This document shows positions 1-64,000 of a stretch of 64,000 nt of DNA, piece after piece. The notes below the pieces were generated by a model. That model was given only the letters and a program-made list of their open reading frames with translations. It was not told where the DNA came from and did not search any database. The position numbers and the translations under genes were made by a program. This stretch comes from Pseudovibrio sp. Alg231-02 (GTDB lineage Bacteria; Pseudomonadota; Alphaproteobacteria; Rhizobiales; Stappiaceae). The first letter of the stretch is position 1; each line of letters opens with the position of its first letter. The DNA lies in NCBI RefSeq assembly GCF_900143565.1, contig NZ_FREX01000002.1, forward strand, positions 310,001-374,000. The letters are read 5' to 3'.

Positions 1-646
1 CAAGATCATCCTCGGGTGACCATGGCTTCCATTTCATACCGAACACGGTTTTAAAATCCGGCTGGTCGATCCGTTCGAGCAGCCATTTTTTTACGCTTGC
101 AGGGGCTTCTCTCTCAAAGCGGTCTTTATCTGCATTGGCGAACTGGCGCACGAATGGGAAGAGTGCCTGATCTGCGAGAGCTGGGCGTTTTCCGAACAGA
201 TACGTTGAGCTTTCAAGGCGCTTAGAGAGCTTGGAGAGTTCCTGGATGGCGAGAGCGTAGTGTTCGTCCGGATCCGCGCCTTCGTAGCGTGTTGAGTATT
301 TGTACCTGTCCAGATTGCGTTTGAAATCGCCGTCCATCTCTTCAATCAGCTGCAGCATTTCTTCCAGCGTACCTGTCTCTGGTGAGAGCCAGCTTTGAGG
401 GTCATTTTGCTGTAAAGCCCAGAGCATGATCTCAAGGCTTTCCTCGATGACGGTTCCATCCGTCAGTTGCAGGACCGGAACCGTTCCTTTTGGAGAGATT
501 TCCAGCATGTGGGCTGGCTTGTTGCGCAGCACGATTTCGCGGAGGGCAACGGTTGTCTGGCTTGCGACCAATCCCAGTCTTGCGCGCATTGCGTAGGGAC
601 ACCGACGAAATGAATACAGGATCGGGAAGGAAGTCTGCTCAGCCAT
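1..646 (-). CDS. Glutathione S-transferase family protein (3' end cut by window edge)
   Basis: Reading the - strand from the ATG at 646 gives an uninterrupted frame of 215 codons to the window edge. The N-terminal region is thioredoxin-like, with an FRRCPYAMRARLGL stretch (a CPYA redox-type motif) and an ISPKGTVPVL segment that in GSTs contacts glutathione; an all-helical C-terminal GST region follows. The stop codon lies outside the window. The start overlaps the end of the upstream thioesterase gene by 8 bases, so the two are probably co-transcribed. The family conjugates or reduces with glutathione; the substrate cannot be told. The fold call is confident, the exact role is not. Confidence 0.8.
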   Translation of the reverse strand, partial: MAEQTSFPILYSFRRCPYAMRARLGLVASQTTVALREIVLRNKPAHMLEISPKGTVPVLQLTDGTVIEESLEIMLWALQQNDPQSWLSPETGTLEEMLQLIEEMDGDFKRNLDRYKYSTRYEGADPDEHYALAIQELSKLSKRLESSTYLFGKRPALADQALFPFVRQFANADKDRFEREAPASVKKWLLERIDQPDFKTVFGMKWKPWSPEDDL

Positions 647-1277
647 GCTTTCTGTTGTCTGCCTTTGATTGATCGTTTTCAGCAGCTGGTATTTCTAATG
701 AATCTACCGGAGCAATGCCAGCGGATTTGCGCTCATAGGCCTGAATTGCCTTCTCTTCTTTCAAAAAAGCTTCGATATGCGGCTGTAATGGGAGCTTTGT
801 GGCTTGCGTTTCGGTCTCTTCCAGCACCGCTGAGGTTGGGACAAAAGCCTTCTGCGCACGGTCATACATGCTGACGCGCACCAGACCGGTCGCAGCAACA
901 ATGCCTTTCTTCGGGCCTTTGGTGAAGATGAAGCGTTGTTCCATCACACAGGCCTCATCCGTCCAGTACACAATCTCGCTTTCCAGCTTGAACGGCTCGC
1001 CAAACGGGAGCTCGCGCCGAAAGCGGACGGTGGCGTGGTTGGCCAGTGGTGTCCATTTGTTGCGGAAGATCGCTTTGCCGAGCTTGGTGCGGCTCATGTG
1101 ATCCACACGACCAAAATCCATCATGGCCAGATAGCGGCTGTTGGTGAGGTGGATGTTCATGTCAATGTCAGAGGGGAGAACGCGCAATCGGACAACAGAC
1201 TTGCTGAACATGTCTGCTAGTTTTTCCTGAAAAGGGAACTTAATGAAATAAAGTATAAGTCTAAACCAGAGTTGCAT
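639..1277 (-). CDS. Hotdog-fold acyl-CoA thioesterase-like protein (4HBT/THEM6 type)
   Basis: The 212-residue protein carries LPSDIDMNIHLTNSRYLAMMD near its N-terminus, the typical active-site segment of 4-hydroxybenzoyl-CoA-thioesterase-like hotdog proteins, followed by RFRRELPFGEPF. A hydrophobic N-terminal stretch (WFRLILYFIKF) may attach it to the membrane. The start at 1277 is chosen because GGAG lies 5 bases upstream; an ATG 11 codons earlier has no comparable site. The family hydrolyses acyl-CoA thioesters, but the substrate is unknown here. It overlaps the following GST gene by 8 bases. Confidence 0.75.
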   Translation of the reverse strand: MQLWFRLILYFIKFPFQEKLADMFSKSVVRLRVLPSDIDMNIHLTNSRYLAMMDFGRVDHMSRTKLGKAIFRNKWTPLANHATVRFRRELPFGEPFKLESEIVYWTDEACVMEQRFIFTKGPKKGIVAATGLVRVSMYDRAQKAFVPTSAVLEETETQATKLPLQPHIEAFLKEEKAIQAYERKSAGIAPVDSLEIPAAENDQSKADNRKHG

Positions 1278-1362
1278 TTCTTCTCCACGTGATAGCTCAC
1301 GGGCTTTCACAAAAATCTAATGGATTTTCCAATAGGGAACTAGGTTTCCTATTAGGTCAGGT

Positions 1363-2157
1363 GTGTTGTGCCAGATGTTTGAAGATATTTCTAGTTATCT
1401 CTTTGTGTGGGAGATTGCGTATAGCTCAACGGAACTTGCTGCTGTTGCGGGCGCTTTTTTCTTTGCAGCTTTCGTTAAAGGCGCGACAGGCCTCGGGTTT
1501 TCAACGACTTGTCTGCCGTTTCTGGTTTACGCGGTGGGGTTGAAAAGAGGAATTCCGCTCATCTTACTGCCTAGTATTACCAGCAATATTCTGGTGATGA
1601 TCGACGCCGGGTCTTTCAGGGAGATGGTGGTTCGCTTTCGCTGGATGCTGCTTGCAACGGTGCCGGGGATTCTGCTGGGCCTCTGGTTTTTGGATGTGGC
1701 GCCTGCTCAGGAAGCTGTTGTGGTGCTGGGTTTTGTGCTTATCAGCTATGCCTTGTTTGCTTATTTCACGCCGCACCTGAAACTCTCCTATGAGATGGAG
1801 CGCTTCCTTGGGCCTGTCAGCGGCTTTATTACGGGCGTGGTGAATGGCATTACCGGTTCGCAGATTATGCCTGTGATGCCCTATCTGTTGTCGCTCAATC
1901 TCAACAGTGAGCGTTTTGTGCAGGCGATCAATTGCTCCTTTACTTTGTCCTCCTTTGTGATGGCGGGCGGTTTTTACTATCTCGGACTTCTTGATCTGAG
2001 TGCGCTTGGTGTTTCTGCACTTGGGCTGGCTTTTGTCTATCTGGGCACCAAGCTGGGCTCGGTGGTGCGCCAGCTGATGTCGCCGTCGGTTTTCAGGGCG
2101 TCTATTCTTCTGCTTTTGTTCGGGCTTGGGTTGAGTTTGTTGGTCAAAGGATTTTAG
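1363..2157 (+). CDS. TauE/SafE family membrane permease, copy 1
   Basis: About 264 residues, mostly hydrophobic, with around eight membrane segments. The FFFAAFVKGATGLGFS motif near residue 30 and its echo GFITGVVNGITGSQIMP in the second half are the paired signatures of TauE/SafE (DUF81) permeases, which are linked to export of sulfite or sulfonated organic anions. The GTG at 1363 has AGG 6 bases upstream; an ATG at 1375 is an alternative. A close paralog follows about 100 bases downstream, which points to tandem duplication. The substrate is not deducible. Confidence 0.8.
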   Translation: MLCQMFEDISSYLFVWEIAYSSTELAAVAGAFFFAAFVKGATGLGFSTTCLPFLVYAVGLKRGIPLILLPSITSNILVMIDAGSFREMVVRFRWMLLATVPGILLGLWFLDVAPAQEAVVVLGFVLISYALFAYFTPHLKLSYEMERFLGPVSGFITGVVNGITGSQIMPVMPYLLSLNLNSERFVQAINCSFTLSSFVMAGGFYYLGLLDLSALGVSALGLAFVYLGTKLGSVVRQLMSPSVFRASILLLLFGLGLSLLVKGF

Positions 2158-2254
2158 CGGCTCCGCTCTAAGCTAACTGGTGGTTGATGGATCCCTTCAG
2201 TTTGCAGATGGAGATGTTAGAGATTGTTGCAGGTTCACGCCTAGGCTCTGCTGC

Positions 2255-3055
2255 ATGATGGATATGGAAGCAGACATGGCAATGGCGGCGGAGTATCTCG
2301 GCTATACGGCCTTTGAGATTGCCATCATCATGTTCACGTTCTTCTTTGCAGCTTTTGTGAAAGGCCTTGCAGGGCTTGGGTTTACAACAATCTGCCTTGC
2401 TGTTCTCGCTTACACGGTGGGTTTGAAGAAGGGCATTCCGCTTATTGTGATACCGGGGCTCATCAGTGATCTCATACTGGTTTATGAGGCCGGGCATTTT
2501 CGGGAATCTTTTTCTCGCTTCTGGCGGATTTATCTTTATTCGGTGCCGGGCGTTGTCATTGGCCTTTGGTTTTTGGGGTGGGCGTCCACGCATTGGCTGA
2601 CGATCCTGCTGGGGTTTATCATCATGGCGTTTGTGGGATATGCGCTGCTCTCCAAGAACCTGAAGCTGAAAACGCATTGGGAGAAAGCTGGGAGTTCGCT
2701 TTCTGGATTCTCAACCGGATTGCTGACAGGGATGACAGGCTCACAGTTGATGCCGATCACACCGTTTTTGGTGTCTCTCGATCTGCCACGCAGCCATTTC
2801 ATTCAAACGATCAATAGCTTCTTCACAGTCGTGACAGTCATGATGATCCTTGGTCTGACATACATGGGCCTGTTGCATCTTGGTGCTTTTGCGATTTCGA
2901 TCACCGGGCTGGTTTTTGTCTATATCGGCACCAAGAGTGGTAACTATCTTGGCCGGCGCTTCAGCCCGATCCTGTTCCGCTATTGCGTGCTGGTGATGAT
3001 GCTTTTTTCTGGTCTCGGCCTCATTATCAAAGAGGTTTGGCTGAATGTAATGTGA
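2255..3055 (+). CDS. TauE/SafE family membrane permease, copy 2
   Basis: This is a paralog of the preceding gene. It shares FFFAAFVKGLAGLGF in the first half, GFSTGLLTGMTGSQLMP in the second half and GLKKGIPLI between them, with about eight hydrophobic segments. Anion export, possibly of sulfur oxyanions, is the family expectation. The start is ambiguous: ATG codons at 2255, 2258, 2264 and 2276 are in frame, and the one at 2276 has the best ribosome site (GGAAG, 5 bases upstream). The frame extends further upstream, but that part lacks family-like sequence. Confidence 0.78.
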   Translation: MMDMEADMAMAAEYLGYTAFEIAIIMFTFFFAAFVKGLAGLGFTTICLAVLAYTVGLKKGIPLIVIPGLISDLILVYEAGHFRESFSRFWRIYLYSVPGVVIGLWFLGWASTHWLTILLGFIIMAFVGYALLSKNLKLKTHWEKAGSSLSGFSTGLLTGMTGSQLMPITPFLVSLDLPRSHFIQTINSFFTVVTVMMILGLTYMGLLHLGAFAISITGLVFVYIGTKSGNYLGRRFSPILFRYCVLVMMLFSGLGLIIKEVWLNVM

Positions 3056-3149
3056 TGACCAACCTTCTTGCAATCGGAGTGAAGGATACCCAATTGCACA
3101 TCAGTCTAAACCGCAAGCGCGAACTGCGCTTAAGGAAAGTTTTCAGAAA

Positions 3150-4127
3150 ATGGTGATCCTTCAATTGGTTGGGGGGCTTGTGCTGCTGCTTGTTGGCGGT
3201 GAAGCATTGGTGCGCGGCAGTGTGGCTGTTGCGACGCGTCTGGGTGTTTCCAAACTGTTTATCGGGCTGACCCTTGTTGGCTTTGGCACATCCATGCCTG
3301 AGCTTGTGGCCAGTTTGCAGGGCGCGCTTGCTGGTTACCCCGGTGTTGCCATTGGCAACATTGTGGGCAGCAACATAGCTAATGTGCTGCTCATTTTAGG
3401 CATTACGGCAGTGATCTTACCCATTGCGGTGAACCGGGAAGCTTTTCAGCGTGATGGTGCCGTGCTTGTGCTTTCAAGCCTGATTTTGCTGGGTGTCATC
3501 CTGACGGGATATCTGTCCCGATGGGCTGGTTTCGTTCTGATTGGCCTGCTGCTGGCCTATACACTCTTCAGCTATTGGTCGGAACGCAAAGCGGGAAAGG
3601 CAGCGGCTCAGATTCATGAGGCTGAAGCTGATCAGGCGAGCTATCCGAACCTTTCCATCTGGGCGGGGCTTGCGATTTTTGCTGTCGGTGTGGTTGGCAT
3701 CGTTATTGGGGCGAGTTTGCTGGTGTCATCCAGCGTTGAAATTGCGCATCAATTTGGGGTTTCTGATGCGGTGATTGGCTTGACGCTGGTTGCGATTGGC
3801 ACATCTCTGCCAGAGCTTGTCACCTCGGCCATAGCTGCGGTGCGAGGCCATGCTGAGGTTGCATTTGGCAATATTGTTGGCAGCAACATCTTCAATATTT
3901 TCGGCATTGGCGGTGTAACAGCCCTTGTTGTGCCAATTCCGGTGCCCTCTGAGATCGCGCAGGTGGATATCTGGGTGATGGTGGGCACGGTTGTGCTGAT
4001 GGCTATTGCCTGCATTACCGGTTGGCGAGTGAGCCGCAGGGAAGGCCTGTTCTTCCTGTGCTGTTACGCAGCTTATATGGCTTTTCAGCTTATGCCCGGC
4101 CTGCGTGCTGCAGTTGGTATTGCGTGA
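3150..4127 (+). CDS. Calcium/sodium antiporter (YrbG/CaCA family)
   Basis: The 325-residue membrane protein has the two inverted alpha repeats of the Ca2+:cation antiporter family: GFGTSMPELVASLQG with GNIVGSNIANVL in the first half, and AIGTSLPELVTSAIAA with GNIVGSNIFNIFGIGG in the second. The acidic and Asn/Ser residues in these repeats form the ion sites. Length matches the bacterial YrbG type, and about ten membrane segments are visible. It should exchange Ca2+ against Na+ (or H+) across the inner membrane. It stands alone, about 95 bases after the TauE pair. Confidence 0.88.
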   Translation: MVILQLVGGLVLLLVGGEALVRGSVAVATRLGVSKLFIGLTLVGFGTSMPELVASLQGALAGYPGVAIGNIVGSNIANVLLILGITAVILPIAVNREAFQRDGAVLVLSSLILLGVILTGYLSRWAGFVLIGLLLAYTLFSYWSERKAGKAAAQIHEAEADQASYPNLSIWAGLAIFAVGVVGIVIGASLLVSSSVEIAHQFGVSDAVIGLTLVAIGTSLPELVTSAIAAVRGHAEVAFGNIVGSNIFNIFGIGGVTALVVPIPVPSEIAQVDIWVMVGTVVLMAIACITGWRVSRREGLFFLCCYAAYMAFQLMPGLRAAVGIA

Positions 4128-4174
4128 TGCTGCAAAGCGTTTTTGGAAAAACTTATTCCCCTCGTGTATTTCTC

Positions 4175-4649
4175 CCATACTGTGAACCTATGCCTACGTA
4201 GTGGGCTGCTGGCGGAGCGACCGTCAGTGTGTCGTAGGTTGGGCGGGGCTATTGGAAGACGTAACGCACCTTTCAGTGGTCCGGTGAACCGAACTTCAAA
4301 CGTGACCGCATGGTTTGAGGGGAAGGGCCCAGGACTATAGGGTATCACGCGGCGATAGATCCAAGAGCACCGGCAGTAAAACCTGCTTTTGCGAAAGTGT
4401 CTATCAGAGACGGAGGAACTGTTTGGACATGGAAACGTGTCTGGATAAGCCACCTTCTTTTCAGGAAACTGACTATCGTGCCTTATAGGCAAAAGAGGCG
4501 ACGTTGTTCATTTAAAGAAAGCCCGGGCAAGGCGTGTAGCTGATGCCGAAGACTCGTTACTAACAAATAGCGCAGGCATTGCCTGCCGCCTTGCTCCTCC
4601 CGACTATCGGGAAATCTGTCTTCACCACTGCATGGGATGCCATGTGGTG
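4175..4649 (+). ncRNA. Candidate large structured RNA, unclassified (possibly a group II intron 5' part)
   Basis: This roughly 475-base stretch between the antiporter and the antitoxin has no convincing coding frame but is rich in complementary arms. CCTACG (4193) pairs with CGTAGG (4233) and encloses CTGGCGG/CCGTCAG (4209/4221). GCAAGGCG (4527) pairs with CGCCTTGC (4587) and encloses GCAGGC-ATT-GCCTGC (4572-4586). CCCGA-CTA-TCGGG lies at 4599-4611, and an imperfect CACCA..CATG hairpin at 4623-4649. The size and many short stems recall group II intron domain I, but no domain V and no reverse transcriptase are present. No tmRNA, SRP or riboswitch signature was recognised. The strand is assumed. 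Confidence 0.3.
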
Positions 4650-4732
4650 CTGTTGGTGTTTGTGTTTTCTGCTGGATTGTTAATGACTACCTATCGGGTA
4701 TGATTTGCCAGATTTAGCTCTTGTGAGGTGTC

Positions 4733-4942
4733 ATGAAAGTAACCATGAATGAAGCACAACACAGCCTCTGTGAGCTGGGTAGACGGGTGTGGCAGGGCGA
4801 GCGAGTTGTAATCACCAAAACAGGGGAGCCTTATCTTGAACTCGTGTCGCACAAGGCTCGGCTGACGCCTCGCAAGCCGGGGCGTTTCAAGGGACAGATA
4901 GAGCTTGGTGGTGATTTCAACGAAGACTTCAATTGGGATTGA
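4733..4942 (+). CDS. Phd/YefM-type antitoxin, without an adjacent toxin
   Basis: The 69-residue protein begins MKVTMNEAQHSLCELGRRV and continues GERVVITKTGEPYLELV, the N-terminal dimerisation and DNA-binding pattern of prevent-host-death antitoxins. The acidic tail (DFNEDFNWD) would be the toxin-neutralising part. GAGG lies 4 bases before the ATG. Such antitoxins are normally followed within a few bases by a VapC (PIN) or Doc/YoeB toxin; here the next 190 bases hold no ORF of that kind, so it appears orphaned. TACC-N5-GGTA at 4689-4701 upstream could be an operator. Confidence 0.75.
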   Translation: MKVTMNEAQHSLCELGRRVWQGERVVITKTGEPYLELVSHKARLTPRKPGRFKGQIELGGDFNEDFNWD

Positions 4943-4963
4943 TGTAGGAGAGTAACAAAGTCT

Positions 4964-5009
4964 CATACTTCGTAATAAAGACACATACTGAGGAATATAG
5001 TATCATACT
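4964..5009 (+). repeat. Three CATACT repeats spaced exactly 20 bp
   Basis: CATACT occurs at 4964, 4984 and 5004, a period of exactly 20 bases (two helical turns), in the AT-rich gap just after the antitoxin gene. Such phasing suits binding of an oligomeric protein on one DNA face. Neighbouring bases are only loosely conserved. Function unknown. Confidence 0.5.
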
Positions 5010-5135
5010 GACGAGGGCTTAGCGGACAAAGCAGTCATTTGGCGAACGTCGACAATATGTAGGATGCGCCTTAAACAACGCTTTATAAAGGGCGTTAACC
5101 CTTTTCTTGTTAGAAAGCTTGCTTACAAGTAGACA

Positions 5136-5798
5136 TTGAGTTTTTGTCTTTTGCACGGTTCAATTGTGAAAGGTATTGATTTGAGCACCGAGAATATTGC
5201 GCAATACGAGGCCTTGGTTAGGTCGATCGCGCTTATTATTTATGGCCGCTGCGTCGACCACGGTAATGGTATTCCTGAGTTCGAACATTTTGCAGAAAAC
5301 GATTTACAAGAACCACCGGATATCCTCTCCCGGTTGGGCATTATGACCGATAAGGATGGGAGAAGGCACCGCCATACCTTTAGTTTTGGCTGGGTCCCGG
5401 ATAAACCATTAAACCTGACACGCCATCAAGGCGAACCAACTGTTTTCGATTTAGTATTAGCGCTTTGCTTTTTGATTGATTGGGATGTTGCTCGTTTTGG
5501 GGATATTGGAAGAGTTCGTGATTTCGACCCAACTCAAGCAGCGCCCAAGTTTGACTTATCGGCAACGAGGCCATTCACGACAATAGAGCGTGAAGCGTTT
5601 TGTGAGTACGCATTTTTAACTGGCTGCGCACTTCTAGAGGAATTGGGCCTTGGAAGCTGGACGGTAGACGCGAGGTTTGAAGTTTTGTTTGAGCTCTCTC
5701 AAAACTCGCCTATACGGATTATGAGTATCTATCGCGGGTCGCGGCTCAATCTAATAAGGAAGCTTGGAGAAAAAGCCAAGCTTTATCCTGTCGTCTAA
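5136..5798 (+). CDS. Hypothetical protein, no recognised family
   Basis: A 220-residue soluble-looking protein without signal peptide or membrane segments. Visible features are a Trp/His-containing middle (HRHTFSFGWVPDKP), a hydrophobic segment FDLVLALCFLIDWDVARFGDIG, and a basic C-terminus. The start is uncertain: the frame opens with TTG at 5136, while GTG at 5166 and TTG at 5181 (AAAGG 7 bases upstream) are alternatives. Codon use is more AT-rich than in the flanking housekeeping genes, and it lies in a small island with an orphan antitoxin and a structured-RNA candidate, which suggests acquired DNA. Function unknown. Confidence 0.6.
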   Translation: MSFCLLHGSIVKGIDLSTENIAQYEALVRSIALIIYGRCVDHGNGIPEFEHFAENDLQEPPDILSRLGIMTDKDGRRHRHTFSFGWVPDKPLNLTRHQGEPTVFDLVLALCFLIDWDVARFGDIGRVRDFDPTQAAPKFDLSATRPFTTIEREAFCEYAFLTGCALLEELGLGSWTVDARFEVLFELSQNSPIRIMSIYRGSRLNLIRKLGEKAKLYPVV

Positions 5799-6135
5799 AA
5801 TTGATCCTCTTTCACTACCTTGAGCTGCCGACATAAGCCTTTTCACTTCCAAGAAAAGGCTCGAAACTCTCATTCGCCATAATGCACGCTAACGTCAGCA
5901 ATGGGCTCGTTGCTACGAGTTTTTGCTATTCGAAATATTGCTGATAGGGGCATATAGGTTGCTACCATTATGCATTTCCAATTTGGGGTACGTATTTCGA
6001 ATCGTCAGATTTCTGCTGTTTGGAGCAGTTGTCGGTGTGATACTTTATTACTCTCCGACAATTGACTAGCTCTCGTCAAAAAAAACGCCCAGCCGCAATG
6101 GCCGGGCGTTTTCCTTATTTTATTCCTATCGACAT
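5799..6135. other. Intergenic stretch with one hairpin and a terminator
   Basis: No gene is seen here. A perfect 9-bp hairpin, AGCCTTTTC/GAAAAGGCT (5836-5861), follows the hypothetical gene but has no T run. The far end holds the terminator listed separately. Confidence 0.5.
6077..6113 (-). terminator. Rho-independent terminator of the hyuA-hyuB fusion gene
   Basis: AACGCCC-A-GCC, loop, GGC-C-GGGCGTT forms a GC-rich stem flanked by A and T runs on both sides. On the - strand it is followed by a run of eight T, 23 bases after the stop codon at 6136, so it probably ends that gene. It could act in both directions. Confidence 0.8.
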
Positions 6136-9100
6136 TTACACCTTGCCCCAGCCGCCGCTGGTTGGGGGGACGACTGTGATGGCTTCGCCGGCTTCCAGAA
6201 TTGTCTGGTCGCAGCCTTTCAGCTCTTCGGTTCTACCGGAATTGCGGCGCACGTAGGTGCGGCCCTTCTGGCCATCTTCGCCGCCCTGCATGCCTTTTGG
6301 AGCGATGGTTCTGTGAGAGGCCAGGATTGCGCAGTCCATCTTTTCCAGGAAGCGGATGGTGCGTTTGGTGCCGTCACCTGCATGCCACTTGCCTTTGCCG
6401 CCTGTTTCCTTGCGGATGTGGAAGTCTTCCAGCAACACAGGATAGCGGAACTCAAGCACTTCCGGGTCGGTGAGGCGAGAGTTGGTCATGTGGACGTGGA
6501 CGCCATCAGTACCGTTGAAGCCCGGACCTGCCGGAGAGCCGGAGCACAGGGTCTCGTAGTACTGGTAGGTATCGTTGCCGAAGGTCAGGTTGTTCATGGA
6601 CCCTTGTGAATTCGCCATGGCACCGAGAGCTGCGAACAGAGCGTTGGTGATGTGCTGTGAGGTTTCCACGTTGCCTGCCACAACTGCTGCCGGATAATGC
6701 GGACGCAGCATGGAGCCTTCCGGCACCACAATGTTGATTGGACGCAGGCAGCCTGCATTCATCGGAATGTGGCCTTCCACCATGACGCGGAAGCAGTAGA
6801 GCACGGCTGCGCGGGTGACAGGTTCCGGTGCGTTGAAGTTGTTCTCTTTCATCGGGCTGGTGCCGGTGAAATCAACGGTTGCTTCGCGCTTGTCCTTATC
6901 AACGGTGATCTTGACCTTGATGGTTGAGCCCTGATCCGTTGGGTATTCGTAGGAACTGTCGGAGAGTGCTTCGATCACACGGCGAACGCTTTCTTCAGCA
7001 TTGTCCTGCACGTGGCCCATGTAGGCCTGCACGGTTTCCAGACCAAAGTGGTCTGTCATCTTGCGCAGTTCCTGAACGCCCTTCTCATTAGCGGCGATCT
7101 GAGCTTTCAGGTCGGCCACGTTCTGATGAACGTTGCGAACCGGGTATTTGTGGTTGGTGAGCAGTTCGACCAGAGCTTCTTCGCGGAAGTCGCCTTGGTC
7201 CACCAGCTTGAAGTTGTCGATCAAGACGCCTTCTTCATCCACCTTGGTGGCGAGTGGGGTCATGGAGCCCGGAGCGGAGCCGCCGACATCAGCGTGGTGA
7301 CCACGGGAGGCTGCCCAGAACAGGATTTCCTTGCCGTCGTCATCAAACACCGGAGAGACAACGGTGATATCCGGCAGGTGGGTGCCGCCGTTGTAAGGAG
7401 CGTTGAGTGCGAATACATCGCCCGGTTTGATCCTGCCTTTGTTGAGGGAGATGATTGCCTCAACGGAACGGTCCATGGACCCGAGATGCACCGGCATGTG
7501 CGGTGCGTTTGCTACCAGCGCGCCGTTTTGGTCAAAGACCGCGCAGGAGAAGTCCAAACGTTCTTTGATGTTCACGGAGTAGGCGGTGTTTTGAAGGGTG
7601 ACGCCCATCTGCTCGGCGATGGACATGAAGAGGTTGTTGAACACTTCCAGCATCACCGGATCTGCGGTGGTGCCGAGAGCGACTTTTCTCTCCAGCGGGA
7701 TGGTTCGGGTTAGAATGATGTGGTTCTTGGCGTTGACTTGCGCATGCCAGCCCGGTTCCACAACGATGGTGGCGTGAGGCTCCATGATGAGGGCAGGGCC
7801 TTGCAGCTTCATACCCGGCTGGAACGCGTCGCGCTTGAGGATGGACGCATCCTGCCATTTGCCGTTTGCGTAGAACTGGGTCTGTTCTGCAATTGCCGGA
7901 GCATTTGCTGCCAGTGCTTCGTCTGGTTCCTGCAGGCCAGCGCCGCCGCCGATTGCTTCCACCTCGAGTGCTTCGACCACGATGGTCTTGTTCTCGTAGG
8001 CAAAGCCGAACTGTTTGATGTGGTTTTGGGTGAAGGCGGTGACCATGGCGTCCAGATCACCGGTGTTCAGCTCCACCGCGATTGGGGTGTCGGTGCCGTC
8101 ATAACGCAGGTGCGCACGCGGAAGGATGGAGAGCTCGTCTTCTGCAACACCCTGATTTTCGACTTCGGTTTTCGCGTCTGTTGCAAGGCGCTGAGCGAGG
8201 TCTGCAAGAGCTGCCAGATTGTCGGTGTTCAGCTCTTTAACGACCGCTTGCTGACGGGTGGCGCGGATATCCGCAAGGCCCATGCCGTAAGCAGAGAGGA
8301 TGCCGGAGAGCGGGTGCACGATGACGGTTTTCATGCCGAGGCTGTCGGCAACCATGCAAGCGCTTTGGCCGCCAGCACCGCCAAAGCAGGTGAGGGCGTA
8401 TTCGGTGACGTCATAGCCGCGCTGAACGGAGATCTTCTTGATGGCGTTGGCCATGTTCTCAACGGCGATCTTCTGGAAGCCTTCTGCGACTTCCTCGCCG
8501 GTGCGGCCATCACCGATCTCAGCTGCCAGTGCGTTGAAGGCTGCTTTGACTTCTTCGATTGCCAGCGGCTCGTCCTGATTTGGACCGAAGATTTTCGGGA
8601 AGTAGGAGGCGTTGAGCTTGGACGTCATGACATTGGCGTCGGTGACGGTGAGCGGACCACCGCGGCGGTAACACTTCGGTCCCGGGTTTGCACCAGCGGA
8701 ATCTGGACCAACCTGGAAGCGACCGTCTTTGTAATGGAGGATTGAACCACCGCCAGCTGCAACGGTGTGAATCATCATCATTGGCGCACGCATGCGAACG
8801 CCAGCCACTTCGGTTTCAAAGGCACGTTCGAACTCGCCGTCGAAGTGGGAGACGTCAGTAGAGGTGCCGCCCATGTCGAAGCCGATGAGTTTTTCAAAGC
8901 CGGCCATTTTGGAGGTCTCAACGGCGCCCACAACACCGCCAGCGGGGCCGGAGAGAATGGCGTCTTTGCCCTGGAAGAGGGAGGCGTCGGTCAGACCGCC
9001 GGAGGACTGCATGAACATGAGACGGCAGTCGGTGTTCTGGATGTCGAGTTCACCAGCAACCTGATCCACATAGCGGCGCAGGATTGGGGAGAGGTAAGCG

Positions 9101-9738
9101 TCAACAACAGTCGTGTCACCGCGGCCAACCAGCTTCATGAGCGGGGAGACTTCATGGCTGACGGAAATCTGCGGGAAGCCGACTTGCTTGGCGATGTCCG
9201 CCAGCTGCTTCTCGTGCTCAGGGAACGCGTAGGCATGCATCAAGACGATAGCGATGGAACGTGTGCCGTTAGCGTAGGCTGCTTCGAGCTGGGCTTTGAT
9301 CCGGTCAAGGTCTGGAGCTGCTTCAACGGTGCCATCAGCGCGGACACGCTCATCAGCTTCCAGAACCTGATCGTAGAGGAGCTCTGGTTTGATGATTTCT
9401 TTGGCGAAGATGTCCGGGCGGGCCTGATAGCCGATTTCCAGAGCGTCGCGGAAGCCTTTGGTGATGAGCAGAAGGGTGCGGTCCCCCTTACGTTCCAGCA
9501 GTGCGTTGGTGGCGACTGTGGTGCCCATTTTTACCGCCCGGATCTGGTCGGACGGGATGCGGGTGTCTTTGGCAACGCCCATGAGGTCGCGTATGCCCTG
9601 AATGGCGGCGTCTTTGTAGGCCTCAGGGTTTTCGGAGAGGACTTTATGGGCGCGAATTGCTCCTTGAGGGGTGCGTGCAACGATATCCGTGAAGGTGCCG
9701 CCGCGGTCGATCCAGAAGTCCCACTTGCCCATTGTCAT
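6136..9738 (-). CDS. Fused HyuA-HyuB hydantoinase / 5-oxoprolinase family enzyme
   Basis: About 1200 residues. The first ~690 are HyuA-like: [14 protein letters not shown] at the start and [16 protein letters not shown] later are the actin-fold ATP-binding motifs. The rest is HyuB-like ([20 protein letters not shown], then [16 protein letters not shown]). This architecture is that of ATP-dependent 5-oxoprolinase (OPLAH), which opens 5-oxoproline to glutamate, but N-methylhydantoinases share both domains, so the substrate is an inference. The start at 9738 (MTMGKWDFW) has GGGAC 5 bases upstream. A MarR-family gene is divergent, with a dyad in between. Confidence 0.85.
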
Positions 9739-9774
9739 GTTTTGTCCCACCTCGAATTGAAATCTTATTCTGTG

Positions 9775-9799
9775 ATACATCTACAAAATGTAGATATAT
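9775..9799. promoter_or_regulatory. Inverted-repeat operator between the hydantoinase and MarR genes
   Basis: ATCTACA-AAA-TGTAGAT at 9779-9795 is a perfect 7-bp dyad with a 3-base spacer, and ATA/TAT flanks extend it beyond one mismatch. It lies 40 bases before the hydantoinase start and in the leader of the divergent MarR-type gene. It fits the size of a MarR-dimer site; binding is inferred. Confidence 0.65.
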
Positions 9800-9967
9800 T
9801 GTCAATGTGAATATGTGAGACTCAGGAGAAACGCAGCGATTGGTATTGAAAATTACGTGGATCGGTCTTTTAAGAGAGGTTGTGTGATCTACGTAAACTC
9901 TCGACATTATGTTGCGCGAGATGGTGCGAATCTGCGCAATTCTAACTTGGTGGTTGTGAGGTCAAAA

Positions 9968-10510
9968 ATGAGTGATGCTTTAGAGCAGAAAAATACTGGT
10001 GGGCTGGGCGTTGGACCGGTCGTGTCCTCATCGCACCTTGCATCGGGTGAATTGCCTGCACTGTCTGAGGTGGAATTTGCGGTGACGATGATGGTGAATG
10101 CCTATCATCGTTGGATGGTGCGCTGCATGGCTGCTGCGGGGCAGGAGGGCTTATCTCCTCTGGAAACGCTGGTGCTCCACTCCGTCAATCACCGTGAGCG
10201 TTCAAAAACACTGGCTGATTTATGCCTTGTTCTGAATATCGAAGATACTCACACGGTGTCTTACGCTCTGAAAAAGCTGGAGAAGGCGGGCCTTGTGCAA
10301 TCCGGTAAGCGGGGCAAAGAGAAAATTGCCGAGATTACTGAGGAGGGTCGTGCGCTTTGTGATGCTTACAAGCAGCTGCGTGATGCCTTGCTGGTGAAGC
10401 CTGTGAAAGAACTTGGGCTTGATGAAGCCGAGCTGTCCCGGCTTGCATCTGTTTTGCGCAGTGTGTCAGGTCATTACGATCAAGCCGCTCGTTCTGCCGC
10501 TGCGATGTAA
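9968..10510 (+). CDS. MarR-family winged-helix transcriptional regulator
   Basis: About 180 residues. LADLCLVLNIEDTHTVSYALKKLEKAGLV is a winged helix-turn-helix with its recognition helix, followed by the wing (SGKRGKEKIAEITEEGRAL) and a C-terminal dimerisation helix. The ATG at 9968 is preceded by GAGG; the frame extends to a GTG at 9815, but that part overlaps the operator region and has no domain character. It is divergent from the 5-oxoprolinase-type gene and probably represses it and itself through the 9775-9799 dyad, with a ligand related to that enzyme's substrate. Confidence 0.8.
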   Translation: MSDALEQKNTGGLGVGPVVSSSHLASGELPALSEVEFAVTMMVNAYHRWMVRCMAAAGQEGLSPLETLVLHSVNHRERSKTLADLCLVLNIEDTHTVSYALKKLEKAGLVQSGKRGKEKIAEITEEGRALCDAYKQLRDALLVKPVKELGLDEAELSRLASVLRSVSGHYDQAARSAAAM

Positions 10511-10542
10511 TGTGATCGCAGCGGGAACCTGTTATCGCTTAC

Positions 10543-11448
10543 TCAATCGACATGCTCATTGTGGGCGAGGCCTGTGTCTCCCATGAGCAGTTTGATCCAT
10601 CCGGGCATCTTACCTGTTCTGCGCAATGCGCCATCTATGGAGAATTCTCCCCCTCCTGTGGTGGTGAAGCTAAGATAAGACGCGAACAGGATTAGCGGCA
10701 GCTCCCATGAGACGGCTGTGGCGAAGGAGACGAAGCCGTGCTCCAATGCTCCGCTCAGCGTGGCTGCAAACAAGATATAGGCGGCTGCGAAGAAGCAGGA
10801 GAGACGGGTGAGCAGCCCGAGGCCGATGCCAATTGCAATGGCCAGTTCTGCAAGACCTGCTGCATCAATGATCATGGCAGGGTCGGGATAACCGAGTAGG
10901 GAGAAGAATTCCACGTGCTCCATGTAAGGGAGAGACCCGGCAAACAGCTTGTCGGTGAAGTGTGGCACCATCACAAAGCCAACCAGAATACGGAAGAAGG
11001 TGAGTTGCCATTGCCAAAGCGTGAGGCCACGGCCTGCTGTCTCAAATGAGTTGCGCTGGATAGTGCTGAGGAACCAGATGAGATTGACGAAGAAGGCAAA
11101 GGCAAGAGGCCAACTGAGCAGATAGGCATAATAGAGTGAGGCAATCCGCCAGGCGACAAGTTGGCAGAGCAACATGCACAAAAAGCCGAGTGTGAAATTT
11201 TTCGGTACGACGATCACGACGAAGAAGAATGCCAGTGCAAGCCAGATCAGCATGGGTCGTAATGCAGATTCTGGAATGGGTGACATAAGCACTTCCAGAG
11301 AGATGAGTGCTACGACGCCCAGCAAGAGAGCTGTAATGAGGGATTGAAGCAGCTGGAAGAACGACAAGTAGTGGAAGGGCCGTGCAATCTCCGCAAGATC
11401 CTCCTCTTCTCTCATGTCCTCAGTATTTGCATTGCTCTTGTCTGCCAT
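10543..11448 (-). CDS. DoxX-like integral membrane protein
   Basis: A 301-residue protein with a hydrophilic N-terminus followed by about seven to eight hydrophobic segments. FRILVGFVMVPHFTDKLFAGS and the later GLAELAIAIGIGLGLLTRLS match the pattern of the DoxX/DoxD membrane family, whose members are linked to quinone- or thiol-related redox reactions, though most are uncharacterised. Length is about twice a minimal DoxX, so an extra N-terminal membrane domain is present. GAGG sits 5 bases before the ATG. It lies tail-to-tail with the MarR gene; no operon partner is seen. Confidence 0.65.
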   Translation of the reverse strand: MADKSNANTEDMREEEDLAEIARPFHYLSFFQLLQSLITALLLGVVALISLEVLMSPIPESALRPMLIWLALAFFFVVIVVPKNFTLGFLCMLLCQLVAWRIASLYYAYLLSWPLAFAFFVNLIWFLSTIQRNSFETAGRGLTLWQWQLTFFRILVGFVMVPHFTDKLFAGSLPYMEHVEFFSLLGYPDPAMIIDAAGLAELAIAIGIGLGLLTRLSCFFAAAYILFAATLSGALEHGFVSFATAVSWELPLILFASYLSFTTTGGGEFSIDGALRRTGKMPGWIKLLMGDTGLAHNEHVD

Positions 11449-11551
11449 AGCTACCTCACAGCGAATCCCAAGCGCGGGTCATTTGTGTCAAGGTAGCGTG
11501 CTGCACCTAGCGAGAGATATCCTGCTATTCTCGCTAGGCTTATTTGAGAGG

Positions 11552-13630
11552 TTATCCGACGTAGGCAGCTTCAATCTGCTTGGCCTCTTGGGTTCCAAGC
11601 GTGCAGCGGACATTTGCGTGCGGATTGGCCGGATCAACGTTTGATGGTTTGCCGAAGTAATAACCTTGAACGATATCGCAGCCGCCGGCTCGCAGGATTT
11701 GGGCCTGCATTTCTTCTTCAACGCCTTCTGCTGTGATTAATACGTCAAGTGAACGGCCAAGACCAATAATCGCAGCAACGATTGCGTCGGTGTGGGCATC
11801 CTTGCCGATGTTCATGATGAAGCTGCGGTCGATCTTAATTTTGTTGAACGGGAAGCGAGAAAGGTAGCTCAGAGAAGAATAGCCCGTGCCGAAGTCATCC
11901 ATGGCGATGGAAACGCCCATGTTGCCGATCTTCTTGAGCGATTTCACCACGCTGGTTGTGTCTGCAATCAGGAGGCTTTCGGTGATCTCGATCTCAAGGC
12001 GCTCTGGTGCCAGACCAGATTCCTCGAGAGCTTCTGAAATCTTTTGCTCGATTAATCCGGTCTTGAACTGTGCAGGTGAGAAGTTGACGGCGACTTTCAG
12101 GCTTGGGTCAGCCCAGCTTGCCGCGTCAGTGCAAGCCTTTTTGAGCACATATTCGCCGAGCGCTTCAATAAGGCCTGTGTCTTCGGCAATTGGGATGAAG
12201 ACTTCTGGTGAGATACGGCCTTTTTCCGGATGGACCCAACGAAGCAGGGCTTCAAAAGCTTTGAGTTTGTTGTCTGCCAGACCAACCTGTGCCTGATACA
12301 CGACTGAGAAGCCGTCGAGCTTGAGCGCACGGATCATCTCTGTTTCCAGCTCGCGGCGACGTTCCAGCTCTTCATCCATGCTGGATTCGTACCAGGTGTA
12401 AGTGGAGCGGCCACCGTTCTTGGAGCGGTAGAGCGCCAGATCAGCGCAATGGAGAAGGCGGGAAGACCGCCATGCAGCATCAGTCGCCTGAGCGATGCCC
12501 ATAGATAAGGAGATCTGGATTTCTTTGCTGTCGATGACGCAGCTGGAATTGGTGGTTGCCATGGCGCGCTGGGCGAGCACGGTGATGTCGTGGCTGGTGT
12601 ATTCCCCTTCGATCATCACTGCAAACTCATCGCCAGAGAGACGCGAAACCAGATGATCAGTGAAGACGAGCCGTAAACGATCCGAGATGATTTGGAGGAA
12701 TGTATCGCCAGCTGCATGGCCGTGGTTGTCGTTCACTTCCTTGAACTTATCAACGTCGATGGCAATGACGTAGACATTGGAGGCTGTAATGGATGCTTTG
12801 CGGAGTGCCTTGTTTAACTCGTCAGAGAAAACAGCGCGGTTTGGCAAGTGAGTCAGTGGATCGTTGTGTGCGAGGAAGCGGATCGTTTTGGAGGTTTTCC
12901 AGCGATCATGCAGTCCTTTCCAGGCGAACATAATAGAGGCAATTGCCACAACGAGCACCAGAAGGAATGCAAAGGCCGATCCAAAGGCGATTGCGTCCAT
13001 AAACACGACGGTGTTGAGCGTTGGTTTGGTGGTGAAGATAAAGCCGCCACGCGCTTTGTTTTCGTCATTTACATAAGGAATGACGACGCCAAATTTTGGT
13101 ATCCGCCATTCAAGCCAGCTGAAGTTGGAGTAAATCACCAACTGTCCTGAGTTGAGTGCAGAATGCCAGGCGTCATAAGCAGAGGGATCGGACAGAATTT
13201 CGTTGACGCGGTCATTGGTCATATTCCGCGGATGGACAGCCAATGGACGACCGGGAGCGTTGACGACCAGAAGTTCGAACTCTTCAAACTGTTCTACCAG
13301 TGCCTGCTTGACTGCGGTGGCTTTGGTTGCAGGCAGTTTCCAGCTTGAAGAGATGATTTCTGTGGTTGGGGCAGAGCGGGATCCGCGCAGGCCGAAGTTT
13401 AACGGGGAAGAGGAATCCTTTTGTCCCGTGTCTTCATTGGAAGGTGCCTCGAAAGGGTGGTGTGAATTGATGATGTTGTTCGCAGTATGGAATTCTTTTT
13501 GAGCTTCACTCTTGAATAAATAATATAAAGTCGCTTGATCAATGGCATAAAAGCTTGCGGCAATGGCGCCAATCACAGCAAACACTATGCCGGCGTAAAG
13601 TAATTTACGATGTGGAGGTATCGTTTCCAC
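11552..13630 (-). CDS. Membrane-bound GGDEF-EAL protein (cyclic-di-GMP turnover)
   Basis: A 692-residue protein with a membrane helix near residues 11-30, an extracytoplasmic sensor region, and a second helix near 207-237. The GGDEF domain follows, with the active-site loop as SGDEF (332-336), a variant often still active. The EAL domain has EAL at 460-462, ITESLL, DDFGTGYSSLSYL and KIDRSFI, so its phosphodiesterase residues look intact. It likely makes and/or degrades cyclic-di-GMP in response to a periplasmic signal. The start is a GTG at 13630. The gene is monocistronic. Confidence 0.9.
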   Translation of the reverse strand: METIPPHRKLLYAGIVFAVIGAIAASFYAIDQATLYYLFKSEAQKEFHTANNIINSHHPFEAPSNEDTGQKDSSSPLNFGLRGSRSAPTTEIISSSWKLPATKATAVKQALVEQFEEFELLVVNAPGRPLAVHPRNMTNDRVNEILSDPSAYDAWHSALNSGQLVIYSNFSWLEWRIPKFGVVIPYVNDENKARGGFIFTTKPTLNTVVFMDAIAFGSAFAFLLVLVVAIASIMFAWKGLHDRWKTSKTIRFLAHNDPLTHLPNRAVFSDELNKALRKASITASNVYVIAIDVDKFKEVNDNHGHAAGDTFLQIISDRLRLVFTDHLVSRLSGDEFAVMIEGEYTSHDITVLAQRAMATTNSSCVIDSKEIQISLSMGIAQATDAAWRSSRLLHCADLALYRSKNGGRSTYTWYESSMDEELERRRELETEMIRALKLDGFSVVYQAQVGLADNKLKAFEALLRWVHPEKGRISPEVFIPIAEDTGLIEALGEYVLKKACTDAASWADPSLKVAVNFSPAQFKTGLIEQKISEALEESGLAPERLEIEITESLLIADTTSVVKSLKKIGNMGVSIAMDDFGTGYSSLSYLSRFPFNKIKIDRSFIMNIGKDAHTDAIVAAIIGLGRSLDVLITAEGVEEEMQAQILRAGGCDIVQGYYFGKPSNVDPANPHANVRCTLGTQEAKQIEAAYVG

Positions 13631-13981
13631 TTGAAATCCCCATCCCGAAACGCACGAAATAATGTGCGCTGGCAGCAGGCAACTGAGAAGTTAGTTGGCG
13701 CTGTCGCCTGTATGTGTACTTAATTAATAGCGAATATATCTGTAAAACATTACCCATATGTTTCGCGGGGAGATATTTTGAGGTCAAGCTTGACTGAGGC
13801 TTGAACTGAAATCATGCAATGGGCACTTATAGATAGCAGTGGGCAAATAAAACCCAAGGGAAACAAACTATTCAGATTGATAAATAATTTGTTAGGTATA
13901 AACCTGATTTGCGGTGACTAATTATTTTGCTGTCTTTTCCGGCGAAATTGTCAGGCAGATTGAACAGAGAGCAGGATGCCA
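13631..13981. other. Intergenic region between divergent genes
   Basis: No gene is seen in these 351 bases. They must hold promoters for the GGDEF-EAL gene (-) and the J-domain gene (+). A perfect 12-bp palindrome, GTCAAGCTTGAC, lies at 13793-13804; its role is unknown. Confidence 0.4.
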
Positions 13982-14674
13982 ATGAATTTTTGGGGCAGCT
14001 TTGACAAGATTGTGGGCGCACTGCAAACCGGTGGTGCCCAGTTGGTTGACCGGCTGCAGCAGCTTGTTCAGTCAGTTGGTGAAGCGCGCCGGAATGTTGC
14101 CTTTACAGTCGCTATGATTGCCTTGTCTGCGAAAATGGCAAAAGCTGATGGTGTTGTGACCCATGACGAAGTGATCGCATTTTACGATCTGTTTGAGATG
14201 CCAGAGGGTGAGGAGCGCAACGTTTCACGCCTCTTCCAACTGGCTCAGCAGGACGTAGCGGGCTTTGAGACCTACGCTTCCAAACTCTCTGTGTTGTTTG
14301 CTGAAGATGAGACGACGCGTACGGATGTGCTGGATGGCCTCTTTTATATAGCCAAGGCAGATGGCGTTATTCATGAGAGAGAAGTTGCCTATCTCAGCCG
14401 GATTGCCGAAATCTTTGGAATTGATGCCGTTGGCTTTTCGCAGATTAAAGCCCGTCATATAAGAGGGGATGGAGATCCCTATCTGGTTCTCGGCATTGAT
14501 ATGGCGGCGAGTGATGAAGACGTGCGCTCCTGCTATCGCAAGCAAGTCCGGGAGACACATCCTGATCGGTTGATTGGTCGAGGTGTCCCTGAAGAGTTCG
14601 TCAAGATCGCCAGCGATAAGCTGGTTGCATTGAATAAAGCGTATGAGCAGATCTGCGCGGAACGAGGAATATGA
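13982..14674 (+). CDS. TerB-like plus J-domain protein (DjlA-like, soluble)
   Basis: About 230 residues. The first part (AMIALSAKMAKADGVVTHDEV, later LFYIAKADGVIHEREVAYL) shows the two acidic KADG repeats of a TerB-like helical domain. The C-terminus is a J-domain, DPYLVLGIDMAASDEDVRSCY, with the HPD motif in THPDRLIG that stimulates DnaK ATPase. The order matches DjlA, but no N-terminal membrane helix is visible, so it should be cytoplasmic. The start at 13982 has AGGA 5 bases upstream. It overlaps the amidase gene by ATGA, so the two are translationally coupled. Confidence 0.8.
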   Translation: MNFWGSFDKIVGALQTGGAQLVDRLQQLVQSVGEARRNVAFTVAMIALSAKMAKADGVVTHDEVIAFYDLFEMPEGEERNVSRLFQLAQQDVAGFETYASKLSVLFAEDETTRTDVLDGLFYIAKADGVIHEREVAYLSRIAEIFGIDAVGFSQIKARHIRGDGDPYLVLGIDMAASDEDVRSCYRKQVRETHPDRLIGRGVPEEFVKIASDKLVALNKAYEQICAERGI

Positions 14675-15429
14675 GCGTTAAAACTGAGTGCGCAGTGCCT
14701 GCGCGTCTTCGTCCATCTCCCAATCACAACGAGCGTCGCGTTCCTGCCGTTGATATGCTGATCTTGCATTACACGGCGATGGAAAGTGCTGAGAAGGCTG
14801 TTTCCTGGCTGTGCGATCCGCGCTCAGAAGTTTCCTGCCACTATCTGGTTGACGAACTGGGCATGATTACACAGATGGTGCCGGAAAGTCGCCGGGCCTG
14901 GCATGCCGGTGTTTCCAGCTGGAAAGGTGAGGATGACCTTAACTCCCGCAGCATTGGAATCGAGATTTCCAATCTGGGGGATCAGGAAGAGGGCACGCAA
15001 GGCTATCCTGATGTGCAGATTGAAGCTGTGATCGCTCTCGCCAAGGATATCTGCGAGCGCAACAGTATTTCACCAGAGCGGGTGCTCGGGCATTCTGATG
15101 TTGCTCCGTCCCGTAAACAGGATCCGGGTCGCCATTTTCCATGGGCGCGGTTGGCCGAGGCTGGTGTTGGGCATTTTATTGAGCCGGTGGTGCTTGAGGC
15201 TTCGAGCTTCTTTCAGGAGGGGGACGAAGGGCAGCCGATTGAAGCTCTACAGTCGCTTCTGGGGCTCTATGGGTATGATGTGTTGGTCAGTGGCGTGTTT
15301 GATGAGAAGACCAAATATGCTGTTGAGGCGTTTCAGCGCCACTTCCGTCCTGCAAAAGTCGATGGAATTGCTGATGCGCAGACCATTGCGACACTGCATA
15401 GCCTGCTGAAAAAGCTAAAATCCTTCTGA
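14671..15429 (+). CDS. N-acetylmuramoyl-L-alanine amidase (AmpD-like) with peptidoglycan-binding domain
   Basis: A 252-residue protein. The amidase_2 domain has zinc ligands in DMLILHYTAM and VLGHSDVAPSRKQDPG (His, then the SRKQDPG loop), and the ISNLG/IGIEI core. A C-terminal peptidoglycan-binding_1 domain follows (EALQSLLGLYGYDV, VDGIADAQTIATLHSLL). It cleaves the lactyl-amide bond in muropeptides. No signal peptide is visible, which fits a cytoplasmic recycling enzyme of the AmpD type. It is coupled to the J-domain gene by a 4-base overlap and followed by a terminator at 15542. Confidence 0.85.
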   Translation: MSVKTECAVPARLRPSPNHNERRVPAVDMLILHYTAMESAEKAVSWLCDPRSEVSCHYLVDELGMITQMVPESRRAWHAGVSSWKGEDDLNSRSIGIEISNLGDQEEGTQGYPDVQIEAVIALAKDICERNSISPERVLGHSDVAPSRKQDPGRHFPWARLAEAGVGHFIEPVVLEASSFFQEGDEGQPIEALQSLLGLYGYDVLVSGVFDEKTKYAVEAFQRHFRPAKVDGIADAQTIATLHSLLKKLKSF

Positions 15430-15541
15430 TTGTGATAGATGTCATTGAAATATCAGTAAAATAGGGTCTAATACGTAATAGGAATACGATTTGATTACGT
15501 AGGGGAATGACTCTGTTTTGCTGAAAAGTTTCCTTAAGTAA

Positions 15542-15570
15542 GGCTGATGTGCCCTGCATCAGCCCTTTTT
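15542..15570 (+). terminator. Rho-independent terminator after the amidase gene
   Basis: GGCTGATG-TGCCCTG-CATCAGCC followed by C and five T, about 110 bases after the amidase stop codon. It separates this pair from the transglycosylase gene. Confidence 0.8.
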
Positions 15571-15704
15571 GTGCCATAAACTAAGGTTTATGCCAGTTTT
15601 TAAACATTAAAATTGTAACTTTTCGTGATCAGACTTGTCTGATTTTCGTCTCATCTTCTGAAGATAAACACTCCTGCTCAAAACATGATTGCCAGGAAAT
15701 GAAG

Positions 15705-16196
15705 ATGAACCTTACAAAAATAAAAAATAACGTAGTAATCCCCGTTCTTGCTGCAAGTGTTATGCTCGGCGGTGTTGTGAATACCAATGTCTTCTCCGAT
15801 GAAGCTGCAGCGGCTACTAAAAAAGGTAGCTACGTTAAGCTGATCGAACAGAAAGCCAAGAAGCACGGCGTTCCGCACCACATTGCGAAGGCTGTTGTTG
15901 AAGTGGAAAGTAACTTTAACGCAAGAGCGCGTGGCCGTGCCGGTGAAGTTGGTCTCATGCAGATTAAGCCATCTACCGCACGTGGTATGGGTTATCGCGG
16001 ATCGACCAAAGCTCTTTATAAACCAGAGAACAACATCGAATGGGGCATGCGATATCTGGCTGGTGCTTATAAGCGTGCTGGCGGAGATCTATGCGGAACC
16101 ATTTTGCGATACAACGCTGGCCACTATGCCAAGCGTATGAACCGGATTAGTGCCAAATACTGCAAGCGCGTTAAGGATATTATGGCACGCAGCTAA
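15705..16196 (+). CDS. Small secreted lytic transglycosylase (SLT domain)
   Basis: About 163 residues. A signal peptide with hydrophobic core VIPVLAASVMLGGVV precedes an SLT domain: HHIAKAVVEVESNFNARA contains the catalytic Glu (VESNFN), then GEVGLMQIKPSTARGMGY, and NIEWGMRYLAGAYKRAG. Such enzymes cleave the MurNAc-GlcNAc bond with 1,6-anhydro formation in the periplasm. The domain is minimal with no binding module. Of two ATG codons, the one at 15705 has AGGA 7 bases upstream, against only 1 base for 15699. Confidence 0.87.
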   Translation: MNLTKIKNNVVIPVLAASVMLGGVVNTNVFSDEAAAATKKGSYVKLIEQKAKKHGVPHHIAKAVVEVESNFNARARGRAGEVGLMQIKPSTARGMGYRGSTKALYKPENNIEWGMRYLAGAYKRAGGDLCGTILRYNAGHYAKRMNRISAKYCKRVKDIMARS

Positions 16197-16265
16197 ATGC
16201 ATCTTGCATATTCGGGCTGGGGACTGTAAGTTCCCATTCAAAGTTTCTTAGAATTTTACGAATGT

Positions 16266-16280
16266 CTGACCGACGGTCAG
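16266..16280. promoter_or_regulatory. Perfect palindrome resembling a TetR-type operator
   Basis: CTGACCG-A-CGGTCAG is a 15-base perfect palindrome in the gap between convergent genes. TetR-family sites often look like this, but no TetR gene or promoter is adjacent, so it may simply be a hairpin. Confidence 0.3.
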
Positions 16281-16301
16281 TCTGTCTGCAAGGACATATC
16301 A

Positions 16302-16331
16302 GGGTGGTTGACCGGGCAAAGTCAACCACCC
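16302..16331. terminator. Hairpin between convergent genes, probable terminator
   Basis: GGGTGGTTGAC-CGGGCAAA-GTCAACCACCC is a perfect 11-bp stem. No clear T run follows on either strand, so its strength is uncertain. It sits between the transglycosylase (+) and the PNPOx-like gene (-). Confidence 0.5.
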
Positions 16332-16365
16332 TAACTCTTAAAATTTTAGGTGAATTCCCCGAAAA

Positions 16366-17064
16366 TTAAGCGAACTTTCGAGCTGCATTTGTTGGCGAAG
16401 CGGGCACCTTCACGCCATCCAGTAGTTTCCCATCATCAATCGGTTGACCGAGTGACGTTGTGACCGGAACAACGCCAGCCCAATAGGGTAGCGCGTAATC
16501 CTCCGCATCGTCGACTGGAGCGCCCTGACGGATTTTTGCTGAGGCGTGTTCGATCTCGATTGCGATGACCCCAGTTGAGATCTGTTCCTTCTCCGTCATC
16601 GGGCGGACCTCATCCCATCTGCCAGGCAGAAGGTGTTCGGTGATTGCCTTGAGGGAGTCCCATGCTTCCTGATGGTCGGTGACAAGGCGGGCTGTGCCGT
16701 GAATGACGGCGGTTCGGTAGTTGACGGAATGGTGGAAAGCTGACCGCGCAGCAACAATGCCGTCAATGAGTGTGAATGTGAGACAGACTTGGGAGTCTTT
16801 GCTCATTTTCTTCACGATCCGCGCTGCTTTCGCGCCGTGAATGTAGATAGTGCGGTCCATAACTGCAAAAGCCATGGGAATGACCATTGGGCGATCTTCG
16901 TCCATGAAGCCAACATGGACGACGAGGGAGCTCTCCAGAATTGGGAGGATTGTGTTCCAATCATAATCCGCGCGCAGACTTGTTCTGACACGAGCAAATT
17001 TAGGTGGCTTGGTTTCACGAGTGTTGGTGCTTGGCGCTGCTTCAAGTGTCATTTCTGCTGTCAT
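16366..17064 (-). CDS. Pyridoxamine-phosphate-oxidase-fold flavin-binding protein
   Basis: About 232 residues. VVHVGFMDEDRPMVIPMAFAVMD, IYIHGAKAARIVKKM and CLTFTLIDGIVAARSAFHHSVNYR form the split beta-barrel of PNPOx-like FMN-binding proteins (NimA/PNPOx_2 type). The family binds FMN or F420 and ranges from vitamin B6 oxidation to nitro-reduction; which applies here is open. The chosen ATG at 17064 precedes the domain; the frame continues 38 codons upstream without domain character. It is divergent from a MocR/PdxR-type regulator, a pairing that suggests a vitamin B6-linked role. Confidence 0.75.
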   Translation of the reverse strand: MTAEMTLEAAPSTNTRETKPPKFARVRTSLRADYDWNTILPILESSLVVHVGFMDEDRPMVIPMAFAVMDRTIYIHGAKAARIVKKMSKDSQVCLTFTLIDGIVAARSAFHHSVNYRTAVIHGTARLVTDHQEAWDSLKAITEHLLPGRWDEVRPMTEKEQISTGVIAIEIEHASAKIRQGAPVDDAEDYALPYWAGVVPVTTSLGQPIDDGKLLDGVKVPASPTNAARKFA

Positions 17065-17274
17065 TGTCTTAACCGTTTCTGGTCCCCGGTTTTGAGCGAA
17101 GTCGGCAATATGGGACCAGTTGGCCCGGCAAGTGGTTTGAGTTTGTGCTCTGACTGCTTGCCGGGTTTTCTGTTTCAATTGTGCACGTTACCCCCGCTGC
17201 GGGGCGAAGAAGTATTGTGCTGATCTGTATTCTCTGCAAAACTGGTTCCTCATATAGATCCGCTTAATCTAATT

Positions 17275-18720
17275 GTGGGGTGCCAGTTGTTTGAATATGT
17301 TGTGATGATCAATCGCGAGGTCAGCACTCCGCTGTCGAGCCAGATTTATCAGCAGTACCGGGATGCAATTCTGAAGCGGCGTGTTCCTGAAGGAGAGCGG
17401 CTGCCTAGCTCACGTCAGTTGGCGACCAGCCTTTCCGTTTCCCGCAACACAGTGAACACGGCCTATGATTTGCTGCGCTCCGAAGGGCTGGTGGACGTGC
17501 GATCTGGTGCACGGCCTGAAGTGGTGGCCTTGCCTGAGGTTGAAAGGGCTGTTGTTGCAGGTCCTGTTCGTGAAACGACACCTCCGCTTTCATCGCGTGG
17601 CAAGCGATTTTCTTGTAATCACCGTTACACGAGCCCGTCGGGAAGGGGCGTTTCCATGCAGCCGGGTGAACCTTCGCGAGAGCTGTTTCCCAAAGAACAA
17701 TGGGCACGGAGTTTGCGGCGCGCAGCGCGGCTGCTCAATGGCAATGCGCTGGGATACGAGCATACTTCTGGCTTGCCTGAGTTTCAGCGGGTACTGGCGC
17801 AGTATCTGGCACAGGAGCGCGGTGTGGTCTGCTCTCCTGAGCAGGTTCTCGCCTTTCCGACGACACAATCAGCGCTCTCGCTCATGTCCCAGTGTTTTTC
17901 TGAGGAAGGGGACGTGGCACTGCTTGAGGAACCGGGATATCTGGGTGCGCGATCAGCCTTTTTTGCTGCTGGGTTGAAGGTGCAGGCTTTAACTGAGATT
18001 GATCAGGTTTCACGTGCCTCTTTGATCTATGTGACGCCTTCGCACCAATACCCAACTGGCCGGCGCATGGAGATGAGTGAGCGACTTATGTTGCTTAAAC
18101 AGGCTCACGACAAAGGTGCGGTGATTTTAGAAGATGATTACGACAGTGAGTTCTTGTTTGAAGGGCGGCCGATTGCAGCGCTTCAGGGGCTGAGTGATCG
18201 ACACTCTGTGATCTATATCGGTACCTCTGCAAAGTCGCTCATGCCGGGTATTCGGCTTGCTTATGCGGTTGTTCCTAAAGAGCATGTGGTGGGATTGGAG
18301 TTGGCGCAGCGGGCATCGGGTGCACTGGCTAATGTGCATGTACAGATGGCCTTTGCTGATTTCATCGAGAGCGGGCACTTTCGGGCGCATCTGAACAAGA
18401 TCCGCAGTGCTTACCATGAAAACGGTGTTGCGCTGTGCCAGTTGATCGGGGAGCGTTTTGGCAATCAGGTTGGTGTTTCCATGCCAACCGGAGGCTTACA
18501 GACTTGCCTCTATCTGCCGGAGACCTGCGATGATGTGGCTGTTGCGGACCTGATGAACCAGAAAGGTTTTGGGGTTAATCCGCTTTCCGTATTTTATCTT
18601 GGCGCACCGCAGAAGGGGCTTGTTGTTGGGTTTGCTGAGGCGAATGAGAAGCTGCGGAGTGGCTTTGTTCAAGCTCTTGAGCAAGCAATGGAACTGAGCG
18701 GAGATCGTGTGCAAGCGTAA
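17275..18720 (+). CDS. MocR/PdxR-type GntR-aminotransferase fusion regulator
   Basis: About 481 residues. The N-terminal GntR winged helix (SSQIYQQYRDAILKRRVPEG, then LPSSRQLATSLSVSRNTVNTAY) is followed by a fold-type I aminotransferase domain with YVTPSHQYPTG, LEDDYDSEF, and the PLP-lysine segment YIGTSAKSLMPGIRLAY. Such regulators sense PLP or related amino compounds; PdxR activates B6 synthesis. The start is unsure: GTG at 17275, TTG at 17287 (GGGG 6 bases upstream) or ATG at 17305. It is divergent from the PNPOx-fold gene, which it probably controls. Confidence 0.85.
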   Translation: MGCQLFEYVVMINREVSTPLSSQIYQQYRDAILKRRVPEGERLPSSRQLATSLSVSRNTVNTAYDLLRSEGLVDVRSGARPEVVALPEVERAVVAGPVRETTPPLSSRGKRFSCNHRYTSPSGRGVSMQPGEPSRELFPKEQWARSLRRAARLLNGNALGYEHTSGLPEFQRVLAQYLAQERGVVCSPEQVLAFPTTQSALSLMSQCFSEEGDVALLEEPGYLGARSAFFAAGLKVQALTEIDQVSRASLIYVTPSHQYPTGRRMEMSERLMLLKQAHDKGAVILEDDYDSEFLFEGRPIAALQGLSDRHSVIYIGTSAKSLMPGIRLAYAVVPKEHVVGLELAQRASGALANVHVQMAFADFIESGHFRAHLNKIRSAYHENGVALCQLIGERFGNQVGVSMPTGGLQTCLYLPETCDDVAVADLMNQKGFGVNPLSVFYLGAPQKGLVVGFAEANEKLRSGFVQALEQAMELSGDRVQA

Positions 18721-18762
18721 TTCTTTACTTGACCTTTTTCCTTAGGCTCCGTAGTTCAGATG

Positions 18763-19160
18763 CACCAGTCGGCCGGACGGTTGCTGCTGCAAGTGCCGAA
18801 AGGCCGCAGTGGAGGAAAGTCCGGGCTCCATGGAGACACGGTGCCGGATAACGTCCGGCGAGGGTGACCTTAGGGAAAGTGCCGCAGAAAGCAAACCGCC
18901 AGTGCATGCATTGGTAAGGGTGAAAGGGTGGGGTAAGAGCCCACCGCGTTTTTGGCAACAAAAACGGCATGGTAAACCCCACCGGGAGCAAGACCGAATA
19001 GGGGCGGCGCGGAAGTTTACTTCCAGTCATGTTTCCAGACCTGACCGCCCGGGTGGGTCGCTAGAGGTGTTCAGTAATGGGCATCCCAGATGAATTGCCG
19101 TCGCGTACAAGGGTAACACCTTGTGCCTTACAAAACCCGGCTTACAGGCCGACTGGTATT
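18763..19160 (+). ncRNA. rnpB: RNase P RNA (type A)
   Basis: The conserved GAGGAAAGTCCGGGCTCC near 18812 and later GGAAACAGGTC-like and GGGTAACACC-type core segments identify the catalytic RNA of RNase P, which trims tRNA 5' leaders. The outer P1 helix is visible as ACCAGTCGGC (18764) pairing with GCCGACTGGT (19148-19157). A T run at 19159-19167 follows directly, so P1 plus the T run probably acts as terminator. The end positions are inferred from P1. The stop codon of the convergent LysE gene lies inside this T run. Confidence 0.93.
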
Positions 19161-19165
19161 TTTTT

Positions 19166-19798
19166 TTATACATCGCTTGTCAGTAGCTTGTAGCCTGCAA
19201 AGGTGAAGAAGCTGCCGAGCAGTCCTTCGATCCATCTCCGAGCCTTTCGGTAGGCGGTGATCATGGTTTGGGTTGAGAATGCATAGGCGTATGTGAGATG
19301 CCCGATAGTCGACAGGATTGATGTTCCTGCGATGACGGAAAGACCTACCCACCATGGTGCAGCGTGATCCAATGCTAGAGAAATAACTGCAATCCAAGTG
19401 AATGCTGCTTTGGGATTTGTCATCTGAATTACTAGACCTCGCCGGTAGTAAGCCCAGTGATTGTTTCCTAATGATATGGAACTCAGCTCTTGTCGTTTAC
19501 TTCTGCCTGCAGACCTAAAGGCCTTGAACGCCAGCCAGAACAAGTAGCAAGCTCCTGCAATCTTAATAATCGTCATCAATGAGGCGTAGACTGTGAGAAG
19601 ACTTGTAAGACCGAGTAGTGTCAGGGTGCCCCATAAAAATGAACCCGTGGCAATCCCAAGTGCAAGCGATTTGCCGGCGGGCCTGCTGTTAGCCATTGAT
19701 GTGCCAATGATCGACATAATGTTGGGGCCGGGACTAAATAAGCCGATGGCAAACGCTGCATAGGCCAATAGAATACCGCTTACATAGGTCTCTTGCAT
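19166..19798 (-). CDS. LysE/RhtB family exporter, copy 1
   Basis: A 210-residue membrane protein with about six hydrophobic segments. AAFAIGLFSPGPNIMSIIGTS near the N-terminus is the LysE/RhtB signature, and MTNPKAAFTWIAVISLAL the conserved central one. The family exports amino acids or derivatives from the cytoplasm. The start at 19798 has an excellent GGGGGAG 7 bases upstream. The gene ends inside the rnpB terminator. A second, clearly different LysE homolog lies at 21658. Confidence 0.87.
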   Translation of the reverse strand: MQETYVSGILLAYAAFAIGLFSPGPNIMSIIGTSMANSRPAGKSLALGIATGSFLWGTLTLLGLTSLLTVYASLMTIIKIAGACYLFWLAFKAFRSAGRSKRQELSSISLGNNHWAYYRRGLVIQMTNPKAAFTWIAVISLALDHAAPWWVGLSVIAGTSILSTIGHLTYAYAFSTQTMITAYRKARRWIEGLLGSFFTFAGYKLLTSDV

Positions 19799-19971
19799 TT
19801 CTATACTCCCCCTCAACACAGCAAGTTAGGTGATTTGAGTTCTTGAGACAATGCAGTGACGCTGTATCGAAAGCTTGAGGCAAAAAGAAAACACCGCTGT
19901 TGTTGGCAGTGCTTTTGAAGGCGTGGCAAATTTAGAGCGGATTGTAGCCCGTTAGCGGTGCTGTCGTATGA

Positions 19972-20694
19972 TCAGCCAGATTGCCGTGTAGCTGTGATGA
20001 CCAGTTCGCGAATGTTTACGGTTTGGGGCTGGTTGTAGGCAAATAGGGCCGCGTCGGCCACGTTTTGTGGGTCAAGTGCACCACCGATTTGCCGCTTCTG
20101 TTCTTCGTAGTCTTCGCGGATTTTTGCATCGCGTGTGCTGGAAGGGAGTGGTGTTTCAACCAGACCTGGTACGATGGTGATGACACGGACGTTGTGGCCT
20201 GCCACCTCTTGTCGTAATGCTTCGCTGAGGCCGTGGACAGCGACTTTGGTGGCGCCATAAGCCGCACGCATGGGGAAGGGCTTCTTAGCAGTCATGGACC
20301 CTATGTTGATGATGGTGCCAGAGCCGCGTTGGTACATTGCTGGCAGCACTGCGTGGATGCCGTTGAAGACACCGCGCAGGTTCACGTCGATCATTGTCTC
20401 CCAATCTTCTGGATTTTGATCTTTTAGCTCGCTCAGGAACATGCAGCCTGCGTTGTTGATGATGGCATCTGCCGGGCCTAAAGCTTGCTCGGCATGGCGG
20501 ATGGCCTTGATCATGTGCTCGCGATTTGTGACGTCGACTTTGCTGCAGATCGTGTTGGGAAGGTCCATCGCCATCATGGGTTCCGTGCGTCTTGCCAAGA
20601 GCAACAGAGGGTGCCCGTCTTCGCTGAAGGTTTTTGCAAGGGCTGCGCCGATACCTGAGCTGGCACCTGTGATCACAACAAGAGGCTTCGTCAT
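19972..20694 (-). CDS. SDR-family NAD(P)-dependent oxidoreductase
   Basis: About 240 residues. TGASSGIGAALAK is the Rossmann nucleotide-binding glycine motif; NNAG, the serine in INIGSMTAKK, and YGATK (catalytic YxxxK) complete the classical short-chain dehydrogenase set. PGLVETPL follows. The closest recognisable pattern is the YdfG-like clade of serine/3-hydroxy acid dehydrogenases, but the substrate is not deducible. The ATG at 20694 (MTKPLVVITGASSGIG) is chosen because the domain begins directly there; the longer frame begins with a TTG. Confidence 0.85.
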   Translation of the reverse strand: MTKPLVVITGASSGIGAALAKTFSEDGHPLLLLARRTEPMMAMDLPNTICSKVDVTNREHMIKAIRHAEQALGPADAIINNAGCMFLSELKDQNPEDWETMIDVNLRGVFNGIHAVLPAMYQRGSGTIINIGSMTAKKPFPMRAAYGATKVAVHGLSEALRQEVAGHNVRVITIVPGLVETPLPSSTRDAKIREDYEEQKRQIGGALDPQNVADAALFAYNQPQTVNIRELVITATRQSG

Positions 20695-20854
20695 GGGTCT
20701 GTTTATGTTCCGATCATTGTGAGCGGGATGATCTTTCAATTCATTAGCCAAAATAGTTTTCTGAAGCTTGTTGGGAGCGCGTAAAGTTTGCTTCTATTCG
20801 TTGGTGTGCCACACTCGGCGCGTTGGGGCTTATTGGTTTGTTGGAGATGCTGGA

Positions 20855-21538
20855 ATGCTGTTGGGGGAGTCGAGTTCCACTTTGATACCGGAAATGGTGA
20901 CGATCCCTGCCGGTGTCCTTCTTCAGAAAGATGATCGTAAAAGGGAGCGATGGACAGCTCAGGTTCAGTCGTTTGATACTTCGAAATATCTGGTTACACA
21001 GGCGCTGTATGCGTCTGTTCTGGATGAGCGGCCCTCTCAGTTTACTGGTGATGATTTGCCCGTTGACTCTGTCAGCTGGTTTGATGCGGTCAGGTTTTGT
21101 AATGGCCTTTCTGAGCGGTATGGCCTGAAGCCTTACTACCTTGAGCATGGGGACGGGCTGGTTGATCGGTGCGCCATAAGCGATGGGTATCGTCTGCTGA
21201 CAGATGCTGAGTGGGAGTATGCGTGTCGTGCTGGTTCTCAAGGACCGCGCTATGGTGCGCTTGAAGATATCGGGTGGTTTGCCGAAAACTCAGCTGGAAC
21301 TCCGCAGGCAGTAGGGTGCAAAGACCCGAATGAGTTTGGGCTCTACGATATGCTGGGCAATGTTTGGGAGTGGTGTTGGGATCTTTATGATCCAGCTGTT
21401 TATGGAGAGTACCGCGTGTTTAAAGGTGGTGGTTGGGCAGATGATGAACGGGGTTGCCTTGTCACCAACAGACGGCGCAGTCACCCAACCTTTCGTGTTG
21501 AGGACCTGGGTTTTCGTGTTGCGCGGTCAATAAAGTAA
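20855..21538 (+). CDS. SUMF1/FGE-fold protein of unknown role
   Basis: About 227 residues. MVTIPAGV, YLVTQALYASVL, PVDSVSWFDAVRFCNGLS, YRLLTDAEWEYACRAGS, GLYDMLGNVWEWCWD and FKGGGWADDERGC..GFRVARS give a near-minimal formylglycine-generating-enzyme fold. The paired active-site cysteines of true sulfatase-activating FGEs (in an SCHxSYC-like segment) are not seen; only one Cys lies nearby. No sulfatase or kinase gene is adjacent. The start at 20855 has GGAG upstream. It may be a structural or ligand-binding SUMF1 protein. Confidence 0.8.
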   Translation: MLLGESSSTLIPEMVTIPAGVLLQKDDRKRERWTAQVQSFDTSKYLVTQALYASVLDERPSQFTGDDLPVDSVSWFDAVRFCNGLSERYGLKPYYLEHGDGLVDRCAISDGYRLLTDAEWEYACRAGSQGPRYGALEDIGWFAENSAGTPQAVGCKDPNEFGLYDMLGNVWEWCWDLYDPAVYGEYRVFKGGGWADDERGCLVTNRRRSHPTFRVEDLGFRVARSIK

Positions 21539-21657
21539 GTTGCTTGCTGGCAAGGAAGCCTCTGTCCAAGAAAAACACCGGTATTGTCTTGCAAGCTTGA
21601 CTGCTCCAACGCAATCAATTACCCAAGATCTGATTTATGTATACAGTGGAATACAAA

Positions 21658-22278
21658 ATGGATTTCTGGGTTTGGGTTTCTTTTGTGCTGATTTCTGCGG
21701 CGAATATTGTGACGCCGGGGCCAGCGATCCTTAATACCGTGCGACGGGCTGCGCAGTTGGGGATGGGGCGGGTTCTGCCGACTATTCTCGGCAATACACT
21801 TGGGCTTGCGATTGCGGGTGCATTTTGCGCGGGTGGTGTGGTGAGTTTTGTGCTCACCTCTGAGATTTTGTGGAGCGTGTTCCGATGGTTGGGCGTTGGG
21901 TATCTGGTCTGGCTTGGGCTGAAGTTTGTCTTCAAGCGCGAGGAGATTGATTTGACAGGAGATGTCAGCGTTTCTGTTTCTGGACTGACACTGTTCTGGG
22001 AAGCGTTTTTGCTGGCGGTGACCAATCCCAAAGCGATCCTGTTTTTTGTTGCGTTGTTCCCGCAAGTCATGAGCTCTGAGCTGGCGTTGCTGCCACAAGC
22101 GAGCATTCTGGTTGCAACATTTTGCAGCATCTCTGTTCTGTCTTTGAGTGGCTATTCTGCGTTGGCCTCGTTGTTGCGGGCGCGCTTTATCACTCAGGCG
22201 CGGTATCGCCGGTTCCGTGTTTTATCGGGCTTCGTTCTTTTTGGGTTTGCGGGAAAAATTGCGAGTGAGGTGCGGTAA
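21658..22278 (+). CDS. LysE/RhtB family exporter, copy 2
   Basis: About 206 residues with six predicted membrane segments. ISAANIVTPGPAILNTVRRA (family signature) and LLAVTNPKAILFFVALFPQV (central motif) identify a LysE-type amino acid exporter. The ATG at 21658 has TGGAA 8 bases upstream; a further ATG at 21637 lacks a site. It shares only family-level similarity with the - strand copy at 19166. Substrate unknown. Confidence 0.87.
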   Translation: MDFWVWVSFVLISAANIVTPGPAILNTVRRAAQLGMGRVLPTILGNTLGLAIAGAFCAGGVVSFVLTSEILWSVFRWLGVGYLVWLGLKFVFKREEIDLTGDVSVSVSGLTLFWEAFLLAVTNPKAILFFVALFPQVMSSELALLPQASILVATFCSISVLSLSGYSALASLLRARFITQARYRRFRVLSGFVLFGFAGKIASEVR

Positions 22279-22369
22279 AAGTGGTTTGCTTTTGCTCTTA
22301 TGGCAGTGTTCCAACTTGAAAGTTGAGGGGGCTTCGCGCAGATAGAAGGTAACTGCAAGGAGATCTTCT

Positions 22370-23611
22370 ATGAGAACAGAATTTGATCAGGAACTGGAAG
22401 AGCGCCTCGTTCGCTATGCGGCTATTGATAGCCAGAGCGATGAGACGTGCCCGGAGTCCCCAAGCTCTCAGATCCAGCTTGATGTACAAAAGGTGCTGCG
22501 TGCTGAGCTGATGGAGATTGGTGCCAGTGACGTTGAGCTGACTGAGTACGGCGTTGTTCTTGCCACTATTCCTGCGACTATCCAGACTGATGCGCCTGTG
22601 ATTGGCCTGCTGGCGCACGTGGATACTGCTCCTGCCTACCATGCTGAGGGTGTGAAGCCGCGCGTTCATCGTGCTTATGATGGTTCTGCAATTTCCTTCC
22701 CGGATGCCTCTGAGCTGTCCCTGTCTCCTGAGAACTCCCGTTATCTTGGTGAGAAAATCGGTGATGACATTATCACCGCCAGTGGAAGTACGTTGCTGGG
22801 TGCGGATGACAAGGCCGGTGTTGCTATCATCATGTGTCTTGCACGTCATTTGCTTGCAAACCTTCAGATCCCTCATGGCAAGCTTCGTATTGCGTTTACG
22901 CCGGATGAAGAAATCGGGCGCGGTGTGCATGACAAGTTGCCAGGCGCTCTGGGTGCGGATTTTGCTTACACGCTGGATGGCGGCAAAGTGGGCGAGCTGA
23001 ACTATGAGAACTTCTGTGCTGATGGTGCGACGGTAAAGATCACTGGTGTTTCTGTGCATCCTGGTTATGCGAAGGATAAGCTGGTCAATGCGTTGCATCT
23101 GGCGGGCAAGATCATCACCATGCTGCCGCATGCGACGATGACACCTGAGACCACTGATGGTCGTGATGGCTTTATCTTTATTGCCGACATGGTGGGGAAT
23201 GCAGCTGAAGCGGAGCTGCATTTTGTGCTGCGTGATTTTGAGCTGGAAGGCCTTGAAGCGAAAGCTGATCTGCTGGAGCAGGTATGTGCTGCAGTTCAGG
23301 CTACTGAGCCGCGTGCTTCCATCTCTTGTGAGGTCAAAGAACAGTATCGCAACATGCACCATTGGCTGCGTGATGATATGACCCCAGTTGAGCTTGCTAA
23401 AGCAGCTTATGAGGACATGGGCTTGAGCGTTTCTTCCAAGCCGATCCGTGGTGGAACCGATGGGTCTGTGCTGACCGCGAAGGGGACATCCTGTCCGAAC
23501 ATCTTCACCGGCATGCAGGAAATCCATGGGCCGCTGGAATGGATCAGCGTGCAGGACATGGCATGTGCGATGCAGGTGTGCCTTAAGCTTGTTGAGCGCG
23601 CTGCGAAGTAA
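22370..23611 (+). CDS. pepT: Peptidase T (tripeptide aminopeptidase)
   Basis: A 413-residue protein of the M20 metallopeptidase family. Zinc-site motifs are LAHVDTAP, GADDKAG and TPDEEIGRG, and RGGTDGS carries a further conserved segment, with the dimerisation domain inserted between. Length matches PepT (about 410). It removes the N-terminal residue from tripeptides in the cytoplasm. AAGGAG lies 7 bases before the ATG. A terminator follows at 23644. Confidence 0.92.
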   Translation: MRTEFDQELEERLVRYAAIDSQSDETCPESPSSQIQLDVQKVLRAELMEIGASDVELTEYGVVLATIPATIQTDAPVIGLLAHVDTAPAYHAEGVKPRVHRAYDGSAISFPDASELSLSPENSRYLGEKIGDDIITASGSTLLGADDKAGVAIIMCLARHLLANLQIPHGKLRIAFTPDEEIGRGVHDKLPGALGADFAYTLDGGKVGELNYENFCADGATVKITGVSVHPGYAKDKLVNALHLAGKIITMLPHATMTPETTDGRDGFIFIADMVGNAAEAELHFVLRDFELEGLEAKADLLEQVCAAVQATEPRASISCEVKEQYRNMHHWLRDDMTPVELAKAAYEDMGLSVSSKPIRGGTDGSVLTAKGTSCPNIFTGMQEIHGPLEWISVQDMACAMQVCLKLVERAAK

Positions 23612-23643
23612 GAGGCTCCTACAAACCGCTTTATGAGAATATG

Positions 23644-23675
23644 AAACCGTCGGCTACTTGGTCGGCGGTTTTTTC
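23644..23675 (+). terminator. Rho-independent terminator of pepT
   Basis: AAACCGTCGG-CTACTTGG-TCGGCGGTTT with one internal wobble, followed by T. It lies 33 bases after pepT and overlaps the stop codon of the convergent MerR gene. Confidence 0.75.
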
Positions 23676-24076
23676 TTTGCTGGTTTCCGCCTGTCCGATG
23701 CCTTGAGCATGCGTTGGAAGGAAGGGCACTCCATATGGCTTGGGGCAGGGCAGTCGGCCACGTGGTGCAGGACATTGCGCAGGGCTGTGAGTTCCTTGAT
23801 TTGCTCATCAATCAGATCGGCACGTTCACGGATCTGCTCTCGCGGGATCTGGAGCTGACCCTTTTCAGAAAACATGCCTGCAATCTCTGTCAGTGAAAAT
23901 CCACCAGCCTTGGCGAGTGTAATCAGAGAGAGTTTCGTCAGAATTTGCGGCTCGTACTGACGTCGGAGACCATGCCGCGTTATGGACTGAATGAGCCCGA
24001 CTTCCTCATAATATCGCAGTGTGGAGGGCTTTACGCCTGAGCGTTCGGTGATCTCTCCAATATCTAGCAGTTTCAT
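23654..24076 (-). CDS. MerR-family transcriptional regulator
   Basis: About 140 residues. MKLLDIGEITERSGVKPSTL followed by RYYEEVGLI is the MerR winged-helix start; a coiled-coil dimerisation helix (REQIRERADLIDEQIKELTAL) follows. The C-terminal tail has ADCPAPSHMECPSF, two cysteines that could bind a metal or sense thiols, but the four-Cys cluster of SoxR is absent. GAGG lies 6 bases before the ATG. It is divergent from an MFS transporter whose promoter has the 19-bp spacer and central dyad typical of MerR activation. Confidence 0.85.
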   Translation of the reverse strand: MKLLDIGEITERSGVKPSTLRYYEEVGLIQSITRHGLRRQYEPQILTKLSLITLAKAGGFSLTEIAGMFSEKGQLQIPREQIRERADLIDEQIKELTALRNVLHHVADCPAPSHMECPSFQRMLKASDRRKPAKKKPPTK

Positions 24077-24078
24077 AC

Positions 24079-24109
24079 TTGACCTCAAGTTGGCTTGAAG
24101 TCGTATCCT
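24079..24109 (+). promoter_or_regulatory. MerR-type promoter with 19-bp spacer and central dyad
   Basis: TTGACC (24079, -35) and TATCCT (24104, -10) are 19 bases apart, the overlong spacing of MerR-activated promoters. The dyad GACCTCAAG-TTGG-CTTGAAGTC (24081-24102, one mismatch) fills the spacer. It lies upstream of the MFS gene and overlaps the divergent MerR start region. Confidence 0.7.
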
Positions 24110-24145
24110 GATCTCAACAGGGTAATTTTGCAAGAGGATAAGCAA

Positions 24146-25378
24146 ATGAAACAAGTGCACGTGGAGCCCGAACAACAGGTCTGGAAAGACCCCAGAGCGA
24201 TTGCTCTTTTAATGGCGGCTACTTTAACAGTCATGGCGAACGCGACGATCAGTCCTGCTCTTGCTGGATTGGAGGAGATGTTCCGGGATGATCCAAATGT
24301 TCTTTGGTTGTCTCGGCTTCTGGTCTCAACGCCTTCGCTGACTGTTGTTATCTGTGCCCCGCTGGCTGGAGTGATCGCAGATCGCTATGGTCGGCGGGCA
24401 CTGTTGCTTACGGGTGTCTTGCTGTTTGCTGTGATGGGAAGTGCCGGCATGATCCTGCCGGACCTGACGAGTATATTGATGAGCCGGTTGGGTCTTGGCA
24501 TTGCAGTTGCCATGGTGATGACGGCGCAAACAGCTTTGATCGGTGACTACTTTGTCGGCAACCAGCGCAGCTCGCTGATGGGGCTACAGACGTCGGCTCG
24601 TAACTTTGGCGGTTTTCTCTTTATCTCAATGGCTGGCTTGTTGGCTGTTACTTCTCCGCGTTTGCCGTTTGCGATTTATGGGCTTGCGTTGCTCATGGTG
24701 CCGTTTTTGTGGCGTTATCTCAGCGAACCGGTGAAGCACTCTGCAGCTGCAAAGAAGGCTGCAAGTGCAGAAGACGACGGGTCTCCGGCCTGGGTCTGGC
24801 TGTTGGCGGCATTGGCTTTACTACAAATGCTGACTAATATGATCTTCTTCCTTATGCCGACACAGCTGCCGTTCTTTCTGGATGCTCAAGGGTATGACAG
24901 TGCGACTATGACAGGTGCTGCGCTGGGTGCGTTGATGCTGACTGGTGGCACGGCAGCTCTGCTTTACGGGCGGATTAAAGCGCGTGTTGGCTACAGTGGG
25001 GCATTTACGCTGGCCTACGGATTTATGGCGATTGGGCTGATGTTGCTGACCCTTCAACAAACCTGGAGCGTGTTCCTGGGGACCGCTGCGATGGGTGCCG
25101 GGTATGCGCTTGCGATGCCGAACTTTCCAGCTATCGCACTTCAGGTGGCTCCGAGTTCGCGGCGTGGTATGGCAGGTGGGGTTCTGACTTCCTCTGTTTT
25201 CCTTGGTCAGTTCCTCTCTGTTTTTGTCAGCATTCCTTTGATTGCTGCGGTTGGATTTGCCGGGACGTTTCGGATTGTGGCTACTGCGCTGACCTGCATG
25301 GCGCTTATCGGCTTACTCGTCTTTATCTGGCGCTCGGTTCGTAAGGCGGCAACGGCGTTTGTGCGGATGGAAAACTGA
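24146..25378 (+). CDS. MFS transporter (multidrug-efflux-like)
   Basis: About 410 residues with twelve hydrophobic segments. LAGVIADRYGRRALLLTGVL is the MFS loop 2-3 motif, and a charged central loop (KHSAAAKKAASAEDDGSP) separates the halves. It probably exports a toxic compound with proton antiport. The start at 24146 has GAGGAT upstream. The MerR-type promoter suggests induction by a compound or stress sensed by the divergent regulator. Confidence 0.87.
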   Translation: MKQVHVEPEQQVWKDPRAIALLMAATLTVMANATISPALAGLEEMFRDDPNVLWLSRLLVSTPSLTVVICAPLAGVIADRYGRRALLLTGVLLFAVMGSAGMILPDLTSILMSRLGLGIAVAMVMTAQTALIGDYFVGNQRSSLMGLQTSARNFGGFLFISMAGLLAVTSPRLPFAIYGLALLMVPFLWRYLSEPVKHSAAAKKAASAEDDGSPAWVWLLAALALLQMLTNMIFFLMPTQLPFFLDAQGYDSATMTGAALGALMLTGGTAALLYGRIKARVGYSGAFTLAYGFMAIGLMLLTLQQTWSVFLGTAAMGAGYALAMPNFPAIALQVAPSSRRGMAGGVLTSSVFLGQFLSVFVSIPLIAAVGFAGTFRIVATALTCMALIGLLVFIWRSVRKAATAFVRMEN

Positions 25379-25664
25379 GTGTGATGAGCTTACGAGAGCG
25401 TCAGCTTTTGAACGTGTTAAGCGCATTTTTTGTTGATGCTCTCGATCGCTCTGGAATAGTACGTAGACCGTGCAAAACGAAACTGTCATGGTGCTCTGAT
25501 TGCCGCAAATTATATGCGGCGGGATGAGCGCTTAAAGCAGTGAGAGCGAGCCGGAACAAGGTAAGCAGCTTTAGGCGATGTAATGCCTTTGACATGCAAG
25601 ACATGTAAGAGCAAAGGCATAACTGAAAGCAGTGCCTTTTGAGGCCTTATCTTGGAATAGCCGC

Positions 25665-26483
25665 ATGAGTGATTTGCCGGTTTTAGGCGCAGCAATGTGC
25701 GTCAAACATCTTCCCCAACATCGTGAATGGTTGCTGGAGCTGCCTCGGGATCTTGAGCTGCAGGATTTCTATAATTGGAACTTGCTGGACAATGGGTGTG
25801 ATGACTTGGTCGCAGAAGCAAAGAAGCTTCTGGATGGACATGAGGGGCGCCTCGGTCTGCATGGCCCGTTCTGGAATCTGGACCTTTCTGCCGCTGATCC
25901 GCTGTTTCAGCAGGCTGTTCGCAAGCGTCTGGATCAAGGTATTGAGTTGTGCGATAAAATGGGTGCAGACCAGATGGTGCTGCACAGTCCTTACACGATC
26001 TGGGATCACAACAACCTCGACCTTTATGACAATGGTCGTCAGATGAAGCTGGAAATGATCCATGCGAACCTGAAGGACGTTGTTGCCAAGGCGGAGGACA
26101 TGGGTTGTGTCATCGTGTTGGAGAACATCGAAGATCTGGACCCGTCCTACCGGTTGGAGATCCTGAAGAGTTTTGAGAGTGGAGCTCTGGCGCTTTCGAT
26201 TGATACCGGGCACGCTCACTACATGCACTCCTGTTATGGCGCGCCGCCGGTTGATTACTTCATCAAGTCAGCTGGTGATGCTTTGCAGCATGTGCACATT
26301 CAGGACATTGATGGCCATGCTGACCGCCACTGGAATCCGGGTGAGGGTTCTATTCCGTGGGAGCCTTTGTTTGCAGAACTGGCAAAACTGAAGAGCAATC
26401 CACGCCTGATCCTTGAGATCATGGATGAGACCACTTTGCGTAAAGGCGCAGACTATCTGGTTGGGTTGGGTCTCGCCAGATAA
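25665..26483 (+). CDS. Sugar phosphate isomerase/epimerase-like TIM-barrel protein
   Basis: About 272 residues in the AP endonuclease family 2 fold: GLHGPFWNLDLS, MVLHSPYTIWD, VIVLENIED, ALSIDTGHAHY and VHIQDIDGHADRHWNPGEG carry the His, Glu and Asp metal ligands of xylose-isomerase-like TIM barrels, and LILEIMD closes the barrel. Members act as sugar or keto-acid isomerases, or as endonuclease IV; the GSIPW and ENIED forms favour the isomerase group. No catabolic neighbours are present, so the substrate is unknown. A terminator follows. Confidence 0.75.
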   Translation: MSDLPVLGAAMCVKHLPQHREWLLELPRDLELQDFYNWNLLDNGCDDLVAEAKKLLDGHEGRLGLHGPFWNLDLSAADPLFQQAVRKRLDQGIELCDKMGADQMVLHSPYTIWDHNNLDLYDNGRQMKLEMIHANLKDVVAKAEDMGCVIVLENIEDLDPSYRLEILKSFESGALALSIDTGHAHYMHSCYGAPPVDYFIKSAGDALQHVHIQDIDGHADRHWNPGEGSIPWEPLFAELAKLKSNPRLILEIMDETTLRKGADYLVGLGLAR

Positions 26484-26514
26484 CGGGAGGCTTTCTCCCT
26501 GTGATGAGATATGG

Positions 26515-26544
26515 GGTCGGCAGTGCTGCCGGCCTCCTTTGTTT
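26515..26544 (+). terminator. Probable terminator after the TIM-barrel gene
   Basis: GGTCGGCA-GTGC-TGCCGGCC (one G-T wobble) followed by T-rich sequence, 32 bases after the stop codon. Confidence 0.6.
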
Positions 26545-26934
26545 GAGCGATCAAAGTAACCAGTAAAACCAATTGTGATCGCAGTGTGTGACGTGCCTTC
26601 CCAGTGGGATTTATCGACTCAGGACAATCTTGGGTAGGTATGGGAAACTGCCCCACCGTCCTCAGAATGGGCATGGAATTTCATGGTCCGGCATGGGAAA
26701 ACCGGGGCTTAGCCAAGGCTAATAGGTTAAAATCACTAGAGCCAATCGGCGAAATTCTTTCTTCGACCTCTGTAAAAACTGTGAGTACTTCTGGTTGTAA
26801 TCGTATTTTGGATGCGTGTAACTCGCAGAAATCCCTGCGTAAACTCCTATCAATACTTCGTTTACCATAATTGGTGATAACTAGCAGATGTTAAGGGGCA
26901 TTCTTTTCGGTTTGGGCTGGTGGGTTCATTGACG

Positions 26935-26969
26935 TCCCATGCTATCCCATGGTATCCCATAGGCTCCCG
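26935..26969. promoter_or_regulatory. Putative MraZ operator: four TCCC(A/G) boxes at 10-bp period
   Basis: TCCCA at 26935, 26945 and 26955 and TCCCG at 26965 recur every 10 bases; on the - strand they read TGGGA-N5. MraZ is known to bind direct TGGGN repeats with 5-base spacers upstream of its own gene. The array lies about 130 bases before mraZ, so autoregulation of the dcw cluster is inferred. Confidence 0.7.
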
Positions 26970-27101
26970 GGATATTCCGGTTTGTACTTCAGTAATCTTG
27001 TTGTTTTTGCCTGATTTGAGCGCTGGCTCTCCAAGGAGTGGAGAGTTGTTTGATGTGCCGCTGACAGATCAAGAAGATCTGGCTCATTAAAGAGGGGACC
27101 A

Positions 27102-27572
27102 ATGGCTGGTTTTGTTTCGCACTTCACCAATCGGGTGGATGCAAAGGGTCGTGTATCGATCCCTGCACCCTTTCGTGCGGCGTTGGCGAAAGACGGCTTT
27201 GAGGGACTCTACTGTTTCCCATCTCCTTTTCAGGAGGCGGTTGATGCAGGCGGTAACGGACTTACAGCGGAAATCCAGAAACGACTTGATGCGTTTTCAA
27301 CGCTCTCAATGGAGTACGACGCTCTGTCCACGGCGCTTTACGGCGCAAGTGAAACCCTGAAAATTGATCGGGATGGCCGGATTGTTCTTTCTGAGATGAT
27401 CCGCAACCACACCGGCATTGATGGCGAAGTCACGTTTGTTGGGCAGGGGTTTAAGTTTCAGATTTGGGAACCGACAAGGTTCTCCAAGCACCGCGACGAG
27501 GCTATGAAGCGGGCGCTTGCAGTATTGTCTTCCGGCGGTGCGCCGGGGACGACAGCCGGAGGGGCACTATGA
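27102..27572 (+). CDS. mraZ: Transcriptional regulator MraZ
   Basis: A 156-residue protein with two AbrB-like repeats, the first HFTNRVDAKGRVSIPAPFRAAL and the second LKIDRDGRIVLSEMIRNHTGI. MraZ forms a ring-shaped oligomer, binds repeats in its own promoter, and is normally the first gene of the dcw cluster. AGAGGGGA lies just before the ATG. The gene overlaps rsmH by ATGA. The box array at 26935-26969 is the expected target. Confidence 0.93.
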   Translation: MAGFVSHFTNRVDAKGRVSIPAPFRAALAKDGFEGLYCFPSPFQEAVDAGGNGLTAEIQKRLDAFSTLSMEYDALSTALYGASETLKIDRDGRIVLSEMIRNHTGIDGEVTFVGQGFKFQIWEPTRFSKHRDEAMKRALAVLSSGGAPGTTAGGAL

Positions 27573-28609
27573 TGACGGGCGGCGACGGAGACAAATCCGG
27601 TATCGCTGGCGGACCAGCGCGTCACATTCCAGTCCTTCTGGAACGGGTGCGGGAGGCAATGGCCCCCGCGCCGGGTGATGTGATTATTGACGGCACGTTC
27701 GGTGCCGGTGGTTACTCCAGGGCTTTTCTTGAGGCTGGAGCCAGTGTGATTGGCGTTGATCGGGATCCAGATGCGATCCGTGACGGTCGCGTTTTGGAGC
27801 AAGAGTCCGATGGACGCTTGCAACTGGTTCATGGGCAGTTTGTTGATCTTGAAGACCATGCACGCACGCTTGGCTATGATGCTGTTGACGGCGTGGTGAT
27901 GGATCTTGGCGTGTCTTCCATGCAGTTGGATCAGGCGGAGCGTGGTTTCTCGTTCCGGTTCGATGGACCGTTGGATATGCGCATGGAGCAGGATGGTCCA
28001 AGTGCGGCGGACGTGGTGAATACCATGGAGCGCCAGCACTTGACGCGCATCATTGGGATGCTTGGCGAAGAAAAGCGTGCTTCCAGTGTTTCCCATGCCA
28101 TTTGTCAGGCGCGTGAAGAGAAGCCTTTTGAGACGACGCTTGAGCTTGCTCGCGTTATCGAGAAGGTGGTGAAGCGTAATCCGAAGAAGGCCAGCATTCA
28201 TCCGGCAACGCGGACCTTTCAGGCGCTACGTATCTATGTGAATGGCGAGTTGCATCAGGCGGCTGGTGCTCTTGCTGCAGCGGAACGGGTTTTGCGTCCG
28301 GGTGGGCGTCTGGTTGTTGTGACGTTCCATAGTCTGGAAGATCGTATTGTAAAGCGGTTCCTTGCGGATCGCTGCAAGACCCGCGGTGGCGGATCCCGCC
28401 ATATGCCGGAGATGGATATTCCTCCTCCGACTTTCGAATTTATCGTGAAGGGCAATCAGGATGCCAGCGTTGAGGAGATTACTGATAATCCTCGCGCACG
28501 TTCTGCTCGTTTGAGAGCTGGACGGCGGTTGGATACGCCTTCGCGGGAGTTAGATATTCATGCGGCAGGCGTTCCGCGCCTTGCTTCATTCCACGGTCTA
28601 GGAGGCTAA
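27569..28609 (+). CDS. rsmH: 16S rRNA (cytosine-1402-N4)-methyltransferase
   Basis: About 346 residues. ARHIPVLLERVREAMAP, DGTFGAGGYSRAFLEAGA (SAM-binding loop), GVVMDLGVSSMQLD, NPKKASIHPATRTFQALRIYVN and VVTFHSLEDRIVKRF are the MraW/RsmH hallmarks. It N4-methylates C1402 in 16S rRNA, a ribosome fidelity modification. The ATG at 27569 overlaps the mraZ stop codon. The frame extends upstream into mraZ but without family sequence. Confidence 0.94.
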   Translation: MMTGGDGDKSGIAGGPARHIPVLLERVREAMAPAPGDVIIDGTFGAGGYSRAFLEAGASVIGVDRDPDAIRDGRVLEQESDGRLQLVHGQFVDLEDHARTLGYDAVDGVVMDLGVSSMQLDQAERGFSFRFDGPLDMRMEQDGPSAADVVNTMERQHLTRIIGMLGEEKRASSVSHAICQAREEKPFETTLELARVIEKVVKRNPKKASIHPATRTFQALRIYVNGELHQAAGALAAAERVLRPGGRLVVVTFHSLEDRIVKRFLADRCKTRGGGSRHMPEMDIPPPTFEFIVKGNQDASVEEITDNPRARSARLRAGRRLDTPSRELDIHAAGVPRLASFHGLGG

Positions 28610-28612
28610 GCT

Positions 28613-28966
28613 ATGCTGCGCTTCGTAAATCTGTTCTTTATTGTTGCGGTGGTTATTGGTGCTGCGCTCGTTTACGACATCAAGATGTCTAACGAAAACC
28701 TTGCCGATCAGGTGCGTCAGCTTTCTGCTGAGATTGCTAAGGAAAAAGACGATATCCGTTACTACAAAGCCCAGTGGAGTGTGCTTAATCAGCCGGGGCG
28801 TTTGCAGGGTATCGTTGATCGTTACAACGATATTTTGAAGCTTGAGCCACTGCGTGCGGAACAGATCACGACACTGAAGGCGTTGCCGGTTAGACCTGTT
28901 CTGATGGAGCCAGTCTCTGCTGATGCGATGAGCGGTTACGCCAGTCGCGTTACATCCGTACAGTGA
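28613..28966 (+). CDS. ftsL: Cell division protein FtsL
   Basis: A 117-residue bitopic protein: one N-terminal membrane helix (FVNLFFIVAVVIGAALVYDI) and a periplasmic coiled coil (NLADQVRQLSAEIAKEKDDI) ending in a segment with NQPGRLQGIVDR. The family is poorly conserved, so position between rsmH and ftsI supports the call. FtsL works with FtsB and FtsQ to activate FtsWI at the septum. GGAGG lies 7 bases before the ATG and overlaps the rsmH stop codon. Confidence 0.85.
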   Translation: MLRFVNLFFIVAVVIGAALVYDIKMSNENLADQVRQLSAEIAKEKDDIRYYKAQWSVLNQPGRLQGIVDRYNDILKLEPLRAEQITTLKALPVRPVLMEPVSADAMSGYASRVTSVQ

Positions 28967-28977
28967 GGGAGGGGCTC

Positions 28978-30702
28978 GTGGCCAGGAAAGCTGACAGCTC
29001 CTTTTTGCGGCGGTCTAATGTGAACCAAAAGCATGGCACAAGTGCGATCCGGCTTCGTGGTCCGGGACGCTCGCGCATTTTCTTTGCGATGACTATTTTT
29101 GTGTTTGTGTACGGAGCTATTGCCGGTCGTCTGATCCTGCTTGGTTTGCAGGATGGGGACCCTGCTGAGCGGTTCCTTGCTGCACAGAGTTCTGTTGCTC
29201 AGGCGCGCCCTGATATTGTTGACCGCAATGGTGAAATCCTCGCGACCGATATCAAGAGTGCTGCGCTTTATGCTGAGCCGCGCAAGATCCCTGATACAGA
29301 TGAAGTCTTTGACGGGCTGATCTCTGTTTTGCCGGAGCTGGATACGCCATCTATCAAGAAGCGTCTTGAGAGCAATGCGCTGTTTACGTGGCTCAAGCGT
29401 GAGATCTCGGTTGAGCAGCGACAGGCCATTCACGCGCTGGGTTTGCCGGGTGTCGGCTTCCGTGAGAGCAATAAGCGGTTTTATCCAGGTGGTCAGACGG
29501 TCAGTCACATTCTGGGGACTGTGAATGTCGACAACCAGGGCCTCTCTGGTATGGAGAAGTATGTCGATCAGGCGTGGCTGAAGGATCTGCAGGATCTTGG
29601 CTTTACGCAGGATCGGACCATGGAGCCTGTCAAGCTTTCGGTTGATCTGCGGGTTCAGCATGCGGTGCGTGATGAGCTGCGCCGTTCCATGGAATACTAC
29701 AAGGCCAAAGCGGCCATGGGTGTGGTGCTGAAAGCGGACACTGGTGAAGTGATCGCCATGACGTCGCTGCCGGACTTTGATCCAAACAACCGTCAGCAGG
29801 CGCTTGAAAAAGCACGCATGAACCGGGTGACTGGTGGTGTGTTTGAGATGGGCTCCATCTTTAAAGGCATTACCATTGCGATGGCGCTGGATAGCGGCAA
29901 GGTGAAGCTGGAAGACGGCTTTGACGCTACCAAGCCTATCCGTGTTGCAGGTCAGAAGATCGATGACTTCCACGGGAAACGCCGTGTTTTGTCCGTGCCT
30001 GAAGTTTTCATTTACTCCTCCAATATCGGCACCATCAAAGTCATGCAGAAAGCGGGCATTGAGGAGCAAAAGGCGTTCCTGAAGAAGGTTGGCCTGACCC
30101 AGAAAATGACGACCGAGATTCCTGGCGTTGCGCGGCCTCTGCTTCCACCGAAGTGGAATGATCTTGCTGCAATGACGATCTCTTTTGGTCATGGTTTGGG
30201 TGTAACGCCGCTGCAGATGGCTGTTGCGGGTGCAACTCTGGTCAATGGCGGCAAGTATCTTGAACCAACGTTCCTACCTCGCAGTGAGGAAGACGCTGAC
30301 AAGCTTGCTCAACAGGTTCTGAAACCAGAAACCAGCGAGATCCTTCGGTATCTCAACCGTGAAAATGTCCTGCGTGGATCCGGGCGGCGTGCTGCTGTGC
30401 CGGGTTATGATGTTGGCGGTAAGACTGGAACAGCGCAGAAGGTTGTGAATGGCCGTTATGCTGAAGGTGTTTATCTGAACTCCTTTATGTCGGCGTTCCC
30501 GATGTCCAATCCTGAGTATCTCGTTTTGATTGTTTTGGATGAGCCGCAAAAAGTGGAGGGGCAACGTTATTCCACCGCAGGGTGGAATGCTGTGCCAACC
30601 ACTGCATCTGTTATCCGCAGAATTGCACCAATGCTCGGCGTAGTGCCTGATTTCGCAGATGACGCAGAAACAATTCCGGTTTCATATCAGAACCGGAACT
30701 AA
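28978..30702 (+). CDS. ftsI: Peptidoglycan D,D-transpeptidase FtsI (PBP3)
   Basis: About 574 residues. A single N-terminal membrane helix is followed by a PBP dimerisation domain (RPDIVDRNGEILATDI) and the transpeptidase domain with GSIFKG (active Ser in SxxK), YSSNIGT (SxN) and GGKTGTAQK (KTG). It crosslinks septal peptidoglycan as FtsW's partner. The GTG at 28978 is chosen because GGAGGGG lies 5 bases upstream; the frame also has a GTG at 28963 overlapping the ftsL stop. Confidence 0.93.
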   Translation: MARKADSSFLRRSNVNQKHGTSAIRLRGPGRSRIFFAMTIFVFVYGAIAGRLILLGLQDGDPAERFLAAQSSVAQARPDIVDRNGEILATDIKSAALYAEPRKIPDTDEVFDGLISVLPELDTPSIKKRLESNALFTWLKREISVEQRQAIHALGLPGVGFRESNKRFYPGGQTVSHILGTVNVDNQGLSGMEKYVDQAWLKDLQDLGFTQDRTMEPVKLSVDLRVQHAVRDELRRSMEYYKAKAAMGVVLKADTGEVIAMTSLPDFDPNNRQQALEKARMNRVTGGVFEMGSIFKGITIAMALDSGKVKLEDGFDATKPIRVAGQKIDDFHGKRRVLSVPEVFIYSSNIGTIKVMQKAGIEEQKAFLKKVGLTQKMTTEIPGVARPLLPPKWNDLAAMTISFGHGLGVTPLQMAVAGATLVNGGKYLEPTFLPRSEEDADKLAQQVLKPETSEILRYLNRENVLRGSGRRAAVPGYDVGGKTGTAQKVVNGRYAEGVYLNSFMSAFPMSNPEYLVLIVLDEPQKVEGQRYSTAGWNAVPTTASVIRRIAPMLGVVPDFADDAETIPVSYQNRN

Positions 30703-30715
30703 ACAGGAGAATTGA

Positions 30716-30796
30716 ATGAGGCAATACACGGAGATTTTGGGGAAATATGAAGACAATTGTTCTCCAAATCTGGTTTGCCACATTCATGTCTCATAG
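30716..30796 (+). CDS. Possible 26-residue leader peptide upstream of murEF
   Basis: A short ORF starting MRQYTEILGKYEDN begins at an ATG with AGGAGA 5 bases upstream, a better ribosome site than murEF itself has. It ends at TAG 18 bases before the murEF ATG, whose own site is weak and distant. Translation of the short ORF could couple to murEF. It is too short to assign to any family, so a chance ORF is possible. Confidence 0.35.
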   Translation: MRQYTEILGKYEDNCSPNLVCHIHVS

Positions 30797-30814
30797 GCCG
30801 GACATATCGACGCT

Positions 30815-33800
30815 ATGTTGCTTAAAGACCTTACAAAACAAGAGATAATCTCCGCCGAGGGCGATGGACCAGACGGGGTTGATACTCTTAATATTTCGGG
30901 GCTTACTGCTGATAGTCGAGCAGTGGAGCCCGGTTTTGTTTTTGCTGCTCTCAAGGGTGCGAAAATTGATGGTGCGAAATTTATCGAGCAGGCCGTAGAC
31001 GCTGGTGCTGCTGCCATTTTGATTGATGCGGATAGAATTTCTGATGATATCCGCAAGCAAGCCAAACAGGTTCCGCTGGTCGCTGCACAAGATGCGCGCC
31101 GGGAGCTTGCTTTGATGGCGGCTGCTTTCTCTGGCAAACAGCCTGAGAAGATGGTCGCTGTTACAGGCACTGCGGGCAAAACGTCTGTTGCTGTTTTCGT
31201 GCGTCAGATCTTTGAATATGCCGGGCTGGTTTCTGCCAGTCTTGGAACCATTGGTACTGTCACATCGACAGGGCAGAGCTATGGCGGCTTGACCACACCT
31301 GACCCTGTGTCTTTGCATGAAGACCTTAAGCGTCTGGCAGAGGATGGGATTACCCATGCGGCCCTGGAGGCGTCCAGTCACGGGTTGGACCAGCATCGTC
31401 TTGATGGTGTGCGCATTGTTGCAGCTGGCTTTACCAACCTTGGCCGAGACCACATGGACTACCACCCAACGGTGGAAGACTACCTTCAGGCAAAATTGCG
31501 TTTGTTCCGCGATCTTTTGCCGGATGATGGTGTGGTTGTTGTTGATCCGGAAACGCAATTTGCTGACCGCGTTCTGGCGATTGCGGAAGAGCGCGGCCTC
31601 AAGACGTTTACGACTGGTGTTTTTGGCGATGATCTGAAAGTGCTTAGCGTTCAGCCGGAAGGGTTCAGTCAGGTTCTTGAGCTGGAAACGGTTGAGGGCG
31701 TGTTTTCTGTCGCCTTGCCGCTGGCAGGTGATTTTCAGGTGAGCAATGCCCTGATTGCTGCGGGGCTGGCTATTTCTGCTGGTGTGGAGCTTCAAACTGT
31801 TCTTGAAGCGCTGACTGTGCTGCGTGGTGCGCCGGGCCGGATTGAGCATGTAGGCACACGTGAAAACGGCGCTCTGGTATTCGTGGATTATGCTCATAAG
31901 CCGGAAGCGCTGGAGAATGTGCTTGCAGCATTACGTCCCTTTGCGGCTGGTCGCCTGATCAGTGTGTTGGGGTGTGGCGGTGATCGTGATGCGGGTAAAC
32001 GTCCGTTAATGGGCGAGATTTCTGCTCGTCTTGCTGATGTTTCCATTGTGACTGATGATAATCCGCGCACGGAAGATCCTGACAAAATTCGTGAGGAGAT
32101 TGTTGCTGCCTGTCCTGCCGCGCTTGAGATTGGAGATCGTGCACTTGCTATTCGCCAGGCGGTGAAGATGCTGCAGGAAGGCGATGTGCTTTGTGTGGCC
32201 GGTAAGGGGCATGAAACAGGGCAGATTGTTGGAACAGAAGTTCTGCCTTTCTCTGACCATGAAGAAATCCAGAAAGCGCTTGCAGAAGCTTCTGCTGAAA
32301 ATGGTGGGTCTCCTGTTGCTGAGAGTGATCTGCCTGAGATCTCTCTTGATCTGGATGAGATGGATCTGCTGGCTGATGAAGGTGATGAGCTGGCAGCTGC
32401 AGACGCGCTGGATGATGATGACCTATTGGCTGCGGTGCAGGCTGGTGTTGAGGAGCTGGAAGCTACTCTGCCGGAAAATCCTGATGATGCGCGTGATCAA
32501 GAGGAAGAAGACTGGCTGGCGCTGGAAGAAGATGTTCTGGGCGCTGATGATCTTGCAGATGCGGAACTGGCTGATGTTGAAAGCCATGATCCTGATTTTG
32601 GCAAGGATGGCTTCCCCAATGTTGCGGAAGATACACCGGATGCACTTGAAGACGAGCTGCTGGGTGATCTAGCGGCTATCGAAGCCGAAGCCGAAGCCGA
32701 AGCCGAAGCCGAAGCCGAAGCCGAAGCCGAAGCCGAAGCCGAAGAGAAGCCTGAAGTCGCGGCAGAGAGTGCTGTTGAGCCGGAAGAGGCGCCAAACGCG
32801 GATGCGGATGCATTTCTTGCGGATGAAGGTCTTGAAGAGGTTGCTCCGGAGGTCACGGAAGATGTATCGCAGTCCACTCAACCCGATGAGCAGGACGGCA
32901 CAGAAGCAATAGGTGGGTTACCTGCTTCTGAGGAACCTACTGAGACGGCTGAGACTGCTGCTTTTGAGCGTAAAACCGAAGAAAAACCAAAGCTCAAGTC
33001 AGCGATAGACAAGCCTGAGTGGACTATCGTCCCCCATATCAACCTATTGGACCCGGACATTAAGTCGGAATATGAGCGGCAAATGATTGAACTGCCTGAA
33101 ATAGACCGTGGGCCGCTGTGGCTGCTTAACGATTTTCTGGAGGCAGTAGATGGGGATGTTCACGGTGATCTGAGTGATGACATAACCGGAATCTCCATTG
33201 ATAGCCGGGTGATCCAGCCCGGTGAAGCCTTCTTCGCGATTAAGGGCGAGAACTTTGACGGTCATGCGTTCGCGGGAACAGCTGTTGAGGCTGGTGCTGC
33301 TGTGGCTGTTGTTGCGCGTGACAAGCTTGCTGAGCTGCCGGAAGGTGGCCGCTATGTGGCTGTTGATGATGTGCTTCAAGCGTTGGAGCGCCTTGGTGTG
33401 GTTGCTCGCGCGCGCTCGAAAGCTCGGATCATCGCGGTTACTGGTTCTGTTGGAAAAACAGGCACGAAAGAAGCTTTGCGTCTCTGCCTGTCAAAGTCCG
33501 GTATCACCCATGCACCTGTGGCGAGCTTCAACAACCATTGGGGTGTGCCGCTGACATTGGCGCGTATGCATGCTGATACTGAGTTTGGCATCTTTGAGAT
33601 TGGTATGAACCATCGCGGTGAGATCACGCCACTGGTGAAAATGGTTCGTCCGCATGTGGCAATCGTGACCACTGTGGAGCCTGTGCATCTGGAAGCCTTT
33701 AACTCCGTTGAAGATATCGCGCGTGCGAAGGCTGAGATCTTCACTGGCATCGAAAAGGGTGGTGTGGCGATCCTGAACCGGGATAACCGACAGTATGATT

Positions 33801-34534
33801 TGCTTCGCTATCTGGCAGCTGTGGCCGGAGTACGGAACATTGTCAGCTTTGGTATGCAGCCGGGTGCTCAGTCCATTGCCAAAAAAGTGGCTGCAAACCC
33901 AGATTGTTCTTGCCTGAATGCCAATATTCTTGGGCAGGAAATCTCCTACAAGATCGGCGCTCCAGGCGCACACCATGTGATCAACTCACTGGGCGTGCTG
34001 ACCGGGGTTATGGAGCTGGGGGCCAATCTTGCGTTTGCTGGTCTGGCCCTTGCAGAAATGTCTGCGCCGAAAGGGCGTGGTGCGCAGACCGTTCTTGATG
34101 TGAATGGTGGCACGGCGTTGCTTGTTGACGAGAGCTATAATGCCAATCCGGCGAGTATGCGGGCTGCGATCAATCTGGTGGCTGGTTTGCCCGTTGCGAA
34201 GAATGGCCGTCGCATCGCCGTATTGGGAGATATGCTCGAATTAGGTGCAGATTCCGACAAGTTGCACGCAGACCTTGCGCGTGAACTGGAGCGCGCAAAG
34301 ATCGACGTGGTTTATTGTGTGGGTACTCACATGAAGGTGCTCTGGGACCTGTTGCCTGCACAGACCAGAGGCGCCTATTCAGAGACCTCCGACAAACTGG
34401 AAAAAGACCTGTTGTCGGAAGTGCGTCCCAACGACATCGTGATGGTAAAGGGCTCCCTTGGAACCCGTATGGGTCCACTTGTGGATGCCTTGAAGAAACG
34501 TTTTCCTGAACCGGCTGCAACCGGTAAGTCCTGA
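30815..34534 (+). CDS. murE-murF: MurE-MurF fusion with long acidic linker
   Basis: One 1239-residue frame holds two peptidoglycan precursor ligases. Residues 1 to ~480 are MurE: ATP loop GTAGKT (~117), YLQAKLRLF with the carbamylated Lys, and DNPRTEDP (~414), the motif linked to meso-diaminopimelate. Residues ~768-1239 are MurF: SIDSRVIQPGEAFFAIKGENFDGH, GSVGKTGTKEAL (~876), NNHWGVPLTLAR and DESYNANPASM. Together they would add meso-DAP and then D-Ala-D-Ala to UDP-MurNAc-dipeptide. Between them lie ~280 residues rich in Asp, Glu and Ala, including ten EA pairs encoded by GAAGCC repeats. The linker's length and charge are unusual. Confidence 0.92.
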   Translation: MLLKDLTKQEIISAEGDGPDGVDTLNISGLTADSRAVEPGFVFAALKGAKIDGAKFIEQAVDAGAAAILIDADRISDDIRKQAKQVPLVAAQDARRELALMAAAFSGKQPEKMVAVTGTAGKTSVAVFVRQIFEYAGLVSASLGTIGTVTSTGQSYGGLTTPDPVSLHEDLKRLAEDGITHAALEASSHGLDQHRLDGVRIVAAGFTNLGRDHMDYHPTVEDYLQAKLRLFRDLLPDDGVVVVDPETQFADRVLAIAEERGLKTFTTGVFGDDLKVLSVQPEGFSQVLELETVEGVFSVALPLAGDFQVSNALIAAGLAISAGVELQTVLEALTVLRGAPGRIEHVGTRENGALVFVDYAHKPEALENVLAALRPFAAGRLISVLGCGGDRDAGKRPLMGEISARLADVSIVTDDNPRTEDPDKIREEIVAACPAALEIGDRALAIRQAVKMLQEGDVLCVAGKGHETGQIVGTEVLPFSDHEEIQKALAEASAENGGSPVAESDLPEISLDLDEMDLLADEGDELAAADALDDDDLLAAVQAGVEELEATLPENPDDARDQEEEDWLALEEDVLGADDLADAELADVESHDPDFGKDGFPNVAEDTPDALEDELLGDLAAIEAEAEAEAEAEAEAEAEAEAEEKPEVAAESAVEPEEAPNADADAFLADEGLEEVAPEVTEDVSQSTQPDEQDGTEAIGGLPASEEPTETAETAAFERKTEEKPKLKSAIDKPEWTIVPHINLLDPDIKSEYERQMIELPEIDRGPLWLLNDFLEAVDGDVHGDLSDDITGISIDSRVIQPGEAFFAIKGENFDGHAFAGTAVEAGAAVAVVARDKLAELPEGGRYVAVDDVLQALERLGVVARARSKARIIAVTGSVGKTGTKEALRLCLSKSGITHAPVASFNNHWGVPLTLARMHADTEFGIFEIGMNHRGEITPLVKMVRPHVAIVTTVEPVHLEAFNSVEDIARAKAEIFTGIEKGGVAILNRDNRQYDLLRYLAAVAGVRNIVSFGMQPGAQSIAKKVAANPDCSCLNANILGQEISYKIGAPGAHHVINSLGVLTGVMELGANLAFAGLALAEMSAPKGRGAQTVLDVNGGTALLVDESYNANPASMRAAINLVAGLPVAKNGRRIAVLGDMLELGADSDKLHADLARELERAKIDVVYCVGTHMKVLWDLLPAQTRGAYSETSDKLEKDLLSEVRPNDIVMVKGSLGTRMGPLVDALKKRFPEPAATGKS
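32681..32740 (+). repeat. Ten tandem GAAGCC hexamers in the murE-murF linker
   Basis: Ten perfect GAAGCC units encode ten Glu-Ala pairs, followed by GAAGAG. Slippage by whole units keeps frame, so the linker length may vary between strains without breaking the gene. Confidence 0.95.
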
Positions 34535-34544
34535 GGTTGACTAA

Positions 34545-35639
34545 ATGCTATATTTGCTGGCGGAGCTTTCAGAGGTTTATCCTTCCCTGTCTGCGCTGAA
34601 TGTTTTTAAATACATTACGTTCCGTACCGGCGGCGCGATTATGACTGCTTTGTTGTTTGTGTTCCTGTTTGGCCCGCGCATCATTGATGCATTGCGTTCG
34701 CGTCAGGGTCACGGACAGCCAATTCGTGAAGACGGGCCTGCGAGCCATCTGCTGACAAAAAAGGGTACGCCTACCATGGGCGGCCTGATGATCCTTTCCG
34801 GGATGATTGTTGCGACGCTGTTGTGGGCTGACCTTCGCAATCCCTATACCTGGATCGTTCTGGGTGTGACTGTCGGTTTTGGCCTCATTGGTTTTTATGA
34901 TGACTATCTGAAAGTCACCAAGTCTTCGCACAAAGGCTTTGGCGGTAAAGCACGCTTGGGTCTTGAGTTCCTGATTGCGGGTCTTGCGGCTTTTGCGGTG
35001 ACGCTTCTGGATGCCGAGCCATTTTCCACCAGTATCGGTTTTCCGTTCTTTAAAGAGCTGACGCTGAACCTAGGTCTGTTCTTCATCCCATTCGCTGCCT
35101 TTGTTGTTGTTGGCGCGGGCAATGCGGTGAACCTGACTGATGGTCTGGACGGTCTTGCGATTGTGCCGGTGATGATTGCTGCTGCCGCGTTTGGTCTGGT
35201 CGCATACCTGACTGGTAATGCTGTGTTCTCCAGCTATCTACAGATCCACCATGTGGCGGGCACTGGTGAGCTTGCTGTTGTGTGTGGTGCGGTGATTGGG
35301 GCTGGTCTTGGGTTCTTATGGTTCAACGCTCCACCTGCTGCGATCTTTATGGGTGATACAGGTTCTCTGGCTCTGGGCGGTATGCTGGGCGCGATTGCTG
35401 TTGCGACCAAGCACGAGATTGTTCTGGCGATCATCGGCGGTCTGTTTGTGCTGGAAGCGGTTTCAGTGATTGTGCAGGTGGCGTCGTTCAAGCTGACTGG
35501 CAAGCGTGTGTTCCGCATGGCGCCAATTCACCACCACTTTGAGCATCTGGGCTGGACTGAGAGTCAGGTGGTTATTCGTTTCTGGATCATTGCTGTTGTG
35601 CTGGCCCTTGTTGGTCTTGCCACACTGAAACTGCGTTAG
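34545..35639 (+). CDS. mraY: Phospho-N-acetylmuramoyl-pentapeptide transferase
   Basis: A 364-residue protein with about ten membrane segments. [42 protein letters not shown] and [12 protein letters not shown] carry the Mg2+-binding aspartates, and [13 protein letters not shown] the HHH motif. MraY moves phospho-MurNAc-pentapeptide onto undecaprenyl phosphate, making lipid I at the inner membrane. Length matches the family. It follows murEF by 10 bases. Confidence 0.95.
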
Positions 35640-35651
35640 GAGGTTCGACAC

Positions 35652-37052
35652 ATGATCCCTATCCGTCATCTTGCAGGCAAAGAAGTCGCGTTGTTCGGGC
35701 TCGGAGGGTCCGGGCTCGTGACTGCGCGTGCGCTTGAGGCTGGTGGGGCTCGCGTTGATGTGTGGGACGATAATGAGGCCAGCGTCGCGACGGCTGAAGA
35801 ATACGAGCTTGCTGCGATTGATCTGCGTGAGGCGGATATGTCCCGCTACGCAGCGCTGGTTGTTGCTCCGGGTGTTCCGCTGACGCATCCGACGCCGCAC
35901 TGGAGTGTGGAGCGGGCGAGACAAGCTGGTATTCCGGTGATTGGGGATGTGGAGCTTTTCGTGAATGAGCGGGAAGCGGTTTGTCCGGAGGCACCGTTTG
36001 TTGCCATCACTGGCACCAACGGCAAATCCACCACGACTGCTCTGATTTCGCATGTGCTTAAAGAATGCGGCATGGATGTTCAGATGGGGGGCAATATTGG
36101 CCGTCCGGTTCTGGACCTTGAAGAGTTTTCCGAGGATCGCGTCTATGTGGTTGAGGTCTCCTCCTACCAGATCGATCTTGCCCCAAGTCTTGTGCCGGAT
36201 ATCGGCGTGATGATGAATCTGTCGCCGGACCATCTGGACCGGCATGGGAGCATGGAGAATTACGCTTCCATCAAAGAGCGGATTGTTAAAGCGGCGCGTT
36301 TGGCTGTTGTCGGCGTGGACGATGAGTACAGCGCTGCCATTGCACAGCGCCGGGCGGAAAGCGGTGAGCCGGTTGAGCTGATCTCCTGTCTGGGGCCTGT
36401 CGAGTTTGGCGTTTATGCTGAAGACGGTAAGGTCTTTGAGGTTTTTGATGAAGAGCAGGTGGTTGTGGCTGACCTGTCCTCCTCCAACACTTTGCGTGGT
36501 TCTCACAACGGGCAGAATGCCTCTGCTGCTGTTGCGGTTTGTGCAGCGCTTGGGCTGGAGCTTGACGAGATTGCGGGGGCGCTTGCGACCTTCCCGGGTC
36601 TTGCGCATCGTTTGATGCTGGTTGCTGAAGCAGGCAAGGTTTTGTTTGTGAATGACAGTAAGGCAACCAATGCGGAAGCTGCTGCCCATGGGTTGGCGGC
36701 GTTTGACCGGATTTACTGGATTGCTGGTGGTCGTCCCAAAGCGGGCGGGATCTCTTCGCTTAAAGCCTACTTCCCGAAAGTCGTGAAGGCTTATCTGATT
36801 GGGGAAGCGGCGGAAGAGTTTGAGCAAGAGCTTGCCGGGGGTGTTGAGGCGCATAAGTTTGGCTCTCTGGAACTGGCTGTTGAAGCGGCGGCACAAGATG
36901 CTGCGCGGGATCAGAGCAGTGAGGCGGTGGTTTTGCTGTCTCCGGCCTGTGCCTCGTTTGACCAGTTCAAGAGCTTTGAAGTTCGCGGGGATGCATTTGT
37001 GAGCGCGGCTGTTGCTGCTGCCAAAATGCTGAAGGGTGAGGGAGCACGCTGA
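35652..37052 (+). CDS. murD: UDP-N-acetylmuramoylalanine--D-glutamate ligase
   Basis: A 466-residue Mur ligase. The N-terminal Rossmann-like domain starts with VALFGLGGSGLVTARAL; ITGTNGKSTTTALISHVL is the ATP loop, VVEVSSYQIDL the MurD-type central motif, and LSPDHLDRHGSMENYASIK includes the carbamylated Lys; NDSKATN and LLSPACASFDQF lie in the C-terminal domain. It adds D-glutamate to UDP-MurNAc-L-Ala. AGGAGG lies 8 bases before the ATG. It overlaps ftsW by one base. Confidence 0.95.
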   Translation: MIPIRHLAGKEVALFGLGGSGLVTARALEAGGARVDVWDDNEASVATAEEYELAAIDLREADMSRYAALVVAPGVPLTHPTPHWSVERARQAGIPVIGDVELFVNEREAVCPEAPFVAITGTNGKSTTTALISHVLKECGMDVQMGGNIGRPVLDLEEFSEDRVYVVEVSSYQIDLAPSLVPDIGVMMNLSPDHLDRHGSMENYASIKERIVKAARLAVVGVDDEYSAAIAQRRAESGEPVELISCLGPVEFGVYAEDGKVFEVFDEEQVVVADLSSSNTLRGSHNGQNASAAVAVCAALGLELDEIAGALATFPGLAHRLMLVAEAGKVLFVNDSKATNAEAAAHGLAAFDRIYWIAGGRPKAGGISSLKAYFPKVVKAYLIGEAAEEFEQELAGGVEAHKFGSLELAVEAAAQDAARDQSSEAVVLLSPACASFDQFKSFEVRGDAFVSAAVAAAKMLKGEGAR

Positions 37053-38209
37053 TGGTATCACGTACGGATCGCAGTGCATTTGCAGAATGGCTCTGGACGA
37101 TTGACCGTTACATGCTGATCGGCATCTTCACGCTGATGGTGTCCGGTCTGGTGTTGTCTCTTGCCGCGAGCCCTCCTGTTGCTGAACGCCTTGGGCTTGA
37201 GAGCTTCTACTTTGTGAAGAAGCAGGCGCTTTTCCTTATTCCAAGCGCTGCCGTGATGCTGGGCGTTTCTGCGCTTTCACCACGCTATATACGCCGGGTG
37301 GCATTGGTGGTGTTCTGCGTGATGCTGGTGCTGTTGTTGGGTACGCTGTTTTTCGGGTCTGACATTAAAGGCGCGCGGCGCTGGGTGAGCTTGTTTGGTA
37401 TTTCCATTCAGCCGTCAGAGTTTATCAAGCCAGTGCTGGTGGTGATCATTGCGTTTCTATTGTCTGAAGGGCGTAAAGCCCAGGACATTCCGGGGCAGCT
37501 GATCTCCATTCTTCTGTTTGGCATTGTGGCCGCCATGCTTGTGGCGCAGCCTGACTTTGGACAGACCATGCTGCTGACCATTGTGCTGTTTGCGCTGTTC
37601 TTCCTGAACGGGTTGTCCTGGCTGGCGATTGTGCCGCTCGGGCTCATGGGCATTCTTGGCGTTGCTGCGGGCTTTACGTATCTGCCGCACGTTCGTGGGC
37701 GTATCATGCGTTTTCTGGATCCGTCTTCCGGTGATACCTACCAGATCGATAAAGCGATCGACTCCTTCATTGCCGGGGGGTGGCTAGGCCGCGGTGTGGG
37801 AGAAGGTACGGTGAAACGAATTTTGCCCGATAGCCATACGGACTTCATTTTTGCGGTGGCTGCTGAAGAATACGGCATCATCGTTTGTGTGGTGCTGGTG
37901 ACCGTTTTTGCATTCGTTGTGCTGCGTGGTCTTTACATGGCAACACAGGATCAGGATCCGTTTGGCCGTCTGGCGTCTTCCGGTCTTATTGTCATGTTTG
38001 GCCTGCAAAGCACCATCAACATGGCGGTGAACCTCAATCTAATGCCTGCGAAGGGAATGACCCTTCCATTGATCTCATCAGGTGTGTCGTCGTTGATGGC
38101 GATTTCCCTGACGATGGGTTTTGTGCTGGCGCTGACGCGCAAACGTCCGCAACCTCGGAAGAACCCGATTATTACCGTTACCCGTGCTGCCCCTGTGCAG
38201 CCTGCCTAA
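37052..38209 (+). CDS. ftsW: Septal peptidoglycan polymerase FtsW (SEDS)
   Basis: A 385-residue polytopic protein with about ten membrane segments. KGARRWVSLFGISIQPSEF is the SEDS signature, DFGQTMLL and EEYGIIVC include conserved acidic residues, and LPLISSGVSSLMA is the C-terminal motif. FtsW polymerises glycan strands from lipid II at the septum together with FtsI. It starts at an ATG overlapping the murD stop codon. Confidence 0.94.
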   Translation: MVSRTDRSAFAEWLWTIDRYMLIGIFTLMVSGLVLSLAASPPVAERLGLESFYFVKKQALFLIPSAAVMLGVSALSPRYIRRVALVVFCVMLVLLLGTLFFGSDIKGARRWVSLFGISIQPSEFIKPVLVVIIAFLLSEGRKAQDIPGQLISILLFGIVAAMLVAQPDFGQTMLLTIVLFALFFLNGLSWLAIVPLGLMGILGVAAGFTYLPHVRGRIMRFLDPSSGDTYQIDKAIDSFIAGGWLGRGVGEGTVKRILPDSHTDFIFAVAAEEYGIIVCVVLVTVFAFVVLRGLYMATQDQDPFGRLASSGLIVMFGLQSTINMAVNLNLMPAKGMTLPLISSGVSSLMAISLTMGFVLALTRKRPQPRKNPIITVTRAAPVQPA

Positions 38210-38237
38210 AAGAGTTTTGCCTGTGTCGGAGAGTGAA

Positions 38238-39362
38238 ATGAAGCCAAAGATTATGCTCACTGCTGGAGGAACGGGTGGTCACCTGTTTCCTGCACAAGCG
38301 CTGGCCTGTGAGCTGAAGCGCCGTGGGTATGGTGTTGAGCTGATCACGGACAGTCGCGCAGACAAGTATGGCAGCGCGTTTCCGGCAGACAACGTGCATC
38401 TGGTCAAAAGCGATACCATTCGCGGTAAGAACCCGATTTCTCTTGCCAAGACAGCAATCAAACTTGGCTTGGGTACGTTGCAGGCCATGAAAGCAATCCG
38501 CGCGGCGAAGCCTGCTGCGATTGTTGGTTTTGGCGGTTATCCGACCTTTCCGCCAATGTTCGCTGGCCGTCTCTTAAGCGTTCCATCCATTTTGCATGAA
38601 GCCAACGCTGTGATGGGCCGGGCGAACCGGATGCTGGCCAAGGGTGCAAGTGCGGTTGCGACCAGTTTTCCGCTGAAAACACTGCCTGCTGATCTGGCTG
38701 CTAAAGCGACCATGACTGGCAATCCACTGCGTGACAATGTGATTGCGGTGTGTGGTCAGACTTATAACGCACCAGAAAAAGGTGGCGCCTTTCATCTGCT
38801 GGTGTTTGGTGGCTCGCAAGGAGCGCGTGTATTCTCTCAGATTTTGCCGGCTGCGTTGAAGCTGATGGCGCCGGAAGATCGCGAGCAGCTGGTCGTTGTG
38901 CAGCAGGCTCGCCCTGAAGATCTGGAGGGGCTTGAAAGCTCCTATCGCGAGATGGGTGTTGCCGCGCAGGTGGCGTCTTTCTTTACGGATTTGCCTGAGC
39001 GCATTGCGGCGGCTCATCTGGTTATCAGCCGTTCCGGTGCTGGTACTGTATGCGAGCTGGCAGCGATTGGGCGTCCTTCTATTTTAGTGCCTTTACCGGG
39101 TGCTCTTGATAACGATCAGGGCATGAATGCGAATGTGCTTGCTGAAGCAGGTGGCGCATGGCCGATCCCACAAAAAGAACTTGATCCGCAACGACTGGCC
39201 CGTGAGCTGAAAGAACTCATGGATAATCCGGGCCGTCTTGCACAGGCAGCACACGCAGCACAGGCGCAGGGCGCGCCGGAAGCTGTACAGCGCCTTGCGG
39301 ATCTGACCGAAACACTTGTTGGTGCTGCACCGGCAACTGAACAGAAAGAGATTGCCTCATGA
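38238..39362 (+). CDS. murG: UDP-GlcNAc:lipid I N-acetylglucosaminyltransferase
   Basis: About 374 residues of the GT28/GT-B family. [18 protein letters not shown] is the N-terminal glycine-rich loop, [11 protein letters not shown] and [12 protein letters not shown] bind the acceptor side, [13 protein letters not shown] is the second glycine loop, and [21 protein letters not shown] binds UDP-GlcNAc. It makes lipid II on the cytoplasmic face of the membrane. The ATG at 38238 has GGAGAG upstream. It overlaps murC by ATGA. Confidence 0.95.
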
Positions 39363-40780
39363 AAATGCCAGTAGACATTGGGGGAGTACACTTCGTCGGT
39401 ATCGGCGGCATTGGCATGAGCGGTATTGCCGAGGTGCTGCATAATCTTGGTTACCGTGTTCAGGGCTCTGACATGTCCGAGAATGCAAACGTGCAGCGTT
39501 TGCGTGATAAGGGCATCAAGGTCATGGTGGGTCATGCTGCTGAGAACCTTGAGGGCGCTGATGTTTGTGTCATCTCTTCCGCAATCAAAGGCAGCAATGT
39601 TGAGCTGAAGGCAGCACGCGAAAACAACATGCCTGTTGTGCGCCGCGCTGAAATGCTGGCGGAGCTGATGCGCTTTAAACAGGCGATTGCCATTGGCGGC
39701 ACGCACGGCAAGACGACGACGACCTCTATGGTTGCGGCGCTGCTGGATGCTGGCCATATGGACCCGACTGTTATCAATGGCGGTATCATCAACGCTTACG
39801 GCACCAATGCCCGCATGGGTGAGGGTGACTGGATGGTGGTTGAGGCGGACGAGTCCGACGGGACATTCGTCAAGCTTCCTGCTGATATTGCTGTGGTGAC
39901 CAACATCGATCCTGAGCATCTTGATCACTACGGCGATTTTGATGGTGTCCGTGCTGCGTTTGCCCAGTTTGTTGAGAATGTTCCGTTCTACGGATTTGCG
40001 GTTATGTGTCTGGATCACCCGGAGGTGCAGAGCCTTGTGGGTCAGATTGAAGACCGCCGGATCATCACTTACGGCACCAACCCGCAGTCAGATGTTCGCT
40101 TTACTGATGTCTCCACCAAGGGTGGCAAATCCATCTTCACCGTGATCATTCATGATCGTCGCGGGGACAAGGTAACTGAGCTGAAAGATCTGGTGCTGCC
40201 AATGCCGGGTCTGCACAACGTGTCCAATGCGACGGCTGCAATTGCTCTGGCGCATTCTCTCGGTATTTCTGATGCGAACATCCGCAAGGGGTTGGCAAGT
40301 TTTGGCGGAGTGAAGCGTCGTTTTACGCACACTGGCTCCTGGAATGACGTAGAGTTTTTTGACGACTACGCGCACCATCCAGTTGAGATTAAGTCCGTCT
40401 TGCATGCGGCGCGTGAAGCAGCTGAAGGGAAGGTGGTTGCTGTGATGCAGCCCCATCGCTTTACGCGCTTGGAGAGCCTGTTTGAAGATTTCTGTGCCTG
40501 CTTCAATGATGCAGACAAGGTTGTGATTACACCTGTGTTTGCAGCTGGTGAGCAGCCGATTGAAGGGGCTGGTCAGGCTGATCTGATTTCCGGTCTGCGT
40601 GCTGGTGGTCACCGTTCGGTTCACAGCATTGCCGGTCCTGATGAGCTGGCTGGTAAGATTGCAGAGCTGGCGGAGCCGGGTGATCTGGTGATTTGCCTTG
40701 GTGCAGGGAACATTACCCAGTGGGCTTACAAGTTGCCTGTAGAGCTGGAAGCGCTCTCTCCCAAAGGAGAGACTGTATGA
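39359..40780 (+). CDS. murC: UDP-N-acetylmuramate--L-alanine ligase
   Basis: A 473-residue Mur ligase. [18 protein letters not shown] is the N-terminal nucleotide-fold motif, [18 protein letters not shown] the ATP loop, [11 protein letters not shown] the MurC-type central motif, [16 protein letters not shown] and [12 protein letters not shown] later segments. It adds L-alanine to UDP-MurNAc, the first peptide step. Both ends overlap neighbours by 4 bases (murG, murB), indicating one coupled operon. Confidence 0.95.
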
Positions 40781-41751
40781 GCCAAACTGTAAGCTACCCT
40801 GATCTCCTGCCGCTTCTTGGTGATGCTGTCGAAGATATTCGCGGTCGTCTTATTCCGAACCAGTTGCTTTCTGCTGTGACATGGTTCCGTGTGGGAGGTC
40901 CTGCGCAGTTGATGTTCCAGCCTGCTGATGAGGCAGATCTGGCTGTGTTCATGAAAGCACTGCCTGAGGATGTGCCGGTGACTGTGGTTGGGCTTGGTTC
41001 CAACTTGCTGGTGCGTGATGGTGGCATTGAAGGCGTTGTTATTCGTCTGCCAATCCGCGGGTTTGGTCAGGTTGAATACCTTGGCGGCCATAAGTTGCGG
41101 GCAGGGGCGTGCGTTCCTGACAAGAAGCTGGCGGAAGAAGCGGCCAAGACGGGCACGGGTGGATTTGCATTCTACACTGGCATTCCGGGGGCTGTTGGTG
41201 GCGCCTTGCGCATGAATGCAGGGGCTCATGGGACAGAGACAAAGGACCGTGTTGTTAACGTTAACGCGGTGACACGATCCGGCGAAATCCTCACTCTTTC
41301 CAATGAGGAAATGGGCTATGCGTATCGCCATTCCTCTGCGTCAAAGGACCTGATTTTTACCAGTGCGGTGTTTGAAGGTTTTGCGCAGAGTGAAGACGAG
41401 ATTCGCGCAGAAATGGCTGAAGTTGTTGCTCATCGTGAGAAAGCACAGCCCATTCGTGAGAAAACCGGTGGTTCCACTTTCAAAAATCCTGACGGCAACA
41501 GTGCCTGGAAGGTGGTTGATGCGGCTGGATGTCGTGGATTGCAGATCGGCGGCGCAAAAATGTCGGAATTACACTGCAACTTTATGTTGAACGTTGCAGA
41601 CGCTACCGCTCACGATTTGGAAATGCTTGGCGAGACTGTTCGCCGGGATGCTCTGGCAAAGACAGGGACGCGTCTGGAATGGGAAATCAAGCGTCTTGGG
41701 GCGTTTGTGGACGGAGCGGCGATTGAGCCGTTTTTGGGTAAAGCGGGCTAA
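40777..41751 (+). CDS. murB: UDP-N-acetylenolpyruvoylglucosamine reductase
   Basis: About 324 residues. [21 protein letters not shown] and [22 protein letters not shown] form the FAD-binding domain; [24 protein letters not shown] follows, and [20 protein letters not shown] with LHCNFMLN gives the catalytic Ser and C-terminal Glu region. The layout fits the type II MurB that lacks the E. coli-type insertion. It reduces the enolpyruvyl group to lactyl with NADPH. The ATG overlaps the murC stop. Confidence 0.94.
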
Positions 41752-41800
41752 TTCCGTTCACGTGTTGTTTTAGGCGTTTAAATCAGGATTGGGTTTTGTG

Positions 41801-42724
41801 ATGACCAAGCATGTTGCAGTTTTGATGGGTGGATGGGTTGCTGAGCGACCTGTTTCTCTGTCTTCAGGCAAAGACTGTGCGGACGCTCTGGAAGCGGCTG
41901 GTTATCAGATCACGCGTGTGGATGTTGACCGCAACATTTCTGCTGTGCTTCAGGAGCTGAAACCGGACGTGGCATTCAATGCGCTGCATGGGCCGTTTGG
42001 TGAAGACGGAGCTATTCAGGGTATTCTGGAAGTGCTCGATATTCCCTACACCCATTCCGGAGTGATGTCGTCTGCGCTTGCCATGCATAAGGAAAAGGCG
42101 AAGGCCGTGATGAAGGCTGCCGGTGTTCCGGTTGCCAATGCCATTGTGGCCAGCCGCGCTGATGCTGCGCGCCGTCATGTGATGGAACCGCCTTATGTGA
42201 TCAAACCAATCAACGAAGGATCGTCCTTTGGTGTGCTGATTGTGAAGGAGGGGCAAGAGCATCCTCCGCAGGAATTGACACGCGAAGATTGGCAGTATGG
42301 TGATTTGCTCATGGTCGAGCGTTACATCCCAGGCCGTGAATTGACGTGCGCGGTGATGGGTGATGTGGCGTTAGGGGTACTAGAAATTGTACCGCTGGGT
42401 CACACTTATTACGATTATGATGCAAAATACGTCCCAGGCGGTTCACAACACATACTTCCTGCGGAAATTTTACCATCTGTTTACCAAGAAATACAAAAAT
42501 CAAGTCTCAAGGCACATCAGGCTCTGGGGTGTCGCGGCGTTACACGCGCCGACTTCCGTTTTAACGAAGGACCCGGTGGCCTAGGAGAACTGATTTGTCT
42601 TGAGGTGAACACTCAACCCGGCATGACGCCAACATCACTGCTCCCGGAAATCGCGGCACACGCCGGACATGATTTTCAAGAATTGGTGAGTTGGATCGTG
42701 GAGGACGCAAGTTGCGGAAGATAA
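41801..42724 (+). CDS. ddl: D-alanine--D-alanine ligase
   Basis: About 307 residues with an ATP-grasp fold. [15 protein letters not shown] is the alphaproteobacterial form of the N-terminal motif, [22 protein letters not shown] the next conserved block, and [19 protein letters not shown] the C-terminal metal-binding motif. It makes the D-Ala-D-Ala dipeptide that the MurF domain adds. Oddly, codons from about 42370 to 42530 shift to TTA, CTA, GTA, ATA, TCA and CAA, rare in the flanking parts. It overlaps ftsQ. Confidence 0.94.
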
Positions 42725-43626
42725 AGGCAAAATTTGATGCATTGCGGGAACGCACAGGCATCTGGAGCTATCGCTTCAGAAGTCGTGGCGTATCGCGTTT
42801 GCACCAGAGACCCGCTTGGGGGGTCACTGGATTTTTTGCACTTATCCCATCCTGGGCACCAACTGCGGGCGCTTTTGGCTTCCTTGCATTGTCCGCTGCT
42901 TATGGCATTACGCTGGGTGGACACGCCCGTAATGTAAGCGAATCAGTTACATCCTCCGTCGGTTTCGCGGTGAATGAGATCAAAATGGAAGGTTTGCAGC
43001 GTGTTACCGAGTTTCAGGTGCTGGAAGCGCTTGAACTTCACGAACGTCCTTCTTTGATGTTGTTTGATGCGGCTGACGCGAAAGAGCGTCTGGAAGGTAT
43101 TGCCTGGATCCGGAATGCGGCAATCCAGAAGTTCTACCCCGGTACGCTGCGTGTGATGATCAAAGAGCAAGAGCCTTATGCGCTCTGGCAGCGTGGGGAC
43201 ATTACGTCTGTCATCACCAAAAAAGGCGAGGTCATCACCGATGAGGTGGATGGCCGTTATGCGAACTTGCTTCGCGTGGTCAATCACGGTGCGCAGCTGC
43301 GTGCTGGTGAGATTATGAGCGAGCTGGACAATTTCCCAGGTATCCGTGCCCGGGTGCGCGCTGCAAAGCTGCGCTCCGAACGACGCTGGGATCTTGCCCT
43401 GGAAAACGGAATTACAGTGCGTCTGCCAGAATTTGATGTTGGCGATGCACTGGCGGAACTTAAGAAGCTGGATGATCAAGGTGGTTTGCTCTCCCGCGAT
43501 ATCGTCGCGGTGGACCTGCGTTTGCAGGATCGCGTTGTGGTGCGTCTTTCGGATGACGCCGCCATTCGCCGCAAAACCACCATCGAGCAACGAGGTACGC
43601 CCTCCAACTCCGGGAGGGACACATGA
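42712..43626 (+). CDS. ftsQ: Cell division protein FtsQ
   Basis: About 304 residues. A basic N-terminus is followed by one membrane helix ([20 protein letters not shown] region), then a POTRA domain ([19 protein letters not shown]) and the FtsQ beta domain ([24 protein letters not shown]). FtsQ scaffolds FtsL/FtsB in the periplasm. The start is probably TTG at 42712, because GGAGGA lies 6 bases upstream, inside the end of ddl; a TTG at 42691 has no such site. It overlaps ftsA by 4 bases. Confidence 0.88.
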
Positions 43627-44945
43627 GCTCGAATAAGAACGTGATTTTTCTGCCGCGGATGCGGCCTTTGCCGAGCCGCAGATCTGTTGTGGTTTCTGTG
43701 CTGGACGTCGGCTCCACGAAAGTGTGCTGTATTATCGCGAAATTGGTGCCTGGCGACGAGGAAGACCTGATGCCGGGCCGTTCGCATGGCATTGAGGTGC
43801 TGGGATACGGGTATCAGGCGTCTGCTGGCATGAAGTCCGGCGTTGTTGTGGACATGGATCAGGCTGAGCAGGCGATCCGCCGCGCGGTTGATCAGGCCGA
43901 GCGTATGGCCGGTGTGATGGTGGAAACGCTGCTGGTGACTGTCAGCTGTGGCCGTCTGCAGAGCGAGATCTTCTCCGCCACTGTGCCGCTTGGAACTGAA
44001 GGTGTGACTGAGGCCGATATTCAGCGTGTGCTGGCGGCGGGTTCTACCCATACGGCGACCGAGGGACGGGCGGTGATGCATGCGCTGCCGATCTCCTACG
44101 GGCTGGATGGCAACCGCGGCATTCGTGATCCGCGTGGCATGATGGGCCGCAAGCTGGGCGTGGACATGCAGGTGGTTTCTGCAGAAGTGCCGCCAGTGCG
44201 TAATCTGGAGCTTTGTATCGAACGTGGACACCTGCAAGTGGAGTCTCTGGTTGCGACGCCTTACGCAGCAGGCCTTTCCACGCTGGTAGAAGACGAGATT
44301 GAGCTGGGTGTTGCCTGTATTGATATGGGTGGTGGCACAACCACGCTTTCGATTTTTGTTGATGGGCAGATGGTGCATCTGGATGCGCTGGCTGTTGGCG
44401 GTAATCACGTCACCATGGACGTGGCGCGCGCGCTCTCCACACGGATGGAAGCTGCTGAACGTTTGAAAGTTTTACATGGGTCTGCGCTGCCAAGTGTGGT
44501 GGACGACCGTGATTTTATTCAGGTGCCGCCCGTGGATACGGATGGCGATCTGCCAACGCAGATCCCCCGGGCGATGCTGACGCGGGTTATTCGCCCGCGC
44601 GTTGAAGAAATATTGGAGATGGTGCGAGACCGGATTGTCGCTTCTGGTTTTGCAGGCCGAGTGGGCAAACGTGTTGTGCTGACAGGTGGGGGCAGTCAGT
44701 TGACTGGCCTTTCTGAAACGGCACGACGCATTCTTGGACGCAGTGTGCGTCTGGGGCGTCCGTTGGGTATCTCCGGTTTGCCAGAGGAAGCCAAGGGTCC
44801 GGCGTTCTCGGCAGCTGTGGGCCTGCTGATTTATCCGCAGGTGGCACAGATTGAGCAATTCGAACCCCGGCACCAACGCCGTGGCCTTAAAGGGCGCGGG
44901 AGCTATCTGGCTCGGGTTGGTCAGTGGATTAGAGAAAGTTTCTAG
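43623..44945 (+). CDS. ftsA: Cell division protein FtsA
   Basis: A 440-residue actin-fold protein. VLDVGSTKVCCIIAKL is the phosphate-1 loop, CIDMGGGTTTLSIFVDGQ the phosphate-2 loop, and VVLTGGGSQLTGL the adenosine motif. The C-terminal GRGSYLARVGQWIRESF is an amphipathic membrane-targeting helix. FtsA tethers FtsZ to the membrane and recruits later division proteins. It is followed by a 110-base spacer with hairpins before ftsZ. Confidence 0.95.
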   Translation: MSSNKNVIFLPRMRPLPSRRSVVVSVLDVGSTKVCCIIAKLVPGDEEDLMPGRSHGIEVLGYGYQASAGMKSGVVVDMDQAEQAIRRAVDQAERMAGVMVETLLVTVSCGRLQSEIFSATVPLGTEGVTEADIQRVLAAGSTHTATEGRAVMHALPISYGLDGNRGIRDPRGMMGRKLGVDMQVVSAEVPPVRNLELCIERGHLQVESLVATPYAAGLSTLVEDEIELGVACIDMGGGTTTLSIFVDGQMVHLDALAVGGNHVTMDVARALSTRMEAAERLKVLHGSALPSVVDDRDFIQVPPVDTDGDLPTQIPRAMLTRVIRPRVEEILEMVRDRIVASGFAGRVGKRVVLTGGGSQLTGLSETARRILGRSVRLGRPLGISGLPEEAKGPAFSAAVGLLIYPQVAQIEQFEPRHQRRGLKGRGSYLARVGQWIRESF

Positions 44946-45031
44946 TGGGGATCGCATAACCCCCACTATCACGAGTTTCGCCAGATGCGGCGGACGCACG
45001 AGAGGAAGAACGACGTGCCCGACTTCGGGCA
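44944..45031 (+). promoter_or_regulatory. Two hairpins in the ftsA-ftsZ spacer
   Basis: AGTGGGG...CCCCACT (44944-44967) starts at the ftsA stop codon, and TGCCCG-ACTT-CGGGCA (45016-45031) lies just before ftsZ. Neither has a T run, so they are more likely RNA-processing or translation-control elements than terminators. Confidence 0.45.
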
Positions 45032-45059
45032 TGTTATTAGGGTCGCGAGGTTAATATGA
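44985..45059 (+). CDS. Possible 24-residue upstream ORF coupled to ftsZ
   Basis: A frame opens at ATG 44985 ([17 protein letters not shown]) with an internal GTG at 45015 that has AGAGGA 8 bases upstream. It ends in TGA overlapping the ftsZ ATG as ATGA, the junction type seen throughout this operon. It also spans the second hairpin of the spacer. It may be a leader peptide or chance; no family is recognised. Confidence 0.3.
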
Positions 45060-46819
45060 CAATCAACCTGAAAATGCCTGATATTCAGGAATTGAAGCCC
45101 AGGATCACCGTATTCGGTGTTGGTGGCGGTGGCGGAAACGCCGTAAATAACATGGTAACGAGCGGTCTTCAGGGCTGTGACTTTGTTGTTGCAAACACGG
45201 ATGCGCAAGCATTGGCACTTTGCCAGGCTGAGCGTGTTATCCAGATGGGCGTTGCTGTTACGGAAGGCTTGGGCGCTGGTTCCCAGCCTGAAGTTGGTGC
45301 AGCTGCTGCAGAAGAAGTTATTGACGAGATCAACGATCACCTGTCCGGCTCGCATATGGTGTTTATCACCGCGGGTATGGGTGGTGGCACCGGTACCGGT
45401 GCTGCGCCAGTTGTTGCTCGAGCTGCGCGTGAACAAGGTATACTGACCGTCGGTGTGGTTACCAAACCCTTCCAGTTTGAAGGGTCCAGACGTATGCGTG
45501 TTGCCGAAGCCGGCATCGAAGAGTTACAGCGTAATGTTGATACTCTTATTGTTATTCCAAACCAGAATCTGTTCCGCATTGCGAATGCACAGACCACCTT
45601 TGCCGATGCCTTCTCCATGGCTGACCAGGTGCTGTATTCTGGTGTAGCGAACGTCACTGACTTGATGGTCAAAGAAGGTCTCATCAACCTCGACTTTGCT
45701 GATGTACGCTCCATAATGCGTGGCATGGGTAAAGCGATGATGGGTACCGGTGAAGCATCCGGCGAACAGCGTGCCATCCAGGCGGCTGAAGCTGCGATTG
45801 CGAACCCGCTGCTTGACGAGACTTCCATGAAGGGCGCGCGCGGTCTGCTTATCTCCATCACTGGTGGTAACGACCTGACGCTGTTTGAAGTTGATGAAGC
45901 TGCAACTCGTATCCGCGAGGAAGTAGACCCAGAAGCGAACATCATTCTTGGTGCAACCTTCGATGAATCTCTGGACGGTATTATCCGCGTTTCTGTTGTT
46001 GCCACCGGCATCGACAAAGAGCTGCGTGAAGATATCTCTCCTGCAGAGGTTCGTATGGCTGAACTCACAGAGCGTCTGCAGAGCGCTACTACGCCTACGC
46101 CCAGTCCAGCGGTAGCTGCGCCGGTAGAAGTAGCTCCTGCACCCACCCCAGTTCGTGCGATGCGCGCGATGGGCTCCGCAGCAGCCGAAACACTTATGCA
46201 CTCTGAGCCGGTTGCTGTTGCAACTGACCCGGAAGTGGAAATTTCTCCTTATCAGTCTCGTCGTTATGAGCCTGTGCAGGAATATGATGCACTTGAGGAA
46301 CCAACACAGGCTTTTGATGAGCCTACCAATATTCCTGAGCCATTTATTCCACCTGTTGCACAAAAGGTAGAGCCTCAGACACGTATGCCACGTGTTGAAG
46401 ACTTTCCGCCAATTGCACAGCGTGAAATTCGTGCGCGCACGGATGCTCCTGCTGCAGCGCCTGCACCACAGCCGGCATCTGCAACTCCTCAGCCAGCACC
46501 AGCCACTATGGCCCAGCAGGTTGAAGAGCATGATGAGCATCATTTGGAAGAAGAGCGTCGCCCAATGGGTCTTCTGCGCCGTTTGACTGGTGGTCTTGGC
46601 CGCCGTGAAGACGAGCACATGGAGCACCATGAGCCAGTACAGGCAGATGCGTTTGCTGAGGCTCCACGCCAGCCAGCAGCGCCTCGTCCAACCGAGCCTC
46701 AGAATCACGGTGCAGCCGGGACTCTGGACGCTGGTGGACGCCCTGCGCCTGCACGCTCACAAATGATCGAAGATGATCAGTTGGAAATCCCGGCGTTCCT
46801 GCGCCGCCAAGCCACCTGA
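45056..46819 (+). CDS. ftsZ: Cell division GTPase FtsZ with long C-terminal linker
   Basis: A 587-residue tubulin homolog. [15 protein letters not shown] starts the GTPase domain, [16 protein letters not shown] is the tubulin signature, and [11 protein letters not shown] the catalytic T7 loop. The conserved core ends near residue 320; about 250 residues of Pro/Ala/Glu-rich disordered linker follow, and [10 protein letters not shown] at the end binds FtsA and other partners. Long linkers are usual in alphaproteobacteria. GAGG lies 5 bases before the ATG. A strong terminator follows. Confidence 0.96.
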
Positions 46820-46845
46820 TTATCAACAGAACTCGCGCCTCTCGA

Positions 46846-46886
46846 GCAGCAATCCGGATTTTTCCGGGTTGCTGCTTTGCGTTTTT
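46846..46886 (+). terminator. Rho-independent terminator after ftsZ
   Basis: GCAGCAA-T-CCGG, loop ATTTTT, CCGG-G-TTGCTGC, then TTTGCGTTTTT: a 12-position stem with one mismatch. It closes the dcw operon before lpxC. Confidence 0.85.
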
Positions 46887-47030
46887 AAATGGAATTGTCG
46901 GTAAATGTACCTAAAATTTTCAGGACGTTACAAACCGTAATAAAGCTTTATTTTATTTGGTAAGCTCCAAGAGCTATGTTCCAGCCAACCCGCAGAGGGT
47001 ATTCGAAAGTAGTGGCTCGTGAGGTTCAGT

Positions 47031-48029
47031 ATGTACCTGGAGCGGAATGATAAAGGCTGGAACAATATGGGAATGCGTGTCGAAAAACAGACAACGCTTG
47101 CGGACAGTGTAACCTTGAATGGTATTGGGGTTCACTCTGGCGGTCCAGCTTCCATTACACTTCACCCAGCAGACGCGAACTCCGGCATTGTTTTCCATCG
47201 TAGCACCAAGGGTGGCTACGTGCAGACGGAAGCAAACTGGAAGGAAGTCACTGCAACATCTTTGTGCACCGTACTTGGTGATCCTCATGACAGCGGCATC
47301 TCTACCGTTGAGCACCTGATGGCTGCTCTGCGCGGTATGGGCGTTGACAATGTGACCGCTTACATTGACGGACCTGAGATGCCAATCATGGATGGTAGCT
47401 CCGAAGCTTTCGTTGAAGCTATCGACCGCGTTGGCCTGAAAACGCTCGGCACAAAGCGTCGCTTTATCCGTATCAAAGAAAAAGTTCGTTACGTTTCCGG
47501 TGATCAGTGGTGTGAACTCAACCCGTTTGACGGCACCCGTTTTGACATCACCATCGATTTCGATCACGAGAAAATTGGTTGTCAGCAGCTCAAGTTTGAC
47601 CTGACACCTGATTACTTCCGTGATGAGATTTCCCGTGCCCGTACCTTTGGCAGCGTGCAGGATGTTGAGAAGCTCTGGAAGCTTGGCTTTGCCATGGGCT
47701 CTTCCCTAGAGAACTCCGTTGCTCTTGACGGTGATCGCGTTCTGAACCCTGAAGGAACACGTTGGGCAAACGAATTCGTACGTCACAAAAGCCTTGATGC
47801 GATCGGTGATCTTGCTCTTGCTGGTCTGCCTATTTTGGGCGAGTACCGCTCTTACAAAGGCGGTCACCGTATGAATCACTGCATCCTTGTGGAGCTTTTC
47901 AAGAACCCAGATGCTTTTGAAATTGTCGAAGCTGATGTTGCTCTGGTAGATCGTCATGCACGCGAAAAAGGTCATGCCGAGTTGATTGGCGGACTGCAGG
48001 CTGCAGCATTTGGCCCTAACGTCTCCTGA
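47031..48029 (+). CDS. lpxC: UDP-3-O-acyl-N-acetylglucosamine deacetylase
   Basis: About 332 residues. QTTLADSVTLNGIGVHSGG opens the enzyme; STVEHLMAALRGMGVDN and HKSLDAIGDLALAG carry the zinc ligands (His, His, Asp) and GGHRMNH the catalytic His. It performs the committed step of lipid A synthesis, so the cell makes LPS. The ATG at 47031 has GAGG 6 bases upstream; ATG 47067 is an alternative with a weaker site. Its place after ftsZ is the common proteobacterial order. Confidence 0.94.
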   Translation: MYLERNDKGWNNMGMRVEKQTTLADSVTLNGIGVHSGGPASITLHPADANSGIVFHRSTKGGYVQTEANWKEVTATSLCTVLGDPHDSGISTVEHLMAALRGMGVDNVTAYIDGPEMPIMDGSSEAFVEAIDRVGLKTLGTKRRFIRIKEKVRYVSGDQWCELNPFDGTRFDITIDFDHEKIGCQQLKFDLTPDYFRDEISRARTFGSVQDVEKLWKLGFAMGSSLENSVALDGDRVLNPEGTRWANEFVRHKSLDAIGDLALAGLPILGEYRSYKGGHRMNHCILVELFKNPDAFEIVEADVALVDRHAREKGHAELIGGLQAAAFGPNVS

Positions 48030-48182
48030 GGCTAAAATAGTTATTCAACGGTTTTTGCCTCTATTCCGACATAAATTCGAGGCAAATGCTGTGGTACTAC
48101 GTGACGTTATCCAAACATTGAGATAGAAGCGTGAACTGGGAGGGATTTTACCCGAATCCCAACACGATAGGAGTCGGAAACA

Positions 48183-49049
48183 TTGCTGCGTTCAGATGCT
48201 GCCGGGACTGCTTTGGGGGCTAATCGCCTCAAAAGAGCGATTAGATATACCTCTTTGGCGATGGCACTCGTTATTGCGGGCTGTGCAACCAAGGATGATG
48301 TTGATGATCTTGCGCTGGATGAAACTCCTGCGGAAGTGATGTTCAATGAGGCTTTGGCTCTTCGTGCATCTGGCGACGTGCAAGCGTCTGCGAAAAAGTT
48401 CTACGAGCTTGACCGCATCTATCCTTACTCCGAATTCGCACGTAAATCGCTGATCAACATTGCTTACCTGAACTTCAAAATGGGTAAGTATCCTGAAGCG
48501 ATTTCTGCTGCTGAGCGCTTTACCTCGCTTTATCCTGGTAACGATGATTCCGCCTACGCGCTCTTCATTATTGGTGAGTCCTACTTCCGTCAGATCCCAG
48601 ATGTGGGTCGTGACCAGGCTGTGACCGCCAAAGCATTGGATGCAATGCGTGAAGTTGTTCAGCGTTACCCAGATTCTGAATACACCAAGCAGGCTCGTCA
48701 GCGTATCCGCGCGACAGAAGATCAGCTGGCTGGTAAGGAAATGGAAGTTGGCCGCTACTATCTGGCACGCCGTAACTACCTTGCCTCTATCAACCGCTTC
48801 AAGACTGTGGTGAGCAATTATCAGACCACCCGTCACGTTGAAGAAGCGCTCTATCGTCTGACCGAGAGCTATTACGCACTTGGTGTGACGAACGAAGCAC
48901 AGACAGCTGCAGCGGTGCTGGGACACAACTTCCCGCAGAGCCAGTGGTACAAAGATGCGTTTTCTCTTTTGAAAAAGGGCGGTCTGGAGCCACATGAGAA
49001 CAAAGGCAGCTGGCTTAGCAGGGCATTTGGGGATATGAAACTCCTTTAA
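48183..49049 (+). CDS. bamD: Outer membrane assembly lipoprotein BamD
   Basis: About 288 residues. A lipoprotein signal ends at ALVIAGC (lipobox), followed by TPR-like repeats: MFNEALALRASGDVQASAKK, YPYSEFARKSLINIAYLNFK and YPEAISAAERFTSLYPG. BamD is the essential lipoprotein partner of BamA in the beta-barrel assembly machine. The start is a TTG at 48183, the only codon giving a proper signal-peptide N-region, with AGGAG 9 bases upstream. It lies between lpxC and recN, an order common in this class. Confidence 0.92.
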   Translation: MLRSDAAGTALGANRLKRAIRYTSLAMALVIAGCATKDDVDDLALDETPAEVMFNEALALRASGDVQASAKKFYELDRIYPYSEFARKSLINIAYLNFKMGKYPEAISAAERFTSLYPGNDDSAYALFIIGESYFRQIPDVGRDQAVTAKALDAMREVVQRYPDSEYTKQARQRIRATEDQLAGKEMEVGRYYLARRNYLASINRFKTVVSNYQTTRHVEEALYRLTESYYALGVTNEAQTAAAVLGHNFPQSQWYKDAFSLLKKGGLEPHENKGSWLSRAFGDMKLL

Positions 49050-49082
49050 GCCTTTCAAGGAATCGGAGTTTCCTAGACTACC

Positions 49083-50756
49083 ATGCTGGCATCGCTTTCT
49101 ATTCGGGATATCGTTCTCATTGATAAGCTGGATTTGCATTTCAGCGACGGCATGAGTGTTCTGACGGGTGAAACCGGTGCAGGTAAGTCTATTCTTCTCG
49201 ACAGTTTAAGCCTCGCCCTTGGTGGGCGGGGAGACGCCGGACTGGTTCGGCATGGTCAGGACCGCGGTCAGGTGAGCGCGGTTTTCGACGTTCCCATGGC
49301 GCATCCTCTGCGCACCCTTCTTCAGGAAAATGAATTAGAGCACGACAGCGACATCATCTTGCGCCGTGTTCAGGCATCGGATGGTCGTACCCGTGCGTTT
49401 GTGAATGACTCGCCAGTGAGTGCTGGTCTGCTGCGGCAGATTGGAGAGTTGCTGGTTGAGGTTCATGGGCAGCATGACGACCGCGCCCTGATTGATCCTG
49501 AGAGCCATCGTCAGCTGCTGGACAGCTTTGGCGGGCTGGAAGGTGATGCTGCGAAGGTGGGGCAGAGCGCGAAAGCGGTTCGCACTGCCGAGAAGGCCCT
49601 GAAAGATCATGTTGCGCGCATTGAAGAAGCCCGCCGTGAGGCGGATTATCTGCGCTCCAGTGCTGATGAATTGAGCGCGCTTGATCCTCGTGACGAAGAA
49701 GAGAACGAGCTTGCTCTGCGGCGTCAGGATATGATGCAGGTGGAGAAGATTGCAGGCGATCTGCGCGAGGGCTATGAGGCACTTGACGGACCAGCCTCTC
49801 CAATCCCTGAGCTTTCCAGTTTATTGCGCCGTCTTGAGCGTAAGGTTGATCTGGCGCCGAACTATCTGACAAGTGTGGTTGAAGCTATCGGCGGTTCTCT
49901 GGATCAGCTGGAGGAAGCGCGCGGTGGTTTGGAACAGGCGCTGCGTGATACCGATTTTGACCCGCAAGAGCTGGAGCAGACGGAAGAGCGTTTGTTCGCA
50001 TTGCGGGCTGCGGCTCGTAAATATTCTGTGCAGCCGGATGACCTTGCTAAACTGCGGGCGCAGATGGAAGGTGATCTTTCCGATCTGGATGCTGGTGAAG
50101 AGAAACTGCAAGCGCTGGAAAGCGCTGTGGAGGCCGCTAAGCAAACCTATGACAAGTTGGCGGCTGCGCTCTCAAAGAAGCGCCAGAAGGCTGCTAAGGG
50201 ACTTGAGACTGCTGTTCATGCTGAGCTTCCAGCCCTGAAGCTGGAACGGGCGCGGTTTATCATCAATATTGAGAGTGATGTTGAGCAGCGCGGACCGTCT
50301 GGTATCGATACTGTCGAGTTTTGGGCGCAGACCAACCCAGGGACCCGTCCGGGGCCGATGTTTAAAGTTGCTTCTGGTGGTGAACTCTCCCGCTTCCTAT
50401 TAGCGTTGAAGGTGTCGCTGGCAGACAAAGGGTCTTCTCCGACACTGGTGTTTGATGAGATTGATACCGGTGTGGGTGGTGCAGTGGCTGAGGCGATTGG
50501 CGTGCGTCTTGCCCGCCTTGCGAACAGTGTTCAGGTGCTGACGGTAACGCACGCACCGCAAGTGGCAGCGCGTGCCAATGGTCACTTCCTGATCCGCAAG
50601 GATGAGGTGGAGAAAGACCGTGTTGCGACCCGTGTCACTGAGATCGCTGAGAGCGACCGTCATGAAGAGATTGCCCGGATGCTCGCTGGTTCCACTATCA
50701 CCGAAGAGGCCCGTGCCGCAGCCAAGCGTCTTATGGGCCAAGAAGAGCTGATTTAA
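49083..50756 (+). CDS. recN: DNA repair ATPase RecN
   Basis: A 557-residue SMC-like protein. MLASLSIRDIVLIDKLDL starts the head, GETGAGKSILLDSL is Walker A, coiled-coil arms fill residues ~160-370, FKVASGGELSRFLLALK is the ABC signature, LVFDEIDTGVGG is Walker B, and THAPQVAARANGH the final His motif. RecN acts early in double-strand break repair. A short gap separates it from bamD. Confidence 0.94.
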   Translation: MLASLSIRDIVLIDKLDLHFSDGMSVLTGETGAGKSILLDSLSLALGGRGDAGLVRHGQDRGQVSAVFDVPMAHPLRTLLQENELEHDSDIILRRVQASDGRTRAFVNDSPVSAGLLRQIGELLVEVHGQHDDRALIDPESHRQLLDSFGGLEGDAAKVGQSAKAVRTAEKALKDHVARIEEARREADYLRSSADELSALDPRDEEENELALRRQDMMQVEKIAGDLREGYEALDGPASPIPELSSLLRRLERKVDLAPNYLTSVVEAIGGSLDQLEEARGGLEQALRDTDFDPQELEQTEERLFALRAAARKYSVQPDDLAKLRAQMEGDLSDLDAGEEKLQALESAVEAAKQTYDKLAAALSKKRQKAAKGLETAVHAELPALKLERARFIINIESDVEQRGPSGIDTVEFWAQTNPGTRPGPMFKVASGGELSRFLLALKVSLADKGSSPTLVFDEIDTGVGGAVAEAIGVRLARLANSVQVLTVTHAPQVAARANGHFLIRKDEVEKDRVATRVTEIAESDRHEEIARMLAGSTITEEARAAAKRLMGQEELI

Positions 50757-50998
50757 GCCTCCTATTTTGATCGGAGTTCCTGCAACACATAAGGGTAAAC
50801 TTGATCCCCTCCTGTGGTAAGTTATTGACTTACTTATAGCCTCAGGTACCCGGAATCGCGCCTCCGACGATACACAGGTAGATTGTCACAAAGAAATTGC
50901 CTGTATGTTGGCTCATTCCATGAAACCGAAAAAGCTTACGCCCTCCCGCAAAATTGCTGATACCCAAGAATTGCTGGTGAAAGACTCTTTGTCTCTGA

Positions 50999-51757
50999 TC
51001 ACTCGTACTCTGGCTCCATATAGATGGTGAAGCGGAGGGCGAGGATGATGGCGAGGGTTTGGGTGGCGGAGATACCGAGCATGATGGCGATCTGGTACTG
51101 GACGGCCTCGATTGGGTTGAAGCCACCGAGAATCTGACCTGTCATCATTCCGGGCAGCGAGACCAGCCCCAGTGTTGCCATGCTGGCGATAACGGGGGAG
51201 GCTGCTGCGCGTAGGGAGGCTTTGACGAGTGTTCGCCGGGCTTCCAGTTTGGTCGCTCCCATGGTGGTGAGCAGCTCGATGTGTTCCTTATCTTCCGGTG
51301 TTCTCAAGTTGAACCGGCGCAGGGCGATGACCAGTGACCCCAGAGCGTTGCCGAGCAGCATGCCGGCGATTGGGATGGTGACCTGCGCAGAGTACCACGG
51401 CACAGGACGGCTGAAGATTACGATGAACATCAGCAGCACTGGCAGCATGGCAATCAGGATAGCTGCCGTGAGCGGGGCTGTTGATTTGAGGCGGGGCATT
51501 TGTGCGCGGCCAGCGGAGGTGATTGCGGCGATTGTTGCCATGGCGACCAGCCAGAGCAGGTTGAGGGCCAGATTGTCCAGATCGAAGACGGTTTGCAGAT
51601 AGAACCCGATGACCAGCAGCTGAATGCTCATACGGGCAATGGATATTGCCAGATCCCGGGAGAGGTCTTTGAGGCCCATGGTCCAGAGCAGGGACAGTGG
51701 GATGATTGCTATGAGATAAAAGAGAGCCAGATCACTCCACGCGACATTTGAGGTCAT
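50999..51757 (-). CDS. fetB: FetB-type ABC transporter permease
   Basis: A 252-residue membrane protein with about six to seven segments. ISIARMSIQLLVIGFYL, IPIAGMLLGNALGS, MGATKLEARRTLVKASLRAA and MMTGQILGGFNPIEAVQYQIAIM match the FetB/YbbM family, reported to export iron with FetA. It overlaps the ATPase gene upstream by 4 bases, so the two are coupled. The substrate, iron or another, is inferred from family only. Confidence 0.82.
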   Translation of the reverse strand: MTSNVAWSDLALFYLIAIIPLSLLWTMGLKDLSRDLAISIARMSIQLLVIGFYLQTVFDLDNLALNLLWLVAMATIAAITSAGRAQMPRLKSTAPLTAAILIAMLPVLLMFIVIFSRPVPWYSAQVTIPIAGMLLGNALGSLVIALRRFNLRTPEDKEHIELLTTMGATKLEARRTLVKASLRAAASPVIASMATLGLVSLPGMMTGQILGGFNPIEAVQYQIAIMLGISATQTLAIILALRFTIYMEPEYE

Positions 51758-52437
51758 TGCGCGCGCTCCTGTGAACCTGGCTGTGCTGGTTCGGGCAGTT
51801 CAATTACCTGATCAATCTTGCTTTGAAGGTGGGAGTCGTGGGTGACAGCCAGCAGTGTCCCGGTACTTTCCATCAGCAGGTCACCACAGGCGAGGGCATG
51901 GGCTTTGTCGAGGGCTGCTGTGGGTTCGTCTGCAATCCATAAAGGGCGTTGCAGAAGCAACGCGCGGGCAAGCGCGAGGCGTTGACGTTCGCCGCCGGAA
52001 AGGCTGCTGGTCGCCTGATCAAGTGCCGTGTTGGGCAGGCCCGCTGCTGTGAGAGCCTGAAGCATCTGAGCATCTGATGGCTTGCGTTTGTGATTGGCTT
52101 GCAGCTCAAACGGTGCCAGCAATGCCTCGTGGATATGGTCTGCCAGAGGGCTCACGCGTTGAGGGAGCCAGTTGAGCTGTTTGTGGAGCTGCGTTCGTCC
52201 GCCTGCTGTGTATGAGACGCCGTTGAAGAGCAGCTCGCCTGCCTCTGGTTTATCCAGTCCTGCGAGAATGCGCAGGAGAACCGTTTTGCCACGACCGGAA
52301 GGGGCACGGAGGCACAGTTTATCGCCTTCATACAGCTTGAAACAATAGGCGTGAAAGAGCTGGCGCCCTTGCTTGGTGACTGAGATATTTCGGGCCTCGA
52401 TAAGAGGCACACGCTCTGCGTCCTGAGGGGCGGCCAT
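51754..52437 (-). CDS. fetA: FetA-type ABC transporter ATPase
   Basis: A 227-residue ABC ATPase. RAPSGRGKTVLLRIL is Walker A, SSLSGGERQRLALARALL the signature, LWIADEPTAALD Walker B, and AVTHDSH the switch His. It pairs with the adjacent FetB-like permease, forming an exporter. AGGAG lies 5 bases before the ATG. The pair is on the opposite strand to its neighbours. Confidence 0.87.
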   Translation of the reverse strand: MAAPQDAERVPLIEARNISVTKQGRQLFHAYCFKLYEGDKLCLRAPSGRGKTVLLRILAGLDKPEAGELLFNGVSYTAGGRTQLHKQLNWLPQRVSPLADHIHEALLAPFELQANHKRKPSDAQMLQALTAAGLPNTALDQATSSLSGGERQRLALARALLLQRPLWIADEPTAALDKAHALACGDLLMESTGTLLAVTHDSHLQSKIDQVIELPEPAQPGSQERAQ

Positions 52438-52627
52438 TGGAACTCCTGATTGCAGGAGGGAGAGTCCTCTAGTTGCTGCTGAAAATCAAGGAGGGAGTGG
52501 TGGGCAGGGCATTTTGGGAGAGGACCTTATTTGGGTGAGCCAAGGTCATGTGCTGCTTGTGCTCTCAGCGAGCTGTTGAATGTAAGGGGCATGGTCTGAT
52601 CCAATGCCCCTCACTGACGTTGCCCGA

Positions 52628-53077
52628 TTAAGAAGTCGGGGTTTTCGCCTTGTTCATCAGTTTGATCTCAGCAGGGGTCAGCTTACGAGAGCCTTTGCCG
52701 CGCTTGAGATTGAAAGTAACCGGGTTTGGATAGTGATCCAGAGTTGCGCCAGTCGCTGCATCAACACCAACACCAATAACACCACCAAGGATAATGTTGC
52801 CAGCCATGCCTGCTGCACCCTTGCCGCTGACGCGGGTCTGAACATCGATAACCTGAGACTGGTAGCCCGGTGCAGATGCAGTCAGAGTGAATTCTTTTTT
52901 ACGTGGTACGTTGATCACGCAAGGTCCAACGCAAGTATGCGCTGTTGTTGATGTGATTTTCGCGTTCGCTGGCTTTACATCGATTTTGATGTCTTCAGAT
53001 GTGCCGCGAACAACTGTGCCGCAACCGGCCAAGAGAATGCTGGATGCTACGACGCCAGCTACAAAATAGGATTTCAT
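52628..53077 (-). CDS. Small hypothetical lipoprotein
   Basis: A 149-residue protein with a lipoprotein signal (SSILLAGC). It continues with GTSEDIKIDVKPANAKI and CVGPCVINVPRKKEFTLTASAPGYQ, a PEGA-like beta segment, then a Gly-rich hydrophobic stretch GMAGNIILGGVIGVGVDAATG that may insert in a membrane, and a basic tail. Such proteins are widespread and often mislabelled as initiation factors. Function unknown. A hairpin AGGGGCAT/ATGCCCCT (52585-52611) lies after the stop. Confidence 0.75.
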   Translation of the reverse strand: MKSYFVAGVVASSILLAGCGTVVRGTSEDIKIDVKPANAKITSTTAHTCVGPCVINVPRKKEFTLTASAPGYQSQVIDVQTRVSGKGAAGMAGNIILGGVIGVGVDAATGATLDHYPNPVTFNLKRGKGSRKLTPAEIKLMNKAKTPTS

Positions 53078-53412
53078 TTCCCAACTACCCCAAATTTACG
53101 TTGAGGCTAATTAGGCAGATGTCACAATTCAGTCAAATTCCTTAATGAATTTTTCTGGTGATATCTTTACCGATAGGTTGCATGTTTATACTCTGTTAAA
53201 TTTTTAGGAGACTCTGAAATGAGTAGAATTTCTCATCCTTTTCTCGTGAACACTGTTTCATTTCCCTAAAAGAATCTTAAATTACGTAGCGTATTCAAAT
53301 AATTAACTTGGTATCTTCTAAACTCTCCGGCAACCAAGACTTTATACTTGCGCATATTCTCATCCGAAAACCGGAACCACTTACGGGGATATGCATAGAT
53401 GGAGGCCGGTAG
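53078..53412. other. Intergenic region between divergent genes
   Basis: 335 AT-rich bases with no gene seen. They should hold promoters for the lipoprotein (-) and the GT87-like gene (+). GGAGG at 53401-53405 serves the latter. Confidence 0.4.
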
Positions 53413-54672
53413 ATGTTTATCTCGTTCGCCCGCTTACAGATCTATTTTGTCATCGCGCTGCTGCTGATTGTGGTGGTCTATCCGCTGTATCTGTTTGGAT
53501 CGGTGATGGGCCTTGACGGATTCGATCTGCGCAGGGTGGGGGGCGACTTCTACCAGTTCCTGCTTGCCTCTCGCATGGCTGTGGCGGGGCAAGCTGCGCA
53601 GCTTTATGACTTTGGCTGGTTTTATGATGAAGTACAGCGCAATGTGGCTGGTGGCTCCGGCTTTTACGCGTGGGTGCATCCGCCAAGTCTGCTGGTCTTT
53701 CTGGTCCCGCTGTCTGGGTTGACCTACCTGCAGGCTTATAGCCTTTGGATGGGGATGGGAGCTTTGCTCTCGTTGTCTGTCGCCTTTAGCCGTAAAGCGC
53801 CTATTCGTGCGTTCACCTTTTTCATTTTTGCTCCTGCAACACTGGTGAACCTGTTTTACGGTCAGTTTGGTATGCTGGCGGGCGGGTTTCTTTATGGCGG
53901 GCTGCGTTTGCTGGACCGGCATCCGGCATGGGCGGGTGTGTTGCTTGGCTGTGTTTCCATCAAGCCTGAGTTGTTCATGCTGATCCCGATCATATTGATT
54001 GCCCATCGCAGTATCATCGCGCTGTGTGCGTGTGTTGCGACAGTGGCGTTTCTTGTTGATGCCTCGGCTGTGTTCTTTGGGTCCGGTCTTTGGTGGATCT
54101 ATCTGGATACGGTTCCGTCCTTACTGGCAACAGTCATGGACCAGGGTGAGGGCAGCTTCCTTTATCTGATCCCATCTGCGTTTGGGGCGATGAGGGCGCT
54201 CGGGTTTTCTGCGACGGCTGGATATCTGGTGCAATTGCCTTTCACTGTTTTGGCGTTCGTGGTGGTGTTCTGGCTGTTTATGCGTGAGCGTGAACCGATT
54301 GCCCGTAATCTTGCGGTGACGCTGTGTGTTTTGCTGGCAACGCCTTTCCTGTTCCTCTGGGACTATGCAGTGCTTTCTCCGGCGCTCTACCTTTATGCAA
54401 CACGCACTGGTTTGTTTGATGATGACGCGAATTCCCCGTTTGTGGCGCCGCTCCTTTTGTTTGCGGTTTATCTTCTGCCAATCGTCAATATTGCGCTGGC
54501 GGCTCATGGCTTCCCGGTGGGGCCAATCTTCACTGCGCTGGCGTTGGCTGCTGTGTTGACCCGGATGGTTGGTATTGATCAGATGCAAGTTAGTGTAGGG
54601 GATGAACCAGAGGAGGGGGATAACTCCCTTTCTGATGAGCGTGAAAAGGATGAAGGGCTCGGGACAACCTGA
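53413..54672 (+). CDS. GT87-like membrane glycosyltransferase (DUF2029)
   Basis: A 419-residue protein with about ten membrane segments. GGDFYQFLLASRMAVAGQAAQLYD carries the acidic residue typical of the first extracytoplasmic loop in polyprenol-phosphate-mannose-dependent transferases, and YAWVHPPSLLVFLVPL is a second family pattern. Such enzymes move a sugar from a lipid carrier to an extracytoplasmic acceptor. The C-terminal tail is acidic. No glycan cluster is nearby, so the acceptor is unknown. Confidence 0.7.
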   Translation: MFISFARLQIYFVIALLLIVVVYPLYLFGSVMGLDGFDLRRVGGDFYQFLLASRMAVAGQAAQLYDFGWFYDEVQRNVAGGSGFYAWVHPPSLLVFLVPLSGLTYLQAYSLWMGMGALLSLSVAFSRKAPIRAFTFFIFAPATLVNLFYGQFGMLAGGFLYGGLRLLDRHPAWAGVLLGCVSIKPELFMLIPIILIAHRSIIALCACVATVAFLVDASAVFFGSGLWWIYLDTVPSLLATVMDQGEGSFLYLIPSAFGAMRALGFSATAGYLVQLPFTVLAFVVVFWLFMREREPIARNLAVTLCVLLATPFLFLWDYAVLSPALYLYATRTGLFDDDANSPFVAPLLLFAVYLLPIVNIALAAHGFPVGPIFTALALAAVLTRMVGIDQMQVSVGDEPEEGDNSLSDEREKDEGLGTT

Positions 54673-54694
54673 GCCTTGGCCGTCCGTTACATAG

Positions 54695-57058
<2,364 letters not shown>

Positions 57059-57116
57059 GAAGAGAGCGAGGGAGCTGCTAGGCTCCTCTCGCTGCATTGG
57101 TAGACTTGCGGCGAGC

Positions 57117-57728
57117 CTACTTCTGCGCCAGTGTTGCTCTTAGGCGGACAGATGCTTCGGCGCGTCCGCCGATATAGAGCATCATGTTTTTGCCATCTGT
57201 CTGCACGCTCATGGGGATGGTTTTCTCGATCTGCTTTTTCAGCGGGTCGTAGTCTGCTTCAGCTTTTTCAAGTGCTTTCAGAGCACTGTCGTATTCCTGG
57301 ATCTTCTTTTTGACTGCAGGTTGGAGCTTGAGCAGCTTTTTGAGCTCTTTCGCCGTATCGCGATAGTTGGGATCAGTTTTGGGGTCTTTTTCCTGCTGCT
57401 TCAGCTGGCTTTCGAGCACTTTGAGCATTTTGTGTTTTGTTGAGATATCCTCTTCCAGTGACTTTGAGGCCTGAACAAAGCGGAAGGTTCTTGCTTTCTC
57501 TTTTTCAAGTGCGGCAATGTTCGTTCTGGCTTTCTTCATATCCGGCGCGTCTTCAACATGATTGTCGTAGGTCAGTCGGATGGCTGCCTTGCCCTGGAAA
57601 ATGAGTTTGTCGAAGCTTGCAGTGTCCGTCGCATGGATGTTCATCCGACGTCTGATTTCAGCCCAGATGCTTGTGCGATTTTTATAGAAATCATCGTAGT
57701 TTTTATATCTGCAAATGACCTTCGGCAT
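57117..57728 (-). CDS. Hypothetical coiled-coil protein
   Basis: A 203-residue soluble protein. The N-terminus is basic and aromatic (VICRYKNYDDFYKNRTSIW), residues ~70-180 are a Lys/Glu-rich coiled coil (KSLEEDISTKHKMLKVLE, LKKLLKLQPAVKKKIQEYDS), and the end returns to a beta-like TDGKNMMLYIGGRAEASVRL. No signal peptide or known motif is seen. GGAG lies 8 bases before the ATG. The composition differs from neighbours, and no partner gene is evident. Function unknown. Confidence 0.65.
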   Translation of the reverse strand: MPKVICRYKNYDDFYKNRTSIWAEIRRRMNIHATDTASFDKLIFQGKAAIRLTYDNHVEDAPDMKKARTNIAALEKEKARTFRFVQASKSLEEDISTKHKMLKVLESQLKQQEKDPKTDPNYRDTAKELKKLLKLQPAVKKKIQEYDSALKALEKAEADYDPLKKQIEKTIPMSVQTDGKNMMLYIGGRAEASVRLRATLAQK

Positions 57729-57884
57729 ATCTCAAGCTCCATTCCAGTTGCGGTTAGATGTTCTCCAGAAGCAACATCCTTGGCTAAGAGAGTGGGCAGG
57801 AAATCTTAGCAAGATCTCTCGGGAGACAGCGATACTTGAGCCAAATTTGAAGATGTGATCGTTGGGTTGGCTGAATTTGACAGG

Positions 57885-57922
57885 AAAACACCAGTGGGGC
57901 CGGAGCGCACCACTGGTGTTTT
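57885..57922 (-). terminator. Bidirectional-type terminator
   Basis: AAAACACCAGTGG...CCACTGGTGTTTT is a perfect 13-bp stem. It lies 22 bases after the stop codon of the DUF4142-type gene on the - strand, and T runs are available on both strands. Confidence 0.75.
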
Positions 57923-57944
57923 CTGAGATGTTTGAAGGAGTTGC

Positions 57945-58463
57945 CTAGCCGATTTGCTTGCGGATCTCTGCCAGCATGGTCAGATGGGTATGAATGAAAG
58001 CGACCAGAATTTGTGCGGTCGCCACATCCACGTTCACGGGCTTTTTACCGGATTCTGGCTCCTGATATGTCAAAAGCTTTTCATGTCCATGGATTTCGGC
58101 TTGAATATACTGCCTGTCGAACTCTTCACCTTCGGCAGCAAGCAGTGCCTGATAGTCTTTTTCCAGGTCATCTGGACGTGGAGGAGGTTTTACGCCAGTT
58201 GATTCAATAACATAAGAGACGGCGGTTTGCTCTTCACTCTCGAGCACAGCAAACTGGCGCACTAGCGGGTTTTTGGTCTTCGTGATCGCCATCTTGCTGA
58301 TGGCGAGAGAGAGCTGGCTGATTATGAGCGTCCCGTCGGTGTACACCGTTGAGTCGTGGTTATCGGCAAGGGCGGAGGAAACCAAAGCAGGTGCTGCCAG
58401 TAAAGAACCGGAGATGCCAATGAGGGCGTTTCGGCGTGTCATGTGTAACTTACCAGTATTCAT
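57945..58463 (-). CDS. Exported DUF4142-type protein with twin-arginine-like signal
   Basis: A 172-residue protein. The N-terminus TRRNALIGISGSLLAAPALV and SALA give a Tat-like export signal. The rest is helical, with SQLSLAISKMAITKTKNPLV and ATAQILVAFIHTHLTMLAEI, in the pattern of DUF4142 ferritin-like four-helix proteins. Role unknown; periplasmic location is likely. Whether the RR is a true Tat motif (S/T-R-R-x-F is only partly met) is uncertain. Confidence 0.7.
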   Translation of the reverse strand: MNTGKLHMTRRNALIGISGSLLAAPALVSSALADNHDSTVYTDGTLIISQLSLAISKMAITKTKNPLVRQFAVLESEEQTAVSYVIESTGVKPPPRPDDLEKDYQALLAAEGEEFDRQYIQAEIHGHEKLLTYQEPESGKKPVNVDVATAQILVAFIHTHLTMLAEIRKQIG

Positions 58464-58786
58464 AGTTTTTCTTTCAGGTTGTTACAGTGTTGTTTGTCTT
58501 TCGGAAGTGAAGGTATTCCCGTTGCTAAGCTGAGTTATTCTCGTTGGCAGGTATACGCATACTTCCTCTTTAAAACACTAAAGGGCCTCCCGGATTTCAA
58601 GTAACTCAGAACAAGCTTGATAAAACATCACAGAGCAAAGCTGGCATGAGGCAAGAGTTACTGAGTGAAGATGCCTTGCCTTACAAAACGATGTGTATCT
58701 CTTTGCTGATGCCTCGCTTCTTCAATGTTGTTGCTATATTGTTCCTCGTTAAGTATTGGAGATTCTCCCTCTGATTTGAGAGGGGT
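58464..58786. other. Intergenic region before uvrD
   Basis: 323 bases, AT-rich, with no gene seen. It should hold promoters for the DUF4142-type gene (-) and uvrD (+); no clear operator or hairpin was recognised. Confidence 0.4.
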
Positions 58787-61252
58787 ATGCGTTCAAAGGA
58801 TCTAACGAGCTCAATGGCAAACTCTTCTGGCCCACTTCATCGCGGAATACCTGCTCACCCTGCTGATCCTCTGGCTGCACCACAGCCCAAGGCAGGTGGT
58901 ATCGCAGCGAGGGCCATGGCTGCACGGCAAACCAACGCCCCAGCCTACATGGAAGGATTGAATGCAGAACAACGACTTGCTGTTGAAACGATCAACGGAC
59001 CGGTGCTCGTTCTTGCAGGTGCTGGCACTGGTAAGACACGTGTTCTGACAACGCGTATTGCACATATTCTGGCAACGGGTCATGCCACTCCGGGTCAGAT
59101 CCTTTCTGTGACCTTCACCAACAAAGCTGCCCGCGAGATGAAGACGCGCATTGGCGCTTACATTGGTGATGGTGTTGAAGGCATGGCGTGGCTCGGCACG
59201 TTCCACGCCATCTGCGTGAAGATTTTGCGCCGCCATGCTGAGCTTGTTGAGTTGAAGTCCTCGTTCTCCATTCTGGATACGGACGATCAGGTTCGTTTGA
59301 TCAAGCAGATCATTCAGGCGGAAGGTCTGGATGAAAAGCGTTGGACGGCAAAGACTTTTGCCGGACTACTGGACAGCTGGAAGAACCGGGGGCTTACACC
59401 CTCACAGATTTCAGCTGGTGACGCACAGGCTTTTGCTAATGGCTTGGGGCGCAAGCTTTATGAGACCTATCAGGAACGGCTTAAGATCCTGAATGCCTGT
59501 GATTTTGGTGATTTGCTGCTGCATTGTATTACGATCTTCAAAGAGCATGATGATGTTTTGAAGAGCTTCCAGCATCGCTTCCGTTACATGCTGGTGGATG
59601 AGTATCAAGATACCAACATCGCGCAGTACATGTGGTTGCGCTTGTTGGCGCAGGGTAATCCGAACGTGGCCTGTGTTGGCGATGATGACCAGTCCATTTA
59701 TGGCTGGCGTGGTGCTGAGGTCGATAACATCCTGAGATTTGAGCAGGATTTCCCGGGTGCTGTTGTGGTTCGTCTTGAGCGGAACTATCGCTCGACCAGC
59801 CACATCCTGTCCGCAGCTTCTCATCTGATTGCGCACAATCAGGGCCGTCTTGGTAAAACCCTTTTCACTGATCAGATGGGATCTGAGGAAGAAGAGAAAG
59901 TGCAGGTTACCTCGGCCTGGGATTCTCAAGAGGAAGCCCGCTCCATTGGTGATGAGATTGAAGCTCTTCAAAACCATGGGCATTCCCTTAATGAAATGGC
60001 CATTCTGGTGCGTGCGTCCTTCCAGATGCGCGAGTTTGAAGACCGGTTTGTCACGCTTGGATTGAACTACCGCGTGATCGGTGGTCCGCGCTTTTATGAG
60101 CGTATGGAGATCCGCGATGCATTGGCTTATTTCCGTTGTGTGATGCAGACGTCAGACGATCTGGCTTTTGAGCGTATCGTGAATACGCCGAAGCGTGGGC
60201 TTGGTGAAGCGACGCTGAAGATTGTGCATGCTTATGCGCGAGAACGCGCTATTCCGCTGATGATCGCTGCGGAAGAGCTGGTTCAGACCAATGAGCTGCG
60301 TCCGAAAGCTCGTGCTGCGCTGGCGGATGTTCTTGGCATGTTAGAGAACTGGCGTAATCAGGTTGAGACCATGGGCCATACGGAGCTGGCGGAGATCATT
60401 CTTGATGAGAGTGGTTACACCCAGATGTGGCGTCAGGATCGGTCGGCTGAAGCGCCGGGACGTTTGGACAACCTGAAAGAACTTATCCGCTCCATGGAAG
60501 AGTTTGAGAGCATGGCTGGGTTCCTTGAGCACATCTCGCTTGTGATGGATAAGGACAGCGATGCGGAAGAGGATGCGGTCTCGATTATGACGCTCCATTC
60601 TGCAAAAGGCCTTGAGTTTGATAGTGTTTTCCTTCCCGGTTGGGAAGAGGGCGTGTTCCCGAACCAGCGGGCATTGGATGAAACCGGACAAGCTGGTCTG
60701 GAAGAGGAACGGCGCCTTGCCTATGTGGGTCTTACCCGTGGCCGCAAGCGTGTGAAAGTGTGGTTTACCTCTAACCGCCGCATTCATGGGTCCTGGCAGT
60801 CCTGCATTCCTTCGCGGTTTCTGGATGAGCTGCCTGCAGACAGTGTTGAGGTTGTTGAGGCCTCCAGCTCTTACGGTGGGTATGGTCTGAATAGTGCTGG
60901 TGGTGGTTATGGCGCCAGCCGGTTTGACAACAGTGATCCCTTCCAAAGCAAGTACTCTACGCCGGGTTGGCAGCGGGCGCGTAAGGCGCAGGCGTCTGGT
61001 CAGCAGTATGGCAAAATGCATGGTGGGAACCAGAGCCGCCGTGCCAAGAAGGCTGGTCCGATGACCATTGAAGGCGAGCTGGTTGCCAAGAGCGTTACTG
61101 AGGCAGGAAGCGATTTTGCGATTGGTGAGCGGATCTTCCATATGAAGTTCGGTTATGGATTGATCGGCGATATCGAGGGGAACAAGCTTACCGTCGATTT
61201 TGAAAAAGCTGGCCAAAAGAAAGTGCTCGATAGCTTTGTTGAGCGGGCATAA
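58787..61252 (+). CDS. uvrD: UvrD/PcrA-family DNA helicase
   Basis: About 821 residues, superfamily 1A. GLNAEQRLAVETINGPVLVL is the Q motif, GAGTGKTRVLT is Walker A (~77), VTFTNKAAREMKTRI motif Ia, YMLVDEYQDTN motif II, GDDDQSIYGWRGA motif III, LERNYRST motif IV, and MTLHSAKGLEFDSVFLPGWE motif V. The C-terminal tail ends in a Tudor-like fold (IGERIFHMKFGYGLI). It unwinds DNA in mismatch and excision repair. The start is 58787, or 58814 with a shorter N-terminus. Confidence 0.93.
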   Translation: MRSKDLTSSMANSSGPLHRGIPAHPADPLAAPQPKAGGIAARAMAARQTNAPAYMEGLNAEQRLAVETINGPVLVLAGAGTGKTRVLTTRIAHILATGHATPGQILSVTFTNKAAREMKTRIGAYIGDGVEGMAWLGTFHAICVKILRRHAELVELKSSFSILDTDDQVRLIKQIIQAEGLDEKRWTAKTFAGLLDSWKNRGLTPSQISAGDAQAFANGLGRKLYETYQERLKILNACDFGDLLLHCITIFKEHDDVLKSFQHRFRYMLVDEYQDTNIAQYMWLRLLAQGNPNVACVGDDDQSIYGWRGAEVDNILRFEQDFPGAVVVRLERNYRSTSHILSAASHLIAHNQGRLGKTLFTDQMGSEEEEKVQVTSAWDSQEEARSIGDEIEALQNHGHSLNEMAILVRASFQMREFEDRFVTLGLNYRVIGGPRFYERMEIRDALAYFRCVMQTSDDLAFERIVNTPKRGLGEATLKIVHAYARERAIPLMIAAEELVQTNELRPKARAALADVLGMLENWRNQVETMGHTELAEIILDESGYTQMWRQDRSAEAPGRLDNLKELIRSMEEFESMAGFLEHISLVMDKDSDAEEDAVSIMTLHSAKGLEFDSVFLPGWEEGVFPNQRALDETGQAGLEEERRLAYVGLTRGRKRVKVWFTSNRRIHGSWQSCIPSRFLDELPADSVEVVEASSSYGGYGLNSAGGGYGASRFDNSDPFQSKYSTPGWQRARKAQASGQQYGKMHGGNQSRRAKKAGPMTIEGELVAKSVTEAGSDFAIGERIFHMKFGYGLIGDIEGNKLTVDFEKAGQKKVLDSFVERA

Positions 61253-61326
61253 GCTGCAACGCAAGCGTTAATTACCTTTAGGGTAGATTGTGCTATCTCT
61301 CTTCTAAGTTGTGTTGGGAGATGGCA

Positions 61327-63144
61327 ATGAATGAGGTGGTTCTCGCGCTTGCGATGATTGGTGTGGCGGGCGTTGGTGCACAATGGCTTGCCTGGCGATG
61401 GTCTTTGCCTGCGATCGTTCTTCTGCTTGTTGCTGGCTTTCTCATTGGTCCTGCCACGGGTGTTCTCAGCCCAACTGCGTTGTTCGGTGATTTATTGCGT
61501 CCAACTGTTGCGCTTGGTGTTGCCGTTATTCTGTTTGAAGGCGGTCTTTCTCTTAACTTTCAACGTATTGGCGGTGTTGAGAAGGCGGTTTGGCGGCTCG
61601 TTCTTTTGGGCGCTTTTATCGCGTTTTTGTTGGGCGCATTGAATGCCCACTATATCGCAGAGCTGAGCTGGCCTTCGGCGCTGGTGTTTGCTGCAATTCT
61701 GATTGTTACCGGTCCTACTGTTATTATTCCCCTTCTGCGTCAGGCGCGGTTGGAACGACGGGTGAGTTCGCTGCTGCGCTGGGAAGCAATCCTTGCTGAT
61801 CCGCTTGGTGCGCTGCTCGCGGTGTTTATGTTTGAAGGGTATCTGGTTTATCACGGCGACCATGGTTTTTGGGTGCTGGCGATTCGGGCTGTGGCTGGGC
61901 TGCTGATTGGCGGTGTTGGTGGCTGGGTGCTGGGGCGTGGATTGATCTGGCTGTTTGTTGGTGGTCGCGTTCCTGAATTTCTCAAAGTTCCGCTGATTTT
62001 TGTGAGCGTGATGGGCGCTTATGCGCTTTCTGATTTGGTATTGGAAGAATCCGGTCTGCTGACAGTGACGGTTCTTGGGCTGGTGCTTGGTAACTCTCGT
62101 CTTGCCAGTCTTGAAGAGCTGAAACGGTTTAAGGAAGCCGTCACGATCATTCTGGTGTCTTCAGTATTCATTGTTTTGACGGCTTCGGTTCAGCTTGGCA
62201 GTCTTGCGGAGTTTGGGTTGGAGGATTTGGCATTTATTCTGGTGCTGTTGTTCGTGATCCGGCCTATTTCGGTTTGGGTTGGAACCATTGGTGCTCACTT
62301 GAGCTGGAAAGAACGTTTGCTGGTTGGGTGGATTGCGCCACGCGGTATTGTGGCCGTTGCGGTTTCCGGCTTGTTTGCAAGGTCGCTTGTTGAGCATGGG
62401 GCTCCTGATGGAGAGCGGTTGGCGGTTTTGTCGTTTGCCGTTGTGGTTGCCACAGTGTTTGCGCACGGGTTTTCGCTTGGGCCGTTTGCACGATGGCTGG
62501 GGCTTTCCAGCCATACGGGGCCGGGATTGCTGATTGTGGGAGCGAGCCGGTTTAGCGTAGCACTTGCGACCAAGCTGAAAACGCTGGATGTTCCGAGCCT
62601 TACCGTTGACCGTAACTGGGGTAAGCTGCGGCTTTCGCGCAATGCCGGGCTTACGAACCATTATGGCGAGGTTCTTTCTGAGGAAGTTGAGAATGAGCTT
62701 CCGCTTGAGAATTACAGCGTTTTGCTCGCTGTGACTGACAATGACGATTACAACGCGCTGGTGACCACAAACTTTGGACCGCTTATGGGGCGAGGGGAGG
62801 TGTATCAGTTTGCACCCTCAGAAGAGCAAAGCGAGAAGGAAAAGTTTCGCCGTGTTGTGACGCTTGGCGGTCGTCCCTTTCTGACACCAGAGCACAGTTA
62901 TAATGACCTTGAAACGAAGATCCGTGAAGGCTGGTTCATCAAAGCCAGTGAGTTGACAGATACTTATGGCTGGACCGAGTTTCAGGAGGCTTTGCCGGAG
63001 ACGGCTATTGTGCTGATGTTGATAGACCCGACCAAGAAGCTTCGCCCGCTGAATGGCACCAAGGCTGCGATGCCGATTGCTGGTTCAACAATACTTAGCC
63101 TTGTTCCCTGCGAATATGCAGCAGAGCGCGAGAAAACCTCGTGA
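61327..63144 (+). CDS. CPA-type Na+/H+ antiporter with C-terminal regulatory domain
   Basis: About 605 residues. Twelve hydrophobic segments contain FEGGLSLNFQ, FAAILIVTGPTVIIPLLRQ and IAPRGIVAVAVSGLFARSLV, typical of NhaP/CPA antiporters. The C-terminal third is soluble with GLLIVGASRFSVALATKL and LLAVTDNDDYNAL, an RCK/TrkA-N-like Rossmann domain that may bind nucleotide. It exchanges Na+ or K+ for H+ at the inner membrane. The ATG at 61327 has GGGAG 6 bases upstream. Confidence 0.85.
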   Translation: MNEVVLALAMIGVAGVGAQWLAWRWSLPAIVLLLVAGFLIGPATGVLSPTALFGDLLRPTVALGVAVILFEGGLSLNFQRIGGVEKAVWRLVLLGAFIAFLLGALNAHYIAELSWPSALVFAAILIVTGPTVIIPLLRQARLERRVSSLLRWEAILADPLGALLAVFMFEGYLVYHGDHGFWVLAIRAVAGLLIGGVGGWVLGRGLIWLFVGGRVPEFLKVPLIFVSVMGAYALSDLVLEESGLLTVTVLGLVLGNSRLASLEELKRFKEAVTIILVSSVFIVLTASVQLGSLAEFGLEDLAFILVLLFVIRPISVWVGTIGAHLSWKERLLVGWIAPRGIVAVAVSGLFARSLVEHGAPDGERLAVLSFAVVVATVFAHGFSLGPFARWLGLSSHTGPGLLIVGASRFSVALATKLKTLDVPSLTVDRNWGKLRLSRNAGLTNHYGEVLSEEVENELPLENYSVLLAVTDNDDYNALVTTNFGPLMGRGEVYQFAPSEEQSEKEKFRRVVTLGGRPFLTPEHSYNDLETKIREGWFIKASELTDTYGWTEFQEALPETAIVLMLIDPTKKLRPLNGTKAAMPIAGSTILSLVPCEYAAEREKTS

Positions 63145-63233
63145 GTACTGGCTTTTCGGTGCTGCACCTTCTATACGCCTAGGCAAAGGTTTTCACTGAG
63201 TTTTGATGGCTCATCGTAACTAAGGGATTTTGC

Positions 63234-64000
63234 ATGGACACGATCCGGGTTCGCATTCCGGCACCTGAGGCTGAAGCAAAAGCACTCTCCGATATTATGG
63301 AGGCGCGCTTTGAAGATGACGGGTTCCCAGTTGCCGTCTTTGAAAGCTCCAAGGACGGAAAAACTTGGACCGCAGAAGTGCTGGTTCTGGAATCTACGGT
63401 TGATGACGCAATCAATCTGGTTGAAATGCGTTTGTTTGATCAGTTTGAAGGCGGCGTTATTCCAAGCTTTGCTGAAGTTGAGGCGCTGCCTGACATCAAC
63501 TGGGTTGCCAAATCCCTTGAAGGTTTGAAGCCGGTTCGTGCGGATCGGGTTATCGTTCATGGTGCGCATGATCGTGATGCTGTCGGCCAGTCTGACATTG
63601 GTATCGAGATTGAAGCAGCGCAGGCTTTTGGTACCGGTCACCATGGTACGACTGAAGGTTGCCTTTTGGAGCTTCAGCGCTTGTTGAAGCGGCACAAATA
63701 CCACCGTATGCTTGATTTAGGCACCGGAACGGGTGTTCTGGGCATTGCACTTGCTAAGCTGACCAGCTCTGAAGTTCTGGCGACCGACATCGATCCTATT
63801 GCAGTGGAAGCTGCGATTGATAATGCGCGCAAGAACAATGTGGGGCCTCACTTCAAAGCCTTCACCGGTGCTGGTGTAGATGACCGCCGCTTTAATGAGT
63901 TTGGCCCGTTTGATCTGGTTGTTGCCAATATTCTTGCAAGACCGTTGATGCAGATGTCCGCTAAACTGTGCGCTCACCTTGCGCATAAGTCTACGCTGGT
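63234..64000 (+). CDS. prmA: Ribosomal protein L11 methyltransferase (3' end beyond window)
   Basis: 255 codons are visible. The N-terminal L11-binding region is followed by IEIEAAQAFGTGHHGTTEGC, then MLDLGTGTGVLGIALAKL (SAM motif I), ATDIDPIAVEAAIDNARKNN (motif II) and FDLVVANILARPLMQM (catalytic NIL motif). PrmA trimethylates ribosomal protein L11. The frame remains open at 64000. AAGGG lies upstream of the ATG. Confidence 0.93.
   Translation, partial: MDTIRVRIPAPEAEAKALSDIMEARFEDDGFPVAVFESSKDGKTWTAEVLVLESTVDDAINLVEMRLFDQFEGGVIPSFAEVEALPDINWVAKSLEGLKPVRADRVIVHGAHDRDAVGQSDIGIEIEAAQAFGTGHHGTTEGCLLELQRLLKRHKYHRMLDLGTGTGVLGIALAKLTSSEVLATDIDPIAVEAAIDNARKNNVGPHFKAFTGAGVDDRRFNEFGPFDLVVANILARPLMQMSAKLCAHLAHKSTL

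Follow-up and report, generated by a model that had tools for sequence, protein, structure and literature searches.

What does the long acidic linker between the two ligases of the MurE-MurF fusion do, and how did it arise? Pseudovibrio is a host of this fusion, and we analysed a 64,000-nucleotide stretch of DNA from the marine bacterium Pseudovibrio sp. Alg231-02, hereafter the window. Its murEF gene is an ATG-to-stop open frame (30815..34534, +) that runs without interruption through MurE, linker and MurF, and encodes 1239 aa with a calculated mass of 131.2 kDa and a pI of 4.4. We consider that murEF probably tethers the two ligases covalently at 1:1, and that its acidic disordered spacer is maintained for composition more than for an exact length.

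Profile scores, motifs and the AlphaFold model delimit the MurE part to residues 1–490 (30815..32284, +) and the MurF part to residues 767–1239 (33113..34531, +). MurE scores 705.4 bits with the equivalog PRK00139.1-2 (cut-off 476; whole protein, main stretch residues 19–493) and 523.4 bits with TIGR01085 (cut-off 257.3; whole protein, main stretch 26–489). MurF scores 729.6 bits with the equivalog PRK14093 (cut-off 544; whole protein, main stretch 766–1235) and 501 bits with TIGR01143 (cut-off 288.6; whole protein, main stretch 795–1226). The best PDB sequence match, 8f5d_A, is titled ‘Multifunctional fusion protein’ and aligns to the window MurE (295 bits, main stretch) and to residues 27–323 of the MurF query (166 bits).

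The MurE motifs GTAGKTS, K227, DNPR and GKGHE are in place in the alignment with solved MurE and, except for the A of GTAGKTS, are invariant across 16 aligned sequences; we take them to include the P-loop, the carbamylated Lys and, in DNPR, the meso-DAP motif. The MurF motifs GSVGKTGTKE, NNHWGVPLT, AKAEIF and DESYNANP are likewise in place and most of their positions are invariant across the 16 sequences; their roles, with GKT as the P-loop, are our assumption. Thus, both halves match full ligases, as a previous sequence-only reading had held on the strength of DNPR and GSVGKTGTKE.

The bifunctional MurE/MurF equivalog NF008896 (PRK11929) gives 853.1 bits, short of its cut-off of 1023. A search of the genome to E 0.001 finds no second murE or murF, the sole extra match being MurC. 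In the wide sense of two complete ligases in one frame with no separate copies, the protein is, as judged from its sequence, a bifunctional MurE/MurF.

The gene order around murEF is that of a dcw cluster. An FtsI/PBP2-type transpeptidase gene, whose best models score below their cut-offs, lies upstream (28963..30702, +), and mraY (34545..35639, +; family match) starts 10 bases past murEF. Then come murD, ftsW, murG, murC, murB and ddl by family matches and, after ddl, what we take from position and sequence to be ftsQ, ftsA and ftsZ.

A sequencing error hiding a stop and restart between the ligases was a concern, but the same open frame is found at 31 loci of the family (Stappiaceae). Such an error is very unlikely because 14 other Pseudovibrio genomes keep the frame intact, which with the window's own makes 15 of 16; in the sixteenth, G005, the contigs break off within the linker. 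The fusion marks three genera of the family, with 31 intact loci and two cut by contig ends, and the linker counts below omit G005 and G077, which contig ends cut. A candidate fusion with FtsI in G096 was rejected, as the first ~680 residues of its 1637-aa open frame are arginine-rich and look off-frame, and a MurE-like start follows.

The linker itself spans residues 491–766 (276 aa; 32285..33112, +), as delimited by composition and low AlphaFold confidence, and holds 34% D+E and 4% K+R with a net charge of −82. The region of residues 485–765 had been described as almost entirely Asp, Glu, Ala and Leu. It is acidic indeed, with 94 D/E and 13 K/R among 281 residues, but the four amino acids make up 61% of it and the 36 residues next to MurF (731–766; D+E 25%, K+R 11%) are not low-complexity acidic sequence. 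Most acidic is the first section, residues 491–630 (32285..32704, +; D+E 37%, K+R 1%), which contains LDLDEMDLL, DDDDLL and EDELL.

AlphaFold is confident up to about residue 497 and again from about 764, with pLDDT mostly below 50 throughout the linker, which is predicted to be mostly disordered with some weak helices. With its low-confidence fold, its net charge and a composition kept more than its sequence, it is an intrinsically disordered acidic linker, the disorder being predicted. Among the window's open frames of at least 120 codons, the most acidic 100-aa stretch lies in it, with a charge excess of 40 against 16 for the next. When the 31 family linkers are read in the five non-coding frames, each frame meets 43–617 stops, and the coding frame none. 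Since the acidic stretch is extreme and only the coding frame is free of stops, the linker is more than a chance product. A search to E 10 finds no other linker-like protein in the genome.

Across the 31 loci the linker is 22–697 aa long, with 30 of at least 122 aa and the shortest in one species of the window's genus. All have 23–40% D+E, at most 6.5% K+R and no Cys. Between deep lineages they appear mostly unalignable, 71 of 80 local-alignment z-scores being below 3.0. As many as 26 fall within 197–385 aa, which runs counter to an entirely free length.

The linker could be a by-product that the cell tolerates, in which a tract prone to slippage lengthens without serving a function and is limited only by solubility and frame. 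Hexamer and 15-base repeats occur in many family linkers of such varied length, and the window's own Glu-Ala-coding hexanucleotide tandem repeat (~12.8 copies; 32680..32756, +) overlaps the least conserved linker block, residues 631–650. The tandem-repeat rows, some of which overlap, all have periods divisible by 3 (49/49), and most code for acidic peptides. However, whole-linker dN/dS, by a simple NG86 count, is 0.10–0.35 against 0.03–0.09 for both enzymes (15 pairs among six close genomes), well below 1 and indicative of purifying selection at the sequence level. Moreover, all 31 linkers share the acidic bias, whereas the 11 fusions checked in other families have short and mostly non-acidic ones. 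We thus regard a functionless tract as unlikely.

The fusion is not new, because PMC6420597, in its introduction and results, already gives Pseudovibrio MurE-MurF as one polypeptide, the very same fusion as the window's. What is new is the long, acidic, length-variable linker and its spread over three genera of the family, together with the short joins of other families and the ATGA overlap of unfused relatives described below. The non-subscription literature searched (titles, beginnings of abstracts and passages of PMC6420597) yields no description of a long MurE-MurF linker. Those passages also name MurB-MurC, MurG-MurC, MurC-Ddl and MraY-MurG fusions, which likewise join cell-wall precursor enzymes but with partners different from MurE-MurF.

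The Bordetella pertussis MurE-MurF has the same ligase order in one chain, but according to the passages of PMC6420597 consulted it has 945 aa in total with a linker of ~20 residues. The contrast drawn earlier between this short join and a long, acidic, probably disordered linker therefore holds. The passages further describe the Bordetella fusion as flexible and elongated, with two independent activities.

The sequence-only reading had also proposed that the tether channels UDP-MurNAc-tripeptide from MurE to MurF. The two reactions are consecutive and reside in one chain, and the fusion recurs across several families. However, the Bordetella coupled assay of PMC6420597 shows no gain in rate, and a generic polymer estimate puts the local concentration at ~0.13 mM for a 276-aa chain versus ~13 mM for a 22-aa linker, a ~95-fold fall. 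Because of that assay and this dilution, channelling is unsupported and we hold it highly improbable.

Another reading is that the cell makes two proteins, through internal initiation or through proteolytic cleavage of the linker. Disordered linkers are readily cleaved, and nine linkers of the window's subclade have an in-frame ATG 10 codons before MurF. This ATG lacks a Shine-Dalgarno-like match, however, and is missing at this position from the six other complete Pseudovibrio loci and from the genera g3 and g7. Within 60 codons of MurF, a start codon that does have such a match occurs at three of the 31 family loci (G015, G075 and G086), and no sigma-70-like site for an internal promoter is found in 32200–33200. 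Two products are thus quite unlikely, and the cell would contain a single one.

The linker might instead be a recruiting arm, whose acidic-hydrophobic motifs and pre-MurF section bind a partner, for example MurG, the MraY loops or a protein of division or polar growth, and keep both ligases close to the membrane. Conserved blocks inside the Pseudovibrio subclade suit this: in nine related linkers of one subclade, mean identity is 77–84% over residues 511–630 and 92–95% over the non-repetitive pre-MurF section (731–766; 33005..33112, +), which exceeds what a mere spacer needs. Among 14 representatives picked by hand, and with their dipeptide repeats collapsed, [DE][DE]LL-like motifs number 22 versus 6.8±2.4 in shuffled linkers (0/500 shuffles as high) and occur in 10 of the 14. 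The Bordetella fusion binds MurG, as the PMC6420597 passages report.

Yet the same passages attribute that binding to a protein with only a ~20-aa linker, one family linker has just 22 aa, the motif is absent from four of the 14 representatives, and the pattern was one of seven picked after seeing the linkers. The count over all 31 linkers is inflated by relatedness. Hydrophobic i,i+3,i+7 spacing is weakly enriched (39 versus 27.6±5.0; 9/500 shuffles as high), and this, like the motif excess, is more than a plain spacer calls for; neither i,i+3,i+4 spacing nor adjacent hydrophobic pairs are enriched over shuffles, nor, in the non-redundant set, is [LI][DE][LI][DE]. In the fused genera, MurG, FtsW, MraY and FtsA are not clearly shifted to positive charge; of nine dcw proteins only FtsQ is more positive there, and MurC and MraY are slightly lower in charge, all without correction for phylogeny. 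Recruitment is thus a tentative possibility, and not every rival reading excludes the spacer.

Beyond the family, the fusions checked have short joins. Four further families of the order (f11, f18, f41 and f42) supplied 11 of them, which are likewise true single frames with both ligases but have linkers of 7–24 aa. Nine of these have 0–16% D+E and two of 7 aa have 29% and 43%; several are basic. Hence the fusion reaches further within the order than the handful of lineages that the PMC6420597 passages list.

Among the order-level long-frame candidates, nine of 20 fetched proved two separate genes. At the class level, six of ten fetched are single-frame fusions (G166, already counted, among them) and four are separate genes; this count is a lower bound, with rows such as G446 outside it. 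Three of 11 newly fetched phylum-level candidates were checked (L270–L272) and all are separate genes. The E cut-offs of the class and phylum searches, 1e-190 and 1e-200, can miss lower-scoring fusions with long linkers.

The unfused relatives suggest how the fusion arose. Of 20 unfused loci in the family, 18 have murE and murF overlapping by the four bases ATGA, and among 28 unfused loci from other families 23 carry an ATG 4 bases ahead of where the murE stop ends. This overlap is the likely starting state, in which the two genes were probably translationally coupled, so the covalent join appears to have replaced that coupling. In the murE tail, an indel that changed the frame may then have fused the two frames and covalently enforced 1:1 synthesis.

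In the family, in-frame tandem duplication and slippage would then have lengthened the join and made of it a long, negative, disordered spacer. Selection would hold it acidic, disordered and in frame, with its length only loosely constrained. Since length is loose but acidity, disorder and frame are kept, the linker is most likely a soluble, self-repelling tether on which two bulky, moving ligases work independently.

A single origin of the fusion in the family is not rejected (AU p 0.075), and the free species tree sets Pseudovibrio apart from g3+g7. The tree rests on eight proteins, all of the same gene cluster. It samples 11 of the 45 genomes of g6, every genome of the other six genera and, as outgroup, 5 of 80 loci. 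A joint reading is that Pseudovibrio and g3+g7 fused the genes independently, each gaining a long arm, acidic and disordered, under selection for charge and for acidic-hydrophobic motifs with which it recruits a cell-wall partner specific to the family, and with its length tuned by frame-preserving slippage of repeats; we find this rather doubtful.

The linkers of 22 to 697 aa form a natural length series on one enzyme pair within one family. The series could test the role of a linker in a fused metabolic enzyme, whether in channelling, stoichiometry, solubility or recruitment. At its lower end, the one species with a 22-aa linker implies that a long spacer is not essential everywhere.

The murEF gene (30815-34534, forward strand) is a single full-length open frame without interruption, as the sequence-only reading had proposed when it placed both ligases in one protein. 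That proposal is borne out, since the frame is unbroken and the curated models for MurE (residues 1-490) and MurF (767-1239) both score above their cut-offs, the scores being those for the whole protein. Solved structures align to each of the two parts, and the confident region of the AlphaFold model ends near residue 497 and restarts near 764. Searching the genome at E up to 0.001 brought up no second murE or murF, and the sole further match was MurC. An FtsI/PBP2-type gene lies on one side and mraY on the other, and the dcw order is otherwise ordinary.

Relatives with named genomes include Pseudovibrio ascidiaceicola, P. japonicus, P. flavus and P. exalbescens. Among the best 80 of 593 matching loci, the six from Pseudovibrio are all fused and the remaining 74, from Roseibium, Rhizobium and other Hyphomicrobiales, hold murE and murF in two frames. 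In a survey of 87 genomes of the family, judged first by the length of the open frame holding MurF, this frame spans 982-1660 aa in Pseudovibrio (15 of 16 genomes) and in the genera coded g3 (3 of 3) and g7 (13 of 14). The two exceptions, G005 and G077, have loci cut by contig ends. The 54 genomes of genera g2, g4, g5 and g6 have MurF frames of only 348-637 aa. Inspection of the fetched loci bore out 31 fusions in the family and showed separate genes in g2 (3), g4 (5), g5 (1) and g6 (11). In genome G045 (locus L166), the murF matches are split over two frames of 348 and 259 aa, reflecting either a frameshift or an assembly error.

MurE-MurF fusion is recurrent, as true fusions are present in further families of the order and class samples. 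MurF was matched at E up to 1e-60 in 146 of the 160 genomes sampled from the order, and all twenty loci outside the family with open frames of at least 857 aa were fetched. They comprise 9 separate gene pairs and 11 true fusions (L220, L221, L223, L224, L227, L228 and L231-L235), the latter from four other families: f11 (4/4 sampled), f41 (4/4), f18 (2/5) and f42 (1/4). With four genomes of the window's own family, 15 of 146 are fused, where genomes lacking a fetched locus are scored by frame length alone and contig ends may hide a few fusions. Five further fusions, whose joins measure about 5-8 aa, come from the class sample of 230 genomes (G313, G429, G330, G440 and G346). The Pseudovibrio fusion is already in print in the Bordetella study PMC6420597, which names few fused lineages, fewer than found here in the order. 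Open-licence literature, screened at the level of titles and abstracts apart from PMC6420597, listed no account of an acidic linker of such length, of the series of linker lengths or of how widely the fusion occurs across the order.

The long acidic linker is, among the samples examined, confined to the window's family. The 11 short-linker fusions of the order have linkers of 7-24 aa; D+E makes up 0-16% of nine of them, and 29% and 43% of the remaining two, each only 7 aa long. The 31 family linkers range over 22-697 aa (Pseudovibrio 22-697, g3 197-262, g7 198-385), 26 of them within 197-385 aa, lengths that may be collapsed in short-read assemblies. All 31 contain 23-40% D+E and at most 6.5% K+R, and their 8274 residues include no cysteine.

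For 14 representative linkers, composition-controlled alignment z-scores are high between members of the window's subclade (G000 against G011, both Pseudovibrio, gives 50) and reach 9.8 within g7. Between deep lineages they fall below 3.0 in 71 of 80 pairs and at 3.0-5.9 in nine, several of which are repeat-rich on both sides. The linkers are often built of tandem repeats, and Tandem Repeats Finder gave periods divisible by three in 49 of 49 rows, which overlap and are not independent arrays; most encode EA, EP, DA or acidic pentapeptides. The 1660-aa frame of Pseudovibrio genome G004 (L112), on a 4.6 Mb contig, carries about 94 hexamer copies in a Glu-Ala run and about 14 in a Glu-Pro run. 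The assembly of G005 breaks within the linker (end of L113, start of L114), probably at the Glu-Ala repeat.

Evolutionarily, dN/dS across six close Pseudovibrio (15 pairs) is 0.10-0.35 for the whole linker versus 0.03-0.09 for the enzymes. These substitution patterns thus indicate that the linker is translated and under constraint, weaker than that on the enzymes. In the window's subclade, sections 511-630 and 731-766 are conserved and flank a variable, repeat-bearing middle.

In the unfused family loci, the murF ATG begins four bases before the end of the murE stop (ATGA) in 18 of 20, the exceptions being G017 (TTG/ATG start) and G045 with its divided murF. Outside the family, 23 of 28 unfused loci show the same overlap. 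A frame-changing indel within the murE tail would join the two frames. In a species tree built on eight proteins encoded nearby, Pseudovibrio groups with the unfused g4-g6 (98% SH-aLRT), and g3 and g7 together lie outside. This tree and the ancestral-looking overlap in g4-g6 favour two separate fusions in the family; a single origin is not rejected by the AU test (p 0.075), nor does the MurE+MurF tree resolve the three-way split. At seven loci (L263, L266-L268 and L270-L272), murE and murF are separate, in frame with each other and divided by one stop codon, a class over-represented here because the search reads through stops. Stop loss at such pairs would give a one-step route to fusion.

The closest biochemical case found is the Bordetella enzyme. 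According to PMC6420597, each Bordetella activity works independently, the coupled assay brings no rate gain, and the molecule is elongated, flexible and MurG-binding. By a generic chain model, the estimated local concentration is 12.6 mM for 22 aa, 0.13 mM for 276 aa and 0.025 mM for 697 aa. Lengthening the linker would hence be counter-productive if proximity were its purpose. Because of this drop and the absent coupled gain in Bordetella, we favour that the fusion would enforce 1:1 expression of MurE and MurF, with the linker serving as a soluble, self-repelling spacer. The main rival is that the linker recruits a partner through acidic-hydrophobic motifs, which number 22 versus 6.8±2.4 in shuffles (0 of 500 as high). 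However, this motif was one of seven patterns, picked post hoc after viewing the linkers, it is absent from 4 of the 14 representatives, and the partner is still hypothetical.

MurD (35652-37052) is unusually acidic in Pseudovibrio, with a mean net charge of -28 versus -6 to -13.5 in the family's other genera. FtsQ (42691-43626) is more positive in the fused than in the unfused genera (6.3 versus -0.1, uncorrected for phylogeny). The 592-aa frame at 45041-46819, which we take to be FtsZ-like, has an Ala/Pro-rich C-terminal part of about 265 aa, much less acidic than the murEF linker.
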